Of a stretch of 64,000 nt of DNA, positions 1 to 64,000 are shown one piece after another. Position 1 is the first letter of the stretch; each line of letters opens with the position of its first letter. The notes under the pieces are model-generated. The model saw only the letters and a list, made by a program, of their open reading frames with translations, was not told where the DNA came from and ran no database searches. The position numbers were made by a program, and so were the translations under genes. This DNA is from Formosa algae (GTDB lineage Bacteria; Bacteroidota; Bacteroidia; Flavobacteriales; Flavobacteriaceae). The DNA lies in the NCBI RefSeq assembly GCF_001439665.1, contig NZ_LMAK01000034.1:1-64000 (forward strand). Reading direction: 5' to 3'.

Positions 1-1509
1 CTCGATGCTGCTTCTAATAACTCGGTAGACGATATAAGAAATCTTACCGAACAAGTTAGAATCCCGCCACAAATTGGTCAATATAAAGTCTATATTATTG
101 ATGAGGTACATATGTTATCTCAGGCCGCATTTAACGCCTTTTTAAAGACCTTAGAAGAGCCACCAAAGCACTGTATCTTTATTTTAGCAACTACCGAAAA
201 GCATAAAATCATTCCTACAATCTTATCTAGATGTCAGATTTTTGATTTTAAACGTATTACGGTAAAAGACGCTAAAAACTATTTAAAATATATTGCTGAA
301 GAGCAAGGTATAACTGCAGAAGACGATGCCTTACACATAATCGCTCAGAAAGCAGATGGTGCTATGCGTGATGCACTTTCTATTTTTGATCGTGTGGTGA
401 GTTTTTCTGGTAAAAATTTAACCAGACAAGCCGTAACCGAAAACTTAAACGTTCTCGATTACGAAACCTTCTTTACCAGTACAGATTTTATTATTGAAAA
501 CAATATTCCACAATTATTACTACAATTAAACAATACGCTGTCTAAAGGATTCGACGGTCAACATTATATTGCTGGTTTAGCCTCACACTTTAGAGACCTT
601 TTAGTGTGTAAAACACCACAAACGGTAGAACTCTTAGAAGTTGGAGAAGAAACCAAGCAGAAGTATTTAGAACAAGCTAGTAAAGCATCACAGTCCTTCT
701 TGCTAAAAGGTATAGAACTCGCCAACGACTGCGATCTCAAATATAAAACCAGTAAAAACCAGCGACTCCTCGTCGAACTTTGTCTCATGCAACTTGCCTC
801 TATCACTTTTGATGGAGAAAAAAAAAATAGCAAACGGTTCATAATTCCGCCTTCTTATTTTAGAGCTAAAGGCATTACCCCTATTCCGGTTAATAAACCC
901 GTTATTTCAAACTCTAATAATCAAGAAACAGCAGTTGCTCAGCAAAAAGACACTACAAATACAGCCACCAGCTCTCCAGAAAAGAAAGCAGCGCCTTCTC
1001 AATTTTCTGAGCCTTCTGTTCCGAAAATTGTATTAAATAAAGCAAACAAACGTACTTCCGGTCTATCTTTAAAAAGTATTCGTGCTAAAAAAGAGCATGA
1101 AATTAAACAAAATGAAGTTGTTTACGATGAAATAAATTTACCAACAGACGACTTTATTGAAGAGGATATGCAAACCGCTTGGAAAGATTTTGTAAGCGTA
1201 ATTGAAGCTGAAGGTAAACATAATTTAGCCTCTATTTTATCTATAGATACTCCTAAATTAAAAGACAAAACAACCATTAATGTTGTCTATCCAAATCAAA
1301 CAAATAAAATTGAAGTTGAAAGAAGTCAGTTTCATTTAATGAGTTTTATTAGGAAACGTTTAAACAATTTCGATGTTAGTTTAGAGATTGAAATTAACGA
1401 AGAAAAAGAAAAGCAATACGCTTATACGCCTCGAGAAAAATTCGAAAAAATGTGCGAAAAAAACCCGAGTTTAGACCTATTAAGAAAAGCTTTCGATCTC
1501 GATGTATAA
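1..1509 (+). CDS. dnaX: DNA polymerase III subunit gamma/tau, 5' end missing
   Basis: This is the clamp-loader ATPase of the replicative DNA polymerase. The reading frame is open from the first base of the window, so the N-terminal part with Walker A is outside. In the 502 residues present, the Walker B motif DEVH is at about 34-37, sensor 1 (LATTE) at about 62-66 and the SRC arginine-finger motif at about 76-78. A low-complexity linker rich in Ser, Thr, Gln and Pro follows near residues 300-350, then a C-terminal tau-like domain. This order is normal for bacterial DnaX. The stop overlaps the next gene by 8 bases, so the two are probably co-transcribed. I saw no slippery frameshift site that would make a separate gamma form, but did not search exhaustively. 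Confidence 0.95.
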   Translation, partial: LDAASNNSVDDIRNLTEQVRIPPQIGQYKVYIIDEVHMLSQAAFNAFLKTLEEPPKHCIFILATTEKHKIIPTILSRCQIFDFKRITVKDAKNYLKYIAEEQGITAEDDALHIIAQKADGAMRDALSIFDRVVSFSGKNLTRQAVTENLNVLDYETFFTSTDFIIENNIPQLLLQLNNTLSKGFDGQHYIAGLASHFRDLLVCKTPQTVELLEVGEETKQKYLEQASKASQSFLLKGIELANDCDLKYKTSKNQRLLVELCLMQLASITFDGEKKNSKRFIIPPSYFRAKGITPIPVNKPVISNSNNQETAVAQQKDTTNTATSSPEKKAAPSQFSEPSVPKIVLNKANKRTSGLSLKSIRAKKEHEIKQNEVVYDEINLPTDDFIEEDMQTAWKDFVSVIEAEGKHNLASILSIDTPKLKDKTTINVVYPNQTNKIEVERSQFHLMSFIRKRLNNFDVSLEIEINEEKEKQYAYTPREKFEKMCEKNPSLDLLRKAFDLDV

Positions 1510-2089
1510 AATACTATATCATAATATTTTACAGTTTTCAATTTTACTCCTTATAGTAACTTGTTCTAGTTGCGATGGCAGAGATAAATCTCATAAAAAA
1601 CCAAAGCAAATATTAGCAGATAATGGCTTATTAGAATCGTTTTCCGAACGCATAAATTATGTGCCAGAACACTATACAGAAACTGTTACAGACACTATTT
1701 TACATACAGGATATCATGTACGTATAAAGAGCTACACAGACATGAATTCTAATATACTTACCACCGAAAAAAAAGATAGTTTAGATATTAAAACGTTTTT
1801 TAGAACTCCCGTAGCAGAAGTAGCTGTTGATTTTAAAAATGAGACTATTTTTAATCATATCATTTCAAAAACATTTATTTCTGATAAGCTTGAAAACGTT
1901 TCAGAAGCACTTCACCCCTATCAATTAAAAAGTGTTTGGATAGACGACGACCACATCGCTAGTACTGACACTGTCCAGATGCAAATTTTATTTTGCAAAC
2001 CAAACGTTATCTCAGACCACAAATCTTTTTTATTGTCAATTTCAAAAACAGGCGATTATAAAATCACTGAAATTAAAACTAAATTCTAA
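1502..2089 (+). CDS. putative lipoprotein, unknown function
   Basis: A 195-residue protein that I do not recognise. It starts with a short hydrophobic segment (residues 9-20) ending in Cys21 and Cys24, which looks like a lipoprotein signal peptide, so it is probably anchored in a membrane facing the periplasm. The rest is soluble, rich in Asp, Lys, Ser and Thr, with no motif I can name. Its ATG lies inside the last codons of dnaX in another frame, an 8-base overlap that suggests translational coupling. It ends 5 bases before miaE. Context gives no clear functional link to replication; the order may simply be a housekeeping operon. Confidence 0.8.
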   Translation: MYKILYHNILQFSILLLIVTCSSCDGRDKSHKKPKQILADNGLLESFSERINYVPEHYTETVTDTILHTGYHVRIKSYTDMNSNILTTEKKDSLDIKTFFRTPVAEVAVDFKNETIFNHIISKTFISDKLENVSEALHPYQLKSVWIDDDHIASTDTVQMQILFCKPNVISDHKSFLLSISKTGDYKITEIKTKF

Positions 2090-2094
2090 AGCAT

Positions 2095-2676
2095 ATGTTA
2101 GGCTTAAAATTACCAACAGATCCAAGATGGGTAAATATTGTAGAGAAAAATGTTGAAGACATTTTAACAGATCATGCTTATTGCGAACAAAAAGCAACAA
2201 GTACAGCAATTTCTTTAATTGTTAGTTTCCCAGAATATACAGCCTTAGTGCAAGAAATGGTGGCTTTAGTTAAAGAAGAAATTAGCCACTTTAAAATGGT
2301 TCACGATAAAATATTAGAAAACGGTTGGGTTTTAGGTCGCGATAGAAAAGATGCTTACGTGCTTAAACTAATTACCTTTTTTCCAAAAGGCGGAAGCAGA
2401 ACCACACAATTAGTACACCGTTTATTGTACGCTGCCTTAATTGAAGCGCGAAGTTGCGAACGTTTTAGATTATTATCTGAAGAATTAGAAGATAAAGAAT
2501 TAGCCGAGTTTTACCGTAAATTAATGGTTAGTGAAGCCAACCATTACACTATGTTTTTAGGATTTGCTAGAGAATATGGAGATAGAAATGAAGTCGATAG
2601 AAAATGGCAAGATTTATTAGAGTTTGAAGCTGAAATTATGAAAGATTTAAGCAAAAGTGAAACCATTCATGGTTAA
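2095..2676 (+). CDS. miaE: tRNA-(ms2io6A)-hydroxylase, MiaE-like
   Basis: Predicted to hydroxylate the isopentenyl group of 2-methylthio-N6-isopentenyladenosine at position 37 of tRNAs, using a di-iron centre. The 193 residues contain the full ferritin-like ligand set: Glu31, Glu62 with His65 (EEISH), Glu117 (IEARS) and Glu147 with His150 (SEANH). The start MLGLKLPTDPRW is typical of the family and the length is normal. It lies 5 bases after the lipoprotein gene and is probably read from the dnaX transcript. MiaE in flavobacteria is recognised by family resemblance; activity on tRNA is inferred, not shown here. Confidence 0.9.
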   Translation: MLGLKLPTDPRWVNIVEKNVEDILTDHAYCEQKATSTAISLIVSFPEYTALVQEMVALVKEEISHFKMVHDKILENGWVLGRDRKDAYVLKLITFFPKGGSRTTQLVHRLLYAALIEARSCERFRLLSEELEDKELAEFYRKLMVSEANHYTMFLGFAREYGDRNEVDRKWQDLLEFEAEIMKDLSKSETIHG

Positions 2677-2719
2677 TTTAAACAGCCCTTTGAACGCCAA
2701 TTTCAGAGGGATTTTTAAA

Positions 2720-3868
2720 TTATTTCTTTGCAAATTCCTTTAAAACTTCAATAACATAATCTATATCCTCTTTAGTATTGTACTGAGAAAAAGAAAAACG
2801 GATAGAAGGTTTCTTGAAATCAGTTTCATTTAATAGTTCGGCCAACACATGCGAGCCTTTTTGACTACCACTTTGGCAAGCACTTCCTCGAGAACACGCA
2901 ATACCTTTTAAATCTAACTGAAATAAAAGCATTTGGGTTTTATGTGATTCAAAAGGAAAACACACATTAACAATAGTATACGTTGTAACTTCTAAATTTG
3001 AAGAATCTCCATTAAAAGTAGCCTCAGAAAAAGCATTTTTAATTTCTGAACTAAAATACGTTTTTAACGACGTTATATATTCGCGTTCAGACTCTAAATG
3101 TGCATAGGCTTGCTTAAAAGCAGTTTCAAGACCAACAATATTATGAATAGATTCTGTACCTGCACGTAATCCACGTTCTTGTTCTCCGCCGTGAATTATA
3201 GGGTGAATTCCGGAATGTTTTCTCACAAAAACAAAACCAACACCTTTTGGTCCGTGAAATTTATGAGCACTTGAAACTATAAAATCTACAGGCATATCTT
3301 GTAAATCTAATTTATAATGTCCTATAGATTGTACAGTATCGCTATGAAACAGAGCCTGATTAGTTTTACAGAGTTCTGCCACTCGCTTCAAATCTAAAAT
3401 AGTTCCTATTTCATTATTTACGTGCATTAAACTCACTAGAGTTTTAGCGTCCGATTGACGTAATAAATGCTCAAGGTCTGTAATATTAACAGTTCCATTA
3501 ACATTTAAACCCACGTAAATCACTTCAATACCATCATTTTTTTCTAAAAAATTTACAGTATGCAAGACTGCATGATGTTCTATTTTAGATGTAATAATTC
3601 GTGTAACACCTAAATCTCTAACCGCACTTAAAAGCACTAAATTATCGGCTTCCGTTCCTCCAGAAGTAAAGAAAATCTCACCTGCTGTAACATTTAATTC
3701 CTTGGCAATAATCTTTCTAGCAGTTTCTACAACCGTTTTAGAGGCTCGCCCAAAACTATGAGATGATGACGGATTTCCATAAACCTCTGTCATTACATTT
3801 GTCATGTTTACAATAACATCATCATGTATTTTAGTGGTTGCAGCGTTATCAAGATATACCTTTTTCAT
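2720..3868 (-). CDS. cysteine desulfurase, NifS/IscS family
   Basis: A PLP enzyme that removes sulfur from L-cysteine to give alanine and an enzyme persulfide, for Fe-S clusters or thio-modification. The 382 residues begin with the family signature YLDNAATT. The PLP lysine is Lys203 in SSAHKFHGPKG. The C-terminal loop carries Cys325 and Cys331 in the motif SACQSG, the usual site of the persulfide cysteine. It faces miaE tail to tail with a 43-base gap. No iscU or other Fe-S genes are adjacent, so the acceptor is unknown. A Bacteroidota -7 box sits only 4 bases before the ATG, which may give a leaderless mRNA. Confidence 0.92.
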   Translation of the reverse strand: MKKVYLDNAATTKIHDDVIVNMTNVMTEVYGNPSSSHSFGRASKTVVETARKIIAKELNVTAGEIFFTSGGTEADNLVLLSAVRDLGVTRIITSKIEHHAVLHTVNFLEKNDGIEVIYVGLNVNGTVNITDLEHLLRQSDAKTLVSLMHVNNEIGTILDLKRVAELCKTNQALFHSDTVQSIGHYKLDLQDMPVDFIVSSAHKFHGPKGVGFVFVRKHSGIHPIIHGGEQERGLRAGTESIHNIVGLETAFKQAYAHLESEREYITSLKTYFSSEIKNAFSEATFNGDSSNLEVTTYTIVNVCFPFESHKTQMLLFQLDLKGIACSRGSACQSGSQKGSHVLAELLNETDFKKPSIRFSFSQYNTKEDIDYVIEVLKEFAKK

Positions 3869-3872
3869 GCTA

Positions 3873-3880
3873 CAAATTTA
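3873..3880 (-). promoter_or_regulatory. putative TAnnTTTG promoter box of the cysteine desulfurase gene
   Basis: On the minus strand the sequence reads TAAATTTG, an exact match to the -7 consensus of the Bacteroidota housekeeping sigma factor. The ATG at 3868 begins 4 bases after the box, so transcription may start at or next to the first codon. I saw no convincing -33 TTTG, so this is a moderate call. Confidence 0.45.
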
Positions 3881-3930
3881 CTTCAATTAAAATTATTTTC
3901 AATAAGTCTATTTATAATTTCTCAAATCAT

Positions 3931-3938
3931 TATTTTTG
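3931..3938 (+). promoter_or_regulatory. putative TAnnTTTG promoter box of the Asp-rich lipoprotein gene
   Basis: TATTTTTG is an exact match to the -7 consensus and ends 17 bases before the ATG at 3956. This supports choosing that start over upstream in-frame codons, which would lie before the promoter. Confidence 0.5.
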
Positions 3939-3955
3939 CATTTAAATTAATTTAT

Positions 3956-4876
3956 ATGCGTAAATTTTCGTTTGTTCTATGTTTGAGTCTATTCTCATTT
4001 TTGTCTTGTGATGATGGAGATATAATAACTGCCGAATTTGATTTTGATAGCACCTACGAGACTTGTGGCGATTTGGTATTTTACAATACTAAAGACGATC
4101 CCTACGAATCTTTATCCTTACAAATTACAGATCCAGAATTAACACTTGAAGATCTTTTAGAAGTTGAGGATGATAATACACTTGTTACGACTATAGATAT
4201 TAGTTCTTCTAACCCGTTTAACTATCGTTCTTATGATGGAGATCCTTCAGATTATTTCTGTAATGATATACCGCCGTCAGATGTATATATTACAAACGAT
4301 TTGGAAAGTACTTCTGGCGAAGCCACCATTACAACCATTTTAACTGAAGATGATGGTGATGGCATTCCTGCAGATGTTGAAGATGAAAATTTAGATGGTG
4401 ATGATGATCCGAGTACAAATCCAACAGACACCGATGGCGATGGCATTCCTGATTATTTAGATGATGATGATGATGGAGATAATATTAAAACCAGCAGCGA
4501 ATCGCCTAATTATGATGAAGATGAAGGCGATTTCGTAGATTCTTTAGATACAGATGGCGATGGCATACCAGACTATTTAGACCCGGACGATGATGGCGAT
4601 GGCGTTTTAACTCGCGACGAAGAAAATAAAACACAAGACCAAAATCCAGCTAACGATATTACATTTAGTAGTGTGGGTGCAGATTATTTAAATCCAGATG
4701 TTGCAACTACGGTTACAGCAACAGCTTATAGAGAACACACCATTGAGCAAACGTATGAGATAACTACAGTACTTACTAATATTCAATTACCTAATGTAAG
4801 TCAAGATGTGTTTTATTTAGGAACTTTAGATGACGATGCAACATCAACTGAACGTTATGTAACACCAGATTTTTAA
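3956..4876 (+). CDS. Asp-rich calcium-binding-type lipoprotein
   Basis: A 306-residue protein with a signal peptide ending in FLSCDD, a good lipobox with the cysteine near residue 18, so a predicted lipoprotein. After an N-terminal domain it holds repeated acidic motifs of the type DTDGDGIPDYLD and DDDGDG between about residues 135 and 225. These resemble thrombospondin type 3 repeats, which bind calcium, and are common in exported flavobacterial proteins. The ATG at 3956 gives the signal peptide directly and sits just after a promoter box; the frame stays open upstream but would overlap the promoter of the opposite gene. Its last 4 bases overlap the convergent bcp gene. Function unknown; surface display or calcium binding is inference. 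Confidence 0.75.
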   Translation: MRKFSFVLCLSLFSFLSCDDGDIITAEFDFDSTYETCGDLVFYNTKDDPYESLSLQITDPELTLEDLLEVEDDNTLVTTIDISSSNPFNYRSYDGDPSDYFCNDIPPSDVYITNDLESTSGEATITTILTEDDGDGIPADVEDENLDGDDDPSTNPTDTDGDGIPDYLDDDDDGDNIKTSSESPNYDEDEGDFVDSLDTDGDGIPDYLDPDDDGDGVLTRDEENKTQDQNPANDITFSSVGADYLNPDVATTVTATAYREHTIEQTYEITTVLTNIQLPNVSQDVFYLGTLDDDATSTERYVTPDF

Positions 4877-5325
4877 TCTAAAATCTGGTCTGCATGTGCT
4901 TTTGTTTTTACTTTTAAGATAATATCATCAATAATACCGTCTTCATTAATTACAAAAGTGGTTCTGTGTATTCCATCGTATTCGCGTCCCATAAATTTTT
5001 TAGGTCCCCAAACACCAAAAGCATTAATAACTGTTTTATCTTCATCTGCTAATAAAGGATATTGAAATTTGTGTTTCGTTTTAAAGTTAGTTTGGCGTTT
5101 TTCACTATCGGCACTTACACCAAGAATTTCATAATTCAACGCTTGAAAACGCTCAAAATTATCTCTTAAATTACAAGCTTCAACCGTGCAACCAGGTGTA
5201 CTTGCTTTAGGATAGAAAAAAATCACTAATTTTTTTCCTTTATAATCGTTTAAAGAAATTATATTGCCATCTTGATCCTTGGCTGAAAAATCTGGAGCCT
5301 TATCTCCTATTTTTAAAGTTGTCAT
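4873..5325 (-). CDS. bcp: thioredoxin-dependent peroxiredoxin, Bcp/PrxQ type
   Basis: A cytoplasmic peroxidase that reduces hydrogen peroxide and organic hydroperoxides with electrons from thioredoxin. The 150-residue protein has the peroxiredoxin fold signature KAPDFSAKDQDG at the N-terminus. The peroxidatic Cys46 lies in STPGCTVEAC, with the PrxQ-type resolving Cys51 five residues later. It is divergent from nth with only 29 bases between the starts, so their promoters must overlap. Its end overlaps the convergent lipoprotein gene by 4 bases. Confidence 0.94.
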   Translation of the reverse strand: MTTLKIGDKAPDFSAKDQDGNIISLNDYKGKKLVIFFYPKASTPGCTVEACNLRDNFERFQALNYEILGVSADSEKRQTNFKTKHKFQYPLLADEDKTVINAFGVWGPKKFMGREYDGIHRTTFVINEDGIIDDIILKVKTKAHADQILD

Positions 5326-5341
5326 AATTATTAAATTTATT

Positions 5342-5349
5342 CAAAAGTA
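5342..5349 (-). promoter_or_regulatory. putative TAnnTTTG promoter box of bcp
   Basis: The minus strand reads TACTTTTG, an exact -7 consensus match ending 16 bases before the bcp ATG. It lies in the 29-base gap shared with the divergent nth gene. Confidence 0.5.
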
Positions 5350-5354
5350 CAATA

Positions 5355-6014
5355 ATGACTAAAAAAGAAAAAGTAGAGTTCGTTATAAATACACTAAAAG
5401 ATTTATATCCTGAAATTCCTATTCCTTTAGATCATAAAGATCCGTATACTTTATTAATTGCTGTCCTTATGTCTGCACAAAGTACAGATGTGCGCGTAAA
5501 CCAAATTACGCCGCTTTTATTTAAGAAAGCCGACAATCCGTATGATATGGTTAAATTAACTGTTGATGAGATTCGAGACATTATAAAACCTGTAGGATTA
5601 TCGCCAATGAAAAGTAAAGGTATTCATGGTTTATCACAGATTTTAATTGATAAACATAATGGTGAAGTCCCTAAAACTTATGAAGCTTTAGAAGTGTTAC
5701 CTGCAGTAGGGCATAAAACAGCAGCTGTAGTTTTATCTCAAGCCTTTGGTATTCCTGCTTTTCCAGTAGACACTCACATTCAGAGGTTAATGTATCGTTG
5801 GAATTTAAGTAATGGGAAAAATGTGGTTCAAACCGAAAAAGATGCAAAACGTTTATTTCCAGAAGCCTTATGGAACGACTTGCATTTACAAATTATTTGG
5901 TATGGACGCCAATATTCTCCAGCACGTGGTTGGGATTTAGATAAAGATATTATTACCAAAACAATTGGAAGAAAAACAGAAATTGATAAATATTATAAAA
6001 CAAAAAAGTCCTGA
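5355..6014 (+). CDS. nth: endonuclease III, lacking the 4Fe-4S cysteines
   Basis: A base-excision DNA repair glycosylase/AP-lyase for oxidised pyrimidines. The 219 residues show the helix-hairpin-helix LPAVGHKTA with catalytic Lys121, and the catalytic Asp139 in FPVDTHIQR. Length and N-terminus are normal. Unusually, there is no cysteine anywhere in the protein, so the C-terminal four-cysteine cluster loop of E. coli Nth is absent; the equivalent stretch reads YGRQYSPARGWDLDKD. The fold seems complete otherwise. The last codons and the TGA stop are inside the terminator hairpin. Divergent from bcp. Confidence 0.92.
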   Translation: MTKKEKVEFVINTLKDLYPEIPIPLDHKDPYTLLIAVLMSAQSTDVRVNQITPLLFKKADNPYDMVKLTVDEIRDIIKPVGLSPMKSKGIHGLSQILIDKHNGEVPKTYEALEVLPAVGHKTAAVVLSQAFGIPAFPVDTHIQRLMYRWNLSNGKNVVQTEKDAKRLFPEALWNDLHLQIIWYGRQYSPARGWDLDKDIITKTIGRKTEIDKYYKTKKS

Positions 6015-6032
6015 TTAAATCAGGACTTTTTT
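6002..6032 (+). terminator. intrinsic terminator after nth (bidirectional)
   Basis: A 14-base perfect inverted repeat (arm AAAAAAGTCCTGAT) with a 3-base loop, followed by a T-rich tract. The nth stop codon falls within the first arm. It can also stop transcripts of the small minus-strand gene ending at 6037. Confidence 0.85.
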
Positions 6033-6036
6033 GTTT

Positions 6037-6177
6037 TTAGTTTATGCTTATTTTAAACTTTTCATTGTTACAATTTACAATGTGTAATGCTTTTGAATAA
6101 TCTAAGAGAAATTTTAAAGTTTCCTTCTTAGGGTTTAAATTAATTTGACTTGTCGTCTTAGAGTAAAGTTTAGCCAT
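6037..6177 (-). CDS. small conserved-type protein, 46 residues
   Basis: A short open frame with ATG at 6177 and TAA at 6037-6039. The product begins MAKLYSKTTSQINLNPKKET and continues with a helix-like segment and VNCNNEK, ending in SIN. It is soluble, basic, and its composition looks like a real protein rather than random sequence. I recall similar tiny proteins next to the ECF sigma gene in other flavobacteria, but cannot verify this. It lies downstream of the sigma factor gene on the same strand with a 55-base gap, so it could be co-transcribed, and ends at the nth terminator. Function unknown. Confidence 0.6.
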   Translation of the reverse strand: MAKLYSKTTSQINLNPKKETLKFLLDYSKALHIVNCNNEKFKISIN

Positions 6178-6232
6178 TTATAATATTTTAAAGTTATTAA
6201 TATTATAACGACAACCTTTTGAGTTTATTATG

Positions 6233-6817
6233 CTAATTTGTTAAAACCATATTATTTTTTTCAATAATTTTTCTCATATTAATTAGTGCATAGCGCATTC
6301 TTCCTAAAGCAGTATTGATGCTTACTCCCGTTTTATCAGAAATTTCTTTAAAACTCATATCGTTATACATACGCATAAGAATCACTTCTTTTTGGTCTTC
6401 TGGTAATTCATCAATTAACCGTCTAACATCAGACTCTACCTGACTTTTTATGATTTGTTTTTCAGCATTTAATGATGAATCACTTAAAACAGAAAAAATA
6501 CTAAACTCACCAGAATTATCAAATTTTGGCATACGGTTATTTTTTCTAAAATGATCGATAACTAAATTATGAGCGATACGCATAACCCAAGGAATAAACT
6601 TCCCTTCTTCGTTATAATTACCCATTTTAAGCGTATTTATAACTTTAATAAAAGTATCCTGAAAAATATCTTCGGCAATATCGCGATTGTAAACTTTAGA
6701 ATAAATAAAGCTATAAATTTTCTGTTTATGCCTTATAATAAGGGTTTCTAAAGCCCCTTCGTTTCCTCTAATATAATTGGTTATTAATACAGCATCTGCA
6801 GTAAGTTCTTTTTGCAT
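6233..6817 (-). CDS. RNA polymerase sigma factor, ECF sigma-70 family
   Basis: A 194-residue sigma factor. Region 2 includes DIFQDTFIKV and the motif WVMRIAHNLVIDHFRKN, which binds core polymerase and the -10 type element. Region 4 has a helix-turn-helix in FKEISDKTGVSINTALGRMR. I chose the ATG at 6817 (MQKELTADA); a TTG two codons upstream is not needed. No anti-sigma gene is adjacent, unlike SusD/FecI-type systems, so it belongs to a stand-alone, well-conserved group. The likely regulon is unknown. Its mRNA leader contains a short hairpin at 6841-6857. Confidence 0.9.
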   Translation of the reverse strand: MQKELTADAVLITNYIRGNEGALETLIIRHKQKIYSFIYSKVYNRDIAEDIFQDTFIKVINTLKMGNYNEEGKFIPWVMRIAHNLVIDHFRKNNRMPKFDNSGEFSIFSVLSDSSLNAEKQIIKSQVESDVRRLIDELPEDQKEVILMRMYNDMSFKEISDKTGVSINTALGRMRYALINMRKIIEKNNMVLTN

Positions 6818-6840
6818 AATCAATTTCTTTTAAGACACAT

Positions 6841-6857
6841 AGAAGAACAAATCTTCT
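6841..6857 (-). other. short inverted repeat in the leader of the ECF sigma gene
   Basis: Arms AGAAGA and TCTTCT (6 bases each) with a 5-base loop, 23 bases upstream of the sigma ATG. It could be an mRNA hairpin or a protein-binding site; it has no T-tract, so it is not a terminator. Confidence 0.35.
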
Positions 6858-7028
6858 GTAATGTAGGTTAAAATGTTTTAAAAGTAATTGTGCTGAATAG
6901 GCTGTATCTATTTTGATTTGATGTTTCCAAATATATAAATATTCTTAAACAAATCACAAAATATTTTTTATAATTTATTTAACATTTTAAAGGGCAACAA
7001 TCTATTTTCTTAGCTGACATACTTATGT

Positions 7029-7036
7029 TATCTTTG
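7029..7036 (+). promoter_or_regulatory. putative TAnnTTTG promoter box of uvrA
   Basis: TATCTTTG matches the Bacteroidota -7 consensus exactly and ends 22 bases before the uvrA ATG. I saw no SOS-box-like palindrome in the same region. Confidence 0.5.
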
Positions 7037-7058
7037 TAGACTATACTTAAAAACAGCT

Positions 7059-9842
7059 ATGAGCAAGACCCTTTCTGAAGCAAATCCTAAAGAAAACATC
7101 ATCATTAAAGGTGCAAAACTGCACAATCTTAAAAATATTGATGTCGTGATTCCTAGAAACAAACTTGTCGTTATTACCGGACTTTCTGGGTCAGGAAAAT
7201 CAAGTTTAGCGTTCGATACATTATATGCAGAAGGACAACGCCGCTACGTAGAAAGCTTATCGAGTTATGCCAGACAATTTTTAGGCCGACTTAATAAGCC
7301 AAAAGTTGATTATATTAAAGGTATAGCACCAGCCATAGCAATTGAACAAAAAGTAAACTCTACCAATCCAAGATCTACTGTTGGAACCACGACAGAAATT
7401 TACGATTATTTAAAGCTATTATTTGCAAGAATTGGTCGCACCTACTCTCCTGTTTCTGGACATGAAGTCAAAAAAGACACGGTTACAGATGTTATTTCAT
7501 TTGTAAAAACATTTCAGGACGGTGACAAATTATTACTCCTCTCTCCTATTATTCTTGAAGAAGGTAGAGCTTTAAAAGATAAACTGAACGCTTTAAAACA
7601 ACAAGGTTACGCCAGAGTTAAAATTAACGAAGACGTTATTAGAATTGAAGAAGCGCCTGAAGACGCAAAAGTTGAAACCATTAAATTGGTTGTAGACCGA
7701 ATTATTTTCAGAGATAATGAAGATTTCTTTAACCGATTAGCAGATGCTGTACAAACAGCTTTTTACGAAGGGAAAGGGAGCTGTTCTATTCAGGCATTAA
7801 GTGATAATTCTACACGTACATTTAGTAATAATTTTGAATTAGATGGTATTTCGTTCTTGGAACCTAATGTTCATTTATTCAGTTTTAATAATCCGTATGG
7901 TGCTTGTCCAACCTGTGAGGGATATGGAGATGTTGTAGGTATAGACGACGATTTAGTGATTCCAAACACTGCTCTTTCTGTTTTCGAAAATGCCATTTTT
8001 CCTTGGCGAGGCGAAAGTATGAGTTGGTTTAGAGACCAATTGGTAAATAATTCTCATAAATTTAATTTCCCAATTCATAAACCTTATTTTGAATTAACCG
8101 ATGCCCAAAAGCAATTAATTTGGAGTGGAAACCAGTATTTTGAAGGCCTTTCTAGTTTCTTTGCTGAACTAGAATCTAAAGCCTATAAAATACAAAACCG
8201 TGTAATGCTTTCTCGTTACCGCGGAAAAACTAAATGTAAAACCTGTCAAGGCAAACGCTTACGTATTGAAGCCAATTATGTTAAAATTGGAGGTAAAACC
8301 ATCACTGATTTGGTTGAATTACCTTTAGATAAACTGGCTGTGTTTTTTAAAGCCATAGAATTAAACGAGAATGACACCAAAATTTCTAACCGTTTATTAA
8401 AAGAAATAAATAGTCGTTTAGAGTTTTTATCAAATGTTGGACTAAATTACTTAACATTAAACAGACGCTCAAACACCTTATCTGGGGGAGAAAGTCAGCG
8501 TATTAATTTAGCGACTTCTTTAGGAAGTAGTTTAGTAGGCTCTATGTATATTTTAGACGAACCAAGTATTGGGTTGCACCCTAAAGATACGGAACGTTTA
8601 ATTAGCGTTTTAAAAGCATTACGCGATTTAGGAAACACTGTAATTGTGGTTGAACACGATGAAGATATTATGCAAGCTGCCGATGAGATTATAGATATTG
8701 GTCCAGAAGCAGGAACCTTTGGTGGTGAAGTAGTTGCCACCGGAACGTATGCAGATATCTTAAAATCTGAATCGTTAACCGCTAAATATCTAAATGGCGA
8801 TATGGAAATTAAAGTTCCAGAAAAACGCTTAACCTCTAAATATCAAATAGAAATTCTTGGAGCTAGAGAGCATAATTTAAAAAATGTAAATGCTACATTT
8901 CCTTTAAATATGCTTACTGTGGTTACTGGTGTTTCTGGTAGCGGTAAAAGTACATTAGTGAAAAAAATACTGTATCCTGCCATCCAAAAAGAACTCACAG
9001 GGTTTGGAGATAAACCAGGACAATTTTCAGAATTAAAAGGAAATTATAGTACGATAAAACACATAGAATTTATCGACCAAAACCCAATCGGAAGGTCTTC
9101 GCGTTCTAATCCAGTGACTTACGTTAAAGCTTACGACGATATTAGAAATTTGTTTGCTAATCAGAAATTAAGTAAAATCCGTGATTATAAAGCCAAACAT
9201 TTCTCTTTTAATGTAGATGGCGGACGTTGTGAAACCTGTAAAGGTGAAGGAGAAGTGACTATAGAAATGCAATTTATGGCAGATGTACATTTACAATGTG
9301 AAACTTGCCAAGGAAAACGTTTCAAAAAAGAAGTTTTAGAAGTTACTTTTGAAGACAAGTCTATTGACGATGTTTTAAATATGACGATTGATGATGCGAT
9401 AGCTTTCTTCGATTCATATAAAGAAACTAAGATAAAAAACAAATTACAACCGCTTCAAGATGTTGGTTTAGGCTATGTTACTTTAGGACAAAGCTCTTCT
9501 ACCCTATCTGGTGGTGAAGCCCAACGTATAAAACTCGCAACCTTTTTAGGAAAAGGTAACACGAAAGAGAAAGCACTTTTTATTTTCGATGAACCTACAA
9601 CAGGACTTCATTTTCACGATATACAGAAATTATTAAAATCCTTTAGAGCTTTAATCGAAAAAGGACATTCTATAGTCGTTGTAGAGCACAATTTAGAATT
9701 AATAAAATGTGCAGATTATATTATTGATCTTGGTCCAGGTGGTGGTGAATATGGTGGTAAAATTGTTGCTTCTGGAACGCCTGAAGAACTGGTAAAAAAC
9801 AAAAATAGTGTAACAGCAAAATATTTAAAAGACAAAATATAA
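7059..9842 (+). CDS. uvrA: excinuclease ABC subunit A
   Basis: The damage-sensing ATPase of nucleotide excision repair, acting with UvrB. The 927 residues contain two ABC ATPase modules. Module one has Walker [10 protein letters not shown] (41-49) and ABC signature LSGGESQR near 473; module two has GVSGSGKST near 625 and LSGGEAQR near 816. Zinc-binding pairs CPTCEG (about 283) with CKTCQG (about 392), and CETCKG (about 724) with CETCQG (about 747), are intact. The length is normal for Bacteroidota UvrA. It is divergent from the ECF sigma gene and convergent, with an 8-base gap, to a DUF3667 gene. Confidence 0.97.
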
Positions 9843-9850
9843 CCTTAGTA

Positions 9851-10822
9851 TTAATAGTATAGAAATGCTGCTGTCCCAATTATAGCAAAAGCTACAGGAA
9901 TAACTAAAGATATAAATACTACCGAAATTATTACCGCTTTTATAAAACTTGTGCGTTTTCTAGACTTATAAAATTTACGTATTGCAAAATATAAATACAT
10001 AAAACTTAACACTAATATCAGTTGGTTCGTAAATGAAGGCAAATCAAACAAAAAGTGAATTACTGTAAAAATGCTAAACATTATAAATAGAAACGCAAAA
10101 TAGTACAAACTAAACACCAAATGTTGTGCATATTGCTTCTTTTTATAATGCATTAGATATAAAAAGAAAGCAAATATAGGCAATAAGACAAATAATGAAA
10201 TTGGTACATAGTTATAAAATGTATCTATTAATGACACACTACTTTTATCCTTATAAAATTTATAGACTTGCAAGTAAAACTTTTTTTCAAAAGTACTTGC
10301 GTTATAATCTACACCCAACCCTTTTAAAACTTGATTTCCAGATGCATTTACTTGGACTAAAGAATCTAAAGTAAACCGATTAAATTTATTTTTTTCACCG
10401 TTATTAAATTGTAATTCAAGACTATCAATACCGTTTTTATTGACTTTTGAAGACTCTCTCTCTATTAGAGCATCCATCGTTTTAAAATTTTGCTGCACTT
10501 CTGCATCTATACGTTTTTCTTGTTTACTGACTTGAAAAGAAAATAAGAAGAAAAATACCACACTGGCAAACAAATAAAACTGAGCTGGGTTTAAATACTT
10601 TAATCGTTTTCCTTCAACAAATTGTAAGGCTAAAAATCCAGGCTTAATAAGTAACGGAAAAAAGCTTTTGAAAAAACGGGCATCTACAGAAAAATAATTA
10701 TTAATCGTATTTTTAAAAATATCGTTAACCGTTAATTCTTCATGATAATTTTGCCCACAATTGGGACAATATTTAAATGTCTCATCAAATTTAAAATCGC
10801 AATTTTTGCACGTTTTACTCAT
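9851..10822 (-). CDS. DUF3667 family membrane protein with N-terminal zinc ribbon
   Basis: A 323-residue membrane protein. The N-terminus is a zinc ribbon with Cys5, Cys8, Cys19 and Cys22 (CKNC...CPNCGQ). It is followed by the family stretch with FFKSFFPLLIKPG and then FVEGKRLKYLNPAQFYLF, leading into the first membrane segment. A hydrophilic, probably extracytoplasmic region of about 100 residues (SSKVNKNG to VSLIDT) precedes three or four further membrane helices at the C-terminus. The function of DUF3667 is not known. Convergent to uvrA; its start is 90 bases from the divergent Nudix gene. Confidence 0.85.
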   Translation of the reverse strand: MSKTCKNCDFKFDETFKYCPNCGQNYHEELTVNDIFKNTINNYFSVDARFFKSFFPLLIKPGFLALQFVEGKRLKYLNPAQFYLFASVVFFFLFSFQVSKQEKRIDAEVQQNFKTMDALIERESSKVNKNGIDSLELQFNNGEKNKFNRFTLDSLVQVNASGNQVLKGLGVDYNASTFEKKFYLQVYKFYKDKSSVSLIDTFYNYVPISLFVLLPIFAFFLYLMHYKKKQYAQHLVFSLYYFAFLFIMFSIFTVIHFLFDLPSFTNQLILVLSFMYLYFAIRKFYKSRKRTSFIKAVIISVVFISLVIPVAFAIIGTAAFLYY

Positions 10823-10912
10823 AGGTTGAATTAAAAAAACTAAAAAGTGAAGATAAGTAACTTTTTAAAATATCTTATAATTAATTACCTTAGTCACTTA
10901 TAAAAACCTATC

Positions 10913-11485
10913 ATGAAATATAACATAGTTAAAGAAGACATCGTTTATAAAGATTTCTTTAAAATAAAAAAGGCTACAATCTTACACGATAGCTTCGAAG
11001 GTGATACTCAAATTGAGGTAGTTAGAGAATGTTTAGATCGTGGTAATGCCATCGCCATTATTTTAGTTGAAAAGGATACCGATTCGGTTTTGTTAATTAA
11101 TCAATTTAGATATCCTACAATTACACATCCAGGATACGATGGTTGGCTAATTGAAATTGTTGCCGGTTGTATGGAAGCCGATGAAGATCCTATAGAATGT
11201 GCTAAACGCGAAGTTGAGGAAGAAATTGGGTATACCATAGCTAATATGGAATCTATGGGTGAATATTACTCATCTCCTGGAGGAAGTTCAGAAAGAGTTC
11301 ATGGCTTTTATGCTGAAGTAAATTCTACAGACAAAAAATTTAAAGGCGGCGGATTAGATGCCGAACAAGAAGATATACAACTCATAAAATTTCCAATATC
11401 AGAAATTAAAAATGCTTTAAAAGCTAATACCTTTAAAGACGCTAAGACTATAATAGCACTGCAATGGTTACTATTAAACAAGTAA
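10913..11485 (+). CDS. Nudix hydrolase, ADP-ribose/nucleoside-diphosphate-sugar pyrophosphatase type
   Basis: Hydrolyses a nucleoside diphosphate linked to another group, probably ADP-ribose or a sugar nucleotide. The 190 residues contain a perfect Nudix box at about 85-107: GCMEADEDPIECAKREVEEEIGY, in which all conserved Gly, Glu and Arg positions are present. The preceding QFRYP motif and the downstream YSSPGGSSERVHGFYA are typical of the ADP-ribose/GDP-mannose pyrophosphatase group. The true substrate cannot be read from sequence. The gene stands alone between a divergent DUF3667 gene and a 172-base gap. Confidence 0.9.
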   Translation: MKYNIVKEDIVYKDFFKIKKATILHDSFEGDTQIEVVRECLDRGNAIAIILVEKDTDSVLLINQFRYPTITHPGYDGWLIEIVAGCMEADEDPIECAKREVEEEIGYTIANMESMGEYYSSPGGSSERVHGFYAEVNSTDKKFKGGGLDAEQEDIQLIKFPISEIKNALKANTFKDAKTIIALQWLLLNK

Positions 11486-11607
11486 TTATAATTAAACTTA
11501 AAAGCCCCTTAATCCTTATTAATTTCTCATAAAAAACGTATTTATTTATACATTATTAGCAGTAAAAATAAGATTTTACTAATATTAATTCAATAGCGAT
11601 TTTGTTT

Positions 11608-11624
11608 TTGGCACGTTGTTTGTA
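11608..11624 (+). promoter_or_regulatory. putative sigma-54 (RpoN) -24/-12 promoter
   Basis: The sequence TTGGCACG, four bases, then TTTGTA fits the sigma-54 consensus TTGGCACG-N4-TTGCA, with GG and the second element ten bases apart as required. The only important deviation is GT in place of GC at -12. The expected transcription start is about 20 bases upstream of the ATG at 11658. Most other promoters in this window are of the TAnnTTTG type, so this one stands out. Confidence 0.5.
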
Positions 11625-11657
11625 TTTATAACAGCACGAACCAAAAATTGATAAGCT

Positions 11658-12668
11658 ATGAAATCATTTTTTACTTTATTACTTTTATCCCTTTTCGCTA
11701 TTGCGGGGACTAAAGCAGCAACCTATACAACAGTTGCTACAGAGACTAGTAATTACAGCAATCCTAAAACATTTATATTTACAGAACAAGGTGTAGAGTT
11801 TTCAATATTCCAAGATGGACAATTCGATTTTTACATGTCCGGAGTACAGGAACGTGTAAATATTGCTTTCAATTCGTCTAATGTGCAGTTTAGTTTTAAC
11901 ACAGGTTATAACTATAATCCTTATGTGCAGTACGATGAATATGGTGCTATTATACAAATACAAAATGTACCTATTTATTATGATTATTACGGACGTATAG
12001 TTGGAGCAGGAAACGTGGCCATTAATTATAATAATTATGGTTTAGTCTCAAACATTGGAAACATGAATATTTATTACAACAGTTACGGTTATAGTCATTA
12101 TTCAGGGCATATAAACTCATATAATATTGGTTATATATACAGACCATGGCATAGTTATTACCGTGTACCGAGTGTAAACTACCGTGTAGTATACCATACA
12201 CCTTATAGAAAAAACTACCATGCTGTTAGGAGAACGTACAATAAACCTTACCAAAATAACAGAAGACCTGTGGTAAGCAGATATCAGAAACCAAATAACA
12301 GTACACGCGTTAAATCCAATACAACTCGTAGAAATTATAGCAATAAAACCAATACTAAAATTGCAAATAATAGTTCGAGATACAATACTAATAATACGCG
12401 TACTGCAAATACAGTGAAACGCAATTCAAGCGTAAGTACTAATAAAAATACTAGAGTTAGTGCTAAAAGTTCTAAGCAGAACACAACGCGAACGAACTCA
12501 AAAGCATCAAAAACCTATACGAGTTCAAACAAAAGTAGATATAGTGAGAATACAGGTAAAACCTCTACGCGGTCTTCAACTGTAAAACCATCTACTAAAT
12601 CAAGTACTTCGAGTTCTAGATCGAATGGTACAACTATAAAAAGATCTACAACTAGTAGTCGAGGTTAA
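11658..12668 (+). CDS. secreted protein with Tyr/Asn-rich and Ser/Thr/Lys/Arg-rich regions
   Basis: A 336-residue exported protein of unknown function. A signal peptide covers residues 1-20 (ending GTKAA). Residues 20-75 look like a small folded domain. Residues 80-175 are dominated by Tyr, Asn and Gly with loose repeats such as YNNYGLV and YDYYGRIV. Residues 185-336 are very basic and polar, made mostly of Ser, Thr, Asn, Lys and Arg, without hydrophobic core residues, so probably disordered. This looks like a cell-surface or envelope-binding protein. It has its own sigma-54-like promoter, so expression may be conditional. No sorting signal was recognised at the C-terminus. Confidence 0.8.
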   Translation: MKSFFTLLLLSLFAIAGTKAATYTTVATETSNYSNPKTFIFTEQGVEFSIFQDGQFDFYMSGVQERVNIAFNSSNVQFSFNTGYNYNPYVQYDEYGAIIQIQNVPIYYDYYGRIVGAGNVAINYNNYGLVSNIGNMNIYYNSYGYSHYSGHINSYNIGYIYRPWHSYYRVPSVNYRVVYHTPYRKNYHAVRRTYNKPYQNNRRPVVSRYQKPNNSTRVKSNTTRRNYSNKTNTKIANNSSRYNTNNTRTANTVKRNSSVSTNKNTRVSAKSSKQNTTRTNSKASKTYTSSNKSRYSENTGKTSTRSSTVKPSTKSSTSSSRSNGTTIKRSTTSSRG

Positions 12669-12697
12669 AACATTTAAAAATTCTACGTGTTCGTTTT

Positions 12698-12725
12698 CCC
12701 CAAAGCGATACGTGGGATTTTCTTT
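12698..12725. terminator. weak terminator-like hairpin between convergent genes
   Basis: A 4-bp stem (CCCA/TGGG) with a 10-base loop, followed on the plus strand by a T-rich stretch. It is weak, but sits exactly between the secreted-protein gene and the convergent flippase gene. Confidence 0.3.
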
Positions 12726-14183
12726 TTACACACGTTTTAACAGTTTGTTAAGCAGTTTAGTAATATCATCTGAAAGATTGAAATAATAACAAATTCCGCC
12801 ATATACTACACCTATTATAAGCGATTTTAAACCGATATTTATTATCGGATGTATTGAAAAATCCCAGAAGTAAAACACTAATCCTGTTAATATAATTAGC
12901 AACAATACTTTAAATGTGTTTTCTGAAAACGGGAGTATCTTAAACTTTCGATATACAAAACTTATCTTTACCACATTGTAAATAAAGACAGAGATAAATG
13001 TCGCATAAGCAGCGCCATCTATACCATAATGTGGAATAAAATAAATATTAAGAAGTACAGAAATAATGGCCAAAAACACACCTTGAATTAACACCATTCT
13101 ATAATAATCGCTGTTAAATAAAATGGCATTATTATTTCCTAAAAGATTATCGAATAATTTGGCTATTCCTATTAGAAAAACGACCATTATACCACTACCA
13201 AATTGTTCTGGTATTAACTTGTATAACTCGTTAATATTCAAAATAATTAATAAATAAATAAAACCACTAATTATAAATAGGTTGAGAGACGATTTTTTAT
13301 ACAAATCGTTGAGACTGACTTTATCCTTTTCGTTTAAATATTTAGCTGTCAGCGGATTTGTAATTTGATGCATCGCTCTAGAAGGCACACCTACCACAGA
13401 AGCTATATAAATAGCCACACTGTAATAAGCTACATTTTCAAGAATATTATAAAATCCAATCATGAATTTATCTATTTCTAAAATGATATTTGCAACAGAA
13501 CCTGCTATGATAATTAAGGTTGTATATTTTAAAACAGCCTTGACATTATTAATTTTAGAAAATCGAATTACAGGACGTTTTACACTAAAGGCATAAACCA
13601 TCATAATACACAATCTTATCACATACATAATTACGATTAGTACAATGAGTTCATCTACTGAAATAACATCTAAATACAGTAAAAGCAGTAAGAACATCGT
13701 TCCTAACCTATGAAAGACTTCCTTCATGAAATTCCCAAATACCGATTGCATTTGCACTTTTGCCCAAGAATAAAAGACTTCAAAATAAGCAAAAACGACA
13801 GCCGATATGTATATTAACCACACATAATCTTTTACTAAAGCATTATCATTAGCTATCCATGTACTTATGGAATCAAAAGCAATATATCCTATTGTGCCGA
13901 AAGGAATAATTATAACTAATGGTAAAAAGAGTATTAAGGTTAAAAATGAATTTTGGGATTGTCGTGTTTTATACGTTGAAAAAAACTTTATAATAGTATT
14001 ATTTACCCCAAAAGCCATTAAAGGCATCAGAATATTAGCTGTAGAAAGTATAAAGGTTATTAAACCAAAATACTCATCACTTAAAAATCTTGTAAATAAA
14101 AACAAGGTATTAATAGCACCTAATCCAAAACCTAAATAGGTAATGATAGTGTTTTTTATAGATTGATTAATAACTACTCCCAT
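12726..14183 (-). CDS. polysaccharide flippase, Wzx/MATE-like
   Basis: A 485-residue integral membrane protein with about 12-14 hydrophobic helices across its whole length, of the oligosaccharidyl-lipid flippase type (start INQSIKNTIITYLGFGLGAINT is typical of flavobacterial members). It would move a lipid-linked glycan across the inner membrane. Its start overlaps the stop of the upstream glycosyltransferase gene by one base (TAATG), so the two are translationally coupled. Together with YfhO they form one transcription unit. The glycan is unknown, and no polymerase or ligase gene is in the window. Confidence 0.88.
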   Translation of the reverse strand: MGVVINQSIKNTIITYLGFGLGAINTLFLFTRFLSDEYFGLITFILSTANILMPLMAFGVNNTIIKFFSTYKTRQSQNSFLTLILFLPLVIIIPFGTIGYIAFDSISTWIANDNALVKDYVWLIYISAVVFAYFEVFYSWAKVQMQSVFGNFMKEVFHRLGTMFLLLLLYLDVISVDELIVLIVIMYVIRLCIMMVYAFSVKRPVIRFSKINNVKAVLKYTTLIIIAGSVANIILEIDKFMIGFYNILENVAYYSVAIYIASVVGVPSRAMHQITNPLTAKYLNEKDKVSLNDLYKKSSLNLFIISGFIYLLIILNINELYKLIPEQFGSGIMVVFLIGIAKLFDNLLGNNNAILFNSDYYRMVLIQGVFLAIISVLLNIYFIPHYGIDGAAYATFISVFIYNVVKISFVYRKFKILPFSENTFKVLLLIILTGLVFYFWDFSIHPIINIGLKSLIIGVVYGGICYYFNLSDDITKLLNKLLKRV

Positions 14184-15460
14184 TATAAAAGTTTTGAAAG
14201 CGTTTCGGTAAGCGAACGCCTACTATACTTTTGTAATCCTAGGGGATGAGACTGTAAAGTGCCTTGTTTAAAAGCTTCGTAATATTTTAAAACCTCACGT
14301 TTTAAGCCATTGTATTCTGTGTATAGAAAATACTGTCCTGTATTAGTCGTTTTAATAATCTGTTCGACATCAGAACCTACTGGCCCCATTGCTAATATAG
14401 GCCGATTAGACACCATATATTCAAACAATTTTCCAGGAATAATACACTGGGTGTCTTTAGAATCTATTTCAATTAACAATAACAGTTGCGATTGCTTTTG
14501 ATACGTAATCGCTTCTTGATGTGATACATAACCCACATTATTTATATAACCATCGAGTTTAAATTTTTCTAGAGATTTAAGCACATCTTCACCTATACTT
14601 CCTATAATATTAAGTTGAAAATCTTCTGCAAAATCTTTGCGTTCTTTAACTAAGTCGCTTAATACACGCCACAAAATTTTAGGATTACGCTTTGACAATA
14701 GAGAGCCGATGTGAGATAAAGTAAATTTTTTATCTAACACGATTTGTTCTGTCTTAACCGTATCATAACCATTAGTAATTACATGAATAGGTTTAGTTGT
14801 AATGGCTTCAAATTCTGTTTTAGTCGGATTGCTCGTTACAATAACAGCATCTGCAGCATTTAAAACTTGATGTTCTAATTGCTTATGCTTGGCTTGAGAT
14901 GCCGGTGTAAGTTTTAACTCTTTATGATAGCCTATTGTAGTCCAAGGATCTCTAAAATCGGCTATCCATTTTATATTTAAATCGGCTTGTAATTGTAATC
15001 CAATTAAATGTAAACTATGCGGCGGCCCCGTGGTAATTACAGTATCAATATCATGTTTCGATATATAATTGGATAAAAATGAAACGGAGGGTTTAACCCA
15101 AGATTTTCTAGCATCTGGAATAAAAAAATTCCCACGCACATAAAGCATTAAGCGCTCTACCCTACTCTGCTTTTTAGATTCGGTAATAATGCCTTTACTA
15201 ATTGTTGTCACTTTATTTCCCGATAGTAATCGTGCTAATTTATACGGTTCTTTTATAGGCGTCTTTAAAATGGTTAAATCCTTAGAAACGTCTGCTTGTA
15301 AACTGGTATCAATTAATGGATAATTAGCATGTTCAGGAATATAAACAATCGGATTTACATTAAATTCGGGTAAATATTTTACAAATTTAAGCCATCGTTG
15401 TACACCTGGCCCACCAGCTGGCGGCCAATAATACGTTACGATAAGGACATTTTTTTTCAT
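14183..15460 (-). CDS. glycosyltransferase, GT4-like
   Basis: A 425-residue cytoplasmic glycosyltransferase of the GT-B fold. The N-terminus carries the family motif YYWPPAGGPGVQRWLKF (residues about 10-26). The C-terminal nucleotide-sugar-binding half has KLFEYMVSNRPILA, the usual region of the GT4 acidic E-x7-E motif. It lies 27 bases after YfhO and overlaps the flippase start by one base. The donor and acceptor sugars cannot be inferred. The operon suggests assembly of a surface glycan. Confidence 0.88.
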   Translation of the reverse strand: MKKNVLIVTYYWPPAGGPGVQRWLKFVKYLPEFNVNPIVYIPEHANYPLIDTSLQADVSKDLTILKTPIKEPYKLARLLSGNKVTTISKGIITESKKQSRVERLMLYVRGNFFIPDARKSWVKPSVSFLSNYISKHDIDTVITTGPPHSLHLIGLQLQADLNIKWIADFRDPWTTIGYHKELKLTPASQAKHKQLEHQVLNAADAVIVTSNPTKTEFEAITTKPIHVITNGYDTVKTEQIVLDKKFTLSHIGSLLSKRNPKILWRVLSDLVKERKDFAEDFQLNIIGSIGEDVLKSLEKFKLDGYINNVGYVSHQEAITYQKQSQLLLLIEIDSKDTQCIIPGKLFEYMVSNRPILAMGPVGSDVEQIIKTTNTGQYFLYTEYNGLKREVLKYYEAFKQGTLQSHPLGLQKYSRRSLTETLSKLL

Positions 15461-15487
15461 TGTAAAATAGCATTGTATTAATTTAAA

Positions 15488-17908
15488 TTAGTCTTTACCT
15501 GTAGATGTTTTTTTAAACCCGAAAAACAATCCGATTAAAACCAATACACCCAGCACAACAGAACTTGCTAAAGCTATTGTACTTCCTTTTTGTATGACTG
15601 TAGGCTCAAATTTAAATTCGATACTATGAGTTCCTGCAGGAATATCTAAACCACGTAAAATATAATTTACACGTTCATGAGGGACTAACTCGCCATCCAT
15701 AAAAGCATCCCAACCATCTGCGTAATAAATTTCTGAAAATACAGCAAAGCCATTTTGACTATTTGTAGACTTGTACTTAATATAATTAGGCTTATAAGTT
15801 ATAGCTTGAATAGTTGCTGTAGAATCTACAACATTCGCCGTATTTTTAATCGTTTTAGAAGTTGTAACAGCAACATGTCGTGTATCTAAACTATCTAATT
15901 GCAGTATTTCTTGATTTGCAGATTCTACGGTTTTTACACGATTTACAAACCAAGCATTTCCATTAGCATCTGTATTTTCGTAAGGAAAATAAGCACCTTT
16001 TTCGTCTTGAGCGATAATATACTTGGTATTCAACATGTTTAACACGTTGATGTTGTTTTTAGAAATATAAAAATCGAAAACTTCATTATATCTACCCAAT
16101 TTAGCTGCGTGATATCCATTTAAAGAATTATGAAAGTAGGATGCTCTTGCAGCACCGGAAGTGACATCAAAAACTCTAAAATGTGTAGTATCTTTTAAGA
16201 TTTGTAAATCGGCAGCATTAGCCTGAAATGGCTTATTAACTTGCATAGCAGATTTAAAATCATCGTTATTCACATAACGCTTATCAACCCCAATCAAATC
16301 AACTAAAATTAGAGCTGCAAGACTCACCACGACAAGTGTTTCCGATATCTTTTTCTTCAAAAACATAAAGACAACCGTAGCCGCTAATAAAACAAATATT
16401 AAAGTTCTAAAGGTATCTTGTGTAAACATAGATGCTCTATCTGCTCGAATGGCATCAATAAAATCTGGTCCGTAATTTTGTGCGTAATACCCATCATTTC
16501 TGCCTACAAAATCAAATAAAGCAGACTTAAATACTAATAATAACACCGCTAAGCCTGCAGTAATTCCTGCCGAAAATTTTAAGGCCTTAAGTTTTTCATC
16601 ATTAGTTTCGGTGACTTTAAATAATTCAACCAAACCTAAAGTACCTAAAACTGGAATACATAATTCCAAAATCACCTGAATAGAACTTACTGCTCTAAAC
16701 TTGTTATACATGGGCACAAAATCGATAAAGAAATCGGTTAATAAACCAAAATGTTTTCCAAAAGATAATAATAGTGATAAGACTGTTCCTCCAACTAACC
16801 ACCATTTAACACGTCCTTTAACAAGGAATAACCCTAATACGAATAGGAATAAAATTACTGCGCCTACATATGCTGGTGCCTCAACTATTGGTTGTATTCC
16901 CCAATAAGTTGGTGTTTGCTTAACAATTTCTCTAGCTTGTAATGGTGTAGCTCCACGTTTTAAATTAAACTGATAATATTCAGAATCGGTACCAACATCT
17001 TCATGGCTTCCTCCTCCAAAAATTCTAGGAATAAATAAATTTAAAGCTTCTAGTTTTCCGTAACTGTATTCGGTAATGTAAGATTTATCTAATCCTGTAG
17101 TAGCTTCTTTAGGAGAACCATCTGCATTAATTGTCAACTCACTCTGTCCACGCGTACTTTCTTTTACATATTCCTGAGTTGCTAAAATATTTGTAGCATT
17201 AAGTCCGATAGATAAAATTACTGCAGCTAATAAAATTCCCACAGCTTTAAAAAAATGAGGCAATTCTTTTTGCTTATAAGCATCTACTAAATACGCTATA
17301 CCTAAAACAAGGACTAATAGCATTAAATAATAGGTCATTTGGTAATGATTAGCTACCAACTCTAATCCCATAGCAACCGTGGTTAATAAAAACCCAGCAA
17401 TATATTTGCGTTGAAAAGTGAGCAAGATTCCGCTTAAAACTAAAGGCATATATGCAATGGCATGCGCCTTACTATTATGTCCTACGCCCAGAATGATTAT
17501 TAAATAAGTAGAAAATCCAAAAGCGAGTGCGCCTAAGGCAGCGAGTTTAAAGTCAACTTTTAATGTGAGTAAAAGGATATAAAATCCGATAAGATATAGA
17601 AACAGATAGTCTGCCGGTCTTGGTAAAAACCGAATTGTTAAGTCTAATGTTTTAATGTAATTATGAGGATACTTTGCACCTAATTGATAGGTTGGCATAC
17701 CACCAAACGCACTATTTGTCCAATAGGTTTCTTCTCCAGTTTGGGCTTTAAAATCCTTTTGTTGTTTAGACATCCCAATATAATGCATGATGTCGCTCTG
17801 AAAAATTTCTTTCCCTTTTAAAACTGGACTAAAATAGGCTAATGAAATAATAACAAAACCTATAAATACTAATAAATGTGGTAAAAATCGTTTAATTGAT
17901 AATGACAT
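15488..17908 (-). CDS. YfhO family membrane protein
   Basis: An 806-residue protein with about 12 predicted membrane helices in the first 530 residues, a large C-terminal soluble domain (about 530-770) and one last helix. The N-terminus with a periplasmic loop after the first helix is typical of YfhO and resembles GT-C glycosyltransferases. In Bacillus, YfhO adds glucose to lipoteichoic acid; its role in Bacteroidota is not known, but transfer of a sugar from a lipid carrier is a reasonable inference. It is the second gene of the minus-strand operon, 29 bases after the DUF4834 gene. Confidence 0.88.
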   Translation of the reverse strand: MSLSIKRFLPHLLVFIGFVIISLAYFSPVLKGKEIFQSDIMHYIGMSKQQKDFKAQTGEETYWTNSAFGGMPTYQLGAKYPHNYIKTLDLTIRFLPRPADYLFLYLIGFYILLLTLKVDFKLAALGALAFGFSTYLIIILGVGHNSKAHAIAYMPLVLSGILLTFQRKYIAGFLLTTVAMGLELVANHYQMTYYLMLLVLVLGIAYLVDAYKQKELPHFFKAVGILLAAVILSIGLNATNILATQEYVKESTRGQSELTINADGSPKEATTGLDKSYITEYSYGKLEALNLFIPRIFGGGSHEDVGTDSEYYQFNLKRGATPLQAREIVKQTPTYWGIQPIVEAPAYVGAVILFLFVLGLFLVKGRVKWWLVGGTVLSLLLSFGKHFGLLTDFFIDFVPMYNKFRAVSSIQVILELCIPVLGTLGLVELFKVTETNDEKLKALKFSAGITAGLAVLLLVFKSALFDFVGRNDGYYAQNYGPDFIDAIRADRASMFTQDTFRTLIFVLLAATVVFMFLKKKISETLVVVSLAALILVDLIGVDKRYVNNDDFKSAMQVNKPFQANAADLQILKDTTHFRVFDVTSGAARASYFHNSLNGYHAAKLGRYNEVFDFYISKNNINVLNMLNTKYIIAQDEKGAYFPYENTDANGNAWFVNRVKTVESANQEILQLDSLDTRHVAVTTSKTIKNTANVVDSTATIQAITYKPNYIKYKSTNSQNGFAVFSEIYYADGWDAFMDGELVPHERVNYILRGLDIPAGTHSIEFKFEPTVIQKGSTIALASSVVLGVLVLIGLFFGFKKTSTGKD

Positions 17909-17937
17909 GAATATGTGTTAAACTATGATTGCGAAAA

Positions 17938-18216
17938 TTAATCAATTTCTTCGTAATCTACATATTCACCAACATTTTTATTTGAAGTTTCTTGCTTAGG
18001 CATCTTATCAATAACGACTTCGCCTTCAGGCTGAGATTGTTGACGTTTTTGTTGATTAGGATTGAATTGAGATCCAAATTTTTCTTCAGCTTTTTTCACA
18101 AAAAACTGCATAATAAATGGGGCGAAAAGTCTTAAAAGAATCTTCCCTCCAAACCAAATCAATAAAATTATTAATATCGTTCTCATTAAACCTGTCGCCG
18201 AGGCGTATTGAAGCAT
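17938..18216 (-). CDS. DUF4834 family small membrane protein
   Basis: A 92-residue protein with one membrane helix near the N-terminus (LMRTILIILLIWFGGKILLR) and a charged cytoplasmic tail ending in VDYEEID. I chose the ATG at 18216 because the upstream in-frame TTG at 18234 overlaps the promoter box. This matches the short DUF4834 proteins of flavobacteria, which have no known function. It is the first gene of the operon with YfhO, the glycosyltransferase and the flippase. Confidence 0.75.
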   Translation of the reverse strand: MLQYASATGLMRTILIILLIWFGGKILLRLFAPFIMQFFVKKAEEKFGSQFNPNQQKRQQSQPEGEVVIDKMPKQETSNKNVGEYVDYEEID

Positions 18217-18231
18217 AGTTATAGTTTTGTA

Positions 18232-18239
18232 CAAAAATA
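18232..18239 (-). promoter_or_regulatory. putative promoter of the DUF4834-YfhO-glycosyltransferase-flippase operon
   Basis: The minus strand reads TATTTTTG, an exact -7 consensus match ending 15 bases before the chosen start of the DUF4834 gene. The gaps inside the operon (29, 27 and -1 bases) leave no room for strong internal promoters. Confidence 0.5.
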
Positions 18240-18293
18240 CAATTCTTATACTTTAAAATGAATTGTAAATTGATAAAAAAAATATAAAATCTC

Positions 18294-18301
18294 TATATTT
18301 G
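18294..18301 (+). promoter_or_regulatory. putative TAnnTTTG promoter of the outer-membrane protein gene
   Basis: TATATTTG matches the -7 consensus exactly and ends 28 bases before the ATG at 18330. A TTG lies about 21 bases upstream of the box, close to the expected -33 position. Confidence 0.5.
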
Positions 18302-18329
18302 GAGGCTAAGATCTCAAAGTACTTGACCT

Positions 18330-19349
18330 ATGAAAACCTATTTCGCTTTAATTCTATCTATTATCCCGCTGATTGGATTCGCACAATATACAGATGTTAT
18401 AAACTCTAACCGTCCTGGTGCCTCTAAAAGTGCGTATGCAGTTGGTGTAAATGTTATACAAGTTGAAGCGGGTATTTATTATGTAAAAGAAGATCATATT
18501 CCTTTGCAGTACGATGTGAGTGGTGTTGGAACCAACTTTGCTGCCCGATATGGATTATTATGGGAACCATTAGAAATTATTGTTGATGGAAACTTTCAAA
18601 CAGATACCTATACAGATTATAGTTCGACTATAGATAGTGATTATACGCGTTCTAATATGAAATATTTTTCCATGGGTGCTAAATACCTTATATACGATCC
18701 GAATAAAAAAGCAGGAGAAGACAAACCTAACCTATATAGCTGGAAAGCCAATAGAAAGTTTAAATGGAGTCGTTTAATACCTGCGGTGTCTATATATGCT
18801 GGAGCAAATTACGATACAGAATTTAACCCTTATACCCCTTATGGTATTGAAGGTTTTAGTCCTAAAGTGTCTATAGCTACTCAACACAACTTTACAAATG
18901 GTTGGGTATTTATCATGAATCTATCTAAAAACAGAATAGGCATGAAGGATAGTAGTGATGAAGATGCCTCTGATTTACAATATATTTTCACGCTTACACA
19001 TGGATTTGGAGAAAAATGGGTAGCTTTTGGAGAATATCAAGGTATTAAAAGTAATTTCTATGCCGACGATTTATTCCGTTTAGGAGGTGCTTATTTATGG
19101 AAAAAAAACTTACAATTCGATACAGCAGTAACGTTTAATGTAAAAGACACTCCAACAGTATTTAACCTTAGTTTCGGAGCCTCTTATCGTTTAGATTTAC
19201 ATAAAGACAAAGTCATTTCTGAAGATAATGGAACATCTGCAAAAGAAGAAGCAGAACGTTTAAATAACAAAGATTATTATAAGTTTGGTGAAGACGAAGA
19301 TAAAGACAAAAACAAAGATACTGCGCCAACAGAATACAAAATGGATTAA
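18330..19349 (+). CDS. outer-membrane beta-barrel protein, MetA-pathway/transporter-like
   Basis: A 339-residue exported protein with a signal peptide (cleavage after FAQ, residue 18). The body shows alternating amphipathic strands typical of an outer-membrane barrel, and it starts with NSNRPGAS, like the Bacteroidota members of the phenol_MetA_deg transporter-like family. The last 40 residues form a charged tail rich in Lys, Asp and Glu. The substrate is unknown. It ends 43 bases before the N-acyltransferase-like gene, so the two may be co-transcribed, but a functional link is not clear. Confidence 0.7.
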   Translation: MKTYFALILSIIPLIGFAQYTDVINSNRPGASKSAYAVGVNVIQVEAGIYYVKEDHIPLQYDVSGVGTNFAARYGLLWEPLEIIVDGNFQTDTYTDYSSTIDSDYTRSNMKYFSMGAKYLIYDPNKKAGEDKPNLYSWKANRKFKWSRLIPAVSIYAGANYDTEFNPYTPYGIEGFSPKVSIATQHNFTNGWVFIMNLSKNRIGMKDSSDEDASDLQYIFTLTHGFGEKWVAFGEYQGIKSNFYADDLFRLGGAYLWKKNLQFDTAVTFNVKDTPTVFNLSFGASYRLDLHKDKVISEDNGTSAKEEAERLNNKDYYKFGEDEDKDKNKDTAPTEYKMD

Positions 19350-19392
19350 GACATCCTAATTATTAAATATTTGAATACGTAGAAATCATTAA

Positions 19393-20517
19393 ATGATTAT
19401 ATTAAAAGAAGTACAAACTAAAAAGGAATTAAAAGCTTTCGTAAAATTCCCTTTCGAACTTTATAAAGGATCTCCATATTGGGTTCCGCCAATTATTTCG
19501 CAAGAAATGGAAGTGTTTAACAGAGATGAAAATCCTATTTTTAATGATGCTACCGCTACGCTATTTGTGGCACTTAAAAACAATAAAATAGTAGGAAGAA
19601 TTGCTATAATCATTAATAAATTAGACTTAAAACAATCTCAGAATAAAATACGTTTTGGATGGTTTGATGTTATAGACGATATAGAAGTTACTAAAACCTT
19701 GTTAGATAAAGTAAACGACATTGGAGTACAACATAATTTAGAGTATATGGAAGGTCCTATCGGGTTTTCTAACTTAGATAAAGTGGGTGTGCTTACCGAA
19801 GGTTACGACCATATTGGTTCTATGATTACGTGGTACAACCATCCGTATTATGTAGACCACTTAGTCGCTTTAGGTTTGGTACAAGAAAAAGAATACCAAG
19901 AAAATAAATTTCCGTTTTCTAACGTAAAACCGGAATTCTTTAAGAGAATAAATGAATTAGTAAAGAAACGTTATGGTTTACGGCCTTTAAATTTTACTAA
20001 GACAGATGATTTAATGCCTTATGTAGATCAAATGTTTGATCTTTTTAATACCAGTTATTCTGAATTAGCCTCGTTTGTAGAAATTACAGAACGACAGAAA
20101 TCCTATTTTAAGAAAAAATTCATCTCTTTTATAAATCCTGAATTTATAAAGTTTGTAATGGATGAAGACGATAATATGGTAGCTTTTGCTGTAGTGATGC
20201 CGTCTTTTGCTGAAGCACTTCAAAAAGCAAATGGTAAACTGTTTCCTTTTGGTTTTATGCATTTACTGAAAGCTAAAAAAGAATGTAAAACCGTATCGTT
20301 TTACTTAATTGGTGTAGAACCTAAGTATAAAAACAAAGGTGTTACGGCTATTATTTTTAATGAATATTATGAAACATTAAAACCAATGGGCGTTGAAACA
20401 TGTATTCGCACACCAGAATTGGAAGAAAATTATGCCTCTCACCAAATCTGGAAACATTTTGAAGCAACGACTTATAAGCGTAGAAAAACGTATCGTAAAG
20501 ATTTAAAAACTATATAA
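19393..20517 (+). CDS. GNAT-like N-acyltransferase, candidate for lipid N-acylation
   Basis: A 374-residue cytoplasmic protein. It begins with a conserved block (LYKGSPYWVPP, residues about 23-33) and contains two GNAT-like halves; the C-terminal half has the acyl-donor-binding pattern YLIGVEPKYKNKGVTAIIF. Such large proteins are widespread in Bacteroidota and are sometimes misnamed GTP cyclohydrolase. It is convergent with the alpha-oxoamine synthase gene and shares its terminator. In other bacteria a GNAT-fold enzyme near serine palmitoyltransferase acts as the ceramide synthase. By analogy this protein could acylate the amine of capnine or sphinganine. That role is inference from neighbourhood. 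Confidence 0.7.
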   Translation: MIILKEVQTKKELKAFVKFPFELYKGSPYWVPPIISQEMEVFNRDENPIFNDATATLFVALKNNKIVGRIAIIINKLDLKQSQNKIRFGWFDVIDDIEVTKTLLDKVNDIGVQHNLEYMEGPIGFSNLDKVGVLTEGYDHIGSMITWYNHPYYVDHLVALGLVQEKEYQENKFPFSNVKPEFFKRINELVKKRYGLRPLNFTKTDDLMPYVDQMFDLFNTSYSELASFVEITERQKSYFKKKFISFINPEFIKFVMDEDDNMVAFAVVMPSFAEALQKANGKLFPFGFMHLLKAKKECKTVSFYLIGVEPKYKNKGVTAIIFNEYYETLKPMGVETCIRTPELEENYASHQIWKHFEATTYKRRKTYRKDLKTI

Positions 20518-20521
20518 AAAC

Positions 20522-20556
20522 AAAAAATCCGAAACTTATAGGTTTCGGATTTTTTT
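20522..20556. terminator. strong bidirectional terminator
   Basis: A near-perfect inverted repeat, arms AAAAAATCCGAAAC and GTTTCGGATTTTTT with a 6-base loop, flanked by an A-run and a T-run. It lies between the convergent N-acyltransferase-like and alpha-oxoamine synthase genes and serves both. Confidence 0.88.
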
Positions 20557-20579
20557 ATATGTTATAAACAATTTACTTA

Positions 20580-21836
20580 CTATTCCATTGCGGCAGCAAC
20601 AGATGCAGATAAACGTTTGTAAGTTCCATTTTCTAATCGTGAACGAATTGCTTCAAAAGCATCTAAAGTTTCGTTAACATCGTCTAAATCATGAGTTGCA
20701 GTTGGGATTAATCTTAATAAAATTAAACCTTTTGGAATTACCGGATACACTACTATAGAACAGAAAATTCCATGATTTTCACGTAAATCTTTCACCAAAG
20801 CCATAGCTTCTGGTATACTTCCTTTTAAATATACTGGAGTAACACAACTTTGTGTTGTTCCGATATCAAAACCACGAGATTTTAAACCTGATTGTAATGC
20901 ATTTGTATTTTCCCAAAGTTTTGCTTTTAGTTCTGGCATTGTTCTAAGCATATCTAAACGCTTTAAAGCACCTACAACTAATTGCATTTGAAGTGATTTA
21001 GCAAACATTTGAGAACGTAAATTATATTTTAAGTAATCTATAATTTCTTGATCTGCTGCAATAAATGCACCTGTACTTGCTAAAGATTTAGCAAAGGTTG
21101 CAAAATACACATCGATACCATCTTGAACACCTTGCTCTTCTCCTGCTCCAGCACCTGTTTTTCCTAAAGTACCAAAACCGTGAGCATCATCTACCAAAAA
21201 TCTGAAGTCATACTTCTCTTTTAAAGCAACAATTTCCTTTAAACGTCCTTGTTCTCCACGCATACCGAAAACACCTTCAGAAATAACTAAAATCCCTCCT
21301 CCAGTATGTTCTGCCATTTTTGTAGCACGTTCAAGATTTTTTTCTAGACTTTCAATATCATTGTGTTTGTAAGTAAAACGTTTACCCATATGTAAGCGTA
21401 CACCGTCTATAATACAAGCATGTGCATCTACATCGTATACAATAACATCGTCTTTAGATACCAAGGCATCTATAGTAGACACCATACCTTGATAACCAAA
21501 GTTTAATAAATAAGCAGCTTCTTTACTTACGAATTCAGCCAATTCATTTTGTAACTTTTCATGAAGATCTGTATGACCAGACATCATTCTTGCTCCCATT
21601 GGGTAAGCAGAACCATAAGCAACACCTGCTTCTGCATCTACTTTCCTAACTTCAGGGTGATTTGCTAATCCTAAATAGTCATTGATACTCCAAGTCACAA
21701 CATCTTTCCCTTGGAACTTCATTCTGTTAGATATTTCTCCTTCAATCTTAGGAAAAACGAAATAACCTTCTGCTTGAGACGCCCATTTTCCTAAAGGTCC
21801 TTTATCCTTATATATTTTTTCAAATAAATCTTTCAT
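20580..21836 (-). CDS. capB: alpha-oxoamine synthase: cysteate (or serine) fatty-acyltransferase
   Basis: A PLP enzyme that condenses an amino acid with a fatty acyl thioester, with loss of CO2. The 418 residues have the family pattern: stacking His139 in DVDAHAC, Asp216-Asp217 and His219 in VDDAHGFG, and PLP Lys250 in FAKSLASTG. The family includes serine palmitoyltransferase, KBL, BioF and the cysteate acyltransferase (CapB/SulA) of sulfonolipid synthesis. I prefer the last because the next gene upstream on the same strand is a divergent cysteine-synthase homologue fitting cysteate synthase. The sequence alone does not separate CapB from serine palmitoyltransferase. It has its own promoter box. 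Confidence 0.75.
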   Translation of the reverse strand: MKDLFEKIYKDKGPLGKWASQAEGYFVFPKIEGEISNRMKFQGKDVVTWSINDYLGLANHPEVRKVDAEAGVAYGSAYPMGARMMSGHTDLHEKLQNELAEFVSKEAAYLLNFGYQGMVSTIDALVSKDDVIVYDVDAHACIIDGVRLHMGKRFTYKHNDIESLEKNLERATKMAEHTGGGILVISEGVFGMRGEQGRLKEIVALKEKYDFRFLVDDAHGFGTLGKTGAGAGEEQGVQDGIDVYFATFAKSLASTGAFIAADQEIIDYLKYNLRSQMFAKSLQMQLVVGALKRLDMLRTMPELKAKLWENTNALQSGLKSRGFDIGTTQSCVTPVYLKGSIPEAMALVKDLRENHGIFCSIVVYPVIPKGLILLRLIPTATHDLDDVNETLDAFEAIRSRLENGTYKRLSASVAAAME

Positions 21837-21859
21837 TTAAGCTACTAATATTATTTGGG

Positions 21860-21867
21860 CAAAATTA
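21860..21867 (-). promoter_or_regulatory. putative TAnnTTTG promoter of the alpha-oxoamine synthase gene
   Basis: The minus strand reads TAATTTTG, an exact match to the -7 consensus ending 23 bases before the ATG. It lies after the hairpin that follows the cysteate-synthase-like gene, so the two genes may be transcribed separately. Confidence 0.5.
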
Positions 21868-21928
21868 GCCATTTTTGACATTATGACATAATAAATTTAA
21901 ACCCTGTTGTTAACAAACTTAATAACAA

Positions 21929-21961
21929 AGCACAATGCGTCTATAATCAATGCATTGTGCT
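21929..21961 (-). terminator. hairpin after the cysteate-synthase-like gene
   Basis: A perfect 10-bp inverted repeat (AGCACAATGC/GCATTGTGCT) with a 13-base loop, 9 bases downstream of the minus-strand stop. On that strand it is followed by a moderately T-rich stretch. It may be a terminator or a 3' stabilising hairpin. Confidence 0.5.
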
Positions 21962-21970
21962 CTATTACTA

Positions 21971-22882
21971 TTATTTTATATATTGAATTTTCTGTATTGT
22001 TTCCTTATTAACACTATCAAAAAATCTTTGATCATTCCTCCAAGTATCGCTATAACTCTTATTCAGGTAACGCAAACTATAATCTGGAAACATGACAACT
22101 ATAACATCATTTTCAGAAAAATAATTTACGACATCAAAATCTGTTACTGCCGGTATAAAGCTTTCACTTAGTCCGCCAACACCATGCAAATCTGTTTCCA
22201 CTGCATCACAGGCTTTAGTGTCTTGAAATGTTTTTAATACCGAACAAAAAGCCTCTACACCTAATATTTTAATGTCTGGATTTTGTTCTTTTAAAAACTT
22301 CGCTGTTCCAGAAATTGTTGTTCCAGTACCGCTACACGTTACTAAGTGTGTGATTTTACCTGTTGTTTGTTCCCAAATTTCTGGCCCAGTAGATCTGTAA
22401 TGTGCATCACTATTTAATTGATTAAAATATTGATTGATATATATCGATCCTTTTATTTCACGATGTAATCTTTTAGCAACTTCAAAACAGGATTTTGAAT
22501 AGTCTACACTTTTAGGCTCTGGGCAAACATAAACTGTTACTCCCATAGCTTTAAGTGTATCAATTTTACTCACCTCGCATTTAGAACTTACAGCTAGAAT
22601 ACAATTGTATCCTTTAATACAACCTACCATGGCAATGCTAAACCCTGACTGATCCGAAATCGTTTCAATTATGGTATCACCTGGCTTTAATAATCCTTGC
22701 TTTTCTGCTTGCTCTATAATATGTAAAGCCATTCTATCTTTAGAAGCATGCCCAGGATTAAACGCTTCTACTTTAGCATAAAAATCACCATTGAATTGAG
22801 ACGTAATTGTATTTAGTTTTATTAATGGCGTGCTTCCAACTAAATTCAGTACGTTATCAAATCCTTGATTTTTGTGTTCCAT
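21971..22882 (-). CDS. capA: divergent cysteine-synthase homologue, candidate cysteate synthase
   Basis: A fold-type II PLP enzyme of 303 residues. PLP Lys48 is in NPGHASKDRMA and the phosphate-binding loop is SGTGTTISG (about 184-192), both as in cysteine synthase. However, the usual substrate loop TSGNTG is replaced by TISDQSGFSIA (about 74-84), so substrate use must differ. Cysteate synthase (CapA) makes L-cysteate from O-phosphoserine and sulfite for capnine synthesis and comes from this family. The adjacent alpha-oxoamine synthase fits as CapB. Its own promoter and a hairpin after its stop suggest it is not strictly co-transcribed. The name is an inference from the altered loop plus context. 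Confidence 0.65.
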   Translation of the reverse strand: MEHKNQGFDNVLNLVGSTPLIKLNTITSQFNGDFYAKVEAFNPGHASKDRMALHIIEQAEKQGLLKPGDTIIETISDQSGFSIAMVGCIKGYNCILAVSSKCEVSKIDTLKAMGVTVYVCPEPKSVDYSKSCFEVAKRLHREIKGSIYINQYFNQLNSDAHYRSTGPEIWEQTTGKITHLVTCSGTGTTISGTAKFLKEQNPDIKILGVEAFCSVLKTFQDTKACDAVETDLHGVGGLSESFIPAVTDFDVVNYFSENDVIVVMFPDYSLRYLNKSYSDTWRNDQRFFDSVNKETIQKIQYIK

Positions 22883-22934
22883 AGATGTTAATTATAAGCT
22901 ACTTCATTTTTGATATGAACTAACTAAAACCTGA

Positions 22935-22942
22935 CAAAAATA
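22935..22942 (-). promoter_or_regulatory. putative TAnnTTTG promoter of the cysteate-synthase-like gene
   Basis: The minus strand reads TATTTTTG, an exact -7 match ending 52 bases before the ATG at 22882. It lies in the 75-base gap after the prolyl oligopeptidase gene. Confidence 0.45.
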
Positions 22943-22957
22943 AGCATTTTTTTTTAT

Positions 22958-25015
22958 TTAACAGTTGATTCCTTCTAATTCCAATAAAAACACATATTCC
23001 AAAGCCACTTCTTTTAAGCTTTCAAATCGGCCAGAAGCGCCTCCATGTCCCGCATCCATATCTGTTTGAAACAACAAAAGGTTAGTATCTGTTTTAACAT
23101 CTCTTAACTTTGCTACCCATTTGGCTGGTTCCCAATATTGTACTTGAGAATCGTGCAAACCTGTAGTTACCAACATATTTGGATAGTCTTTTGCCTCAAC
23201 ATTATCGTAAGGCGAATACGACTTCATATAGTTGTAATAGGTCTCTTCATTCGGATTTCCCCATTCATCATACTCCCCTGTTGTTAACGGAATAGTATCA
23301 TCTAACATGGTCGTCACAACATCTACAAAAGGGACTGCTGCCAAAATACCGTTATAAAGTTCAGGATTCAAATTAATTATCGCTCCCATTAACAATCCGC
23401 CAGCAGAACCACCGTAAGCATACATATGTTGAGTAGATGTATAGTTTTCTTGAATTAAATATTTTGTACAATCTATAAAATCGTAGAATGTATTCAGTTT
23501 AGTAAGTAATTTTCCGTTTTCATACCAATCGCGTCCTAAGTATTCTCCGCCTCTAATATGTGCAATGGCATAAATAAATCCGCGATCTAATAAACTCAAT
23601 CTAATGGTAGAAAAATAAGGATCTATTGTAGAACCGTAAGAGCCGTATGCATAGAGTAACAACGGATTTTCCCCATTCATTTTTAACCCTTTTTTATACA
23701 CTAAAGACACCGGAACTTTTACACCATCTCTAGCTGTTGCCCAAATACGTTTAGACGTATAATTGTCTTTATTAAATGTATCGCTTAATACTTCCTGTTC
23801 TTTTCTAACAATCTTGGTTTTTGTTTTAAAATTATAATCGATAACAGAACTTGGTGTCGTTAACGAATTATAACTGTAACGTAAAAATTCACTATCAAAA
23901 TCAGGGTTATTTCCAGTATTTGCAGTATAGGTCTCACTATGGAAAGGCAAATAGTAATCTTCATTACCATCCCAACTCATGATTCTAATTTTATTTAAAC
24001 CATTCTCACGTTCGCTTACAACCAAATAGTCTTTAAAAATTTCAATATCTTCTAAAAGCACATCTTTCCGATGTGGCAAAACCTCTTTCCAAAATGCCTT
24101 TCCTGTCTGTGTTTCATTCGTTTTTAAAAGCTTAAAGTTTGTGGCGCCATCTGCATTTGTAATGACATAAAAACTGTCTTTATAATGTGCAATTGCATAA
24201 TCTAATTCGCGAATACGCTCCTGAAAAACGGTAAATGTTGCGTCTGGCGTATTTGCATTAACAAAACGGTATTCTGAAGTTAATGTACTTGCAGAACCAA
24301 TCACAATAAACTTATCAGATTTTGTTTTGTATACAAAAGTATTATACGTTTCATCTGTTTCATGAAACACCACTTCGTCTTCTAAATTTGCGTGTAATTT
24401 ATGCTTATACACTTTGTCTGAACGCAAAGTAACCTCATCTTTTCGAGTGTAAAAAAATGTTTTATTATCATTGGCCCAGGTTGCACTACCCGTAGTATTT
24501 AAAATCTTATCAGCATATACTTCGCCTGTAATTAAGTTTTTAACCTGAAGTGTATATTGTCTTCTACTCACGGTATCTACAGAAAAGGCGACCAAAGTAT
24601 TGTCTTCACTAATAGAAATACCACCTAATTTAAAATAAGAGTAATCTTTAGCCATTTCGTTACAATCAAAAAGGACTTCCTCTTCTGCTTCCAGAGTCTC
24701 TTTTTTTCTTGTGTAAATAGGATAATCTTTACCTTTTTCGTAACGCGTTATATACCAATACCCATTTAATTTATAAGGCACAGACTCATCATCTTCCTTA
24801 ATCCTAGACTTCATTTCTTCGAACAAATCTTTTTGAAATTGTTCGGTATGAGCCATTTTTTGTTTGGTATATTCGTTTTCAGCATTTAAATACGCAATAA
24901 CCTCATCATCTTCCCTATCATTTAACCAAAAATAATTATCGATTCTCACATCATTATGAGCTATTAATTTTTCAGGTACTTTTTTTGCTATTGGGGGTTG
25001 AATATCTTTTTTCAA
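22958..25015 (-). CDS. prolyl oligopeptidase family protein, oligopeptidase B-like
   Basis: An S9 serine peptidase of 685 residues that cleaves short peptides. The N-terminal two thirds are a beta-propeller, starting with the typical DNYFWLNDREDDEVIAYL. The C-terminal alpha/beta-hydrolase domain holds the nucleophile in YGGSAGG (near residue 536) and the catalytic His in DAGHGG (near 656), with the RGGEYLGRDWYENGK loop characteristic of oligopeptidase B. It has no signal peptide, so probably cytoplasmic. It lies upstream of the cysteate-synthase-like gene on the same strand, but I see no functional link. Divergent from ybaB. Confidence 0.93.
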   Translation of the reverse strand: MKKDIQPPIAKKVPEKLIAHNDVRIDNYFWLNDREDDEVIAYLNAENEYTKQKMAHTEQFQKDLFEEMKSRIKEDDESVPYKLNGYWYITRYEKGKDYPIYTRKKETLEAEEEVLFDCNEMAKDYSYFKLGGISISEDNTLVAFSVDTVSRRQYTLQVKNLITGEVYADKILNTTGSATWANDNKTFFYTRKDEVTLRSDKVYKHKLHANLEDEVVFHETDETYNTFVYKTKSDKFIVIGSASTLTSEYRFVNANTPDATFTVFQERIRELDYAIAHYKDSFYVITNADGATNFKLLKTNETQTGKAFWKEVLPHRKDVLLEDIEIFKDYLVVSERENGLNKIRIMSWDGNEDYYLPFHSETYTANTGNNPDFDSEFLRYSYNSLTTPSSVIDYNFKTKTKIVRKEQEVLSDTFNKDNYTSKRIWATARDGVKVPVSLVYKKGLKMNGENPLLLYAYGSYGSTIDPYFSTIRLSLLDRGFIYAIAHIRGGEYLGRDWYENGKLLTKLNTFYDFIDCTKYLIQENYTSTQHMYAYGGSAGGLLMGAIINLNPELYNGILAAVPFVDVVTTMLDDTIPLTTGEYDEWGNPNEETYYNYMKSYSPYDNVEAKDYPNMLVTTGLHDSQVQYWEPAKWVAKLRDVKTDTNLLLFQTDMDAGHGGASGRFESLKEVALEYVFLLELEGINC

Positions 25016-25065
25016 ATGCTTTATATTTATTCTTAAATTTAACCTTCAAATGTATAAAAATTAAA

Positions 25066-25073
25066 TAATTTTG
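25066..25073 (+). promoter_or_regulatory. putative TAnnTTTG promoter of ybaB
   Basis: TAATTTTG is an exact -7 match, ending 24 bases before the ybaB ATG. Confidence 0.5.
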
Positions 25074-25097
25074 TACTGAATTTAAAATATTAAAAAT

Positions 25098-25421
25098 ATG
25101 TTTGGAGACCTAATGGGTATGATGGGGAAATTAAAAGAAACCCAACAAAAAGTTGAAGACACTAAGAAGCGATTAAATACCGTTTTAGTTGACGAGCAAA
25201 GTAATGATGGTAAACTAAAAATTACTTTGACAGCGAATAGAGAAATAAAATCTATTATTGTTGATGATTCATTACTGGAAGATAAAGAGCAACTTGAAGA
25301 TTATTTAATTTTAACATTAAACAAAGCTATTGAAAAAGCGACGGCTATAAATGAAGCTGAATTAGCTGCTGTAGCAAAAGACGGTATGCCTGATATTCCT
25401 GGTATGGATATGTTTAAATAA
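25098..25421 (+). CDS. ybaB: YbaB/EbfC family nucleoid-associated protein
   Basis: A small DNA-binding protein (107 residues) that usually forms tweezer-shaped dimers on the nucleoid. It starts [21 protein letters not shown], has the central beta segment [19 protein letters not shown] and a C-terminal helix, as in the family. In many bacteria ybaB follows dnaX and recR; here dnaX is 23 kb away, so that linkage is broken. It stands alone, with its own promoter box and a strong terminator. Confidence 0.92.
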
Positions 25422-25440
25422 TTAAGAACATAAACACCAT

Positions 25441-25475
25441 AAAAAAAGGAAGCTAAAATTTAGCTTCCTTTTTTT
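25441..25475. terminator. strong bidirectional terminator after ybaB
   Basis: A nearly perfect palindrome (AAGGAAGCTAAA with its complement) flanked by a 7-A run and a 7-T run. It separates ybaB from the convergent small membrane-protein gene. Confidence 0.88.
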
Positions 25476-25497
25476 GTATATGATATATAATAGAAAA

Positions 25498-25674
25498 TTA
25501 AAGCGCTTCTCTTTTCGCTTTCTTTTCTTCTTTAAGTTCTTTTAAACGTTCTAATAAAGCACCACCAATCCAATAAGGAACTACAAACGTTAATAAAAAT
25601 GTTAACAACCAAAACCCTATGGTTAAGATGGTTAAAAATGCTAAAAAGCCTAAATATTGGTCGAATTCGAACAT
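25498..25674 (-). CDS. small membrane protein, 58 residues
   Basis: An ATG at 25674 opens a 58-codon frame ending with TAA at 25498. The product has one long hydrophobic stretch (about residues 8-37, LGFLAFLTILTIGFWLL and so on) and a very charged C-terminus (LKELKEEKKAKREAL), as in a single- or double-spanning inner-membrane protein with a cytoplasmic tail. The reading frame is bounded by a terminator and a gap before the peroxiredoxin gene, which supports a real gene. Not recognised; function unknown. Confidence 0.6.
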   Translation of the reverse strand: MFEFDQYLGFLAFLTILTIGFWLLTFLLTFVVPYWIGGALLERLKELKEEKKAKREAL

Positions 25675-25769
25675 AATTGGTGTGTTTCTTTATTATAACT
25701 GTCGCAAATATATATTAAATGCCTTTTTTAAACAATAGGTAATTAATATTTTATTAAAAGATTTTTAAA

Positions 25770-26411
25770 TTATTTTGAATCTGGTTGCGGTGTCATTCTT
25801 AAATACGGTTTAATTTCGGTATATCCTTTTGGGAAAATATCTGGAATGTCTTTAGATTCTATACTAGGCGATACTACACAATCGTCTCCGCTTTTCCAAT
25901 TCGCTGGCGTCGCCACTTTATGGTAAGCCGTTAACTGAAGAGAATCGATAACACGTAAAAGTTCATCAAAATTACGTCCGGTAGATGCTGGATATGTAAT
26001 AATTAATTTCACTTTTTTATCCGGATCTACTACAAACACAGAACGCACTGTTAATTTATTATTGGCATTTGGGTGAATCATATCATACAATTCTGATACT
26101 TTATGATCTTCATCTGCAATAATTGGAAAATTAACGGTTGTATTTTGAGTCTCATTAATATCCAACACCCAACCTTTATGAGAATCTAATCCGTCTACAC
26201 TTAAAGCCACCACTTTAACGTTACGTTTATCAAATTCATCTTTATATTTTGCTACTGTACCTAACTCTGTAGTACAAACTGGTGTATAATCTGCTGGATG
26301 AGAAAATAATATTCCCCAACTATCGCCTAACCATTCGTGAAAATTAATTTCTCCTTCTGTTGATTTTGCTGTGAAATTTGGAGCTTCGTCTCCTAATCTT
26401 ATTGTTGACAT
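25770..26411 (-). CDS. 1-Cys peroxiredoxin, Prx6-like
   Basis: A cytoplasmic peroxidase of 213 residues. The peroxidatic Cys46 lies in HPADYTPVCTTEL, the Prx6-type signature, and the C-terminal extension RMTPQPDSK is as in that group. There is no resolving cysteine in the usual place; the other cysteine (GDDCVVS) is typical of Prx6. It therefore needs an external reductant. Alone between a small membrane-protein gene and divergent fumC. This is the second peroxiredoxin in the window, after bcp. Confidence 0.93.
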   Translation of the reverse strand: MSTIRLGDEAPNFTAKSTEGEINFHEWLGDSWGILFSHPADYTPVCTTELGTVAKYKDEFDKRNVKVVALSVDGLDSHKGWVLDINETQNTTVNFPIIADEDHKVSELYDMIHPNANNKLTVRSVFVVDPDKKVKLIITYPASTGRNFDELLRVIDSLQLTAYHKVATPANWKSGDDCVVSPSIESKDIPDIFPKGYTEIKPYLRMTPQPDSK

Positions 26412-26555
26412 AATATTTTTAATTTATTGATTATTTAATGCCTACTAAATTAATAGGTATTTAATAAATTATCAACTTCCTAGTCTTAAGATTATCTTAA
26501 ATTTTAGTGATAAAAAATATACGACTTAAGCATTTAAAATAAAGATCAAAATCGT

Positions 26556-26563
26556 TAAATTTG
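26556..26563 (+). promoter_or_regulatory. putative TAnnTTTG promoter of fumC
   Basis: TAAATTTG is an exact -7 match ending 24 bases before the ATG at 26588. It overlaps the in-frame TTG at 26561, which therefore cannot be the start. Confidence 0.55.
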
Positions 26564-26587
26564 TTACTCATAAAACTATATTTAAAA

Positions 26588-27985
26588 ATGGACTATCGGA
26601 TAGAAAAAGACACCATGGGCGAAGTTAAAGTGCCTGCAGATAAACTTTGGGGTGCACAAACAGAACGTTCTCGTAATAATTTTAAAATTGGTGCACCTGC
26701 ATCAATGCCAATAGAAATCGTTTATGGATTTGCATATTTAAAGAAAGCTGCAGCCTACTCTAATCATGAATTAGGTGTACTTTCAATAGAAAAACGCGAT
26801 TTAATTGCACAAGTTTGTGATGAAATTTTAGAAGGAAAACACGACGATCAGTTTCCTTTAGTGGTTTGGCAAACAGGTTCTGGAACACAGAGCAATATGA
26901 ATGCTAACGAAGTTATTGCTAACAGAGCGCACCAAATAGCTGGTAAAGTGATTGGAGAAGGCGAAAAAACCATTCAGCCTAACGATGATGTAAACAAATC
27001 GCAATCGTCTAACGATACGTTTCCTACAGGTATGCACATTGCTGCCTACGAAAAAATTATAAAAAACACCATTCCTGGAGTTACCCAACTACGTGATACA
27101 CTAAAGAAAAAATCTGAAGAGTTTAAAAACGTAGTAAAAATTGGACGTACCCACTTAATGGACGCCACGCCTTTAACTTTAGGACAAGAGTTCTCTGGTT
27201 ATACTTCTCAATTAGATCATGGCTTAAAAGCATTAAAAAATACCTTACCTCACTTAAGCGAGTTGGCTTTAGGTGGAACAGCCGTAGGAACAGGGTTAAA
27301 TACACCTAAAGGATATTCTGTTAGTGTGGCTAAATTTATAGCAGAATTTACAGGACTTCCTTTTATTACAGCTGAAAATAAATTTGAAGCTTTAGCAGCT
27401 CACGATGCAATTGTTGAATCTCACGGTGCACTTAAGCAATTAGCAGTTTCTTTAAATAAGATAGCCAACGATGTTAGAATGATGGCTTCTGGACCACGTA
27501 GTGGAATTGGAGAAATTATTATTCCTGCTAACGAACCAGGAAGTTCTATTATGCCTGGAAAAGTTAATCCTACTCAATGTGAAGCCTTAACTATGGTTTG
27601 CGCTCAAGTAATTGGTAACGATGTTGCTATTTCTGTAGCAGGAACACAAGGACATTATGAACTTAATGTGTTTAAACCAATTATGGCTTTAAACTTCTTA
27701 CAATCGGCACAATTATTAGGTGACGCTTGTGTAAGTTTTGATATTCATTGTGCTGCTGGTATTGAACCAAATCATTCAAAAATTAATGAATTATTAAACA
27801 ATTCGTTAATGCTTGTTACTGCTTTAAATACTAAAATCGGATATTATAAGTCTGCTGAAATAGCGAATACTGCTCATAAAAATGGGACCACGCTTAAAGA
27901 AGAAGCGGTAAACTTAGGCTATGTGACTGCTGAAGAATATGACGAATGGGTTAAACCAGAAGACATGATTGGATCGTTATCATAA
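26588..27985 (+). CDS. fumC: fumarate hydratase, class II
   Basis: Interconverts fumarate and L-malate in the citric acid cycle, with no iron-sulfur cluster. The 465 residues contain the superfamily signature [11 protein letters not shown] (near residue 318), the substrate-binding [17 protein letters not shown] near 98 and TGMH..A region, and the start [17 protein letters not shown] chose the ATG at 26588 because it matches the family start and follows a promoter box. The gene stands alone, with a strong terminator after it. Confidence 0.96.
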
Positions 27986-28005
27986 ATCCTTTTATAAATG
28001 ATATT

Positions 28006-28040
28006 AAAAATCCCTTGATACTAAACATCAAGGGATTTTT
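28006..28040. terminator. strong bidirectional terminator after fumC
   Basis: Perfect 14-base arms (AAAAATCCCTTGAT and its complement) with a 7-base loop and a T-run. It serves fumC and the convergent nnr gene. Confidence 0.9.
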
Positions 28041-28044
28041 TTAT

Positions 28045-29589
28045 TTATGCTTGTGTTGGTTGCTCTGCAACAGGTGCTGGTTGTGCAAACAGATCTAAAT
28101 AAGCATCAGCCAAATACGTAATGACATCTGAAGCTATTAAACTCTGATAGCCTTTTGTTTCGACAGCCAAATCAGCAGATTTACCATGTAAATACATTCC
28201 AAAACAAGTCGCTTCTAAAGCCGAATATCCTTGAGCCAATAAGCCTGTAATTACTCCTGTTAAAACATCGCCTGTACCTCCTGTGGCTAAGCCGGGATTA
28301 CCTGTAGAATTTATATACAGTTTATTTTGATACACAGCAATAGAGTTTGCTCCCTTAATAAGCACGAGAATCTTATATTTTTCAGCAAAAGCTTTCGTTT
28401 TCTCCAACTTATCAAAGTCGTCTTCCCACACACCTATTAAACGTTCCAATTCTTTAGGATGCGGTGTTAAAATTGTATCGGCAGGCAAATGGACTAACAA
28501 GTTTTTATTTTTAGAAATTATGTTTAATCCATCAGCATCAAGAACCAATGGTGTCGTATTGGTCTTTAAAAAAGCTTCTAGAGCATCTCCCGTTTTTTTA
28601 TCTGTACCTATACCAACACCTAAACCAATTACCGTTGGTGTAATCTCAAAATTAATTGCTGAAATGTGCTTATCATCTGCATCTGTAATCACCATAGCTT
28701 CAGGGAAAGCAGATTGCAAAGGCACATATCCGCAAGTGGGCACATAAGCTGTAACCAAGCCTGCTCCTGCTGCTAATACAGCACGACTCGCCAATTGGAC
28801 GGCTCCTATTTTTCCATAACTTCCGCCAATAATTAAACCGTGACCAAAAGTACCTTTATGAGAAAATTTATCCCGTTGCTTATACATAGGTAACACGTCG
28901 AGTTTTCCTAAAATATGAGCAACCGTTTCTGTATTTTGCATATACTCCTGGTCTATTCCAATATCTAAAGCTTCCCATTGTTCTATGTACTTAGACGTTC
29001 CTGGTAAGAAAAATGCAAGTTTAGGTGTTTGAAAACTCAAAATAAAATTTGATTTTACAACAGCACCTTCCTGTTTTGGAGAACGATCTGTAAATAAACC
29101 CGAAGGAATATCTACGGATATCGTTAAGGCTTCAGCTCGTTTAAAATACTTAAACAAATTAATAACCCAATCTGCAACCGGTCGGTTTAACCCTACTCCA
29201 AAAATGGCATCTATAATAATATCCTTATTGGTAATTTCTGGAAAATCACTTTCATCATGAATACTAACAGGCCAATCTTTAGTTGTTTCTTTAAGACGCT
29301 CGTAATTATGTAAAAAATCTTGTGAACGGGTATCGCTAAAATCTACAACAAATGTTTTTACATTATAGCCATGTGTTACCAAATGTCTAGCCAACACCAA
29401 ACCATCGCCTCCATTGTTCCCAATCCCACAAAAAACAAGAATAGGCACAGGAGCCCCTTTTAGTCGTAAATCTAACCAATTGAATAAGCTCATTCCAGCA
29501 CGTTCCATTAAATCGGCTGAACTTATATTTTGTTTTTTTATAGTTAATCTATCACCTTCATAGATTTGTTCTTTTGAAAAAATTTTCAT
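28045..29589 (-). CDS. nnr: bifunctional NAD(P)H-hydrate epimerase/ADP-dependent dehydratase
   Basis: Repairs hydrated NADH and NADPH (NADHX, NADPHX). The 514 residues fuse two domains. The N-terminal epimerase (YjeF_N) has CGIGNNGGDGLVLARHL at about 54-70. The C-terminal dehydratase, of ribokinase-like fold, has GGTGDVLTGVITGLLAQG, the nucleotide and catalytic Asp loop, near residues 440-457, and the HPKELERL motif. This fusion is the common bacterial form. It faces fumC tail to tail and is divergent from the threonine operon. Confidence 0.95.
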   Translation of the reverse strand: MKIFSKEQIYEGDRLTIKKQNISSADLMERAGMSLFNWLDLRLKGAPVPILVFCGIGNNGGDGLVLARHLVTHGYNVKTFVVDFSDTRSQDFLHNYERLKETTKDWPVSIHDESDFPEITNKDIIIDAIFGVGLNRPVADWVINLFKYFKRAEALTISVDIPSGLFTDRSPKQEGAVVKSNFILSFQTPKLAFFLPGTSKYIEQWEALDIGIDQEYMQNTETVAHILGKLDVLPMYKQRDKFSHKGTFGHGLIIGGSYGKIGAVQLASRAVLAAGAGLVTAYVPTCGYVPLQSAFPEAMVITDADDKHISAINFEITPTVIGLGVGIGTDKKTGDALEAFLKTNTTPLVLDADGLNIISKNKNLLVHLPADTILTPHPKELERLIGVWEDDFDKLEKTKAFAEKYKILVLIKGANSIAVYQNKLYINSTGNPGLATGGTGDVLTGVITGLLAQGYSALEATCFGMYLHGKSADLAVETKGYQSLIASDVITYLADAYLDLFAQPAPVAEQPTQA

Positions 29590-29725
29590 TGCTATTTTTT
29601 AAAAAAAATTCATTAGAGATTATTCAGTTAAATAGATTTAAATTGCTTTTAAATAAACGATTTAAGCATAACAGTAAATAATCTGTAAAAACGTAAAATA
29701 CATTTTTTTATAACAGTAAAAGTAA

Positions 29726-29733
29726 TACATTTG
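29726..29733 (+). promoter_or_regulatory. putative TAnnTTTG promoter of the threonine operon
   Basis: TACATTTG is an exact -7 match, ending 19 bases before the leader-peptide ATG and about 220 bases before thrA. This predicts a long leader RNA that includes the leader peptide. Confidence 0.55.
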
Positions 29734-29752
29734 ATAAGTTTAGTAGTAAAAA

Positions 29753-29863
29753 ATGCAAAATACAGAACATACAATTCGTTTTATTTCAAGACCAACAAGC
29801 GTTGGTAGCATTGCTATTATTATTGCTTCTTTTACAAACATTATTACCCCTTGGGGTAATTAA
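29753..29863 (+). CDS. thrL: threonine operon leader peptide, Thr/Ile-rich
   Basis: A 36-codon frame from ATG (29753) to TAA (29861-29863). Of the 36 residues, 8 are Ile, all read from ATT, and 5 are Thr; they cluster in the second half, as in SIAIIIASFTNIITPWGN. It follows a promoter box and precedes thrA by 89 bases. In E. coli the thr operon is attenuated by both threonine and isoleucine through a leader peptide rich in these two residues. Here the same composition, position and pathway point to the same role. There is no sequence similarity to E. coli ThrL that I can see; the function is inferred. Too short for most gene finders. Confidence 0.7.
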   Translation: MQNTEHTIRFISRPTSVGSIAIIIASFTNIITPWGN

Positions 29864-29904
29864 TTATATATCTTCCGTCCACAGAAATTGTAATGTCACA
29901 TTAC
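29843..29904 (+). promoter_or_regulatory. candidate attenuator with competing pairing elements
   Basis: The end of the leader peptide lies in a perfect 8-bp inverted repeat (ATTACCCC, 2-base gap, GGGGTAAT; 29843-29860). A second hairpin with arms GTAAT and ATTAC follows at 29890-29904. The two GTAAT and two ATTAC segments can pair in alternative ways, as needed for attenuation. No clear T-run follows, so termination could be Rho-dependent or control could act on translation. Confidence 0.45.
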
Positions 29905-29952
29905 GATATCAACATAATAATAAGCTATTAAATTTATACAATCTACTTTAAA

Positions 29953-32397
29953 ATGAAAGTATTAAAATTCGGAGGAACATCTGTAGGGTCCTCAAAAAAC
30001 ATAACTAACGTTGTATCCATCTTAACCAAATATGCTCAAACAGACAAAGTAATTTGTGTGGTTTCTGCTGTAGGTGGAATTACAGATAAATTACTTGAAG
30101 CTGGGCAATTAGCACAATCTAAAAACAGTGCATATGCCGAGGCTTTTACAAATATAAAAGAAATCCATATCTCAATTATTAAGGAATTAATTCCTAATAA
30201 CAATGAAGCTGTTATTGAGTATGTAAACACCAAATTAGATGCCTTAAAAAATCTTTTAGACGGTATTTTCTTAATTAATGAATTATCTCCTAAAACATCT
30301 GACAAACTCGTTAGTTTTGGCGAGTTATTGTCGTCTTATATTATAGGTGAAACCTTGAAAAGTAAAGGTGCTAATGCAGAACGTAAAAACAGTCAGGAGT
30401 TAATAACCACAAACTCTAACTTTACTAAGGCGGAAGTAAACTATAAAGTGACTAATGCTAATATTCAAGAGTATTTTAAAACTAGCACGTTCGACATTAC
30501 GATACTTCCTGGGTTTATTTCTAAATCGGTAACCGGTGAAATTACAACTTTAGGTCGTGGTGGATCAGATTTTACTGCTGCAATTGTTGCCGCAGCTTTA
30601 GAAGTAGATCAATTAGAAATCTGGACAGATGTTAGTGGTATGTACACTGCTAATCCTAAAATGGTAAAACAAGCGCTTCCGATAAATAAATTATCGTATC
30701 AAGAGGCTATGGAATTATCTCATTTTGGTGCTAAAGTGCTTTATCCGCCAACCGTACAACCGGTATTGAGTTTACAAATTCCAATTCATATAAAGAACAC
30801 TTTAGAACCTGATGCTGTAGGTACCATTATCTCTAAAGATGGTAGTAATGTAAACAACGCTGCAAAAGGGATAACTAATATCAGTAATGTGGCGTTATTA
30901 ACGCTTCAAGGTAACGGAATGGTAGGAATTCCAGGATTCTCTAGACGATTATTCCAAACCTTAGCTCAAGAAAAAATTAACGTGATTTTAATCACGCAAG
31001 CCTCTTCAGAACATTCTATTTGTTTTGGTATTGATGATAAAGATGCTATATCGGCAAAATCGGCTATTGATGCTGAATTTGAAAATGAAATTTCTTTAAA
31101 GAAAATCGATCCTATTTTAGTTGAAAGTAACTTATCTATTATTGCACTTATTGGTGATAGCATGAAGAGTCACCAAGGGATTAGCGGTAAAATGTTTAGT
31201 GCTCTAGGTAAAAACAACATTAATATTAGAGCCATTGCTCAAGGTGCTTCAGAACGTAATATTTCTGCTATCATCTCTCAAAACGACGTTAAAAAAGCGT
31301 TGAATATTTTACACGAAGTGTTCTTTGAAGGAAACATTAAGCAACTAAATGTATTTATTACAGGTGTTGGAAATGTAGGAGAGCGTTTAGTAGAACAAAT
31401 TAAACAACAACGTAAATATTTAAAGGAAAACCTTAAAATTAATCTTCGTGTTGCTGGACTATCTAATTCAAGAAAAATGATATTCGATACCGATGGTTTA
31501 TCATTAAAAAATTGGAAAGAACAGTTAGCAGAAGGTAAAGATGCAACTTTAGAAGGCTTTTACGAGTCTGTTAAACAATTAAACTTACGTAACAGTGTCT
31601 TTGTAGATGTTACTGCTAATAAAGATGTTGCCGATTTATACGCGATGTATTTAAAGCAAAGTATTGCTGTGGTTGCTTGTAACAAAATAGCATGTTCAAG
31701 CAAGCTAGAAAAATATAAAGAATTAAAACAATTATCGTTTAAATACAATGCGCCGTATTTATTTGAAACTAATGTTGGAGCAGGTTTACCTGTTATAGAT
31801 ACACTTAACAACCTTATTGCTTCTGGAGATAAAGTAACCTCTATTCAAGCTGTATTATCGGGAAGTTTAAACTTTGTATTTAACAACTTTAACGATACTA
31901 CTAAGTTTTACGATGTGGTTAAGCAAGCTGCAGCAGAAGGCTATACAGAACCAGATCCACGTATTGATTTAAGCGGTGTAGATGTTGCTAGAAAAATCTT
32001 AATTCTTGCTCGTGAAAGCGGTACTGAAATGGATTTAGAAGATATTGAAAATACATCATTTTTATCTGAAGCTGGTGTGAAAAGTGATACGGTAGCCGAT
32101 TTCTACGAGACTTTAATAGCAGACGAAGCACATTATCAAAAACTATATGCTTCAGCAAAAGCGAATAACAGTCAGTTAAAATATGTAGCCGAATTTAATA
32201 ACGGTGAAGCTAAAGTTGGATTAAAAGAAATTCCAGAAGGGCATCCATTCTACAACTTAGAAGGAAAAGATAACATTGTGATGTTTTACACACAACGCTA
32301 CCCAGAACAACCTATGATTATTAAAGGTGCTGGTGCTGGAGCAGAAGTTACAGCTTCTGGTTTATTTGCAGACATCATACGTATAGGAAACAACTAA
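29953..32397 (+). CDS. thrA: bifunctional aspartokinase I/homoserine dehydrogenase I
   Basis: Performs the first and third steps from aspartate to threonine. The 814 residues begin with the aspartokinase motif KFGGTSVG (4-11), followed by the kinase domain with TLGRGGSDFTA (about 196-206), two ACT-type regulatory segments (about 310-460), and a homoserine dehydrogenase domain starting at the Rossmann motif ITGVGNVG near 472 and including GAGLPVIDTL near 612. The fusion and length match ThrA. It heads the thrABC operon, 60 bases before thrB. Feedback by threonine is expected from the family. Confidence 0.96.
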   Translation: MKVLKFGGTSVGSSKNITNVVSILTKYAQTDKVICVVSAVGGITDKLLEAGQLAQSKNSAYAEAFTNIKEIHISIIKELIPNNNEAVIEYVNTKLDALKNLLDGIFLINELSPKTSDKLVSFGELLSSYIIGETLKSKGANAERKNSQELITTNSNFTKAEVNYKVTNANIQEYFKTSTFDITILPGFISKSVTGEITTLGRGGSDFTAAIVAAALEVDQLEIWTDVSGMYTANPKMVKQALPINKLSYQEAMELSHFGAKVLYPPTVQPVLSLQIPIHIKNTLEPDAVGTIISKDGSNVNNAAKGITNISNVALLTLQGNGMVGIPGFSRRLFQTLAQEKINVILITQASSEHSICFGIDDKDAISAKSAIDAEFENEISLKKIDPILVESNLSIIALIGDSMKSHQGISGKMFSALGKNNINIRAIAQGASERNISAIISQNDVKKALNILHEVFFEGNIKQLNVFITGVGNVGERLVEQIKQQRKYLKENLKINLRVAGLSNSRKMIFDTDGLSLKNWKEQLAEGKDATLEGFYESVKQLNLRNSVFVDVTANKDVADLYAMYLKQSIAVVACNKIACSSKLEKYKELKQLSFKYNAPYLFETNVGAGLPVIDTLNNLIASGDKVTSIQAVLSGSLNFVFNNFNDTTKFYDVVKQAAAEGYTEPDPRIDLSGVDVARKILILARESGTEMDLEDIENTSFLSEAGVKSDTVADFYETLIADEAHYQKLYASAKANNSQLKYVAEFNNGEAKVGLKEIPEGHPFYNLEGKDNIVMFYTQRYPEQPMIIKGAGAGAEVTASGLFADIIRIGNN

Positions 32398-32457
32398 TTA
32401 TAATCTTATAAAGACAATTTTATTTAAGATTTCTATAAAGTTGTCGCTTTAGAACTT

Positions 32458-33384
32458 ATGAACGAAATAAGAATATTTTCTCCTGCTACTGTTGCAAACG
32501 TCTCTTGCGGATTCGATGTATTAGGCTTTTGCTTAGACAGTGTAGGTGATGAAATGGTGATACGTAAGACCGATAAAAAAGGCATTTACATCACTAAAAT
32601 AGAAGGTTATGATTTACCATACGAAGCCGAAAAAAACGTTGCAGGTGTTTCTGCATTAGCCATGTATGCAGATGCTAAACCAGATTTTGGTTTCGAAATA
32701 GAAATTTATAAAAACATTAAACCAGGAAGCGGTGTGGGAAGTAGTTCTGCTAGCGCCGCCGGTAGTGTTTTCGGGATGAACGTATTATTAGGAAACCCTT
32801 ACAATAATACAGAGCTATCGTACTTTGCTATGAAAGGTGAAGCCCTAGCTAGCCAAAGCGAGCATGCAGATAATATTGCTCCTGCCCTATTTGGAGGTTT
32901 TACTTTGGTTAAAAGTGTATCACCATTAGAGATTTTAGAAATCCCAACCCCTAATAATTTATACGCCACGATTATTCATCCGCAAATAGAAATTAAAACT
33001 TCAGAAGCGCGTGCTATCTTACCTAAAGATGTGGCTTTAAAAGATGCCATTTTACAATGGGCTAATGTAGGGAGTCTTATTCATGGATTACATACCAATA
33101 ATTACGGATTAATAGAACGCTCTTTACACGATGCTATTGTAGAACCACACCGTAGCAAGCTTATACCATTGTATCAAGATGTTAAAGCAGCAGCCAAAAC
33201 AGCTGGCGCATTAGGCAGTGGAATCTCAGGTTCTGGCCCATCTATATTTTCACTATGTGAAGGTATTAATACGGCTAAATCTGTAGAACAAGCTATACGT
33301 AAAGTCTATGCAAATAGTGACATTGAATTCGATACTTATGTATCTAAAATCAATGCAGAAGGCATGAAAATATTGAATAACTAA
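32458..33384 (+). CDS. thrB: homoserine kinase
   Basis: A GHMP-family kinase that phosphorylates homoserine. The 308 residues show the ATP-binding motif PGSGVGSSSASAAG (about 92-105), the N-terminal FSPATVANVSCGFDVLGF substrate region and the C-terminal GSGISGSGPSIF loop. All are intact and length is normal. It lies between thrA and thrC in the same direction, with gaps of 60 and 25 bases. Confidence 0.96.
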   Translation: MNEIRIFSPATVANVSCGFDVLGFCLDSVGDEMVIRKTDKKGIYITKIEGYDLPYEAEKNVAGVSALAMYADAKPDFGFEIEIYKNIKPGSGVGSSSASAAGSVFGMNVLLGNPYNNTELSYFAMKGEALASQSEHADNIAPALFGGFTLVKSVSPLEILEIPTPNNLYATIIHPQIEIKTSEARAILPKDVALKDAILQWANVGSLIHGLHTNNYGLIERSLHDAIVEPHRSKLIPLYQDVKAAAKTAGALGSGISGSGPSIFSLCEGINTAKSVEQAIRKVYANSDIEFDTYVSKINAEGMKILNN

Positions 33385-33409
33385 CATAACTAAGACAAAA
33401 ACAAACGCT

Positions 33410-34705
33410 ATGAATTTTTTTAGTTTAAACAAAGAAGCTCCGGATACTACATTTAAAGATGCTGTAATCAGAGGGCTTGCACCAGACCGAGGTTTATATT
33501 TCCCAGAAAAGATAACTCCTCTGTCTGAAGATTTTTTTAAGAATATTGATAATTTATCACATGCTGAAATTGCTTTTGAAGCCATCAAACAATTTGTGTC
33601 TCCAGAAATTCCAGAAGATGAATTAAAAACTATTGTTGAAGAAACGTTATCCTTCGATTTCCCTATAGTAGAACTAAATAAAAACATATCGTTTTTAGAG
33701 CTTTTCCATGGTCCAACTATGGCTTTTAAAGATGTTGGTGCACGTTTTATGGCACGTTGTTTAGGACATTTTTCTAAAGACGCTAAACAAGATGTTACTG
33801 TTTTAGTTGCCACTTCAGGTGATACCGGAGGTGCAGTTGCTAATGGTTTTTTAGGTGTTGAAGGTGTAAAAGTCGTTATTCTTTACCCGAGCGGAAAAGT
33901 GAGCGATATTCAAGAAAAACAATTAACTACACTAAAAAAGAACATTACTGCTTTAGAAGTTAATGGCACGTTCGACGATTGTCAGGATATGGTAAAACAA
34001 GCCTTTTTAGATGCCGAATTAACAGATCACATGAAGTTAACTTCTGCTAATTCTATTAACGTTGCGCGTTGGTTACCTCAATTGTTCTATTTTATGTTTG
34101 CTTATAAACAGCTTCATAACAAATACGATAACCTTGTGTTTTCTATTCCTAGCGGAAACTTCGGAAATGTTTGTGCTGGTATGATGGCTCAACAACTTGG
34201 TTTACCTATTACACACTATATCGCATCTAACAACGAAAACAACGTAGTTACAAGATATCTTGAATCTGAACATTACGATGTAAAACCATCAATACAAACC
34301 ATTTCTAACGCTATGGATGTAGGTAATCCAAGTAACTTTGTTAGAATTCAAGAAATCTATAAAAATGATTTCAGTTTACTAAAAGAAAATTTATCGTCTT
34401 ACAGTTTCACAGATGAAGAAACGAAAGTCGCGATGAAAGAAATTTATAACGACTATAGTTATGTTGCAGATCCGCATGGTGCTGTTGGGTATTTAGGAGC
34501 TAAAAACTATGTAGAATCGCATCCAGAAGCACATTGTGTATGTTTAGAAACAGCACATCCAACTAAATTTTTAGATGTTGTAGGCGAAGTAATCAAAGAA
34601 AATATAGAGTTACCTGCTCAAATTTTAGCCGTCATGGATAAAAAGAAAAAATCTATAAAAATTAGTACATATAATGACTTAAAAACATATCTATTAAATC
34701 GTTAA
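33410..34705 (+). CDS. thrC: threonine synthase
   Basis: A PLP enzyme converting O-phosphohomoserine to threonine, the last step of the operon's pathway. The 431 residues contain the PLP lysine in HGPTMAFKDVGARFM (about 101-115), the TSGDTGGAVA phosphate/substrate loop and the SIPSGNFGNVCAG motif. The length fits the short bacterial class. It closes the thrABC operon, 25 bases after thrB, and is followed by a terminator. Confidence 0.96.
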   Translation: MNFFSLNKEAPDTTFKDAVIRGLAPDRGLYFPEKITPLSEDFFKNIDNLSHAEIAFEAIKQFVSPEIPEDELKTIVEETLSFDFPIVELNKNISFLELFHGPTMAFKDVGARFMARCLGHFSKDAKQDVTVLVATSGDTGGAVANGFLGVEGVKVVILYPSGKVSDIQEKQLTTLKKNITALEVNGTFDDCQDMVKQAFLDAELTDHMKLTSANSINVARWLPQLFYFMFAYKQLHNKYDNLVFSIPSGNFGNVCAGMMAQQLGLPITHYIASNNENNVVTRYLESEHYDVKPSIQTISNAMDVGNPSNFVRIQEIYKNDFSLLKENLSSYSFTDEETKVAMKEIYNDYSYVADPHGAVGYLGAKNYVESHPEAHCVCLETAHPTKFLDVVGEVIKENIELPAQILAVMDKKKKSIKISTYNDLKTYLLNR

Positions 34706-34724
34706 GCTTACCCTATTTTAAATT

Positions 34725-34761
34725 ACAAAAAGGTCATAAAATTATATTTATGGCCTTTTGT
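34725..34761 (+). terminator. intrinsic terminator of the threonine operon
   Basis: Arms ACAAAAAGGTCATAAA and TTTATGGCCTTTTGT pair with one bulged A and one G-U pair, around a short AT-rich loop, and the hairpin is followed by a short T-rich tract. It lies 20 bases after thrC. Confidence 0.7.
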
Positions 34762-34893
34762 AGTTTTAAAAACTAGCCGTTAATAAACCATAATTACCAA
34801 ACCATACAATTTAGGTGCTTCTTTAAGGTATATCCGACTTCTATTTAACCTTATTTTATAAACAGCAGTTCCTTGTAAACAGATTAAATTCTC

Positions 34894-34901
34894 TATTTTT
34901 G
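34894..34901 (+). promoter_or_regulatory. putative promoter of gcvT
   Basis: TATTTTTG is an exact -7 match, and CTTG lies 18 bases upstream, close to the -33 TTTG spacing. The box ends 22 bases before the ATG. I found no glycine-riboswitch-like structure here. Confidence 0.55.
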
Positions 34902-34923
34902 CGCCATATTCAATACAATCTAA

Positions 34924-35994
34924 ATGAAAAATACAGCTTTAACAACAACTCATGAAGCCCTTGGTGCTAAAATGGTTCCTTTTGCAGGTTACAATATGCC
35001 TGTGCAATACGATGGTGTAAATATAGAACACGAAACAGTAAGACAAGCTGTTGGTGTGTTTGATGTAAGTCATATGGGAGAATTCTTAATTGAAGGTCCA
35101 AATGCCTTAGCGCTTATTCAGAAAGTAAGTAGTAACGATGCTACAAAACTAACTATTGGGAAAGCACAATACAGCTATTTACCAAACGATAATGGTGGTG
35201 TTGTAGATGATTTAATTATTTACAAAATCAAGGAAGAGACCTATTTATTAGTTGTTAATGCAAGTAATATTGAAAAGGATTGGAATTGGATAACCTCTAA
35301 AAATGATGTAGGTGCCATTATGCGCGATTTAAGTGAAGACTATTCTTTGCTTGCCATTCAAGGTCCAAAAGCAATAGAAGCTATGCAACCACTTACTAGT
35401 CATGACCTCTCGGCTATTAAATTTTACAATTTTGAAGTTGGAGATTTTGCAGGTATAGAAAATGTTATTATCTCGGCAACTGGTTATACAGGAAGTGGCG
35501 GATTTGAAATTTACTGTAAAAATAGTGAGGCTAAACAAATCTGGGATAAAGTTGTAGAAGCTGGTGCAAAACCAATTGGCTTAGCTGCAAGAGATACTTT
35601 ACGTTTAGAAATGGGATATTGTTTATATGGTAACGATATAGATGATACAACCTCTCCATTAGAAGCTGGTTTAGGATGGGTTACAAAATTCACAAAAACA
35701 TTTACAAACTCTGAAGCCTTACAAGCAGAAAAAACAAACGGCTTAACAAATAAATTAGTTGCTTTTACTTTAGACGAGCGTGGTATTCCACGTCACGGTT
35801 ATGATATTGTAGATGCAGACGGACAAAAAATAGGCGTTGTTACCTCTGGTACCATGTCTCCTTCTTTAGGAATTGGTATTGGTTTGGGTTACGTGCCTAA
35901 AGATTTTGCTGCGGTAGACGGTAAAATACATATTCAAATTCGTAAAAAAGCAATTCCAGCAACTGTAGTAAAATTACCATTCTACAAAGGATAA
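34924..35994 (+). CDS. gcvT: aminomethyltransferase, glycine cleavage T protein
   Basis: Transfers the methylene group from the lipoyl-bound intermediate of glycine cleavage to tetrahydrofolate. The 356 residues begin with [19 protein letters not shown] and include [16 protein letters not shown] and [13 protein letters not shown], typical of GcvT, with the C-terminal GYVPKDFAA region. Length is normal. The other glycine cleavage genes (gcvP, gcvH) are not in the window, as is usual in flavobacteria. The following epimerase-like gene starts 32 bases later and may be co-transcribed. Confidence 0.95.
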
Positions 35995-36026
35995 AAGCGT
36001 ACAAAACTTCTTAGGAAGCAGATAGC

Positions 36027-36857
36027 ATGAAGGAGCAAAGAAGTAAACATAGAATCTTAATTTTAGGAGCAAGCGGCTTTATTGGCAATGCCATTTATAA
36101 AGAGCTTTGCTCCTATTTTAATACGTTTGGTACTTATAACACTGCACGACGAGAATTTGAAGAGAATCATCAATTTTTTCAATATAACGTTGAAGAAGAT
36201 GATGTCTTTGAGATTCTGGAAGCTATTCGTCCTACCATCATAATTTCAGCTTTACGCGGCGATTTTTCAGCTCAAGTTATTGCTCATAATCATTTGGCAG
36301 AATATATTATAGCCACAGATGCTAGACTCTTTTTTATATCATCAGCAAATGTATTCGATGCTTATAGTCAGTTTCCGAGTTACGAATTAGATAAAACTTT
36401 AAGTCACAGTATTTATGGGCATTTCAAAATAAAAATTGAAAACATGCTGATGCGCTTACCTAAAAAGCAAGTCGCTATACTAAGACTACCTATGGTTTTT
36501 GGAACTCAATCTCCCCGAATAAAAGAAATAAAACAACATTTACACGATAAAACCCCCATAGAAGTTTTTCCTAATTTAATAATGAATGTTACTACAGATT
36601 CTAAAATCACACAGCAAATTCATTATTTAATTAATAGAAATAAATATGGGATTTTTCATTTAGGCAGTACAGATTTAGTCCATCATGACGAGTTTACAGC
36701 AGAAATCATTTCATCTATAGGCCTTTACAACCCTGTTTTTAAGCAAGTATATACTACGAATAGTGATAGATATTTAGCCGTTTTACCAAAAGAAAATCTA
36801 TTACCCAAACACTTACGCATTGTTAGTAAACAAATCTTAACAGAATTAGAAGTGTAA
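36027..36857 (+). CDS. NAD-dependent epimerase/sugar-nucleotide reductase-like protein
   Basis: An extended short-chain dehydrogenase-like protein of 276 residues. The Rossmann motif ILGASGFIGNAIY is at about 11-23. The catalytic Tyr-x3-Lys occurs as YGHFK at about 131-135, preceded by FFISSANVFDAY, which supplies the Ser/Thr. The overall pattern resembles RmlD/sugar-nucleotide-binding proteins. The substrate is unknown. It lies between gcvT (32 bases) and the pterin dehydratase gene (55 bases), which does not suggest a surface-sugar role by context. Confidence 0.8.
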   Translation: MKEQRSKHRILILGASGFIGNAIYKELCSYFNTFGTYNTARREFEENHQFFQYNVEEDDVFEILEAIRPTIIISALRGDFSAQVIAHNHLAEYIIATDARLFFISSANVFDAYSQFPSYELDKTLSHSIYGHFKIKIENMLMRLPKKQVAILRLPMVFGTQSPRIKEIKQHLHDKTPIEVFPNLIMNVTTDSKITQQIHYLINRNKYGIFHLGSTDLVHHDEFTAEIISSIGLYNPVFKQVYTTNSDRYLAVLPKENLLPKHLRIVSKQILTELEV

Positions 36858-36912
36858 TTGATTTTAAGTTTAAAAATCACTATTTTTAATAGCACAAAAA
36901 AAGAAATTAATT

Positions 36913-37206
36913 ATGAGCAAATTATCAGAACACGATATTGAAAAACGTTTATTACAATTTCCAGAATGGGAATATTATGAAGATGCATTACATGCCGAAT
37001 TTGAATTTGATAACTTTAAAGATTGCTTTAGTGCCATGAGCAGAATCGCTTTCGATTGTGAAGCCTTAAATCATCATCCAGAATGGACAAATGTGTACAA
37101 TGTACTTACCATTACACTAACAACACATAGCGAAAAAGGAGTTACAGATAAAGATTTTAAATTGGCTGAAGCGATTGAAGCTATTGTAGAACCAGAAGAA
37201 GATTAA
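36913..37206 (+). CDS. phhB: 4a-hydroxytetrahydrobiopterin dehydratase
   Basis: Regenerates the pterin cofactor after aromatic amino acid hydroxylation by dehydrating 4a-hydroxytetrahydrobiopterin. The 97 residues hold the family signature EALNHHPEWTNVYN with paired histidines, then TLTTHSEKGVTDKD with the conserved His and Asp. The full motif is present and the length is standard. No phenylalanine hydroxylase gene is adjacent, so the partner is elsewhere, or the protein has the moonlighting role known for some PCD proteins. Confidence 0.93.
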   Translation: MSKLSEHDIEKRLLQFPEWEYYEDALHAEFEFDNFKDCFSAMSRIAFDCEALNHHPEWTNVYNVLTITLTTHSEKGVTDKDFKLAEAIEAIVEPEED

Positions 37207-37215
37207 ACATAACAC

Positions 37216-37250
37216 AGTTGGCATAATTTTTTATAAATTTGCAGCCAACT
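37216..37250. repeat. inverted repeat around the yebC promoter
   Basis: A perfect 7-base inverted repeat, AGTTGGC and GCCAACT, separated by 21 bases, encloses the putative yebC -7 box. It may be an operator or chance; no known regulator site was recognised. Confidence 0.35.
37234..37241 (+). promoter_or_regulatory. putative TAnnTTTG promoter of yebC
   Basis: TAAATTTG matches the -7 consensus exactly and ends 37 bases before the yebC ATG. TTGG lies upstream, but only 12 bases away, so the -33 element is unclear. Confidence 0.45.
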
Positions 37251-37278
37251 TTATAAAAAATTAAAATACACATAAGAC

Positions 37279-38007
37279 ATGGGAAGAGCTTTTGAATTTC
37301 GTAAAGCACGCAAAATGAAACGTTGGTCTGCCATGAGTAAAGCTTTTACTCGTATTGGTAAAGACATTGTAATGGCTGTAAAAGAAGGTGGTCCTGATCC
37401 CGATAGCAACTCTAGGTTAAGAGCCGTAATACAGAATGCTAAGGCCGTTAACATGCCTAAAGACAATGTAGAACGTGCCATTAAACGCGCTAGCGACAAA
37501 AGTTTAGGTGACTATAAAGAAGTTATTTTTGAAGGTTACGCCCCTCATGGTATTGCTATTTTAGTTGAAACCGCTACAGATAATAATACACGTACTGTTG
37601 CAAACGTACGTAGTTATTTTAATAAATGCGATGGTAGTTTAGGAACATCAGGTTCTGTGGTTTTTATGTTCGACCATACATGTAATTTTAGAATTGCAGG
37701 CGAAGGTTTAGATCCTGAAGAATTAGAATTAGAATTAATCGATTTTGGAGCAGAAGAAGTTTTTGCAGACGATGACGGTATTTTAATTTACGCCCCTTTT
37801 GAAAGCTTTGGAGCCATTCAATCTGAATTAGAATCTAGAGGTATAGAAATATTATCTTCAGGTTTTGAACGTATTCCTCAAGTTACCAAAGAACTATCTG
37901 CTGAAGAAGCTGCAGATGTAGAGAAATTATTAGAAAAAATTGAAGAAGATGACGATGTGCAAAACGTGTACCACACCATGCAAGAGTCTTCTGAAGAAGA
38001 GGAATAA
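37279..38007 (+). CDS. yebC: YebC/PmpR family protein
   Basis: A 242-residue member of the YebC family, which acts as a translation factor or transcriptional regulator depending on the species. It starts MGRAFEFRKARKMKRW, has the nearly invariant stretch with GGPDPDSNSRLR (about 38-49) and MPKDNVERAIKRA (about 60-72), and ends in an acidic tail (SSEEEE). Family members in Bacteroidota are a few residues longer than those in proteobacteria, where yebC sits by ruvC; here it is alone. Confidence 0.94.
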   Translation: MGRAFEFRKARKMKRWSAMSKAFTRIGKDIVMAVKEGGPDPDSNSRLRAVIQNAKAVNMPKDNVERAIKRASDKSLGDYKEVIFEGYAPHGIAILVETATDNNTRTVANVRSYFNKCDGSLGTSGSVVFMFDHTCNFRIAGEGLDPEELELELIDFGAEEVFADDDGILIYAPFESFGAIQSELESRGIEILSSGFERIPQVTKELSAEEAADVEKLLEKIEEDDDVQNVYHTMQESSEEEE

Positions 38008-38027
38008 CCCTCTCAAAATTATACTAG

Positions 38028-38054
38028 AAAAGAGGACTTTAGGTCCTCTTTTTT
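38028..38054 (+). terminator. intrinsic terminator after yebC
   Basis: Perfect arms AAAAGAGGAC and GTCCTCTTTT with a 5-base loop and a T-run, 21 bases after the stop. Confidence 0.88.
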
Positions 38055-38173
38055 ATTCACTTTATCTCTAATATCTATACTCCTATCGAATTAAGGATTT
38101 AAAGACATAAATAAGTGAGAACGGTTTTGTAAATTTGACTTCCTAAAAAATTATTCATTTATCTAACTACCAT

Positions 38174-38956
38174 ATGCCTTATATCAAGCGTATAGAATCA
38201 GAATTATCGCTATTACAACACGATCTTCGTCACCATAAACTATATAATATACTTAAGACAACAGAAGATGTAAAGCTCTTTATGGAGAACCACGTATACA
38301 CCACTTGGGATTTTATGTCGTTGCTTAAAACCTTACAATTACAATTTACCACCTATAAATTACCATGGGTTCCGAATAAGAATCCTGAGATTTTTAAGTT
38401 TATAAATGAAATTGTTGCTTCAGAAGAAAGTGATGTTAATGAATTGGGAGAGATTAAGAGCCATTTTGAAATGTACGTAGATTGTATGGTACAAATTGGA
38501 GCAAACACCACATTAATAACCACTTTTGTAGAACTTATAGAAAATAATATTGAGGTGTCTAAAGCGGCAAACTTGGTATATATTCCTGAGTTTATAAAAG
38601 ATTTTATCGAGTTTACATTCAATATCATCAAAACAGAAAAACCACATTTAATGGCATCTGTCTTTATTTTTGGTAGAGAAGATATTATCTCTGAAAAAGT
38701 ATTAAATGTAATAAGTAACTTAGAAACCGATAAAACACCGTGTACTAAACTGTCTTATTTATTAAACAGATATTTGTTTTTAAAGCAAGAAGATCAGCGT
38801 GCGTTATCTTATAAAATGCTAACCGAATTATGTGGCGATGATTCCGAAAAATGGGAAGACGTTTTAGGAGTAGCCAAAGAAGCTTTAAAACATCGTAAAA
38901 TTCTTTGGGATAACATTTACAACATTATTCTTGCCAGTAAAGAAGATCGTGCTTAA
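38174..38956 (+). CDS. DUF3050 family protein, heme-oxygenase-like fold
   Basis: A 260-residue protein matching DUF3050. The N-terminal part has HHKLYN (about 20-25) and MENHVYTTWDFMSLLK (about 36-51), the region where heme-oxygenase-like di-metal proteins place His and Glu ligands. Further acidic and histidine residues occur in the SEESDVNELGEIKSHFEMY block (about 83-101). The family has no settled function; a di-iron oxidase or oxygenase is a reasonable guess, not shown. It is followed 34 bases later by an SMR transporter gene. Confidence 0.75.
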   Translation: MPYIKRIESELSLLQHDLRHHKLYNILKTTEDVKLFMENHVYTTWDFMSLLKTLQLQFTTYKLPWVPNKNPEIFKFINEIVASEESDVNELGEIKSHFEMYVDCMVQIGANTTLITTFVELIENNIEVSKAANLVYIPEFIKDFIEFTFNIIKTEKPHLMASVFIFGREDIISEKVLNVISNLETDKTPCTKLSYLLNRYLFLKQEDQRALSYKMLTELCGDDSEKWEDVLGVAKEALKHRKILWDNIYNIILASKEDRA

Positions 38957-38990
38957 TATTATTAATTGATATAAATAAACTGTTTAAAAA

Positions 38991-39317
38991 TTGAATTGGA
39001 TACTACTAATTATTGCGGGCCTATTTGAAGTTGGTTTTGCTGCCTGTTTAGGTAAAGCAAAATATGCTGAAGGCCAAATAGCGACATATTGGTATATTGG
39101 TTTTTTAATTTGCTTAACCTGTAGTATGGTGCTTTTAGTAAAAGCAACAGACACATTACCTATAGGAACAGCCTATGCGGTGTGGACTGGAATAGGTGCC
39201 GTTGGAACCGTTTTAGTGGGAATTTTTATCTTTAAAGAACCCGCAGATTTTTGGCGTATATTCTTTATATCGACCTTAATTTTATCTATTATCGGACTCA
39301 AGTTTGTGTCGCATTAA
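38991..39317 (+). CDS. small multidrug resistance (SMR) transporter, SugE/Gdx-like, TTG start
   Basis: A 108-residue inner-membrane protein with four hydrophobic helices. The start NWILLIIAGLFEVGFA with the membrane-embedded Glu13 is diagnostic of SMR proteins, and the remainder is a good match to the SugE/guanidinium-exporter branch. No ATG exists at this position: the frame opens with TTG at 38991, which gives the expected N-terminus MNW, so I take a TTG start. Its last 4 bases overlap the convergent acyltransferase gene. The substrate (guanidinium or quaternary ammonium) is inferred only from the subgroup. Confidence 0.85.
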   Translation: MNWILLIIAGLFEVGFAACLGKAKYAEGQIATYWYIGFLICLTCSMVLLVKATDTLPIGTAYAVWTGIGAVGTVLVGIFIFKEPADFWRIFFISTLILSIIGLKFVSH

Positions 39318-39868
39318 TCCTTTTGGAAACTGTATTCTGGAACTTTCCCCACCACATCTTTAAAAAAGGCATGCATAAATTTAAAATCGGCTTCCATATC
39401 ATCTGTTGGATAAAATGGTTCTGATATAACATTCTGTTTTTTACCAAAATCAAAAGTTACCATCACTATAGGTACATTTGCTTCTTTAGCAATATAATAA
39501 AACCCAGACTTCCATTCGGTTACTTTTTTTCGTGTGCCTTCTGGCGCTAAACTTAGCCGAAGCTCATCATGCGTTTCAAACATTTTAGCAATAGATTGCA
39601 CTTTATTCTGTCCTGGAGTTCTATCTAATTCAACACCTCCAACTTGTTTAAGATACCACCCTAAAACACCTTTAAATAATTCTTTTTTTCCTATAAAATT
39701 AATAGGAGTATGCTTTATTCTTCTTAGTAATAAACCAATGTAGAAGTCGTGCCAACTGGTATGTGGCACAGCAATAATCATATACTTCTTTAAATCGGCT
39801 GGAAAGTCACCTATAACCTTCCATTTCATCAGTTTATAATAAATAAACTTATATAGCGATGTCATCAT
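39314..39868 (-). CDS. 1-acyl-glycerol-3-phosphate acyltransferase-like protein
   Basis: A PlsC-like acyltransferase of 184 residues. It has the catalytic HX4D motif (His36 to Asp41, HTSWHD), the EGTR motif at about 110-113 and the FIGKKELF block near 58-65. The length is short for PlsC (usually about 240), with a minimal N-terminus, so it may act on another acyl acceptor. It is 22 bases after kdnB on the same strand, which may hint at lipid A or phospholipid work, but this is not certain. Confidence 0.85.
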   Translation of the reverse strand: MMTSLYKFIYYKLMKWKVIGDFPADLKKYMIIAVPHTSWHDFYIGLLLRRIKHTPINFIGKKELFKGVLGWYLKQVGGVELDRTPGQNKVQSIAKMFETHDELRLSLAPEGTRKKVTEWKSGFYYIAKEANVPIVMVTFDFGKKQNVISEPFYPTDDMEADFKFMHAFFKDVVGKVPEYSFQKD

Positions 39869-39890
39869 ATTATGTCTAATTCAAAAAAAA

Positions 39891-40973
39891 TTACATTAAT
39901 TCGTACATGCTACGTAACTTTTCTCTTGTTATGGTTTTGTTCCAATTATTTCCCAACGCATTTTCCCAAAGCGGTACCATGCCTAGAGCAACATCAATCA
40001 TAGTATTAAATTCTTTATCGCTTAAATCTTTACAAAGTCCTTGTGGCAATTCTATATTATGTTTAGCCTTCATCGCTTTAAAAAGAGCTACACCTTCAGG
40101 ATAGAACTCCTCTAAATGATCGAAAACAATACAATTACCAAGACCATGTTTTGTCCCTAATAAATAAGACAAACCATAACTCATGGCATGTGCTACACCT
40201 ACTTGTGAATAAGCAATACTCATACCACCGTGCCAAGACGCCATCATTAATTTATCTTCGGCTTCTTTTTTATCAATAGTATCGCTTAAGAAAATCTCTT
40301 TACACAACTCTAAGGCTTTCTCTCCATAGCTTTGGCTAAACGCGTTTAGATAGGTACCAGTTAAAGATTCTATACAATGAATATAACAATCCATTCCCGT
40401 GTAAAACCATTGCTGTGTTGGTACATCTTGAATTAATTCTGGATCTAAAAGCACCTGATCGAAAGGCGTATAATCTGAATTTATTCCAAGCTTTTTTTCT
40501 GGACCAGTAAGTACAGTTGTTCTAGACACTTCTGCTCCAGTTCCAGATATCGTTGGAATACCAACATGATATATTGCAGGACTTTTAACTAAATCCCATC
40601 CTTGATAAGCACTTGTTTCCCCTTCGTTAGTTAACATGATGGATACCGCTTTTGCTAAATCTAAAAGTGTACCGCCACCAATACCAATAATACCCGAAGG
40701 TCTGTCTTTAAATTTTAATATAATATGTTCAACTAAAGCATCAACTTGAGAAGTTTTAGGTTCTTCTGCTGCCGAAATAAATATAATTTCGTCTTCGTAA
40801 GCTAATGGTATTCTTGATGTTAATTTTTCATTGCCTTGAAAGACTTCATCGACTAAAAATATAAATGGAGCATTTACATTTAAGCGTTTAAGCAGTAAAA
40901 TTTCTTCTAATTGATTAAAACTACCTCGTCCAAATACAACTTTAGACACCATCGGAAAATTCTTAAAATTCAT
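39891..40973 (-). CDS. kdnB: Kdo 8-oxidase, iron-containing alcohol dehydrogenase family
   Basis: Oxidises the C8 hydroxyl of 3-deoxy-D-manno-octulosonate (Kdo) on the way to 8-amino-Kdo. The 360-residue Fe-ADH has the NAD motif GIGGGTLLD (97-105), metal ligands Asp195, His199, His262 and His276, and the strings YQGWDL and QWFYTGMDCYIHC that I recall from the Shewanella enzyme KdnB. It is the third gene of an operon with kdsB and a HAD gene, 27 bases after the latter, which agrees with a Kdo pathway role. The partner transaminase kdnA is not adjacent. Confidence 0.82.
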   Translation of the reverse strand: MNFKNFPMVSKVVFGRGSFNQLEEILLLKRLNVNAPFIFLVDEVFQGNEKLTSRIPLAYEDEIIFISAAEEPKTSQVDALVEHIILKFKDRPSGIIGIGGGTLLDLAKAVSIMLTNEGETSAYQGWDLVKSPAIYHVGIPTISGTGAEVSRTTVLTGPEKKLGINSDYTPFDQVLLDPELIQDVPTQQWFYTGMDCYIHCIESLTGTYLNAFSQSYGEKALELCKEIFLSDTIDKKEAEDKLMMASWHGGMSIAYSQVGVAHAMSYGLSYLLGTKHGLGNCIVFDHLEEFYPEGVALFKAMKAKHNIELPQGLCKDLSDKEFNTMIDVALGMVPLWENALGNNWNKTITREKLRSMYELM

Positions 40974-41000
40974 TCTGTCTTGAATAACGTATGTTATAAC

Positions 41001-41705
41001 TTATTTTAAAACCTCTAACAAATCTGTTAATGCCTGAATTGTTTTGTAGGTTTTGCCATTTTTATCTTGTTCTGTGACTTGTTCATGCACCCATGTGGTA
41101 TGGAATGGTACATGAATAGCTTGTGCGTTTATGTGTATTAATGGAAGAACATCTGATTTTAAAGAATTCCCTACCATTAAAAATTCTGCTGGATTGATTT
41201 TTAAATGATTCAATAAATTAGAATAGTTTTCTTCTTTTTTATCGCTTACCACTTCTATATGATGAAAGTAATCTAACAATCCTGATTGTTTTAATTTGCG
41301 TTCCTGATCTAATAAATCGCCTTTAGTAATTACAATTAAACGGTATTGTTCTGAAAGTGTTTTTAAAACCTTTTCTACACCATCTAATAATTCTACAGGT
41401 TTATTAATCATCTCTTTACCAATCTCTAAAATGGACTGTATTGTGGCATTAGAGACGGTATTATTAGATAATTCTAAAGCCATTTCAACCATAGACAATA
41501 CAAAACCTTTAATACCATATCCGTAAATAGGAAGGTTTTGAAGTTCCATTTTAAACAACTCCTGATCTATTTTATTTTTAGTTTCAAATTGAGATAAGAG
41601 TTTACCAAATGCTTCTTCGGCATCTCTAAAATAGGTTTCATTAACCCAAAGTGTATCATCGGCATCAAAACCTATAACTTTTATGTTACTGTAATCTATT
41701 TCCAT
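41001..41705 (-). CDS. HAD family hydrolase
   Basis: A 234-residue haloacid dehalogenase-like phosphatase. Motif I is GFDADDTLW (about 12-20), with nucleophile Asp14. Motif II is VITKGD, motif III Lys is in the [15 protein letters not shown] region, and motif IV is [10 protein letters not shown]. It overlaps kdsB by 10 bases and is followed by kdnB after 27 bases, so it likely works in or near the Kdo pathway. It does not look like KdsC (which is shorter), so its substrate is uncertain. Confidence 0.88.
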
Positions 41706-42424
41706 AATTTCTTAGCACGTTCTAGATCTTCTGGGGTGTCTATTTCTACACCTTGTACATCTGTTTCAACCATTTTTATTCGTTTTCCGTATTCCAAATA
41801 ACGAATGCATTCTATTTTTTCTGAAGCTTCCAATGGTTTCATTGGTAACGTATAAAAATCTAATATGGCATCTTTTCTAAACGCATAAACTCCTTTGTGT
41901 TTATAATATTTTACAGCTATATTAGTATCCCGAGGATATGGGATTGGACTTCTAGAAAAATACAGTGCAAAGTTGAAATTATCGACTATAACTTTTACTG
42001 TATTCGGATTATTAATTTCGTCTGCTTCGGTAATGTGTACCATTAATGATGCCAAATCGATCTGTTTCTCATCATCATCTTTAAATACGTCTATTAATTT
42101 TCCTAAAGATTCTACATCTGTAAAGGGTTCGTCTCCTTGAACATTAACAACAATATCGACATCTAAAGAAGCTACTGCTTCTGCAATTCTATCACTTCCA
42201 CATTCATGTTCCTTAATACTCATCATGGCTTTACCTCCATTATTTACAATCTCATTGTAAATAATATCGCTATCTGTTACCACTATAACATCGTCGAATA
42301 ATTTGGTTGCTACAGTCGCTTCATACGTACGGCGTATAACTGTTTTACCACCTAAATCTTGCATTAATTTTCCCGGAAATCGAGACGCACTATAACGTGC
42401 AGGAATCATTGAAATTATTTTCAT
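41696..42424 (-). CDS. kdsB: CMP-Kdo (or CMP-8-amino-Kdo) synthetase
   Basis: Activates Kdo, or 8-amino-Kdo, with CTP for lipopolysaccharide core synthesis. The 242 residues have the N-terminal cytidylyltransferase motif [14 protein letters not shown] (about 6-19), VNVQGDEPF (about 92-100) and the ending [17 protein letters not shown]. Length is normal. In Shewanella the KdsB next to kdnA-kdnB prefers 8-amino-Kdo. The presence of kdnB in this operon makes that likely here too. First gene of the operon. Confidence 0.94.
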
Positions 42425-42445
42425 ATATAAAAACTAAATCTTGTT

Positions 42446-42453
42446 CAAAAATA
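42446..42453 (-). promoter_or_regulatory. putative promoter of the kdsB-HAD-kdnB operon
   Basis: The minus strand reads TATTTTTG, an exact -7 match, ending 21 bases before the kdsB ATG. Confidence 0.5.
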
Positions 42454-42602
42454 GGACTTTTATAATACATTTTAGGTGTCGTAGTTGCTAATCTTTAATT
42501 CACTTTTAAAATAAATTTTTACAACTTTAATATTATTTGAGTAGGTTTATAATACATATTTCATTTTTTTGTACCTTGAAATATTAATTTTAAACAAAAA
42601 AC

Positions 42603-43250
42603 ATGTCTGGTATTTTAGATTTATTAAATAGTGACTTAGGAAAAAGCGTTGTAAGCGGACTTGCAAACCAATCAGGACAAGACTCAAGTAAAACAAGTGA
42701 TTTACTTACAATGGCGTTACCTTTATTAACGCAAGCAATGACAAAAAACGCACAAGCTTCTCCAGAAGGTGCAGAAGGGTTATTAAACGCTCTTAGCGGA
42801 AGTAAACACGACGGAAGTATTTTAAATAATTTAGACGGCTTCTTTAATGGCGGTGTAGATGAAGCAGAAGTTGAAGATGGTAAGAATATTTTAAACCATG
42901 TTTTAGGAAGTAAACAACAAAATGTAGAATTAGCTTTAAGCCAAAAGACAGGAATAGATGCAAGTTCTGTATCTCAGATTTTAAAAATGGCAACTCCTAT
43001 TTTAATGAGTTATTTAGGAAAACAACAACGAGAAAATAATGTATCGAGCACTTCTGATTTAAGCGGAATGCTAGGTGGTTTATTTCAAGGAAACTCTGCT
43101 GAAGGCGAACAAAATTTCCTTACAAGTATTCTAGACGCAGATGGCGATGGTAGTATTGTTGATGATGTTGCTGGTATGTTTTTAGACTCTAAAGGTTCTA
43201 AATCTAGCTCTGGTGGTATTGGAGATGTGTTAGGTGGTTTTTTAAAATAA
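42603..43250 (+). CDS. DUF937 family protein
   Basis: A 215-residue protein with two DUF937-type repeats. It begins MSGILDLLNSDLGKSVVSGLA, a typical start, and has Gly- and Leu-rich segments such as LLNALSGSKHDGSILNNLDGFF and then a second copy near ILKMATPILMSYLGKQ. The C-terminal region has an EF-hand-like loop, LDADGDGSIVDDVAG, in which Asp and Gly positions fit calcium binding. It lacks a signal peptide. The function of DUF937 is not established. It stands alone, with its own terminator. Confidence 0.85.
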   Translation: MSGILDLLNSDLGKSVVSGLANQSGQDSSKTSDLLTMALPLLTQAMTKNAQASPEGAEGLLNALSGSKHDGSILNNLDGFFNGGVDEAEVEDGKNILNHVLGSKQQNVELALSQKTGIDASSVSQILKMATPILMSYLGKQQRENNVSSTSDLSGMLGGLFQGNSAEGEQNFLTSILDADGDGSIVDDVAGMFLDSKGSKSSSGGIGDVLGGFLK

Positions 43251-43277
43251 TCTCCCTATAACTTTACAACAAAATAT

Positions 43278-43307
43278 AAACCAAGCCTTAGAGCTTGGTT
43301 TTTTTAT
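43278..43307 (+). terminator. intrinsic terminator after the DUF937 gene
   Basis: Perfect arms AAACCAAGC and GCTTGGTTT with a 6-base loop, followed by a T-run. Confidence 0.88.
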
Positions 43308-43369
43308 AACCACTCTATTTTTTTTAAACGAACTAAATATTGTATATTGAGTATAGACTTATTTCTTAT

Positions 43370-43810
43370 ATGAAAACTATATTTTACATCCTTCTTATTA
43401 CTTTATGTTGTATTGGTTGCAATGCTGGTAAAACAAATTTGAAGACTTCTGGTACCAACAAAGCGGTTAATGTAACTGAAAACGACACCATACGTATAGA
43501 AAATGATAGTTTAGAATATGAAATTATAATTATAGAACCTGGTTTTAATGCTTGGCTTAATAGTACTGCAAAACCAGAAGGCTATTACTCCCAACAATAT
43601 TTAGAATCTAGAAATTACATTTTAGTAACAGAATGGAATATTAGAGTTTCCAATCCGCAACGTTATGACCCTAATTTATACGAGTTATCTATAGACTATA
43701 GGCCAAATATAGATTATGGTTACGAGGTGAATTATAAAATGTATAACTACTTTGTCTATTTTCAATTAAAATACAATCAAAAATTGTCTGGTTTTGTTCC
43801 TAGAAATTAA
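43370..43810 (+). CDS. DUF6146-like lipoprotein
   Basis: A 146-residue protein with a lipoprotein signal peptide: MKTIFYILLITLCCIGCNAG, with the lipobox cysteine at residue 17. I chose the ATG at 43370 for this reason; an upstream ATG gives a charged extension before the signal. The mature part has the block IIEPGFNAWLNSTAKPEGYYSQ, then EWNIRVSNPQRY and DYGYEVNYKMYNYFVYFQ, which I recall from flavobacterial DUF6146 proteins. Function unknown. It is 25 bases before a membrane-protein gene and possibly in one operon with it. Confidence 0.75.
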   Translation: MKTIFYILLITLCCIGCNAGKTNLKTSGTNKAVNVTENDTIRIENDSLEYEIIIIEPGFNAWLNSTAKPEGYYSQQYLESRNYILVTEWNIRVSNPQRYDPNLYELSIDYRPNIDYGYEVNYKMYNYFVYFQLKYNQKLSGFVPRN

Positions 43811-43835
43811 TATATATTTGCAGCTGTAAATATTT

Positions 43836-44330
43836 ATGGAAAAATTTAAACAACATTGGGAGATTACTAAAAATTGGCAATTCTTATTTCCAGTTTTAGG
43901 ATTTCTAATACTTATTTATAGCGCCTTTAAAATAGGCCGTGCAATAATAGGCACACAAAACAGTATCCTGCTTATTTTATCTACTGCAATCTTTGCGTTT
44001 TTACTTTTAAAATTCTTTATGTTTCTATTTAAAAAATTAGAAGATAAATGGGTTTTAGAACATCGATGGGAAATGATTCGTGTGTTTATGGTATTTGCTG
44101 TTACAGGATCTTCTTCCCTATTTGTGGGACGCCCAATTATTAAATGGCTTGGGATTACTAAAGATAATTTAAGTCCGTTTTTATATTGGACATTATATAT
44201 TCTTGTGGGTATAATTTTTTACCAGATTCTTTTAGTGTTCTTTGGCTGGCTCTTCGGTCAGTTTGAATTTTTCTGGAAGTTTGAAAAGAAAATGTTACGC
44301 CGTTTTGGATTAAAGCGCTTTGTAGATTAA
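43836..44330 (+). CDS. DUF6787-like membrane protein
   Basis: A 164-residue integral membrane protein with four hydrophobic helices (about 17-35, 42-63, 83-102, 115-145) and a short basic C-terminus (KKMLRRFGLKRFVD). It has the motif HWEITKNWQFLFPVLG near the start and HRWEMIRVFMVFAVTGSSS in the middle, typical of a flavobacterial family of unknown function. It follows the DUF6146-like gene by 25 bases, suggesting joint transcription and a shared envelope role. Confidence 0.75.
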   Translation: MEKFKQHWEITKNWQFLFPVLGFLILIYSAFKIGRAIIGTQNSILLILSTAIFAFLLLKFFMFLFKKLEDKWVLEHRWEMIRVFMVFAVTGSSSLFVGRPIIKWLGITKDNLSPFLYWTLYILVGIIFYQILLVFFGWLFGQFEFFWKFEKKMLRRFGLKRFVD

Positions 44331-44373
44331 CACCTATAAATTATTATAATATATAAATACCACCAAGTGGTAT

Positions 44374-44406
44374 AAAAAAAAGTCTCTTAAATAAGAGACT
44401 TTTTTG
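44374..44406. terminator. bidirectional terminator overlapping the end of the convergent gene
   Basis: Perfect arms AAAAAAAGTCTCTT and its complement with a 4-base loop and a T-run. On the minus strand the first arm contains the last codons and stop of the gene at 44387-44698. Confidence 0.85.
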
Positions 44407-44698
44407 ATTTTAATTGTTTGTTTTCAGATGAATTAGTACTGAAAACATATGTATAGAACCACATTAATGTGAATGTTGGTATAATATCTAATCCAGGCAT
44501 GGCTTCTTCTAAAAATGAAATCCCAGCAGCTATTTTACCTTGCTGACCTTTGTAGAGTTTTGTCATAATATAAGCTGAGGCTGGTGCCCAAATAATATCT
44601 GAGAATTCTCCTATTCCTGGCACAACAAAACTAATATACCCCACGGCATCTAAAAGGACACATAAGGCTAGTTTTTTATAATTTTTGGTTTTTGGCAT
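44387..44698 (-). CDS. small membrane protein, conserved type, unknown function
   Basis: A 103-residue protein with two or three hydrophobic segments: about residues 9-28 (LALCVLLDAVGYISFVVPG), 32-45 and 70-86 (PTFTLMWFYTYVF). It has the motifs VLLDAVGYISFVVPGIGEFSD and IWAPASAYIMTKLYKG, which I have seen in flavobacterial proteins but cannot name. The C-terminal codons (KKSLI and stop) are encoded by the terminator stem, so the hairpin is both coding and regulatory. It is downstream of folE on the same strand with a 56-base gap. Confidence 0.7.
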   Translation of the reverse strand: MPKTKNYKKLALCVLLDAVGYISFVVPGIGEFSDIIWAPASAYIMTKLYKGQQGKIAAGISFLEEAMPGLDIIPTFTLMWFYTYVFSTNSSENKQLKSKKSLI

Positions 44699-44754
44699 AT
44701 TACTATTTTAAGATTATATAATATACTCATTGCAAGAAACATACCAAAATTATA

Positions 44755-45351
44755 TTAAGATAAATCTTGACTTATCAATTTTAAAAATTCGTTTCTGGTT
44801 TCAATCTTTTCAAACTGCCCTCTAAAACCCGAAGTTGTGGTTACCGAATTTTGTTTTTGTACGCCACGCATCATCATACACATATGGCTAGCTTCAATCA
44901 CTACAGCCACACCTTGCGGTTTAAGTGTATCGTTTATACAATCTAAAATTTGTTTTGTTAATCGTTCCTGAACTTGTAATCGTCTTGCAAAAACATCTAC
45001 AATTCGTGGTAATTTACTTAATCCAACAATATGTCCGTTAGGGATATAAGCAATATGAGCTTTTCCAAAAAAAGGCAACATATGGTGCTCACAAAGCGAG
45101 TACAATTCAATATTCTTAACAATAACCATTTCATTATAAGACTCTTCAAACATTGCGCCTTTTAAAATTTCGGCTGCATCTAAATCATAGCCTTGTGTTA
45201 AAAATTGCATGGCTTTAGACGCGCGTTCTGGTGTTTTTTGTAAGCCTTCTCGCGTTACATCTTCTCCTATATTATCTATAATGTGTTTGTATTGAGATTT
45301 AATCTCATCGGTAATTTCAATATTGTATTCTTCGTAATGCTTGTAAGACAT
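44755..45351 (-). CDS. folE: GTP cyclohydrolase I
   Basis: Converts GTP to 7,8-dihydroneopterin triphosphate, the first step of folate synthesis. The 198 residues have zinc ligands Cys87 and His90 in [15 protein letters not shown], and Cys158 in [10 protein letters not shown], plus the catalytic and GTP-binding motif [23 protein letters not shown]. Length is normal. A promoter box is just upstream. The pterin dehydratase at 36913 is another pterin enzyme in the window but is not linked. Confidence 0.97.
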
Positions 45352-45375
45352 AAGTCGTCTGTTTTGTTATGTTTG

Positions 45376-45383
45376 CAAAGATA
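45376..45383 (-). promoter_or_regulatory. putative TAnnTTTG promoter of folE
   Basis: The minus strand reads TATCTTTG, an exact -7 match ending 24 bases before the folE ATG. The gap between folE and the divergent lolD is 295 bases; apart from the two promoter boxes I see nothing else in it. Confidence 0.55.
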
Positions 45384-45592
45384 TCGATTTTAATTTATCC
45401 TTCGCACCATTCACACTATTGCTAATACATTTAAGTTCCAAATTATCACAATACATAAATGGTTGATAACATGGTTTTATTTTATAGAAAGAATCTTATA
45501 AGAGATCACGTTACTAACTATTCGGCTTGAGTTTCGAACACTATTAACCAATTATACTTTTATTTACAATCTCTTTTGAATCAAAATCTATT

Positions 45593-45600
45593 TAATTTTG
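45593..45600 (+). promoter_or_regulatory. possible promoter of the lolD operon
   Basis: TAATTTTG is an exact -7 match 46 bases before the lolD ATG. TTTG upstream is only 14 bases away, shorter than the usual 19. Confidence 0.4.
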
Positions 45601-45646
45601 TGAGATCACTATTAAAGTATTACTTTGTTCATCTTAATAGCAATGC

Positions 45647-46309
45647 ATGATTCAAGCAAAAAACATTCATAAATATTACGACGATTTTCATGTTTTAAAA
45701 GGTGTAAATCTTCATATTAAAAAAGGAGAAATCGTATCTATAGTAGGAGCTTCTGGAGCAGGAAAAACCACCTTACTCCAAATATTAGGGACTTTAGATG
45801 CGCCTTCAAAAAAAGAAAATTCCGAGCTCGTAATTAATGGCATAGATATCCAAAGTTTAAAAGAAAAAGGATTAGCCAAATTTAGAAACGAACATATTGG
45901 GTTTATTTTTCAATTTCATCAATTATTACCCGAATTTACGGCATTAGAAAATGTCTGTATTCCCGCTTACATAAAAGGTGTAAAACCAGGCGAAGCAGAG
46001 CCTCGTGCCAAAGAATTACTAGATTTTTTAGGATTATCGCATCGTTACCACCACAAACCTAACGAGCTTTCTGGAGGAGAACAACAGCGTGTTGCTGTTG
46101 CTCGTGCGTTAATAAATAATCCAAGTTTAATTTTTGCCGACGAGCCTTCTGGAAATTTAGATAGTGAGTCTGCAGAACAATTACACAGTTTATTTTTTAA
46201 ACTACGCGAGCAATTCGGACAAACATTTGTTATAGTTACGCACAATGAAGAATTAGCCAACTTGGCCGACAGAAAATTAGTTATGGTAGATGGAAATATT
46301 ACAATCTAA
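45647..46309 (+). CDS. lolD: ABC transporter ATP-binding protein, LolD-like
   Basis: An ABC ATPase of 220 residues, of the LolD/MacB group that drives lipoprotein release from the inner membrane. Walker A GASGAGKT is at 34-41, the signature [15 protein letters not shown] at about 139-153, Walker [13 protein letters not shown] at about 160-171, and the H-loop VTHNEE near 197. Its end overlaps the CPBP protease gene by 20 bases. No LolC/E permease is adjacent, so the partner is elsewhere. Confidence 0.9.
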
Positions 46310-46871
46310 AATAGAAACTTATGGTGCCATTTTAAAACAGTACCTGAAGTTTATTAAACACCCCGAATTAAAGGAAGACAAAACTTTATTTGAGGGATAC
46401 TCAAAAATTAATGTTTTTGTTACGGCTTTAATTGTCGCTTTTGTTTTAAATATTGGTTTTACCATTTTATTTTCAATTATTGAAGCCTTTGGCCTTGTTA
46501 ATTTTGACGATCATGCTTCTGCACAATTATTTGAAGATTATCCGTATTACGTTGTCGTCTTGTTAGGTGTAGTCCTCGCTCCTATTTTAGAAGAATTGTT
46601 TTTTAGAGGTCCGCTAACACTATTCAAAACGAAGCATTATATATACGTATTTTACTTTTTTACTCTAGCTTTTGGATTTGTACATATCACTAATTTTGAA
46701 ATCACTAGAAATGTATTACTATTATCTCCAATTCTTGTGGCGCCACAAATTATAATTGGCCTATTTTTAGGTGTGATAAGACTGCAATATGGACTAGGCT
46801 ATTCCATGCTATTTCATGCAATTTATAATGGTATATTAATTATTCCAGCCATATTTTTCCTTCCTGAATAA
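46290..46871 (+). CDS. CPBP family intramembrane metalloprotease
   Basis: A 193-residue membrane protein with about five hydrophobic helices. The three family motifs are present: EELFFRGPL at about 101-109 (Glu101, Glu102, Arg106), FGFVHIT with His132, and FHAIYN with His near 177. In eukaryotes such proteases (Rce1) cut prenylated proteins; in bacteria most roles are unknown, some linked to immunity or peptide maturation. It overlaps lolD by 20 bases and the next gene by one base, so it is tightly coupled. Confidence 0.9.
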
Positions 46872-47635
46872 TGACAAAAAACGAATTAAAAGACTTCTTA
46901 GACGCTAAGGTAATTGAATACAATAACCCTAAATTTAATGAGAGTGATCCAATTCAAATTCCGCATACCTTTACATTAAAAGAAGACATTGAAATATCCG
47001 GATTTTTAACGGCTACAATCTCTTGGGGTAATAGAAAGAGTATCATTAAAAATGCTACACATATGATGGCATTACTAGATCAAGCTCCTTATGATTTTGT
47101 AATGAATCATTCAGAAAAAGATTTAGAAACTTTAAAATCATTTGTACATAGAACTTTTAATGGTGATGATTTAGCACAGTTTATCGTCAGTCTGAAACAT
47201 ATTTACACCCAACATAATGGTTTAGAGGCTCTTTTTACAACACATGCTGTTACAGATTCTTTGCAACCTGCTATTCATCAATTTAAACAGGTGTTTTTTG
47301 AAAATGAACATTTACAACGTACTCAAAAACACATTAGCGATCCTAATAAAAATTCGGCCGCAAAACGCATCAACATGTATTTAAGGTGGATGGTAAGAAA
47401 CGATAATACGGGTGTAGATTTTGGTATTTGGGACAAATTATCGCCCTCACAACTGTCTTGCCCATTAGATGTACATTCAGGAAATGTAGCACGAAAATTA
47501 GGTTTACTAAACAGAAAACAAAACGACGGTAAAGCTTTAACGGAATTAGATGGCGCTTTACGAAAATTTGATAAAAAAGATCCTGTAAAATACGACTTTG
47601 CACTCTTTGGTTTAGGCGTATTTGAAGGCTTTTAA
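46871..47635 (+). CDS. TIGR02757 family protein
   Basis: A 254-residue soluble protein. It has the family strings DPIQIPHTFTLKEDIEISGFL and NMYLRWMVRNDNTGVDFGIW, and a C-terminal LGVFEGF. The function of TIGR02757 is not established. The ATG overlaps the stop of the CPBP gene by one base (TAATG), indicating translational coupling. It is the last of three overlapping genes lolD-CPBP-TIGR02757; the S10 peptidase follows after 56 bases. Confidence 0.88.
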   Translation: MTKNELKDFLDAKVIEYNNPKFNESDPIQIPHTFTLKEDIEISGFLTATISWGNRKSIIKNATHMMALLDQAPYDFVMNHSEKDLETLKSFVHRTFNGDDLAQFIVSLKHIYTQHNGLEALFTTHAVTDSLQPAIHQFKQVFFENEHLQRTQKHISDPNKNSAAKRINMYLRWMVRNDNTGVDFGIWDKLSPSQLSCPLDVHSGNVARKLGLLNRKQNDGKALTELDGALRKFDKKDPVKYDFALFGLGVFEGF

Positions 47636-47691
47636 GCTCAGTTTTACTATATTTATCACTCTATTTTTATTCTATACTAAAAAAAAGCGCT

Positions 47692-49188
47692 ATGAAACAT
47701 TATTACACCATTCTCTTTTCCCTCTTTACCATTTGCGGCATTTCGCAATCTGTAAAAATACCTACAGATACTATGGTTGTTACCACACATACCACCACTA
47801 TTAAGAACAAAAGCATTTCATACACTGCAACAACGGGAACACAGCCAGTTTGGGATAAAAAAGGGAATCCTATTGCGGCGTTATATTATACGTATTACGA
47901 ACGTAATAATGTTAAAGATAAAGCCAACAGACCTTTAGTTATTTCTTTTAACGGCGGACCTGGTGCTGCATCAGTTTGGATGCACATTGCTTACACTGGA
48001 CCTAAGGTTTTAAATATTGATGATGAAGGTTATCCCGTTCAACCTTATGGTGTAAAAGATAATCCAAATTCTATTTTAGATATAGCAGATATTGTTTACG
48101 TGAATCCGGTAAACACAGGATATTCTAGAATGATAGCCGATAAAGAAGGAAAACTACCAGAACGCGACACTTTTTTTGGCATTAATGCTGATATTAAATA
48201 TTTAGCCGCATGGATTAATACGTTTGTAACTAGAAAAAACCGCTGGGAATCTCCTAAATATATTATTGGAGAAAGTTATGGTGGAACTCGTGTAATGGGT
48301 TTAGCTAACGAATTACAATCCAAACAATGGATGTATTTAAATGGCGTTATTATGGTATCTCCGGCAGATTATCAATTATACAGCACCGGACAACCTATTT
48401 ACTCTGCTTTAAATTTACCTTATTTTGCAGCAACAGCATGGTATCATAATATGTTACCAGCAGCATTGCAACAAAAAGATTTACTAGATGTATTACCTGA
48501 AGTTGAAAATTACGCTATAAACACGCTAATGCCAGCCATTGCTAAAGGCGGATTTATTTCTGAAACTGAAAAACAAAACGTCGCTAAACAAGTGGCTTAT
48601 TATTCTGGATTAACAGAAAAAGAAGTGTTGCAAAGTAATTTAGAAGTTCCAACAAAATACTTCTGGAAATCGTTATTACGTGATAAAACGGGACAAACTA
48701 TTGGTCGTTTAGATTCTAGATATTTAGGAATAGACAAAACCGAAACCGGTGTTTCTCCAGATTATAATGCAGAAATTAGTTCGTGGTCACATTCCTTTAC
48801 GCCTGCCATAAACTATTACATAAGAGAAGAATTAAATTTTAAAACCGATTTAAAATATAATATGTTTGGCGACGTACACCCTTGGGATCGCAGTGACAAT
48901 AATGTTAGAGAAGGTTTAAGACGAGCGCTTGTACAAAACCCGTATTTGAAAGTATTGGTGCAATCTGGTTATTATGATGGTGCTACTACCTATTTTGCTG
49001 CGAAATATACTATTGGCCAAGTAGATCCGAGTGGAAAATTAAAAGACCGTTTTACTATAAAAGGTTACAGAAGCGGACATATGATGTACTTGAGAAAAGA
49101 TGACTTAATTTCTGCAAATGATGATATTCGTGAGTTTATTAAGGATGCCTCTAGCAACGGAAAAGCAGCGAAATACACTAAAGAATAA
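47692..49188 (+). CDS. secreted S10 family serine carboxypeptidase
   Basis: A serine carboxypeptidase of 498 residues. A signal peptide (about 1-18, ending ISQ) directs export. The family motifs are NGGPGAASVWMH (near 84-95), VNPVNTGYSR and the nucleophile in GESYGGTR (Ser near 195). The C-terminal half has the catalytic Asp in VQSGYYDGATT and His in YRSGHMMYLR. Length is normal for bacterial S10 enzymes. It likely trims peptides outside the cytoplasm. Downstream of the TIGR02757 gene and followed by a strong terminator. Confidence 0.93.
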   Translation: MKHYYTILFSLFTICGISQSVKIPTDTMVVTTHTTTIKNKSISYTATTGTQPVWDKKGNPIAALYYTYYERNNVKDKANRPLVISFNGGPGAASVWMHIAYTGPKVLNIDDEGYPVQPYGVKDNPNSILDIADIVYVNPVNTGYSRMIADKEGKLPERDTFFGINADIKYLAAWINTFVTRKNRWESPKYIIGESYGGTRVMGLANELQSKQWMYLNGVIMVSPADYQLYSTGQPIYSALNLPYFAATAWYHNMLPAALQQKDLLDVLPEVENYAINTLMPAIAKGGFISETEKQNVAKQVAYYSGLTEKEVLQSNLEVPTKYFWKSLLRDKTGQTIGRLDSRYLGIDKTETGVSPDYNAEISSWSHSFTPAINYYIREELNFKTDLKYNMFGDVHPWDRSDNNVREGLRRALVQNPYLKVLVQSGYYDGATTYFAAKYTIGQVDPSGKLKDRFTIKGYRSGHMMYLRKDDLISANDDIREFIKDASSNGKAAKYTKE

Positions 49189-49216
49189 GTTTTTAAATTT
49201 AGAACTTAGAATTACG

Positions 49217-49255
49217 AAAAACGATTGGTTACTATCTATGTAACCAATCGTTTTT
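49217..49255 (+). terminator. intrinsic terminator after the S10 peptidase gene
   Basis: Perfect arms AAAAACGATTGGTTAC and its complement with a 7-base loop and a T-rich tail. Confidence 0.9.
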
Positions 49256-49432
49256 ATTTGAAGTAAACTCATCTGATTAAGTTTGTGGCATCATTGTATT
49301 CACACATTTAAAATGGCTGTACGCCTCAATCAATCAACTTCAGTATTTAAATGTATAGAAGTTACTGAAGGTTTATAAACTGATTTCTATCTTTTATCTA
49401 TTAGAAGCATTTAATAGACGTGTTTTAACCAA

Positions 49433-49462
49433 AAAAAATCCAGCTGAATAGCTGGATTTTTT
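49433..49462 (-). terminator. intrinsic terminator after rny
   Basis: Perfect arms AAAAAATCCAGCT and AGCTGGATTTTTT with a 4-base loop; on the minus strand it follows rny by 34 bases. Confidence 0.88.
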
Positions 49463-49496
49463 ATAATCTATGATAAGTGATAAGTAACTCTAAATA

Positions 49497-51071
49497 TTAC
49501 TTCGCAATATTTACGGCTCTTGTTTCTCTAATAACGGTTACTTTTACCTGACCTGGATAGGTCATATCTGTTTGAATTTTTTGAGAAATGTTGAATGATA
49601 AATCAGATGCATTTTGATCTGTTACTTTTTCACTTTCAACAATTACACGTAATTCTCTACCGGCTTGAATTGCATAAGCTTTTTTAACACCTGTGAAACC
49701 GAAAGCTATATCTTCAAGATCTTTTAAACGTTGGATATAACTATCTAAAACTTGACGTCTTGCTCCTGGTCGTGCTCCTGAAATAGCATCACACACCTGA
49801 ATAATTGGTGCTAATAACGATTTCATTTCAATTTCGTCGTGGTGCGCTCCAATAGCATTGATTACATCGTCTTTCTCTCCATATTTCTCTGCCCATTGCA
49901 TACCTAAAATAGCATGAGGTGTTTCCATGTCTGCTTCAGCATCTGGCACTTTACCAATATCGTGTAATAATCCGGCACGTTTCGCTAATTTCGGATTTAA
50001 TCCTAATTCTGCTGCCATAATTCCACAAAGTTTAGCCACTTCACGCGAGTGCTGTAGTAAGTTCTGACCGTAAGACGAACGGTATTTCATACGTCCTACC
50101 ATTTTAATAAGCTCTGGGTGTAAATTATGAATTCCAAGATCGATTACTGTACGTTTTCCAACTTCAATAATTTCTTGTTCAATTTGTTTTCTGGTTTTCT
50201 TAACGATCTCTTCAATACGTGCTGGGTGAATACGACCATCGGTTACTAATTTATGTAACGATAAACGGGCGACTTCACGACGTACAGAATCAAAGCAAGA
50301 TAAGATAATAGCTTCTGGCGTATCATCTACAATAATTTCTACACCTGTAGCTGCTTCAATGGCACGAATGTTTCGTCCTTCACGACCAATAATACGGCCT
50401 TTAACATCGTCACTTTCAATATTAAATACAGACACACAGTTATCTACTGCTTCTTCTGTACCAATACGCTGAATGGTATTAATTATAATCTTTCTAGCTT
50501 CTTGTTGCGCAGTAAGTTTAGATTCTTCAATAGTACTTTGAATAAAAGCTAAAGCATCGTTTTTGGCTTCACCTTTTAAAGATTCTACCAATTGCGATTT
50601 CGCTTCCTCTGCAGATAAACTAGAAATCACTTCTAATTGATCGATTTGACTTTTATGCAGGCGTTCTATCTCTTCTTGTTTTTTATCTAAGAAATCTAAT
50701 CTGTAGTTATAGTCTTTTAATTTCGCGTCGTATTCTGCGTTTAGTTTTTTGTTTTTAGAAAGTTCATTAGATACTTGAGACTCTTTATCTCTAGTACGTT
50801 TTTCTGCATCAGCTATCTTTTTATCGCGACTTAAAATTACTTTTTCGTGTTCAGATTTTAGTTCAATAAACTTTTCTTTTGCTTGTAATATTTTATCTTT
50901 TTTAATGGCTTCACCATCTATATTAGCATCTTTCACGATTTTTTGTGCTTCTGCTTTCGCGTCAGATACAATTTTTGATGCATTATTCTTTTCTAAAATC
51001 CTGGCTATTATAAAGCCAATTATTACGCCTAATAGCGTGCCTCCTACAATTAATAAAATTGAGTTATCCAT
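49497..51071 (-). CDS. rny: ribonuclease Y
   Basis: A membrane-bound endoribonuclease that starts mRNA decay. The 524 residues have an N-terminal membrane helix (about 5-24), a long coiled coil (about 30-180), a KH RNA-binding domain ([19 protein letters not shown], about 225-243) and an HD metal-dependent nuclease domain ([13 protein letters not shown], then LLHDIGKV near 366-373). All parts are intact and the length is normal. It is downstream of zapA and the 6S RNA, on the same strand. Confidence 0.97.
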
Positions 51072-51098
51072 GGGTTCCGGTTAGTAATTATTTATATA

Positions 51099-51290
51099 TA
51101 AAAAAAGCCTGTACTGGTTCTATGTTTTGTATAAACTCCTTAAAAATAAGTTTAGGGCTAACAAGCTGATCAAGGATCTGCCCAAGTATTAAACGAATTT
51201 AACACTAGCAGCATGCTTTTACAACTTAAACTCACCCTCTTTAAAGAATTAACGTTGAGTTTATCAAAAAAAATGACCAATACAGGCAGT
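51099..51290 (-). ncRNA. ssrS: 6S RNA
   Basis: Between zapA and rny the minus strand holds a long rod-like RNA. The ends pair: the 5' GCCTGTATTGGT (51287-51276) with the 3' ACCAGTACAGGC (51118-51107), followed by an 8-base T-run as terminator. A second helix joins GATAAACTC and GAGTTTATA (about 51265 and 51130), leaving a large bubble. The tip is a stem around a TTCG loop (51178-51211). This closing stem, bubble and apical stem is the layout of 6S RNA, which binds RNA polymerase and mimics an open promoter. The site next to zapA also fits. The exact 5' end is uncertain by several bases. Confidence 0.75.
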
Positions 51291-51313
51291 AACTTTGTTT
51301 ATTTTAAAGATCG

Positions 51314-51607
51314 TTAAGATTTCAATTGGGTGTCTAATAAGCGATTTAAAGCGTTTAACTTATCCTCGACATGTTCACTAATCGACTCCTTATCTATTTG
51401 TTTTTGTTCTACTTGAGATGCAAATTGTAAAGCACACATGGCCAACACATCTTGTTTATCTCTTACAGAATAACTTTGCTCAAACTGTGTAATCATAGCT
51501 TCAATTTCCTTTGCGGCCTTACGTAAACCCTCTTCTTGCTCTGGCGCAATCGTTAGCGGGTAAACTCTGTTTGCAATAGAAAGTTTAATTTTAAGCATAT
51601 CTGACAT
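51314..51607 (-). CDS. zapA: cell division protein ZapA
   Basis: A 97-residue protein that bundles FtsZ filaments at the division ring. It starts MSDMLKIKLSIANRVYPLTI, a normal ZapA N-terminus, followed by a helix with RKAAKEIEAMI and QDVLAMCALQFASQVEQ, and a short coiled-coil tail. It is 20 bases after a coiled-coil protein gene and just before the 6S RNA on the same strand. The zapA-ssrS linkage is also known from proteobacteria. Confidence 0.93.
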   Translation of the reverse strand: MSDMLKIKLSIANRVYPLTIAPEQEEGLRKAAKEIEAMITQFEQSYSVRDKQDVLAMCALQFASQVEQKQIDKESISEHVEDKLNALNRLLDTQLKS

Positions 51608-51627
51608 AAATTCAATTTACGATTACA

Positions 51628-51918
51628 TTATTCCGAGAGTTGTGAAATACAATAATCTATCTCTCTAACTAATGAATTTATTTTAAGCTTTGTTTCCTTT
51701 TTGTTATCGTCACTGCCAAGCATGCTTTTTGCAATTTTGAGTGCTTCATATTTTTCTGACCAAGCCTCAATCTCTAGTTTATGATTTTGAAGGTTGTGCT
51801 GCGAATTTTGTAAATCTTCCTTTAACTTAGCATTTTCTTGCTTTAACGCATCAACGTTGCGTAGCATCTTGCTAATTTTATCTTCTAGAGCATCTACAAT
51901 TTCTTCAATATTACTCAT
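51628..51918 (-). CDS. coiled-coil protein upstream of zapA, ZapB-like by position
   Basis: A 96-residue protein, mostly one coiled coil (about 10-65) with heptad-like Leu, Ile and charged residues, as in LEDKISKMLRNVDALKQENAKLKEDL. It ends with a second short helix (KLKINSLVREIDYCISQL). It has no catalytic motif. In bacteria such small coiled coils next to zapA often act in division (ZapB-like). The 20-base gap to zapA indicates one operon. Homology to ZapB itself is not visible; the role is inferred from position and coiled coil. Confidence 0.75.
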   Translation of the reverse strand: MSNIEEIVDALEDKISKMLRNVDALKQENAKLKEDLQNSQHNLQNHKLEIEAWSEKYEALKIAKSMLGSDDNKKETKLKINSLVREIDYCISQLSE

Positions 51919-52097
51919 TTACAATCACCATACTTATCTCACAAAGTTAACATACCTAAGTAAAAATAACAATTGTTTTGGATATAAAATTTAAAATAGT
52001 TGGTTGTCTCTCATTTTCAATACAATGAAAAGCTTATGTTATATTATACTTTGCATATTGCGTTCAAATAATTACATTAGTGCCTCAATAATAATAT

Positions 52098-53786
52098 ATG
52101 CGAATTCCCTTATTTTTATTCCTTTTTATTCCCTTTGTATTGTTTTCACAAAACCCGTATCCACAGGATTATTTCAGTAATCCGTTGGAGATTCCGATAG
52201 TTTTGGCGGGGACTTTTGCAGAATTACGATCCAATCATTTTCATTCGGGACTAGATATAAAAACCCAACAGCGCGAAGGTTTAAAAGTATTGTCTGCTGC
52301 AGATGGTTTTGTAAGTCGCATAAAAATCTCACCTTTTGGTTACGGTAAAGCTCTTTATATTACTCACCCTAACGGATATACTACTGTATATGCCCACCTT
52401 TCTAAATTGTCTCCAAAAATTGAAGCGTATTTAAAAGAACGCCAATACGAAGCAGAGTCTTATGGTATTGAATTGTTTCCTCCTATTAAGGCATTGCTTG
52501 TAGACAAAGGCGAGCTTGTAGCCTATAGCGGAAACACAGGAAGTTCTGGCGGACCGCATTTGCATTTCGAAATTCGAGATAAGAATGAACACCCTTTAAA
52601 TCCCATGTTATTTGGCATAAATACTAAAGATACCAACAAACCTACAATTAGCAGTTTGTACGCCTATCCTATTGGAGAAAATGCTCAAATTAATAAATCT
52701 GATAGCAAGCAAAAAATTAGACTGAGAGCTCAAGGCAATGGGAATTTTGTTGCCGAACCTATTGAAGCTTTCGGGAAAATTGGATTTGGAATTGAAACCG
52801 TAGATCGGCAAGATTTAGCTTACAATAATAATGGTGTTTACAATATTCAAACGCAATTTAACGGGCAAACTAATTTTGAAATCGATTTTAAATCCTTTTC
52901 ATTTTTAGAAACAAACGACATTAATAGATTGATAGATTACGATATTTATAAAAACGAAAGAGACCGTATTCAGAAACTATTTATAGATACTAATAACGAG
53001 CTCAGTTTATATAAAAACACTACAGACCAAGGCTATATAACCATTACTGATAGCACCTCTGCAGTGTATAAAATAAAGGTCAGCGATTTTGAAGGTAATG
53101 CCTCTTGGATTACTGTGTCTATAGACGGAAAAGAAAATTCAACCGTTTTAAAAACACCTCCAGCAGTTACACCTTATTATTTATACGAAAATAAAGCGAG
53201 TACTTTAACCGAAGAAAATGTGACTGTAAACTTTTACAGAAACACATTTTATGAAGATTTTTTTATAGATTTTAAAGTCTCTAACGACACCTTACAGTTA
53301 CTTCCTATTGGGCAAGCTGCCAGAAAAAACTTTAGCATAGCTTTCGATATTTCTAAATATAAAGAAGCCGATAAAGACCAATTATTTATTGCAGAATTGG
53401 TAGGCTATAAAAAGAGTCCGAGTTATTCTAAAACCACTAGAACAGATAATACGCTTATTACTTATACTAAAGATTTAGGCTATTATACTTTAGTTTCAGA
53501 CACTATTGCTCCTACAATTGTGCCTACTAATTTTAAAAACGACCAATGGCTAAGTAGTGCAAAAACATTACAAGTTAAAATTACAGACGATATGTCTGGT
53601 ATTTCTGATTATAGAGCGACCATTAACGGAAAATGGATTCTGATGGAATACGAGTATAAAAATAATACTTTAACTTACCATTTTAGTGACGGGATGAGTA
53701 CCAAAGGACAAAACGATTTTAAACTCATAGTAATTGATAATGTAGGAAATAGTTCTACTTTTGAAGCTAGGTTTCACAGAAAATAA
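52098..53786 (+). CDS. secreted M23 family metallopeptidase
   Basis: A LytM-type zinc peptidase of 562 residues that would cleave peptide cross-links in peptidoglycan or bind it. A signal peptide covers about residues 1-18. The M23 domain has HSGLDI with His49 and Asp53, and GPHLHFEI with His154 and His156, so zinc ligands are intact. The remaining 380 residues form beta-rich, Ig-like segments. Its stop is directly followed by the ATG of a TonB-dependent receptor with no gap, so the two are made together. A link between cell-wall cutting and receptor assembly is possible but unproven. Confidence 0.9.
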   Translation: MRIPLFLFLFIPFVLFSQNPYPQDYFSNPLEIPIVLAGTFAELRSNHFHSGLDIKTQQREGLKVLSAADGFVSRIKISPFGYGKALYITHPNGYTTVYAHLSKLSPKIEAYLKERQYEAESYGIELFPPIKALLVDKGELVAYSGNTGSSGGPHLHFEIRDKNEHPLNPMLFGINTKDTNKPTISSLYAYPIGENAQINKSDSKQKIRLRAQGNGNFVAEPIEAFGKIGFGIETVDRQDLAYNNNGVYNIQTQFNGQTNFEIDFKSFSFLETNDINRLIDYDIYKNERDRIQKLFIDTNNELSLYKNTTDQGYITITDSTSAVYKIKVSDFEGNASWITVSIDGKENSTVLKTPPAVTPYYLYENKASTLTEENVTVNFYRNTFYEDFFIDFKVSNDTLQLLPIGQAARKNFSIAFDISKYKEADKDQLFIAELVGYKKSPSYSKTTRTDNTLITYTKDLGYYTLVSDTIAPTIVPTNFKNDQWLSSAKTLQVKITDDMSGISDYRATINGKWILMEYEYKNNTLTYHFSDGMSTKGQNDFKLIVIDNVGNSSTFEARFHRK

Positions 53787-56261
53787 ATGAATACAAACAT
53801 CTTTAATACACGTTTTTTATTAAACGTTATCTGCATTTTAATTCCTTTTATAGCCGTTGCTCAAAGCGGAACATTACAAGGTGTTATACTAGACGAACAA
53901 AATCACCCTATTGCCAACGTTAATATTAAAGCTGGAACGCAAGGTACACAGTCTAACGAAAATGGATTTTATCTTATTAAAATTCCTCATAGTGAAAACG
54001 TACAAGCCGTGTTCTCGCATATAACTTTTAAATCTATAACTGCTAGTTTTAATTTAAAAGACGGTGAAGTGTTCGAGTTTAATCCTGTCATGAATACTAA
54101 AGTAGAACAAATTGCTACTGTAGTCTTATCGGGGAATAAACGAAAAGATGTGCAAGGTATTGTCACCTTAAACCCAACTGTTATTCGTAAGATTCCGGGT
54201 GCAAATCCTGGGATAGAAAACTTACTAAAAACACTGCCTGGCGTAAGTAGTAATAACGAGTTAAGTACCCAATATTCTGTACGTGGTGGAAATTACGACG
54301 AAAACCTAGTTTACGTTAATGGTATAGAAGTGTACAGACCATTTTTAGTCCGCTCTGGACAACAAGAAGGTCTTAGTTTTGTAAATACCGACATGGTACA
54401 AAATGTAGATTTTTCTGCTGGTGGTTTTCAAGCAAAGTATGGCGATAAATTATCTTCAGTATTAGATATTACCTATAGAAAGCCAGTAGATTTTGGTATC
54501 AATGCCGATTTAAGTTTACTTGGCGGAAGCGTATCTATAGAAGGCATTAGTAAAGATTCAAAATTCACCAGTCTTGTCGGATTACGTTACCGCGATAACA
54601 GTTTATTAGTAAACGCTAAAGAAACAGAAACCAATTACGATCCTAAATTTGCAGACATACAAACGTATTTCACCTATCAGTTTACAGATAAATTCAGTAT
54701 GAATTTTTTAGGAAATGCATCTATCAACAAATACAATTACGAGCCTGAAACACGTCAGACTAATTTCGGAACCTTAGATGATGCTCAAGCCTTATTGGTA
54801 TATTATGAAGGTGAAGAAAAAGATGCTTACCAAACGCTTTTTGGAGCATTACAAGCCACTTATGATGTGAGCGACGATTTACACTTACACTTAGTTGCAT
54901 CTACATATCACACCACAGAAGAAGAGTATTTTGATATTTTAGCAGAATACAGATTGGGAGAAGTAAACAGCAATATAGGCGATGAAGATTTAGGTGAAGT
55001 GGAATATAGTGAAGGTATTGGCGGACAACTAAACCACGGAAGAAACGATTTAGATGCCTTAATTACTACTATAGAACACAAAGGAACCTACTCGACTAAC
55101 GACAACGATTTTAACTGGTCTGTAAAATATACTAATGAAGATATTCGCGACAGGTTAGTAGAATGGGAAGTTATAGATTCGGCTGGATATTCTATAAATG
55201 CACCCGATTATTACACGCCAAACAATCAGCCGTACGAACCTTATGAAGGCCCATTAGAAGCATACCAAAATGTAAGAGCTACCAATAGCACAAGTATAGA
55301 CCGAATACAAGCCTATTTACAATGGAGTCGTCGTTTTGAATTAGGCGATCACGAAGTTTGGGCAAATGCTGGGGTTCGCTCCCACTCTTGGACCGTGAGT
55401 GGCGAAGGTATTGAAAGCAACTCACAAACCGTTTTTAGTCCGAGAGCGCAATTCGCTATAAAACCAAATTGGAAACACGATATGCTATTTAGAGTCTCTG
55501 GAGGTTTATATTATCAGCCACCTTTTTACAGAGAATTAAGAGATGAAACCGGAACCGTAAATCCAGAGGTTAAAGCACAAAAATCTGTACATTTTGTATT
55601 GGGTAACGATTACAGTTTCCAAATGTGGGAACGCCCGTTTAAACTGACTACAGAAGCCTATTATAAAGACCTAACCGACGTAAATCCATACACGGTTGAA
55701 AATGTTCGTATAAGATATGCTGCTAATAATAATGCCGTGGCTTACGCCTATGGTTTAGATTTACGCTTAAACGGAGAGTTTGTACCTGGAACAGAATCGT
55801 GGTTTAGTTTTGGCTATTTAAAAACCGAAGAAAACATAGATAATCGTGGGTATATTGCACGACCAACAGATCAGCGATTAAAATTTGGTGCCTTATTCCA
55901 AGATTACGTGCCCAATATTCCTGCCATGAAAATGTATTTAAACTTAGTGTACAACACCGGATTACCTGGAGGTTCGCCTAGTTATGCCGACCCATACGTT
56001 TACCAAACACGCTTACCAGATTATAAACGTGCCGATTTAGGTTTACAATATGTTATCGTAGATGAAAACAAAGACTTTGACAGCGGTTGGAAAAAATCAT
56101 TTAAATACTTATCTGTAGGTTTCGAAATTTTTAATGTGTTTGATGTTCAAAACTCCATAACCAATACTTGGGTGCGCGATGTGTACAGTAAAAAACAATA
56201 CGCTATTCCTAATTACCTAACACCAAGAGTGTTTAACATTAGAACAACCATGAAGTTTTAA
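53787..56261 (+). CDS. TonB-dependent receptor
   Basis: An 824-residue outer-membrane active transporter. After a signal peptide (1-25) comes a CarboxypepD_reg-like domain (about 28-110, with GVILDEQNHPIANVNI). The plug follows at about 135-260 (IENLLKTLPGV, YSVRGGNYDENLVYVNG), then a beta-barrel of about 550 residues, ending in ...NIRTTMKF with a terminal aromatic. There is no SusD partner, so it is not a typical polysaccharide-utilisation pair. It abuts the M23 peptidase gene. The substrate is unknown. A DPxLY-type TonB box was not recognised. Confidence 0.93.
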   Translation: MNTNIFNTRFLLNVICILIPFIAVAQSGTLQGVILDEQNHPIANVNIKAGTQGTQSNENGFYLIKIPHSENVQAVFSHITFKSITASFNLKDGEVFEFNPVMNTKVEQIATVVLSGNKRKDVQGIVTLNPTVIRKIPGANPGIENLLKTLPGVSSNNELSTQYSVRGGNYDENLVYVNGIEVYRPFLVRSGQQEGLSFVNTDMVQNVDFSAGGFQAKYGDKLSSVLDITYRKPVDFGINADLSLLGGSVSIEGISKDSKFTSLVGLRYRDNSLLVNAKETETNYDPKFADIQTYFTYQFTDKFSMNFLGNASINKYNYEPETRQTNFGTLDDAQALLVYYEGEEKDAYQTLFGALQATYDVSDDLHLHLVASTYHTTEEEYFDILAEYRLGEVNSNIGDEDLGEVEYSEGIGGQLNHGRNDLDALITTIEHKGTYSTNDNDFNWSVKYTNEDIRDRLVEWEVIDSAGYSINAPDYYTPNNQPYEPYEGPLEAYQNVRATNSTSIDRIQAYLQWSRRFELGDHEVWANAGVRSHSWTVSGEGIESNSQTVFSPRAQFAIKPNWKHDMLFRVSGGLYYQPPFYRELRDETGTVNPEVKAQKSVHFVLGNDYSFQMWERPFKLTTEAYYKDLTDVNPYTVENVRIRYAANNNAVAYAYGLDLRLNGEFVPGTESWFSFGYLKTEENIDNRGYIARPTDQRLKFGALFQDYVPNIPAMKMYLNLVYNTGLPGGSPSYADPYVYQTRLPDYKRADLGLQYVIVDENKDFDSGWKKSFKYLSVGFEIFNVFDVQNSITNTWVRDVYSKKQYAIPNYLTPRVFNIRTTMKF

Positions 56262-56334
56262 TCTTTTTTTTTATATTCAGATCTCATATAGAATGTGATA
56301 CAGTTAAACTCAAGCATTCTAAATGGAATGCATT

Positions 56335-57366
56335 ATGAAAAAGCAAAATCTAAAAATATTTAGAATAGTCTTATTATTAGGAACCCTAATCTCTCTTTAT
56401 TTTGTGCCCTGGCCCATTGTAAAAGCATGGTTAATTCCGCTTCCTGATAACGTCCAAACACAAGTAAACAAAGCAACCGATTATGGGTTCGATGGTATTA
56501 TTGTGTACGTTGATAAGGCTAATAAAACACCAACTTTATATGCCGCAGGAACTAAGAACAGAATAGGTAATGTTCCCGCAGATCCTAAAGCTTTATTTAA
56601 AATTGCTAGTGTAGATAAACTTTATAATGCAGTTGCAGTATCTAAACTGGTTTACAACGGTACACTCGATTTAGATAAAACCTTAAGCGATTATTTACCA
56701 GAATTACAAGATAGAATTGCGTATGCCAATACGATTAGTATTAGAATGTTAGTTCAGCATCGTAGTGGTATTCCAAACTATACAGATACCTTTAATTATT
56801 GGAGTGAGCCTAAGACTAATGATGACGATAAACTGGCTCTCATTTTAGATAAACCTGCTAATTTTAAACCAGATACTGCTTACGCCTATTGCAACACAAA
56901 TTACCTTTTACTTTCTAGAATTATGGAGCGCGTGCTTGGTTATGATCCTTTTATATTTATTCATAACGCCATTTTAAATCCTCTCAACCTAAACCAAACC
57001 TATGCGTCAATTAACGCTGTAAATTTAGATGATGTTATGAGCGGCTATTATGTAGGGTACGACACCGATTTAAAATCTAATCCGGTCGGTTCAATGCTAG
57101 CTACCGCCGAAGATTTAGGTAAATTTATAAGAGCCTTAAATGATGGTTCAGTATTTAAAAACAAAAAGGAACAAGATATTTATACTTCCATTTACAAATA
57201 CGAACACACGGGATTAATTCCTGGCTATCAAACCATAGCTAAATATCATGAAGACATCGATACTGTAGTGATTCAATTTACAAATACAGTCGATTTTGAA
57301 GGCTACAATTGGAATCTATCTGAAATAATGTACAATCGAATTGTAAAAATTTTAAAAGGGACATAG
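56335..57366 (+). CDS. serine hydrolase, beta-lactamase/penicillin-binding-protein fold
   Basis: A 343-residue protein with an N-terminal membrane helix (about 8-26). The catalytic SxxK is SVDK at about 92-95, the YxN motif is YCN in AYAYCNTNY near 180, and the third motif is HTG (EHTGLIPGYQT) near 285. So all active-site motifs of this family are present. Members include D-alanyl-carboxypeptidases and esterases; I cannot assign the substrate. I chose MKKQN at 56335; an ATG four codons upstream is also possible. Standalone gene. Confidence 0.85.
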   Translation: MKKQNLKIFRIVLLLGTLISLYFVPWPIVKAWLIPLPDNVQTQVNKATDYGFDGIIVYVDKANKTPTLYAAGTKNRIGNVPADPKALFKIASVDKLYNAVAVSKLVYNGTLDLDKTLSDYLPELQDRIAYANTISIRMLVQHRSGIPNYTDTFNYWSEPKTNDDDKLALILDKPANFKPDTAYAYCNTNYLLLSRIMERVLGYDPFIFIHNAILNPLNLNQTYASINAVNLDDVMSGYYVGYDTDLKSNPVGSMLATAEDLGKFIRALNDGSVFKNKKEQDIYTSIYKYEHTGLIPGYQTIAKYHEDIDTVVIQFTNTVDFEGYNWNLSEIMYNRIVKILKGT

Positions 57367-57525
57367 TCGCGCCATCACCATTTTAAATTCTAATTGAGGT
57401 CTCAACTAAAGGTTTAATTTTTAAGTCAAAATCACCATTATTTTCATTATATTAGAACAATTTACGGTAGCTTCGTGATGTTATAATAACAGACCTAAAC
57501 CGTTTATAATTTAAAAACCAAACAA

Positions 57526-57750
57526 ATGGAACAACGCGTCGTAATTGCAATAACAATACTTGTTTTTTTAATCGTTTTATTCTTCTATTGGAAGCTTACT
57601 GTAGGTCGCTATAAAAGTGAAAATAGTGAGCGCATGAGAAAATTATGGGGAAAACGAACGTATTATTGGGAAGGTCTAATTTACGGAAGCACGTTTATTA
57701 CATTTCTTATTATGTGTATTCTAAGATGGACAAAGGTCTTACACTTTTAA
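57526..57750 (+). CDS. small membrane protein, 74 residues
   Basis: A short protein with two predicted helices, about residues 5-23 (VVIAITILVFLIVLFFYW) and 53-68 (GSTFITFLIMCILRW), joined by a basic loop (YKSENSERMRKLWGKRTYYWEG). Not recognised. It has an ATG and lies between the serine hydrolase and panE genes with gaps of 159 and 135 bases. Composition and hydropathy are those of a real inner-membrane protein. Confidence 0.65.
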   Translation: MEQRVVIAITILVFLIVLFFYWKLTVGRYKSENSERMRKLWGKRTYYWEGLIYGSTFITFLIMCILRWTKVLHF

Positions 57751-57885
57751 AACTCTAAAATTAAAATAAAAACGTGTGTTATGATTATATCATAAAAACG
57801 ACAGAATATACTTAGCAATAAAAGTCGGAATTAACTTCTCGAATTTAGGTTTGTTTGGATAAGCACCGATTGAAATAAAAAAAAT

Positions 57886-58815
57886 ATGAAAATAGGTATC
57901 TTAGGCATGGGTGGAATTGGAAGTTTCATCGGAGCAAAACTGACAAAAAATTATGAAAACGACCCAGAAACCGACATCATCTTTATTTGCAGAAATGCCA
58001 CTAAGAAAGCTATTAACCAAGACGGATTAACACTAATTACTGCTGATGAAACCCTAACAGCAAAACCGTTTTTAACCTCTGATGTGCCTGAAGAAATAGG
58101 AACATTAGATATGCTTATCCTTGCTACAAAATCCTTTTCTTTAGCGCAGGCCATCAAAACCTATCAAGATTGTATCAAGGAAGATACGGTTATTATTCCG
58201 CTTCAAAACGGCGTAGATGCTAAAGATATTATCGTAAAAAACTTGAATCATTACAATTCAAACATACTCGAAGGCTGTATTTACGTCGCTTCAAATATCG
58301 AAAAACCAGGCGTTGTAAAACACCTTGGCGGACCAGGTAAAATTGTTTTTGGAAATACAGACGAAATCGATTTTAAATGGGTTGAAACTATATTAACTAC
58401 AGGTGGATTACAAGCCACATACACTAAGGATATTAAAACCTTTTTGTGGAAAAAATATATGTTTGTGTCACCAGTAGCAACCATGACTTCTGCCCTAAAT
58501 ATTCCATTTGGTGCATTAGTTGAAAATGCGGAATATATGCGTATCCTTGAAAACATGATGAAAGAAGTTAAAGCGCTTGCAAATGCTTTTAATGTAACGA
58601 TAACCGACCAAGATATTGAGGCTGCTTTAGGGATGCTTTCTAATTTTCCGTATCAATCAAAATCATCACTGCAATTAGATTTTGAAAATAATAGTCCGCA
58701 GACAGAAAAATATAATTTAGTCGATTATGTCATAGAACAGGGAGAAACATTCGAGATTACTGTTGATACTTACAAAGACATGAATAAAAAAATAATCGCC
58801 TTATACACCACATAA
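57886..58815 (+). CDS. panE: ketopantoate reductase-like protein (2-dehydropantoate 2-reductase)
   Basis: Predicted to reduce ketopantoate with NADPH for pantothenate and CoA synthesis. The 309 residues start with the nucleotide motif GILGMGGIGSFIG (3-15), have LATKSFS (about 85-91) and the catalytic-Lys region (FLWKKYMFVSPVATMTSAL, about 186-204), typical of the ApbA/PanE family. This family also includes reductases with other substrates, so the name is the common member. It stands 28 bases before a WapI-like immunity gene on the same strand. Confidence 0.82.
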   Translation: MKIGILGMGGIGSFIGAKLTKNYENDPETDIIFICRNATKKAINQDGLTLITADETLTAKPFLTSDVPEEIGTLDMLILATKSFSLAQAIKTYQDCIKEDTVIIPLQNGVDAKDIIVKNLNHYNSNILEGCIYVASNIEKPGVVKHLGGPGKIVFGNTDEIDFKWVETILTTGGLQATYTKDIKTFLWKKYMFVSPVATMTSALNIPFGALVENAEYMRILENMMKEVKALANAFNVTITDQDIEAALGMLSNFPYQSKSSLQLDFENNSPQTEKYNLVDYVIEQGETFEITVDTYKDMNKKIIALYTT

Positions 58816-58843
58816 TTACCAATTAAATACAACGCTTACTTTA

Positions 58844-59293
58844 ATGATTTTTAAAGGCATTAATCAACAAACTGTAGAATTTAAAATACTCAATTATCAG
58901 TTTCCAGAAGTACAAAATTGTGTATACGATTCTAATTGGTTACAGATCTATTTACAGGTAAAAAGTGATTGCGGAGAATGGGAAAGTACAGACCCATCAC
59001 TTTTAGTATCAGAAGTTAAGGCGTGTATTTCATGGTTTACACATCTCGCTAACAACCAAACAGTCTCTCACTCGCTTAGTTTCCTAGAACCTAATTTAGA
59101 GTTTATTCTGCTTAAAAATGAATCAGAACTAAAGACTGTCCGCATAGTGTTCAGTTTAGAATCGCGACCAAAAGATACCGACAACACCAAATCATATGTT
59201 GTAGATTGCGAATGGACACCTGCTGAATTACATACCATAGTCTCGCAATTACAACTAGAGTTAGCCAACTTTCCTGAACGTGCATTAAACTAA
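58844..59293 (+). CDS. WapI-like immunity-family protein, orphan
   Basis: A 149-residue soluble protein. It has the layout I associate with the WapI-type immunity family: NYQFPEVQNCVYDSNWLQIY near 15-35, then WESTDPSLLVSEV near 46-58, and a C-terminal beta/alpha region (EWTPAELHTIVSQL). In polymorphic-toxin systems such proteins neutralise a partner toxin. No toxin or Rhs/WapA-like gene is adjacent, so this would be an orphan, or a domesticated homologue. The family match rests on pattern memory only. It may be co-transcribed with panE (gap 28 bases). Confidence 0.55.
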   Translation: MIFKGINQQTVEFKILNYQFPEVQNCVYDSNWLQIYLQVKSDCGEWESTDPSLLVSEVKACISWFTHLANNQTVSHSLSFLEPNLEFILLKNESELKTVRIVFSLESRPKDTDNTKSYVVDCEWTPAELHTIVSQLQLELANFPERALN

Positions 59294-59427
59294 CTTTTAT
59301 ATGTTCTGCCAAATACTAAATGTCTTTTCACTAAATTAGTTGCTCTAATAGCGTGTACTAATCTGTTTTCTAAAATCTAAATCTTATAAAATAGCAGTAC
59401 CTATGAGACGATTTAAAAACGAAACCT

Positions 59428-59889
59428 ATGATACAAGGCATTTACGAAACACATATTCATGTTGAAAATTTAGAAACGTCTATAGATTTTTATGAAAACG
59501 TACTTGGACTTGAAAAATGTGGTTATAATGACGAGAGACGCATCGCATTTTTTTGGGTCGGTAAACCTCAGGAATATATGCTTGGATTATGGGAAAAACC
59601 AAAATCTGAAATTGTAAACATGCATTTTGCCTTTCGGTGCGATAAGGATGATATTTTAAACAAATCGGTTCAATTTTTAAACAGTCGGCAATTAAAACCC
59701 TATAATTTTTTAAGAGACGGCACAGACAAACCCATGGTGTTTGCTTGGATGCCTGCAATAGCTATATATTTTAACGATCCAGATGGACATTGCTTAGAAT
59801 TTATTGCCATTTTAGATGGTAAACCGAGACCAGAATTAGGCATCATTTCGTATGAAGACTGGACCAAAACAGTGCAAGAATCCACATAG
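59428..59889 (+). CDS. VOC (glyoxalase/bleomycin-resistance) family protein
   Basis: A 153-residue protein with two beta-alpha-beta-beta-beta modules. Candidate metal ligands are His9 or His11 in ETHIHVENLETSIDFYENVLGL, His near 69 in VNMHFAF and Glu near 131 in DPDGHCLEFIA. The arrangement resembles FosA/FosB-like and glyoxalase-like metal enzymes. The substrate is unknown. No neighbours suggest a role. Confidence 0.85.
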   Translation: MIQGIYETHIHVENLETSIDFYENVLGLEKCGYNDERRIAFFWVGKPQEYMLGLWEKPKSEIVNMHFAFRCDKDDILNKSVQFLNSRQLKPYNFLRDGTDKPMVFAWMPAIAIYFNDPDGHCLEFIAILDGKPRPELGIISYEDWTKTVQEST

Positions 59890-60200
59890 TTTAGTGCGTT
59901 TTAAAGCATCGTTCATTATGTTAGATATTCATGGTCTGTAATTATTTTCAAATCATTATGCTAGCTTATCTGATGTTGACTAGACTCATCTTAAAAGTAA
60001 GTTGTAGTTATTAAACCCAAACAAAAGCTTATTTTAGAAAAAGATTACCCAAGACTGCACAGAAAACAGGTAAAATAATTAAGGCTGTTTTGCTTAGATT
60101 ATTTATTGAGGGTTAACACTATTTATAAAAATTATTTAATATTTCATAGTTAAGAATTCAGCAATAAAAAAACATAAAAAGAAACCATACTCCACTTAAA
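59890..60200. other. intergenic gap, no gene recognised
   Basis: A 311-base AT-rich gap. It contains a weak hairpin-like pair (AAAACAG...CTGTTTT, near 60063-60090) with a long loop. I see no open frame of note, no promoter box with a good match and no repeats. Confidence 0.5.
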
Positions 60201-60719
60201 ATGAACCTTTCCACGACACTAGTATTGCTCGCTTTTAATTTATGTCTCTCTGGGATATTTCAAGAACAGTTAAAGCCACACCAAGGCTTTCAACAAGACA
60301 TACAGTCTGCTGTTTTAGACTCAGGATTTTACTTTATAAATGATACGTTGGGGATTCAAAAAACACATATAGATACTAAAGCATCTTATTTTGTGCATCC
60401 TAAAGTTGCAGTACATCGCAATACCATAAAAAAAGTAAAATTTACAACTATAGCTACCAAAGTATTTGGTAAGACACAAAAGCAATACGGCTTATTATTT
60501 ACTGTAAACGAGGCTGGGAGAAAGGATATGACACAGGCCTCTAAAATGGCTTTTCAAAACCATCAACAACTGTGTTTAATTATTAAAAACGAGCTCATAG
60601 TCGTCTTCTATGTTAATAGTAAAATTAATGATGAGACGTTTTTTATAGGCATAGATACTTCAAAAGAGAAACTAAAAGACTTAGAACAAACAATAAAAGC
60701 TGAATTAAAAGAAAAGTAA
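60201..60719 (+). CDS. exported protein with a SecD P1-head-like domain
   Basis: A 172-residue protein of unclear function. It starts with a probable signal segment (LVLLAFNLCLSGIFQ). The second half reads YGLLFTVNEAGRKDMTQAS, then LCLIIKNELIVVFYV and FFIGID, which resembles the pattern of the SecD P1 head domain (small domain with FxLTxxGxxxxxxxT, LAIVLDGxVxxAP). Full SecD has membrane helices that are missing here, so this would be a stand-alone head-like domain. Isolated gene with gaps of 311 and 175 bases. Low-similarity call. Confidence 0.55.
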   Translation: MNLSTTLVLLAFNLCLSGIFQEQLKPHQGFQQDIQSAVLDSGFYFINDTLGIQKTHIDTKASYFVHPKVAVHRNTIKKVKFTTIATKVFGKTQKQYGLLFTVNEAGRKDMTQASKMAFQNHQQLCLIIKNELIVVFYVNSKINDETFFIGIDTSKEKLKDLEQTIKAELKEK

Positions 60720-60894
60720 CCCCTTTTTAAATTCATACTCAGGTTACAATTTCACTTATAAATCATAAATAATAGCATAGAGAAAAATTAAACCTTCTGC
60801 CAACACCTTCACTAAAAAATGGCTAGTTTTATAGAAAACCAAATATATTGCTGTTTTGTGACCTCACACATCAGCATATGCTAACCCTTTCTAT

Positions 60895-62070
60895 ATGAAA
60901 AACATATTCAGCATTTGTATCATTTTATTTATGTGTTCACAAGCTTACGGACAAAAACCAAGAGCAAGAGATTTAGGCGTACCCTTTGTTGGAGAACCGG
61001 GAGTTTTTAACGCCATTACCGACGTACAAGGCGTAGAAGTTGGTTACAGTACAATTATATCTGGCGAAGGCGAAAACCACATTGGTAAAGGCCCAATAAG
61101 AACTGGAGTTACTGCCATATTTCCGCGAGGAAAAACCAAAAAATTTAGTCCGGTGTATGCGAATTGGTACAGCTTAAATGGCAATGGAGAAATGACTGGT
61201 ACAACTTGGGTTACCGAATCTGGATTTTTAGAAACACCAATTATGATTACCAATACCAATAGTGTTGGTGTAGTTCGCGATGCTGTATTAAAATGGTATG
61301 TAGATACCGATTGGTATAGTGGCGAAGATTGGTGGTATACCTATCCTGTTGTTGCAGAAACCTATGATGGTTTTCTTAATGATATTTATGGTTTTCATGT
61401 TAAAGAGAAACATGTATTGGAGGCTATAGAAAATGCTTCTAGCGGAAAAATTGCTGAAGGCAATGTTGGTGGCGGAACAGGTATGATGTGCTTAGGATTT
61501 AAAGGCGGCACAGGCACAGCTTCACGAGTGTTTAAAATTAAAGAGGAAACATACACTGTTGGCGCTATTGTACAATCTAATTTCGGAGCCAAAAGAAATT
61601 TGTCTATTGCTGGAGTTCCTGTTGGTTTGGCATTAAAAGACACTTTAGGTTACACCTTTAATGGGCCTCCAAAATCTAGAAGACAAGAAGGAGACGGTTC
61701 AATTATAGTGGTTATTGCCACAGATGTTCCGCTATTGCCTCATCAATTAAAAAGAATTGCACAACGTATTCCTTTAGGTGTTGGTATTGTTGGCGGACGA
61801 GGAAGTAATGGTTCTGGAGATATATTTTTAGCCTTTTCTACAGCCAACGAAACGGCTTTTAATCGCGATGAAACGACTACCGTAAAATCTATGTCTAACG
61901 ACCAACTTATGCCTGTATTTGAAGCTACTGTTCAAGCTGTGGAAGAAGCCATTATTAATGCCATGATTGCAGCCGAAACCATGGAAGGCATTAACGGAAA
62001 TAAAGCTCATGCATTACCACACGATTTACTCATTAAAACCTTAAAAGCATACAATCGTATACAAGACTAA
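60895..62070 (+). CDS. secreted P1 family (DmpA-type) peptidase/aminopeptidase
   Basis: A 391-residue Ntn-type autoproteolytic peptidase, of the DmpA/BapA family of L-aminopeptidase D-esterase and beta-peptidyl aminopeptidases. A signal peptide (about 1-19, ending AYG) sends it out of the cytoplasm. The motifs are GVPFVGEPG, NITDVQG-like VQGVEVGYSTI, GGGTGMMCLGFKGGTGTASR (about 197-216) and the nucleophile region GSNGSGDIFLAFSTAN near 304-318. All appear intact, and the length is normal. Its peptide substrate is unknown. Confidence 0.9.
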   Translation: MKNIFSICIILFMCSQAYGQKPRARDLGVPFVGEPGVFNAITDVQGVEVGYSTIISGEGENHIGKGPIRTGVTAIFPRGKTKKFSPVYANWYSLNGNGEMTGTTWVTESGFLETPIMITNTNSVGVVRDAVLKWYVDTDWYSGEDWWYTYPVVAETYDGFLNDIYGFHVKEKHVLEAIENASSGKIAEGNVGGGTGMMCLGFKGGTGTASRVFKIKEETYTVGAIVQSNFGAKRNLSIAGVPVGLALKDTLGYTFNGPPKSRRQEGDGSIIVVIATDVPLLPHQLKRIAQRIPLGVGIVGGRGSNGSGDIFLAFSTANETAFNRDETTTVKSMSNDQLMPVFEATVQAVEEAIINAMIAAETMEGINGNKAHALPHDLLIKTLKAYNRIQD

Positions 62071-62273
62071 AAATGTAATTATTAGTTCAATACAAACAAT
62101 TCATTGAAATCTTATCTGTGATTTACTTACTAAATGTGGAGTTTCTTAAGGCTTTAAAACCGAGATGAAGTTGTAAAAGAACGTTCACCTTACAGCTGTG
62201 TGAAAATAGGTTTAGCAACAGTGCAAATGGTAAATCCGAGTTAATATGTCTTGTTATACTCTTCATTTTATTA

Positions 62274-62294
62274 ATTTAGTTGTCCCAACTAAAT
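62274..62294. repeat. perfect inverted repeat upstream of the alpha/beta hydrolase gene
   Basis: A 9-bp inverted repeat (AATTTAGTTG/CAACTAAAT type) with a 3-base gap, 31 bases before the ATG. No T-tract follows, so more likely an operator or leader hairpin than a terminator. Confidence 0.4.
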
Positions 62295-62325
62295 CTCCTA
62301 AGAACTGGTTAAAATTTTACAACAC

Positions 62326-63327
62326 ATGAAGAAGTTTATAATTACCTCATTACTCTTAATTCTAGTCGTTCAAGTCTCTAAAGCACAATCGGAAGCTGTA
62401 GATTGGTTAGATATTGAATTATCCAATTACGACTACCCTTTTCCGGTTTCCACACTTAACTTACACATACAAGAGCAGGATTTAAAAATGGCTTATATGG
62501 ATATTAAGCCGGAGCAATACAACGGAAAAAACATTGTATTATTCCATGGTAAAAACTTTAATGGTGCGTATTGGAAAACAACGATTGAAGCCTTAACACG
62601 TGAAGGGTATCGTGTTATTGTTCCAGATCAGATAGGTTTCGGAAAATCGTCTAAACCCTTACATTTTCACTACACCTTTCAGCAATTGGCTCAAAACACC
62701 AAAACATTGTTAGATACTCTAAATATTGAAAAAACAGCAATTTTAGGTCATTCTATGGGTGGTATGGTAGCCACACGCTTCGCTTTAATGTATCCGAATA
62801 CTGTAGATAAATTTATTTTAGAAAATCCGATTGGACTTGAAGATTGGAAATTAAAAGTGCCTTATAAACCTGTAGAATGGTGGTACGAAAACGAGCTTAA
62901 AAAAAGCTACGAAGGCATAAAAAAATATCAACTTGTTAATTATTACGATAACTCTTGGAAACCTGAATACGACCAATGGGTGAAGTTACTAGCAGGTTGG
63001 ACCTTAAACTCAGATTATAAAACCATTGCATGGAATAATGCCTTGACTTATGATATGATTTTTACACAACCTGTCGTGTACGAGTTTAAAAACATTACGG
63101 CGCCTACATTACTCATTATAGGAACTAGAGACCGTACAGCTTTAGGTAAACCTTTAGTTTCAGAAGAGGTTAGAAAAACAATGGGATTATATAACAAATT
63201 GGGTAAAAAAACACAACAAACCATTCCGAATGCCAAGTTGGTAGAAATAGAAGATGTTGGACACTTACCTCATATAGAAAAATTTGAACGTTTTATAAAG
63301 CCATTACTTCAATTTTTAAAAGAATAA
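62326..63327 (+). CDS. secreted alpha/beta hydrolase
   Basis: A 333-residue hydrolase with a signal peptide (about 1-21, ending SKAQ). The nucleophile is in GHSMGGMVA near 141-149. VIVPDQIGFGKSSKP is the typical oxyanion-side segment, the catalytic Asp lies in GTRDRTA and the His in VGHLPHIEKF near the end. It is close to 2-hydroxymuconate-semialdehyde hydrolase- and haloalkane-type hydrolases, but the substrate cannot be read. The exported location is unusual for a metabolic hydrolase and suggests a role in the envelope. Confidence 0.88.
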   Translation: MKKFIITSLLLILVVQVSKAQSEAVDWLDIELSNYDYPFPVSTLNLHIQEQDLKMAYMDIKPEQYNGKNIVLFHGKNFNGAYWKTTIEALTREGYRVIVPDQIGFGKSSKPLHFHYTFQQLAQNTKTLLDTLNIEKTAILGHSMGGMVATRFALMYPNTVDKFILENPIGLEDWKLKVPYKPVEWWYENELKKSYEGIKKYQLVNYYDNSWKPEYDQWVKLLAGWTLNSDYKTIAWNNALTYDMIFTQPVVYEFKNITAPTLLIIGTRDRTALGKPLVSEEVRKTMGLYNKLGKKTQQTIPNAKLVEIEDVGHLPHIEKFERFIKPLLQFLKE

Positions 63328-63840
63328 CATCTGCGAGTAAATAGCTATAAGTTTCATTTTATAAAATTCTAAACGGAATTCTATCACAATCTTATGTGCT
63401 CATTTTTTTAAGTTTTGAGCACATAAAATATATGCTCTCCATGCATTTATTATGATATAGATTGTAATAAGTTTTGCATGTGGTATTTCGTTTATAATTC
63501 CACAAATGCATGATTAATATGGTATCCTAACAGAACATAACCGCCCTGTTTCCTCGTGCCTATCAACAACTGCACGCCCCTCGCCTAGCGGGTTTTGATA
63601 CTTTAGTTACTATTACAATGAATGGTAGTGTTCCCATTCATGGCACAAGAATGGCCGTACAAATAGGCTAAATGTAATCCTTAACAGATCTAAAATTGGT
63701 CTAAATTTTATGCTGTTCTCTTCTAAAAATTACTTCAATTTATGGTTTTCCCGTAACTCGATGAAATGAATTTGTTTTACCTTTAAAAATCATTAACACA
63801 AATGTTTTTAAGCTAAACCCAAGTCTAAATTTCATCTAAT
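63328..63840. other. long intergenic region with a GC-rich island
   Basis: A 513-base gap. Besides the hairpin at 63392-63426 it has a clearly GC-rich block around 63541-63600 (35 of 60 bases are G or C by my count), against a very AT-rich background. Within it CTCGC, three bases, then GCGGG form a short stem (63580-63592) followed by TTTT. An open frame without a start runs through 63531-63668. I could not identify it; a structured RNA or a remnant of a mobile element are the main options. Confidence 0.5.
63392..63426 (+). terminator. hairpin after the alpha/beta hydrolase gene
   Basis: Perfect 11-bp arms (TTATGTGCTCA/TGAGCACATAA) around a 13-base loop containing a T-run. It lies 64 bases after the stop. 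The T-run is in the loop rather than after the stem, so the terminator role is uncertain. Confidence 0.5.
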
Positions 63841-64000
63841 ATGAAGATAAAACTACTATGTATTTTAAGTATTTTTTTAATCAGTAAAAACAATGCTCAA
63901 GAGCAAATTTCTAATTTCACATATGAAGACACATATTTAAGTTCGCCCTCGTCTTTTTTCACCTTTAATGATCTCATATATTTTTATGCAAGTAATGATG
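63841..64000 (+). CDS. start of a secreted protein, cut by the window end
   Basis: The first 53 codons are seen. The product begins MKIKLLCILSIFLISKNNAQ, a signal peptide with likely cleavage after NAQ, so it is exported. The next part includes SSPSSFFTFNDLIYFYASND, which resembles the beginning of beta-propeller-like proteins with ELWxxDGT repeats seen in flavobacteria. That likeness is weak because so little of the protein is present. The gene continues beyond 64000. Confidence 0.6.
   Translation, partial: MKIKLLCILSIFLISKNNAQEQISNFTYEDTYLSSPSSFFTFNDLIYFYASND

Follow-up and report, generated by a model that had tools for sequence, protein, structure and literature searches.

A conserved threonine/isoleucine-rich leader frame ahead of thrABC in the Flavobacteriaceae: a candidate attenuator with a non-standard output stage

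Described leader-peptide systems and the thrABC locus

Attenuation mediated by leader peptides is textbook material for the Proteobacteria, and the closest counterpart of the element analysed here is the leader of the E. coli thr operon, thrL, which is represented in Rfam as RF00506 (Thr_leader). A survey of 2010 states that to its authors' knowledge no such case had been shown outside the Proteobacteria and Actinobacteria save their own from the Firmicutes, the atypical ermC leader being set aside (PMC2965389). For the poly-Cys leaders of mycobacterial cys operons, no terminator was found and Rho was suggested, with pyrimidine motifs that are not conserved (PMC1262725). These leaders resemble the element described below in that the regulatory codons lie near the stop codon and a terminator is absent; they differ in the amino acid and the phylum, and in having no conserved terminator-like hairpin, whereas the elements that we denote P, M and H3 are conserved here. 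In the actinobacterial ilvB leaders (PMC1262725), the regulatory codons overlap a hairpin, as is also the case here, but that hairpin is followed by a poly-U run.

With respect to the Bacteroidota, only general hints were found in print (PMC9723704, PMC7366714). In Flavobacterium psychrophilum, likewise a member of the Flavobacteriaceae, 'strong clues' of leader-peptide attenuation ahead of amino-acid operons were reported, and the conserved 5' elements include those of pheA and hisG, with neither thrA nor threonine appearing in the main text (PMC9723704). In Bacteroides thetaiotaomicron, which belongs to the same phylum, short ORFs in long 5' UTRs were described as reminiscent of attenuation-mediating leader peptides; the example given is a hypothetical gene, and the main text contains neither threonine nor thrA (PMC7366714). 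Among the matches listed in a search of the open literature, mostly titles and the beginnings of abstracts, we found no report of a thr leader in Bacteroidota. On the evidence of sequence comparison, the Thr/Ile leader of thrABC is a real and conserved element that we did not find described in the open literature; its predicted sensing is of a known kind, and it is probably a variant in its output stage.

The window, i.e., the whole stretch of 64,000 nucleotides of the Formosa algae genome that was analysed, carries on its forward strand thrA, coding for a fused aspartate kinase/homoserine dehydrogenase I (29953..32397; NF006959, 1033.9 bits against a cut-off of 726), thrB, coding for homoserine kinase (32458..33384; TIGR00191), and thrC, coding for threonine synthase (33410..34705; TIGR00260), each assigned by a score above the cut-off of the respective NCBIfam equivalog model. 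Upstream of the leader, on the opposite strand, lies a gene for an NAD(P)H-hydrate epimerase/dehydratase. The leader ORF occupies positions 29753..29863 of the forward strand and comprises 36 codons from ATG to TAA (MQNTEHTIRFISRPTSVGSIAIIIASFTNIITPWGN, then TAA), among them 8 Ile and 5 Thr; it is separated by 89 bases from thrA, the ATG of which is at 29953. All these particulars agree with the initial annotation, which had moreover described the two amino acids as concentrated just before the end of the frame. This holds for Ile, 6 of the 8 residues falling into the Thr/Ile-rich codons 20-32 (29810..29848, forward strand; Ile at codons 20, 22, 23, 24, 30 and 31), but not for Thr, which is spread over the frame, with 2 of the 5 residues in that segment (codons 28 and 32). 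The promoter box that had been noted ahead of the frame is likewise present, as TACATTTG at 29726..29733 of the forward strand, 19 bases ahead of the leader ATG; presumably it is a -7 box of the Bacteroidota type, with the consensus TAnnTTTG. Across relatives, 161 of 174 loci have a strict match to TAnnTTTG at 40-170 nt ahead of hairpin P, described below, as do 167 of 1740 shuffles.

Taken alone, the single leader frame is only mildly unusual. An ATG frame of at least 36 codons arises in 500 of 5000 dinucleotide shuffles of the 363-base spacer, and a frame of at least 30 codons with at least 5 Thr and at least 8 Ile arises in 25 of 5000; given these 25 shuffles, the frame is no more than suggestive by itself, and it is conservation that carries the argument.

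What the leader shares with E. coli thrL is a short ORF with many Thr and Ile codons, placed immediately ahead of thrABC, through which both end products would be sensed; the likeness lies in the codons, the leader being too short to show or exclude common descent. In contrast to thrL, the sensor codons here enter the arm of a hairpin itself, and a spacer with the elements M and H3 follows. Of the parallel with the E. coli thr leader that the initial annotation had drawn, the shared use of Thr and Ile codons stands, whereas the output seems to differ, because no U-run terminator was flagged and no Rfam thr-leader model matched. In the Rfam search over the window, only 6S-Flavo RNA (RF01685; 51133..51260 on the reverse strand, 96.9 bits) reached its gathering score, and within 29600-30050, with E-values up to 5 admitted, there was only a sub-threshold match to frnS.

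Conservation of the leader frame and of its terminal hairpin

Directly ahead of the leader stop codon ends a hairpin that was absent from the initial annotation, P (29843..29860, forward strand; AUUACCC-CUUG-GGGUAAU), which has 7 base pairs and holds the last Thr codon in its 5' arm. Among relatives, it takes the form of a palindrome, ACCC(C)...(G)GGGT, at the leader end. For comparison we used 247 spacers ahead of thrA: 6 from the genus, the window included (thrA is present in 6/6 genomes), 111 from a draw of family genomes, 80 named loci and 50 from a class draw, of which 3 are further family loci and 47 lie outside the family. At E 1e-200, thrA was found in 114 of 149 family genomes; the family count leaves aside G128 (partial thrA) and G344 (38% identity), and G000 and G003 are counted under the genus. 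Within 260 bases ahead of thrA, P is present in 87 of 111 family genomes, 6/6 genus genomes, 69 of 80 named loci and 2 of 3 further family loci, and in 12 of 47 loci outside the family. It was not found in this interval in 24 of the 111 family genomes, one of which (L113, G139) has P farther upstream, as a model hit, two of which (L102 and L107) carry a leader of the terminator type, and four of which (L051, L052, L053 and L060) lack a leader.

All 34 best-matching thrA loci, 6 from the genus and 28 belonging to the 111-genome family draw, carry the short frame that the initial annotation had expected to be kept in relatives. In a stricter, hairpin-anchored form of this check, P was to be accompanied by a frame in which 5 or more of the 14 codons preceding P are for Thr or Ile, and by a Thr codon at its arm. 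This combination occurs in 79/111 family genomes, 6/6 genus genomes, 65/80 named loci, 2/3 further family loci and 8/47 loci outside the family, the named and family counts not being independent because their genera overlap. Shuffled spacers yielded it in 0 of 4940 cases (0/2220 for the family, 0/1600 for the named set, 0/940 outside the family), and reverse complements, in which the palindrome is retained, in 4 family, 1 genus, 0 named, 0 further family and 2 outside loci. The drift anticipated elsewhere in the frame is apparent as well, in the N-terminal half of the leader peptide, and the reading of the frame as a Thr/Ile leader of thrABC gains support from its conservation among relatives. 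A different test, which called for at least 3 Thr and at least 6 Thr+Ile within the last 15 codons, was passed by 149 of the 247 spacers, by 58 of 2470 shuffled ones and by 5 of 247 reverse complements; since the window itself, with 2 Thr, fails this test, the hairpin-anchored one is preferred.

The reading frame stands out further if P is chosen on its position only. In 87 of 88 family loci, the frame with Thr at the arm is then open for 25 codons, compared with 16 and 26 loci for the other two frames, and in the named set it is so in 70/70 loci, compared with 14 and 37; outside the family, it is open in 9 of 11 loci and the other frames in 2 and 8, which affords little discrimination. At the seven codons ahead of P, Thr and Ile together account for 99, 87, 77, 50, 71, 64 and 65% (176 loci, Thr frame only), percentages that are inflated by the choice of the frame as the richest in Thr/Ile there.

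A Thr codon leads into the arm of P in 174 of 176 loci. The residues after the arm are free: these 174 loci show 40 different peptide ends, among them LWGC, PLG, R, P and PFGV. In 20 of the 174, the stop codon falls within the loop or the 3' arm of P, and in 142 it comes 1-5 bases past the G run. Because neither the peptide beyond P nor the location of the stop codon is constant, it appears that the RNA hairpin rather than the end of the peptide is conserved. Moreover, the lengths of the C and G runs of P are coupled, 3 occurring with 3 or 4, and 4 with 4 to 6. Covariation is clearly above that in shuffles only for the first outer pair (0/1000 for all loci, 3/1000 for the family draw), and the near invariance of the core of P accounts for the scarcity of covariation within the family. 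In family f16, the arms of P are swapped (ACGGG-GUAA-CCCGU or alike); the Thr codon ACG is retained, and the loop contains the stop codon. As judged by eye, four of the five loci show this arrangement clearly and L262 shows it weakly.

In view of these comparisons, conservation extends to the frame, its Thr/Ile codons, the promoter box and the elements P, M and H3. The predicted leader occurs widely within the family and again in other families of its class, i.e., it is not peculiar to the Formosa algae genome. We observed that in one relative (L294) P is retained ahead of thrA despite few Thr/Ile codons, the leader ending in SISSETPMG; P may have a role other than sensing there, or the leader may be decaying.

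Spacer elements and their association with thrA

Besides P, three further elements were delineated, all on the forward strand. H1 (29791..29806; ACCAAC-AAGC-GUUGGU; -7.2 kcal/mol) is a hairpin inside the leader ORF, ahead of the Thr/Ile run. A hairpin occupies this position in the genus, and hairpins of differing sequence do so in many near relatives; in the energy test, the mean z is -1.38 for the genus and only -0.55, a weak value, for the family draw.

M (29867..29880; UAUAUCUUCCGUCC) is an unpaired motif that begins 11 bases past the last G of P. A motif search over 87 family loci recovered it as approximately AUAUUCUUCCGU, with a log-likelihood of 208 against 33-36 in three shuffles, and in 73 of these 87 loci 9-14 bases separate the last G of P from its start. 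It is short, pyrimidine-rich and conserved, it includes a conserved G, and it is unpaired, with a mean z of +0.2 to +0.4 in the genus and family sets (+0.34 in the family draw). Its own genome contains a single match to M without mismatches and four more with one mismatch. Pairing of the G arm of P with M once the C arm is covered was considered and rejected: the partners peak at M, and the total barely exceeds that in shuffles. With the C arm masked, the pairing probability of the G arm is 0.71, compared with 0.67 when the downstream sequence is shuffled, and no clear alternative structure emerged.

H3 (29887..29907; AUUGUAAUG-UCA-CAUUACGAU) is an AU-rich hairpin between M and thrA. In alignment A3, which comprises 73 loci from the genus and near genera with near-identical rows omitted, 83.6% of the H3 cells are paired compared with 75.3% in shuffles. 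Double changes number 40 where shuffles give 10.7, further pair types 24 where they give 15.2, and the covariation score is 0.267 where theirs is 0.148; in each of these four measures, 0 of 500 shuffles scored as high. Pairs changed on both sides number 7 against 5.2, a value reached by 58 of 500 shuffles, and versions of the hairpin slid along the alignment have 32-52% paired cells and covariation scores of 0.057-0.117. We conclude, from these alignments, that within the genus and its near genera H3 is a genuine RNA hairpin. Farther out in the family, a hairpin at this position is supported by the energy test alone (mean z -1.42). A mutual-information scan was dominated by relatedness, a single H3 pair standing out, and was left unused.

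How closely this arrangement is tied to thrA was assessed with covariance models, of which R1, with only 2 base pairs, was set aside. Among the alignments used, A1 comprises 81 of the 176 P rows and A2 comprises 27 loci that share one hairpin register. Model R2, built from 27 far loci with zero sequences from the genus itself, matches the window at 29832-29875 with E 1.8e-5, the next match in the genome being at E 0.61. Across 149 family genomes, 78 have an R2 match at E <=0.5, and 65 of the 86 matches listed sit 43-241 bases ahead of thrA; most of the model loci come from the searched family genomes, and their matches are expected by construction. At E <=1e-3, 34 of 34 matches are ahead of thrA, the 34th (L294, G099; E 4.5e-4) preceding a thrA that had missed the E 1e-200 cut-off. 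Of the 21 matches that were not ahead of an initially found thrA, 16 were inspected, and among the other five the one in G115 is the opposite strand of a site already counted; none of the 15 other inspected matches showed a Thr/Ile leader ahead of a biosynthetic gene. One of these 15, L307, has a short frame that ends in LITTTPLG, but a frame of 80 codons was not found after it, and in two family genomes (L295 and L298, weak R2 matches) hairpins of the ACCCC...GGGG type stand right ahead of an rpsL-like gene.

As marks of other operons in the genome, P and M were tried and rejected: there are 22 P-like sites against 28 in the control, with 0 of the 21 others leader-like, and 5 M sites against 8. 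No such leader was found with the other thrA-like fusion of the genome, on contig C19, or with the aspartate kinase on C67.

Output stage, alternatives and variant leaders

What appears to set the element apart is its output. P is followed by mixed A/U sequence with no U-run, and a U-run terminator between leader and thrA was flagged in 0 of 6 genus loci, the window included. Even a loose scan between P and thrA flagged terminator-like sites in only 19 of 174 P-type loci, and these often consist of P itself with a U-rich patch some bases on. Given how rarely terminators were flagged, the predicted stopping step would be without a standard basis. Leaders of the classic type do occur in the same genome, where a His-rich leader (MNFIQLHHHHFHTCT; L284 on contig C45) ahead of hisG is followed by a U-run terminator (AAACCCC...GGGGUUUUAUUUUU), and an Ile/Val-rich leader (MKNNLVNIISISVVVIRS; L283 on contig C25) about 380 bases ahead of ilvD is followed by another (GCCUUCC...GGAAGGCUUUUUUU). 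These leaders share with the thr leader a short ORF carrying the codons of the product ahead of a biosynthetic gene and differ from it in that both have U-run terminators, so that classic attenuation appears to be at home in this genome and the thr leader to depart from it. Among relatives, all seven loci of family f41 (L254, L256, L257, L263, L267, L268 and L277) combine a Thr/Ile-rich leader with a strong stem and a U-run behind it, as in the example MTINNTIITTIITTGIKDGGR with its textbook terminator, and in 4 of these 7 loci a GGAGGAA at the leader end is complementary to the first arm of the terminator. The terminator-type leaders L102 and L107 lie inside the Flavobacteriaceae.

We consider it probable, at roughly 0.7, that the frame at 29753-29863 is a translated leader of thrABC that senses Thr and Ile through the position of the ribosome and acts as an attenuator with transcriptional output; its translation, the Thr/Ile sensing, the transcriptional output and the direction of that output are what we infer from the sequences compared. 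The best reading is that of an attenuator which would be old in the family, is seen in other families of the class and has a non-standard output stage. According to this proposal, a shortage of charged Thr- or Ile-tRNA would slow the leader ribosome at the codons for these amino acids, and the starved ribosome would wait within the Thr/Ile-rich segment, either ahead of P or on the first arm of P. With enough of both charged tRNAs, the ribosome would reach the stop codon beside P. The position of the ribosome would leave P free or covered while the polymerase is at or just past M, and the state of P would decide whether transcription continues into thrA or stops within the 89-base spacer, with plentiful Thr and Ile leading to an early stop and less thrA, and scarcity to more thrA. 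The stop without a U-run might be a pause or release dependent on P and M, or the action of Rho on the unpaired, pyrimidine-rich M. P overlaps the last Thr codon and adjoins or holds the stop codon, and it lies about 20 bases behind a polymerase positioned at the conserved G of M, which, given the polymerase footprint, would place P just outside a polymerase standing at M.

Tentatively, and with rather more doubt than confidence, we further propose that the hairpin controlling transcription takes up the last sensor codon in its own 5' arm, with the stop codon in or beside this hairpin, and that pausing or termination depends on M at its near-fixed distance rather than on a U-run. We found no description of such a combination. 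This would be the usual thr control of the Flavobacteriaceae and would extend to other families of the class, with some lineages (f41; L102, L107) using a classic terminator, so that one sensor would be combined with exchangeable output stages.

A version nested within the preferred reading, which we hold to be possible but unlikely, assigns the stop to Rho: M and the spacer that follows it would load Rho after the ribosome leaves at the stop codon, P and H3 would keep the RNA open or the polymerase waiting, and a stalled ribosome would block Rho or keep the polymerase moving. The pyrimidine-rich, unpaired M at its near-fixed distance and the lack of a flagged U-run terminator throughout the genus loci (6/6) speak for it, whereas the 89-base spacer is short for loading and release before translation of thrA starts, and M holds a conserved G, which Rho does not need. 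The terminator-less mycobacterial poly-Cys leaders were explained through Rho as well (PMC1262725). Control at the level of translation, in which the position of the leader ribosome would alter how accessible the start of thrA is, with H3 serving as the switch and transcription running on, strikes us as distinctly improbable. In the genus and near genera, a real hairpin, H3, does stand between leader and thrA, and T-boxes that presumably act on translation have been described (PMC1262725), yet H3 ends 45 bases ahead of the thrA ATG and leaves it uncovered. Complementarity of the H3 5' arm to the Ile-Thr codons of the leader, which would provide the switch, was seen by eye only in part of the near genera, and this candidate was dropped.

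That the locus is a classic attenuator of the E. coli type, its terminator and antiterminator having been missed by the scan, we regard as slightly more improbable again: the strong terminators behind the f41 leaders (7/7) and behind L102 and L107, together with those of the hisG and ilvD leaders of the same genome, speak for it, but against it stand the 0/6 terminators in the genus, the mixed A/U sequence after P and the missing Rfam thr-leader match. The conservation of the frame among relatives would also be explained if the peptide itself acted, as an arrest peptide or small protein, or if the frame aided translation of thrA by reinitiation. Both ideas appear very unlikely, given the 40 kinds of peptide ends in 174 loci and the drifting N-terminal half in the one case and, in the other, a gap of 89 bases, far from the peak at 11-14 bases that a study proposing reinitiation for leader genes gives for Bacteroidetes (PMC4833913). 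Finally, a chance frame in an AT-rich spacer, for which the 25 similar frames in 5000 shuffles could be adduced, is refuted in practice by the conservation of the frame (79/111 against 0/2220 shuffles), and its probability is negligible.

The preferred reading, a ribosome-mediated Thr/Ile attenuator with transcriptional output, makes the element a concrete, widely conserved candidate sensor ahead of thrABC in a family with cultured members. If it is an attenuator without a U-run, its stopping mechanism is directly testable, and because a leader of this kind is coupled to a classic terminator in some relatives, it would be possible to compare how the output stage evolved while the sensor stayed constant. 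Four relatives (L051, L052, L053 and L060) that lack the leader and have a promoter-like box (TAnnTTT) close to thrA amount to natural leader deletions and would be useful as controls.

Several other variants were observed ahead of thrA. The end of a gene lies closely upstream of it in L069, L071, L078, L082, L094 and L107, and presumably belongs to ilvA, since it reads like threonine dehydratase. In L265, L269 and L271, which belong to family f33, and in L273, Met codons occur together with Thr codons near the leader end; the former three end in MFMCTMTLRG, SVTGMTPRG and FMCTTTLRG, respectively, and L273 has an internal MTTIMSIMG. Conceivably, these leaders may sense methionine too.
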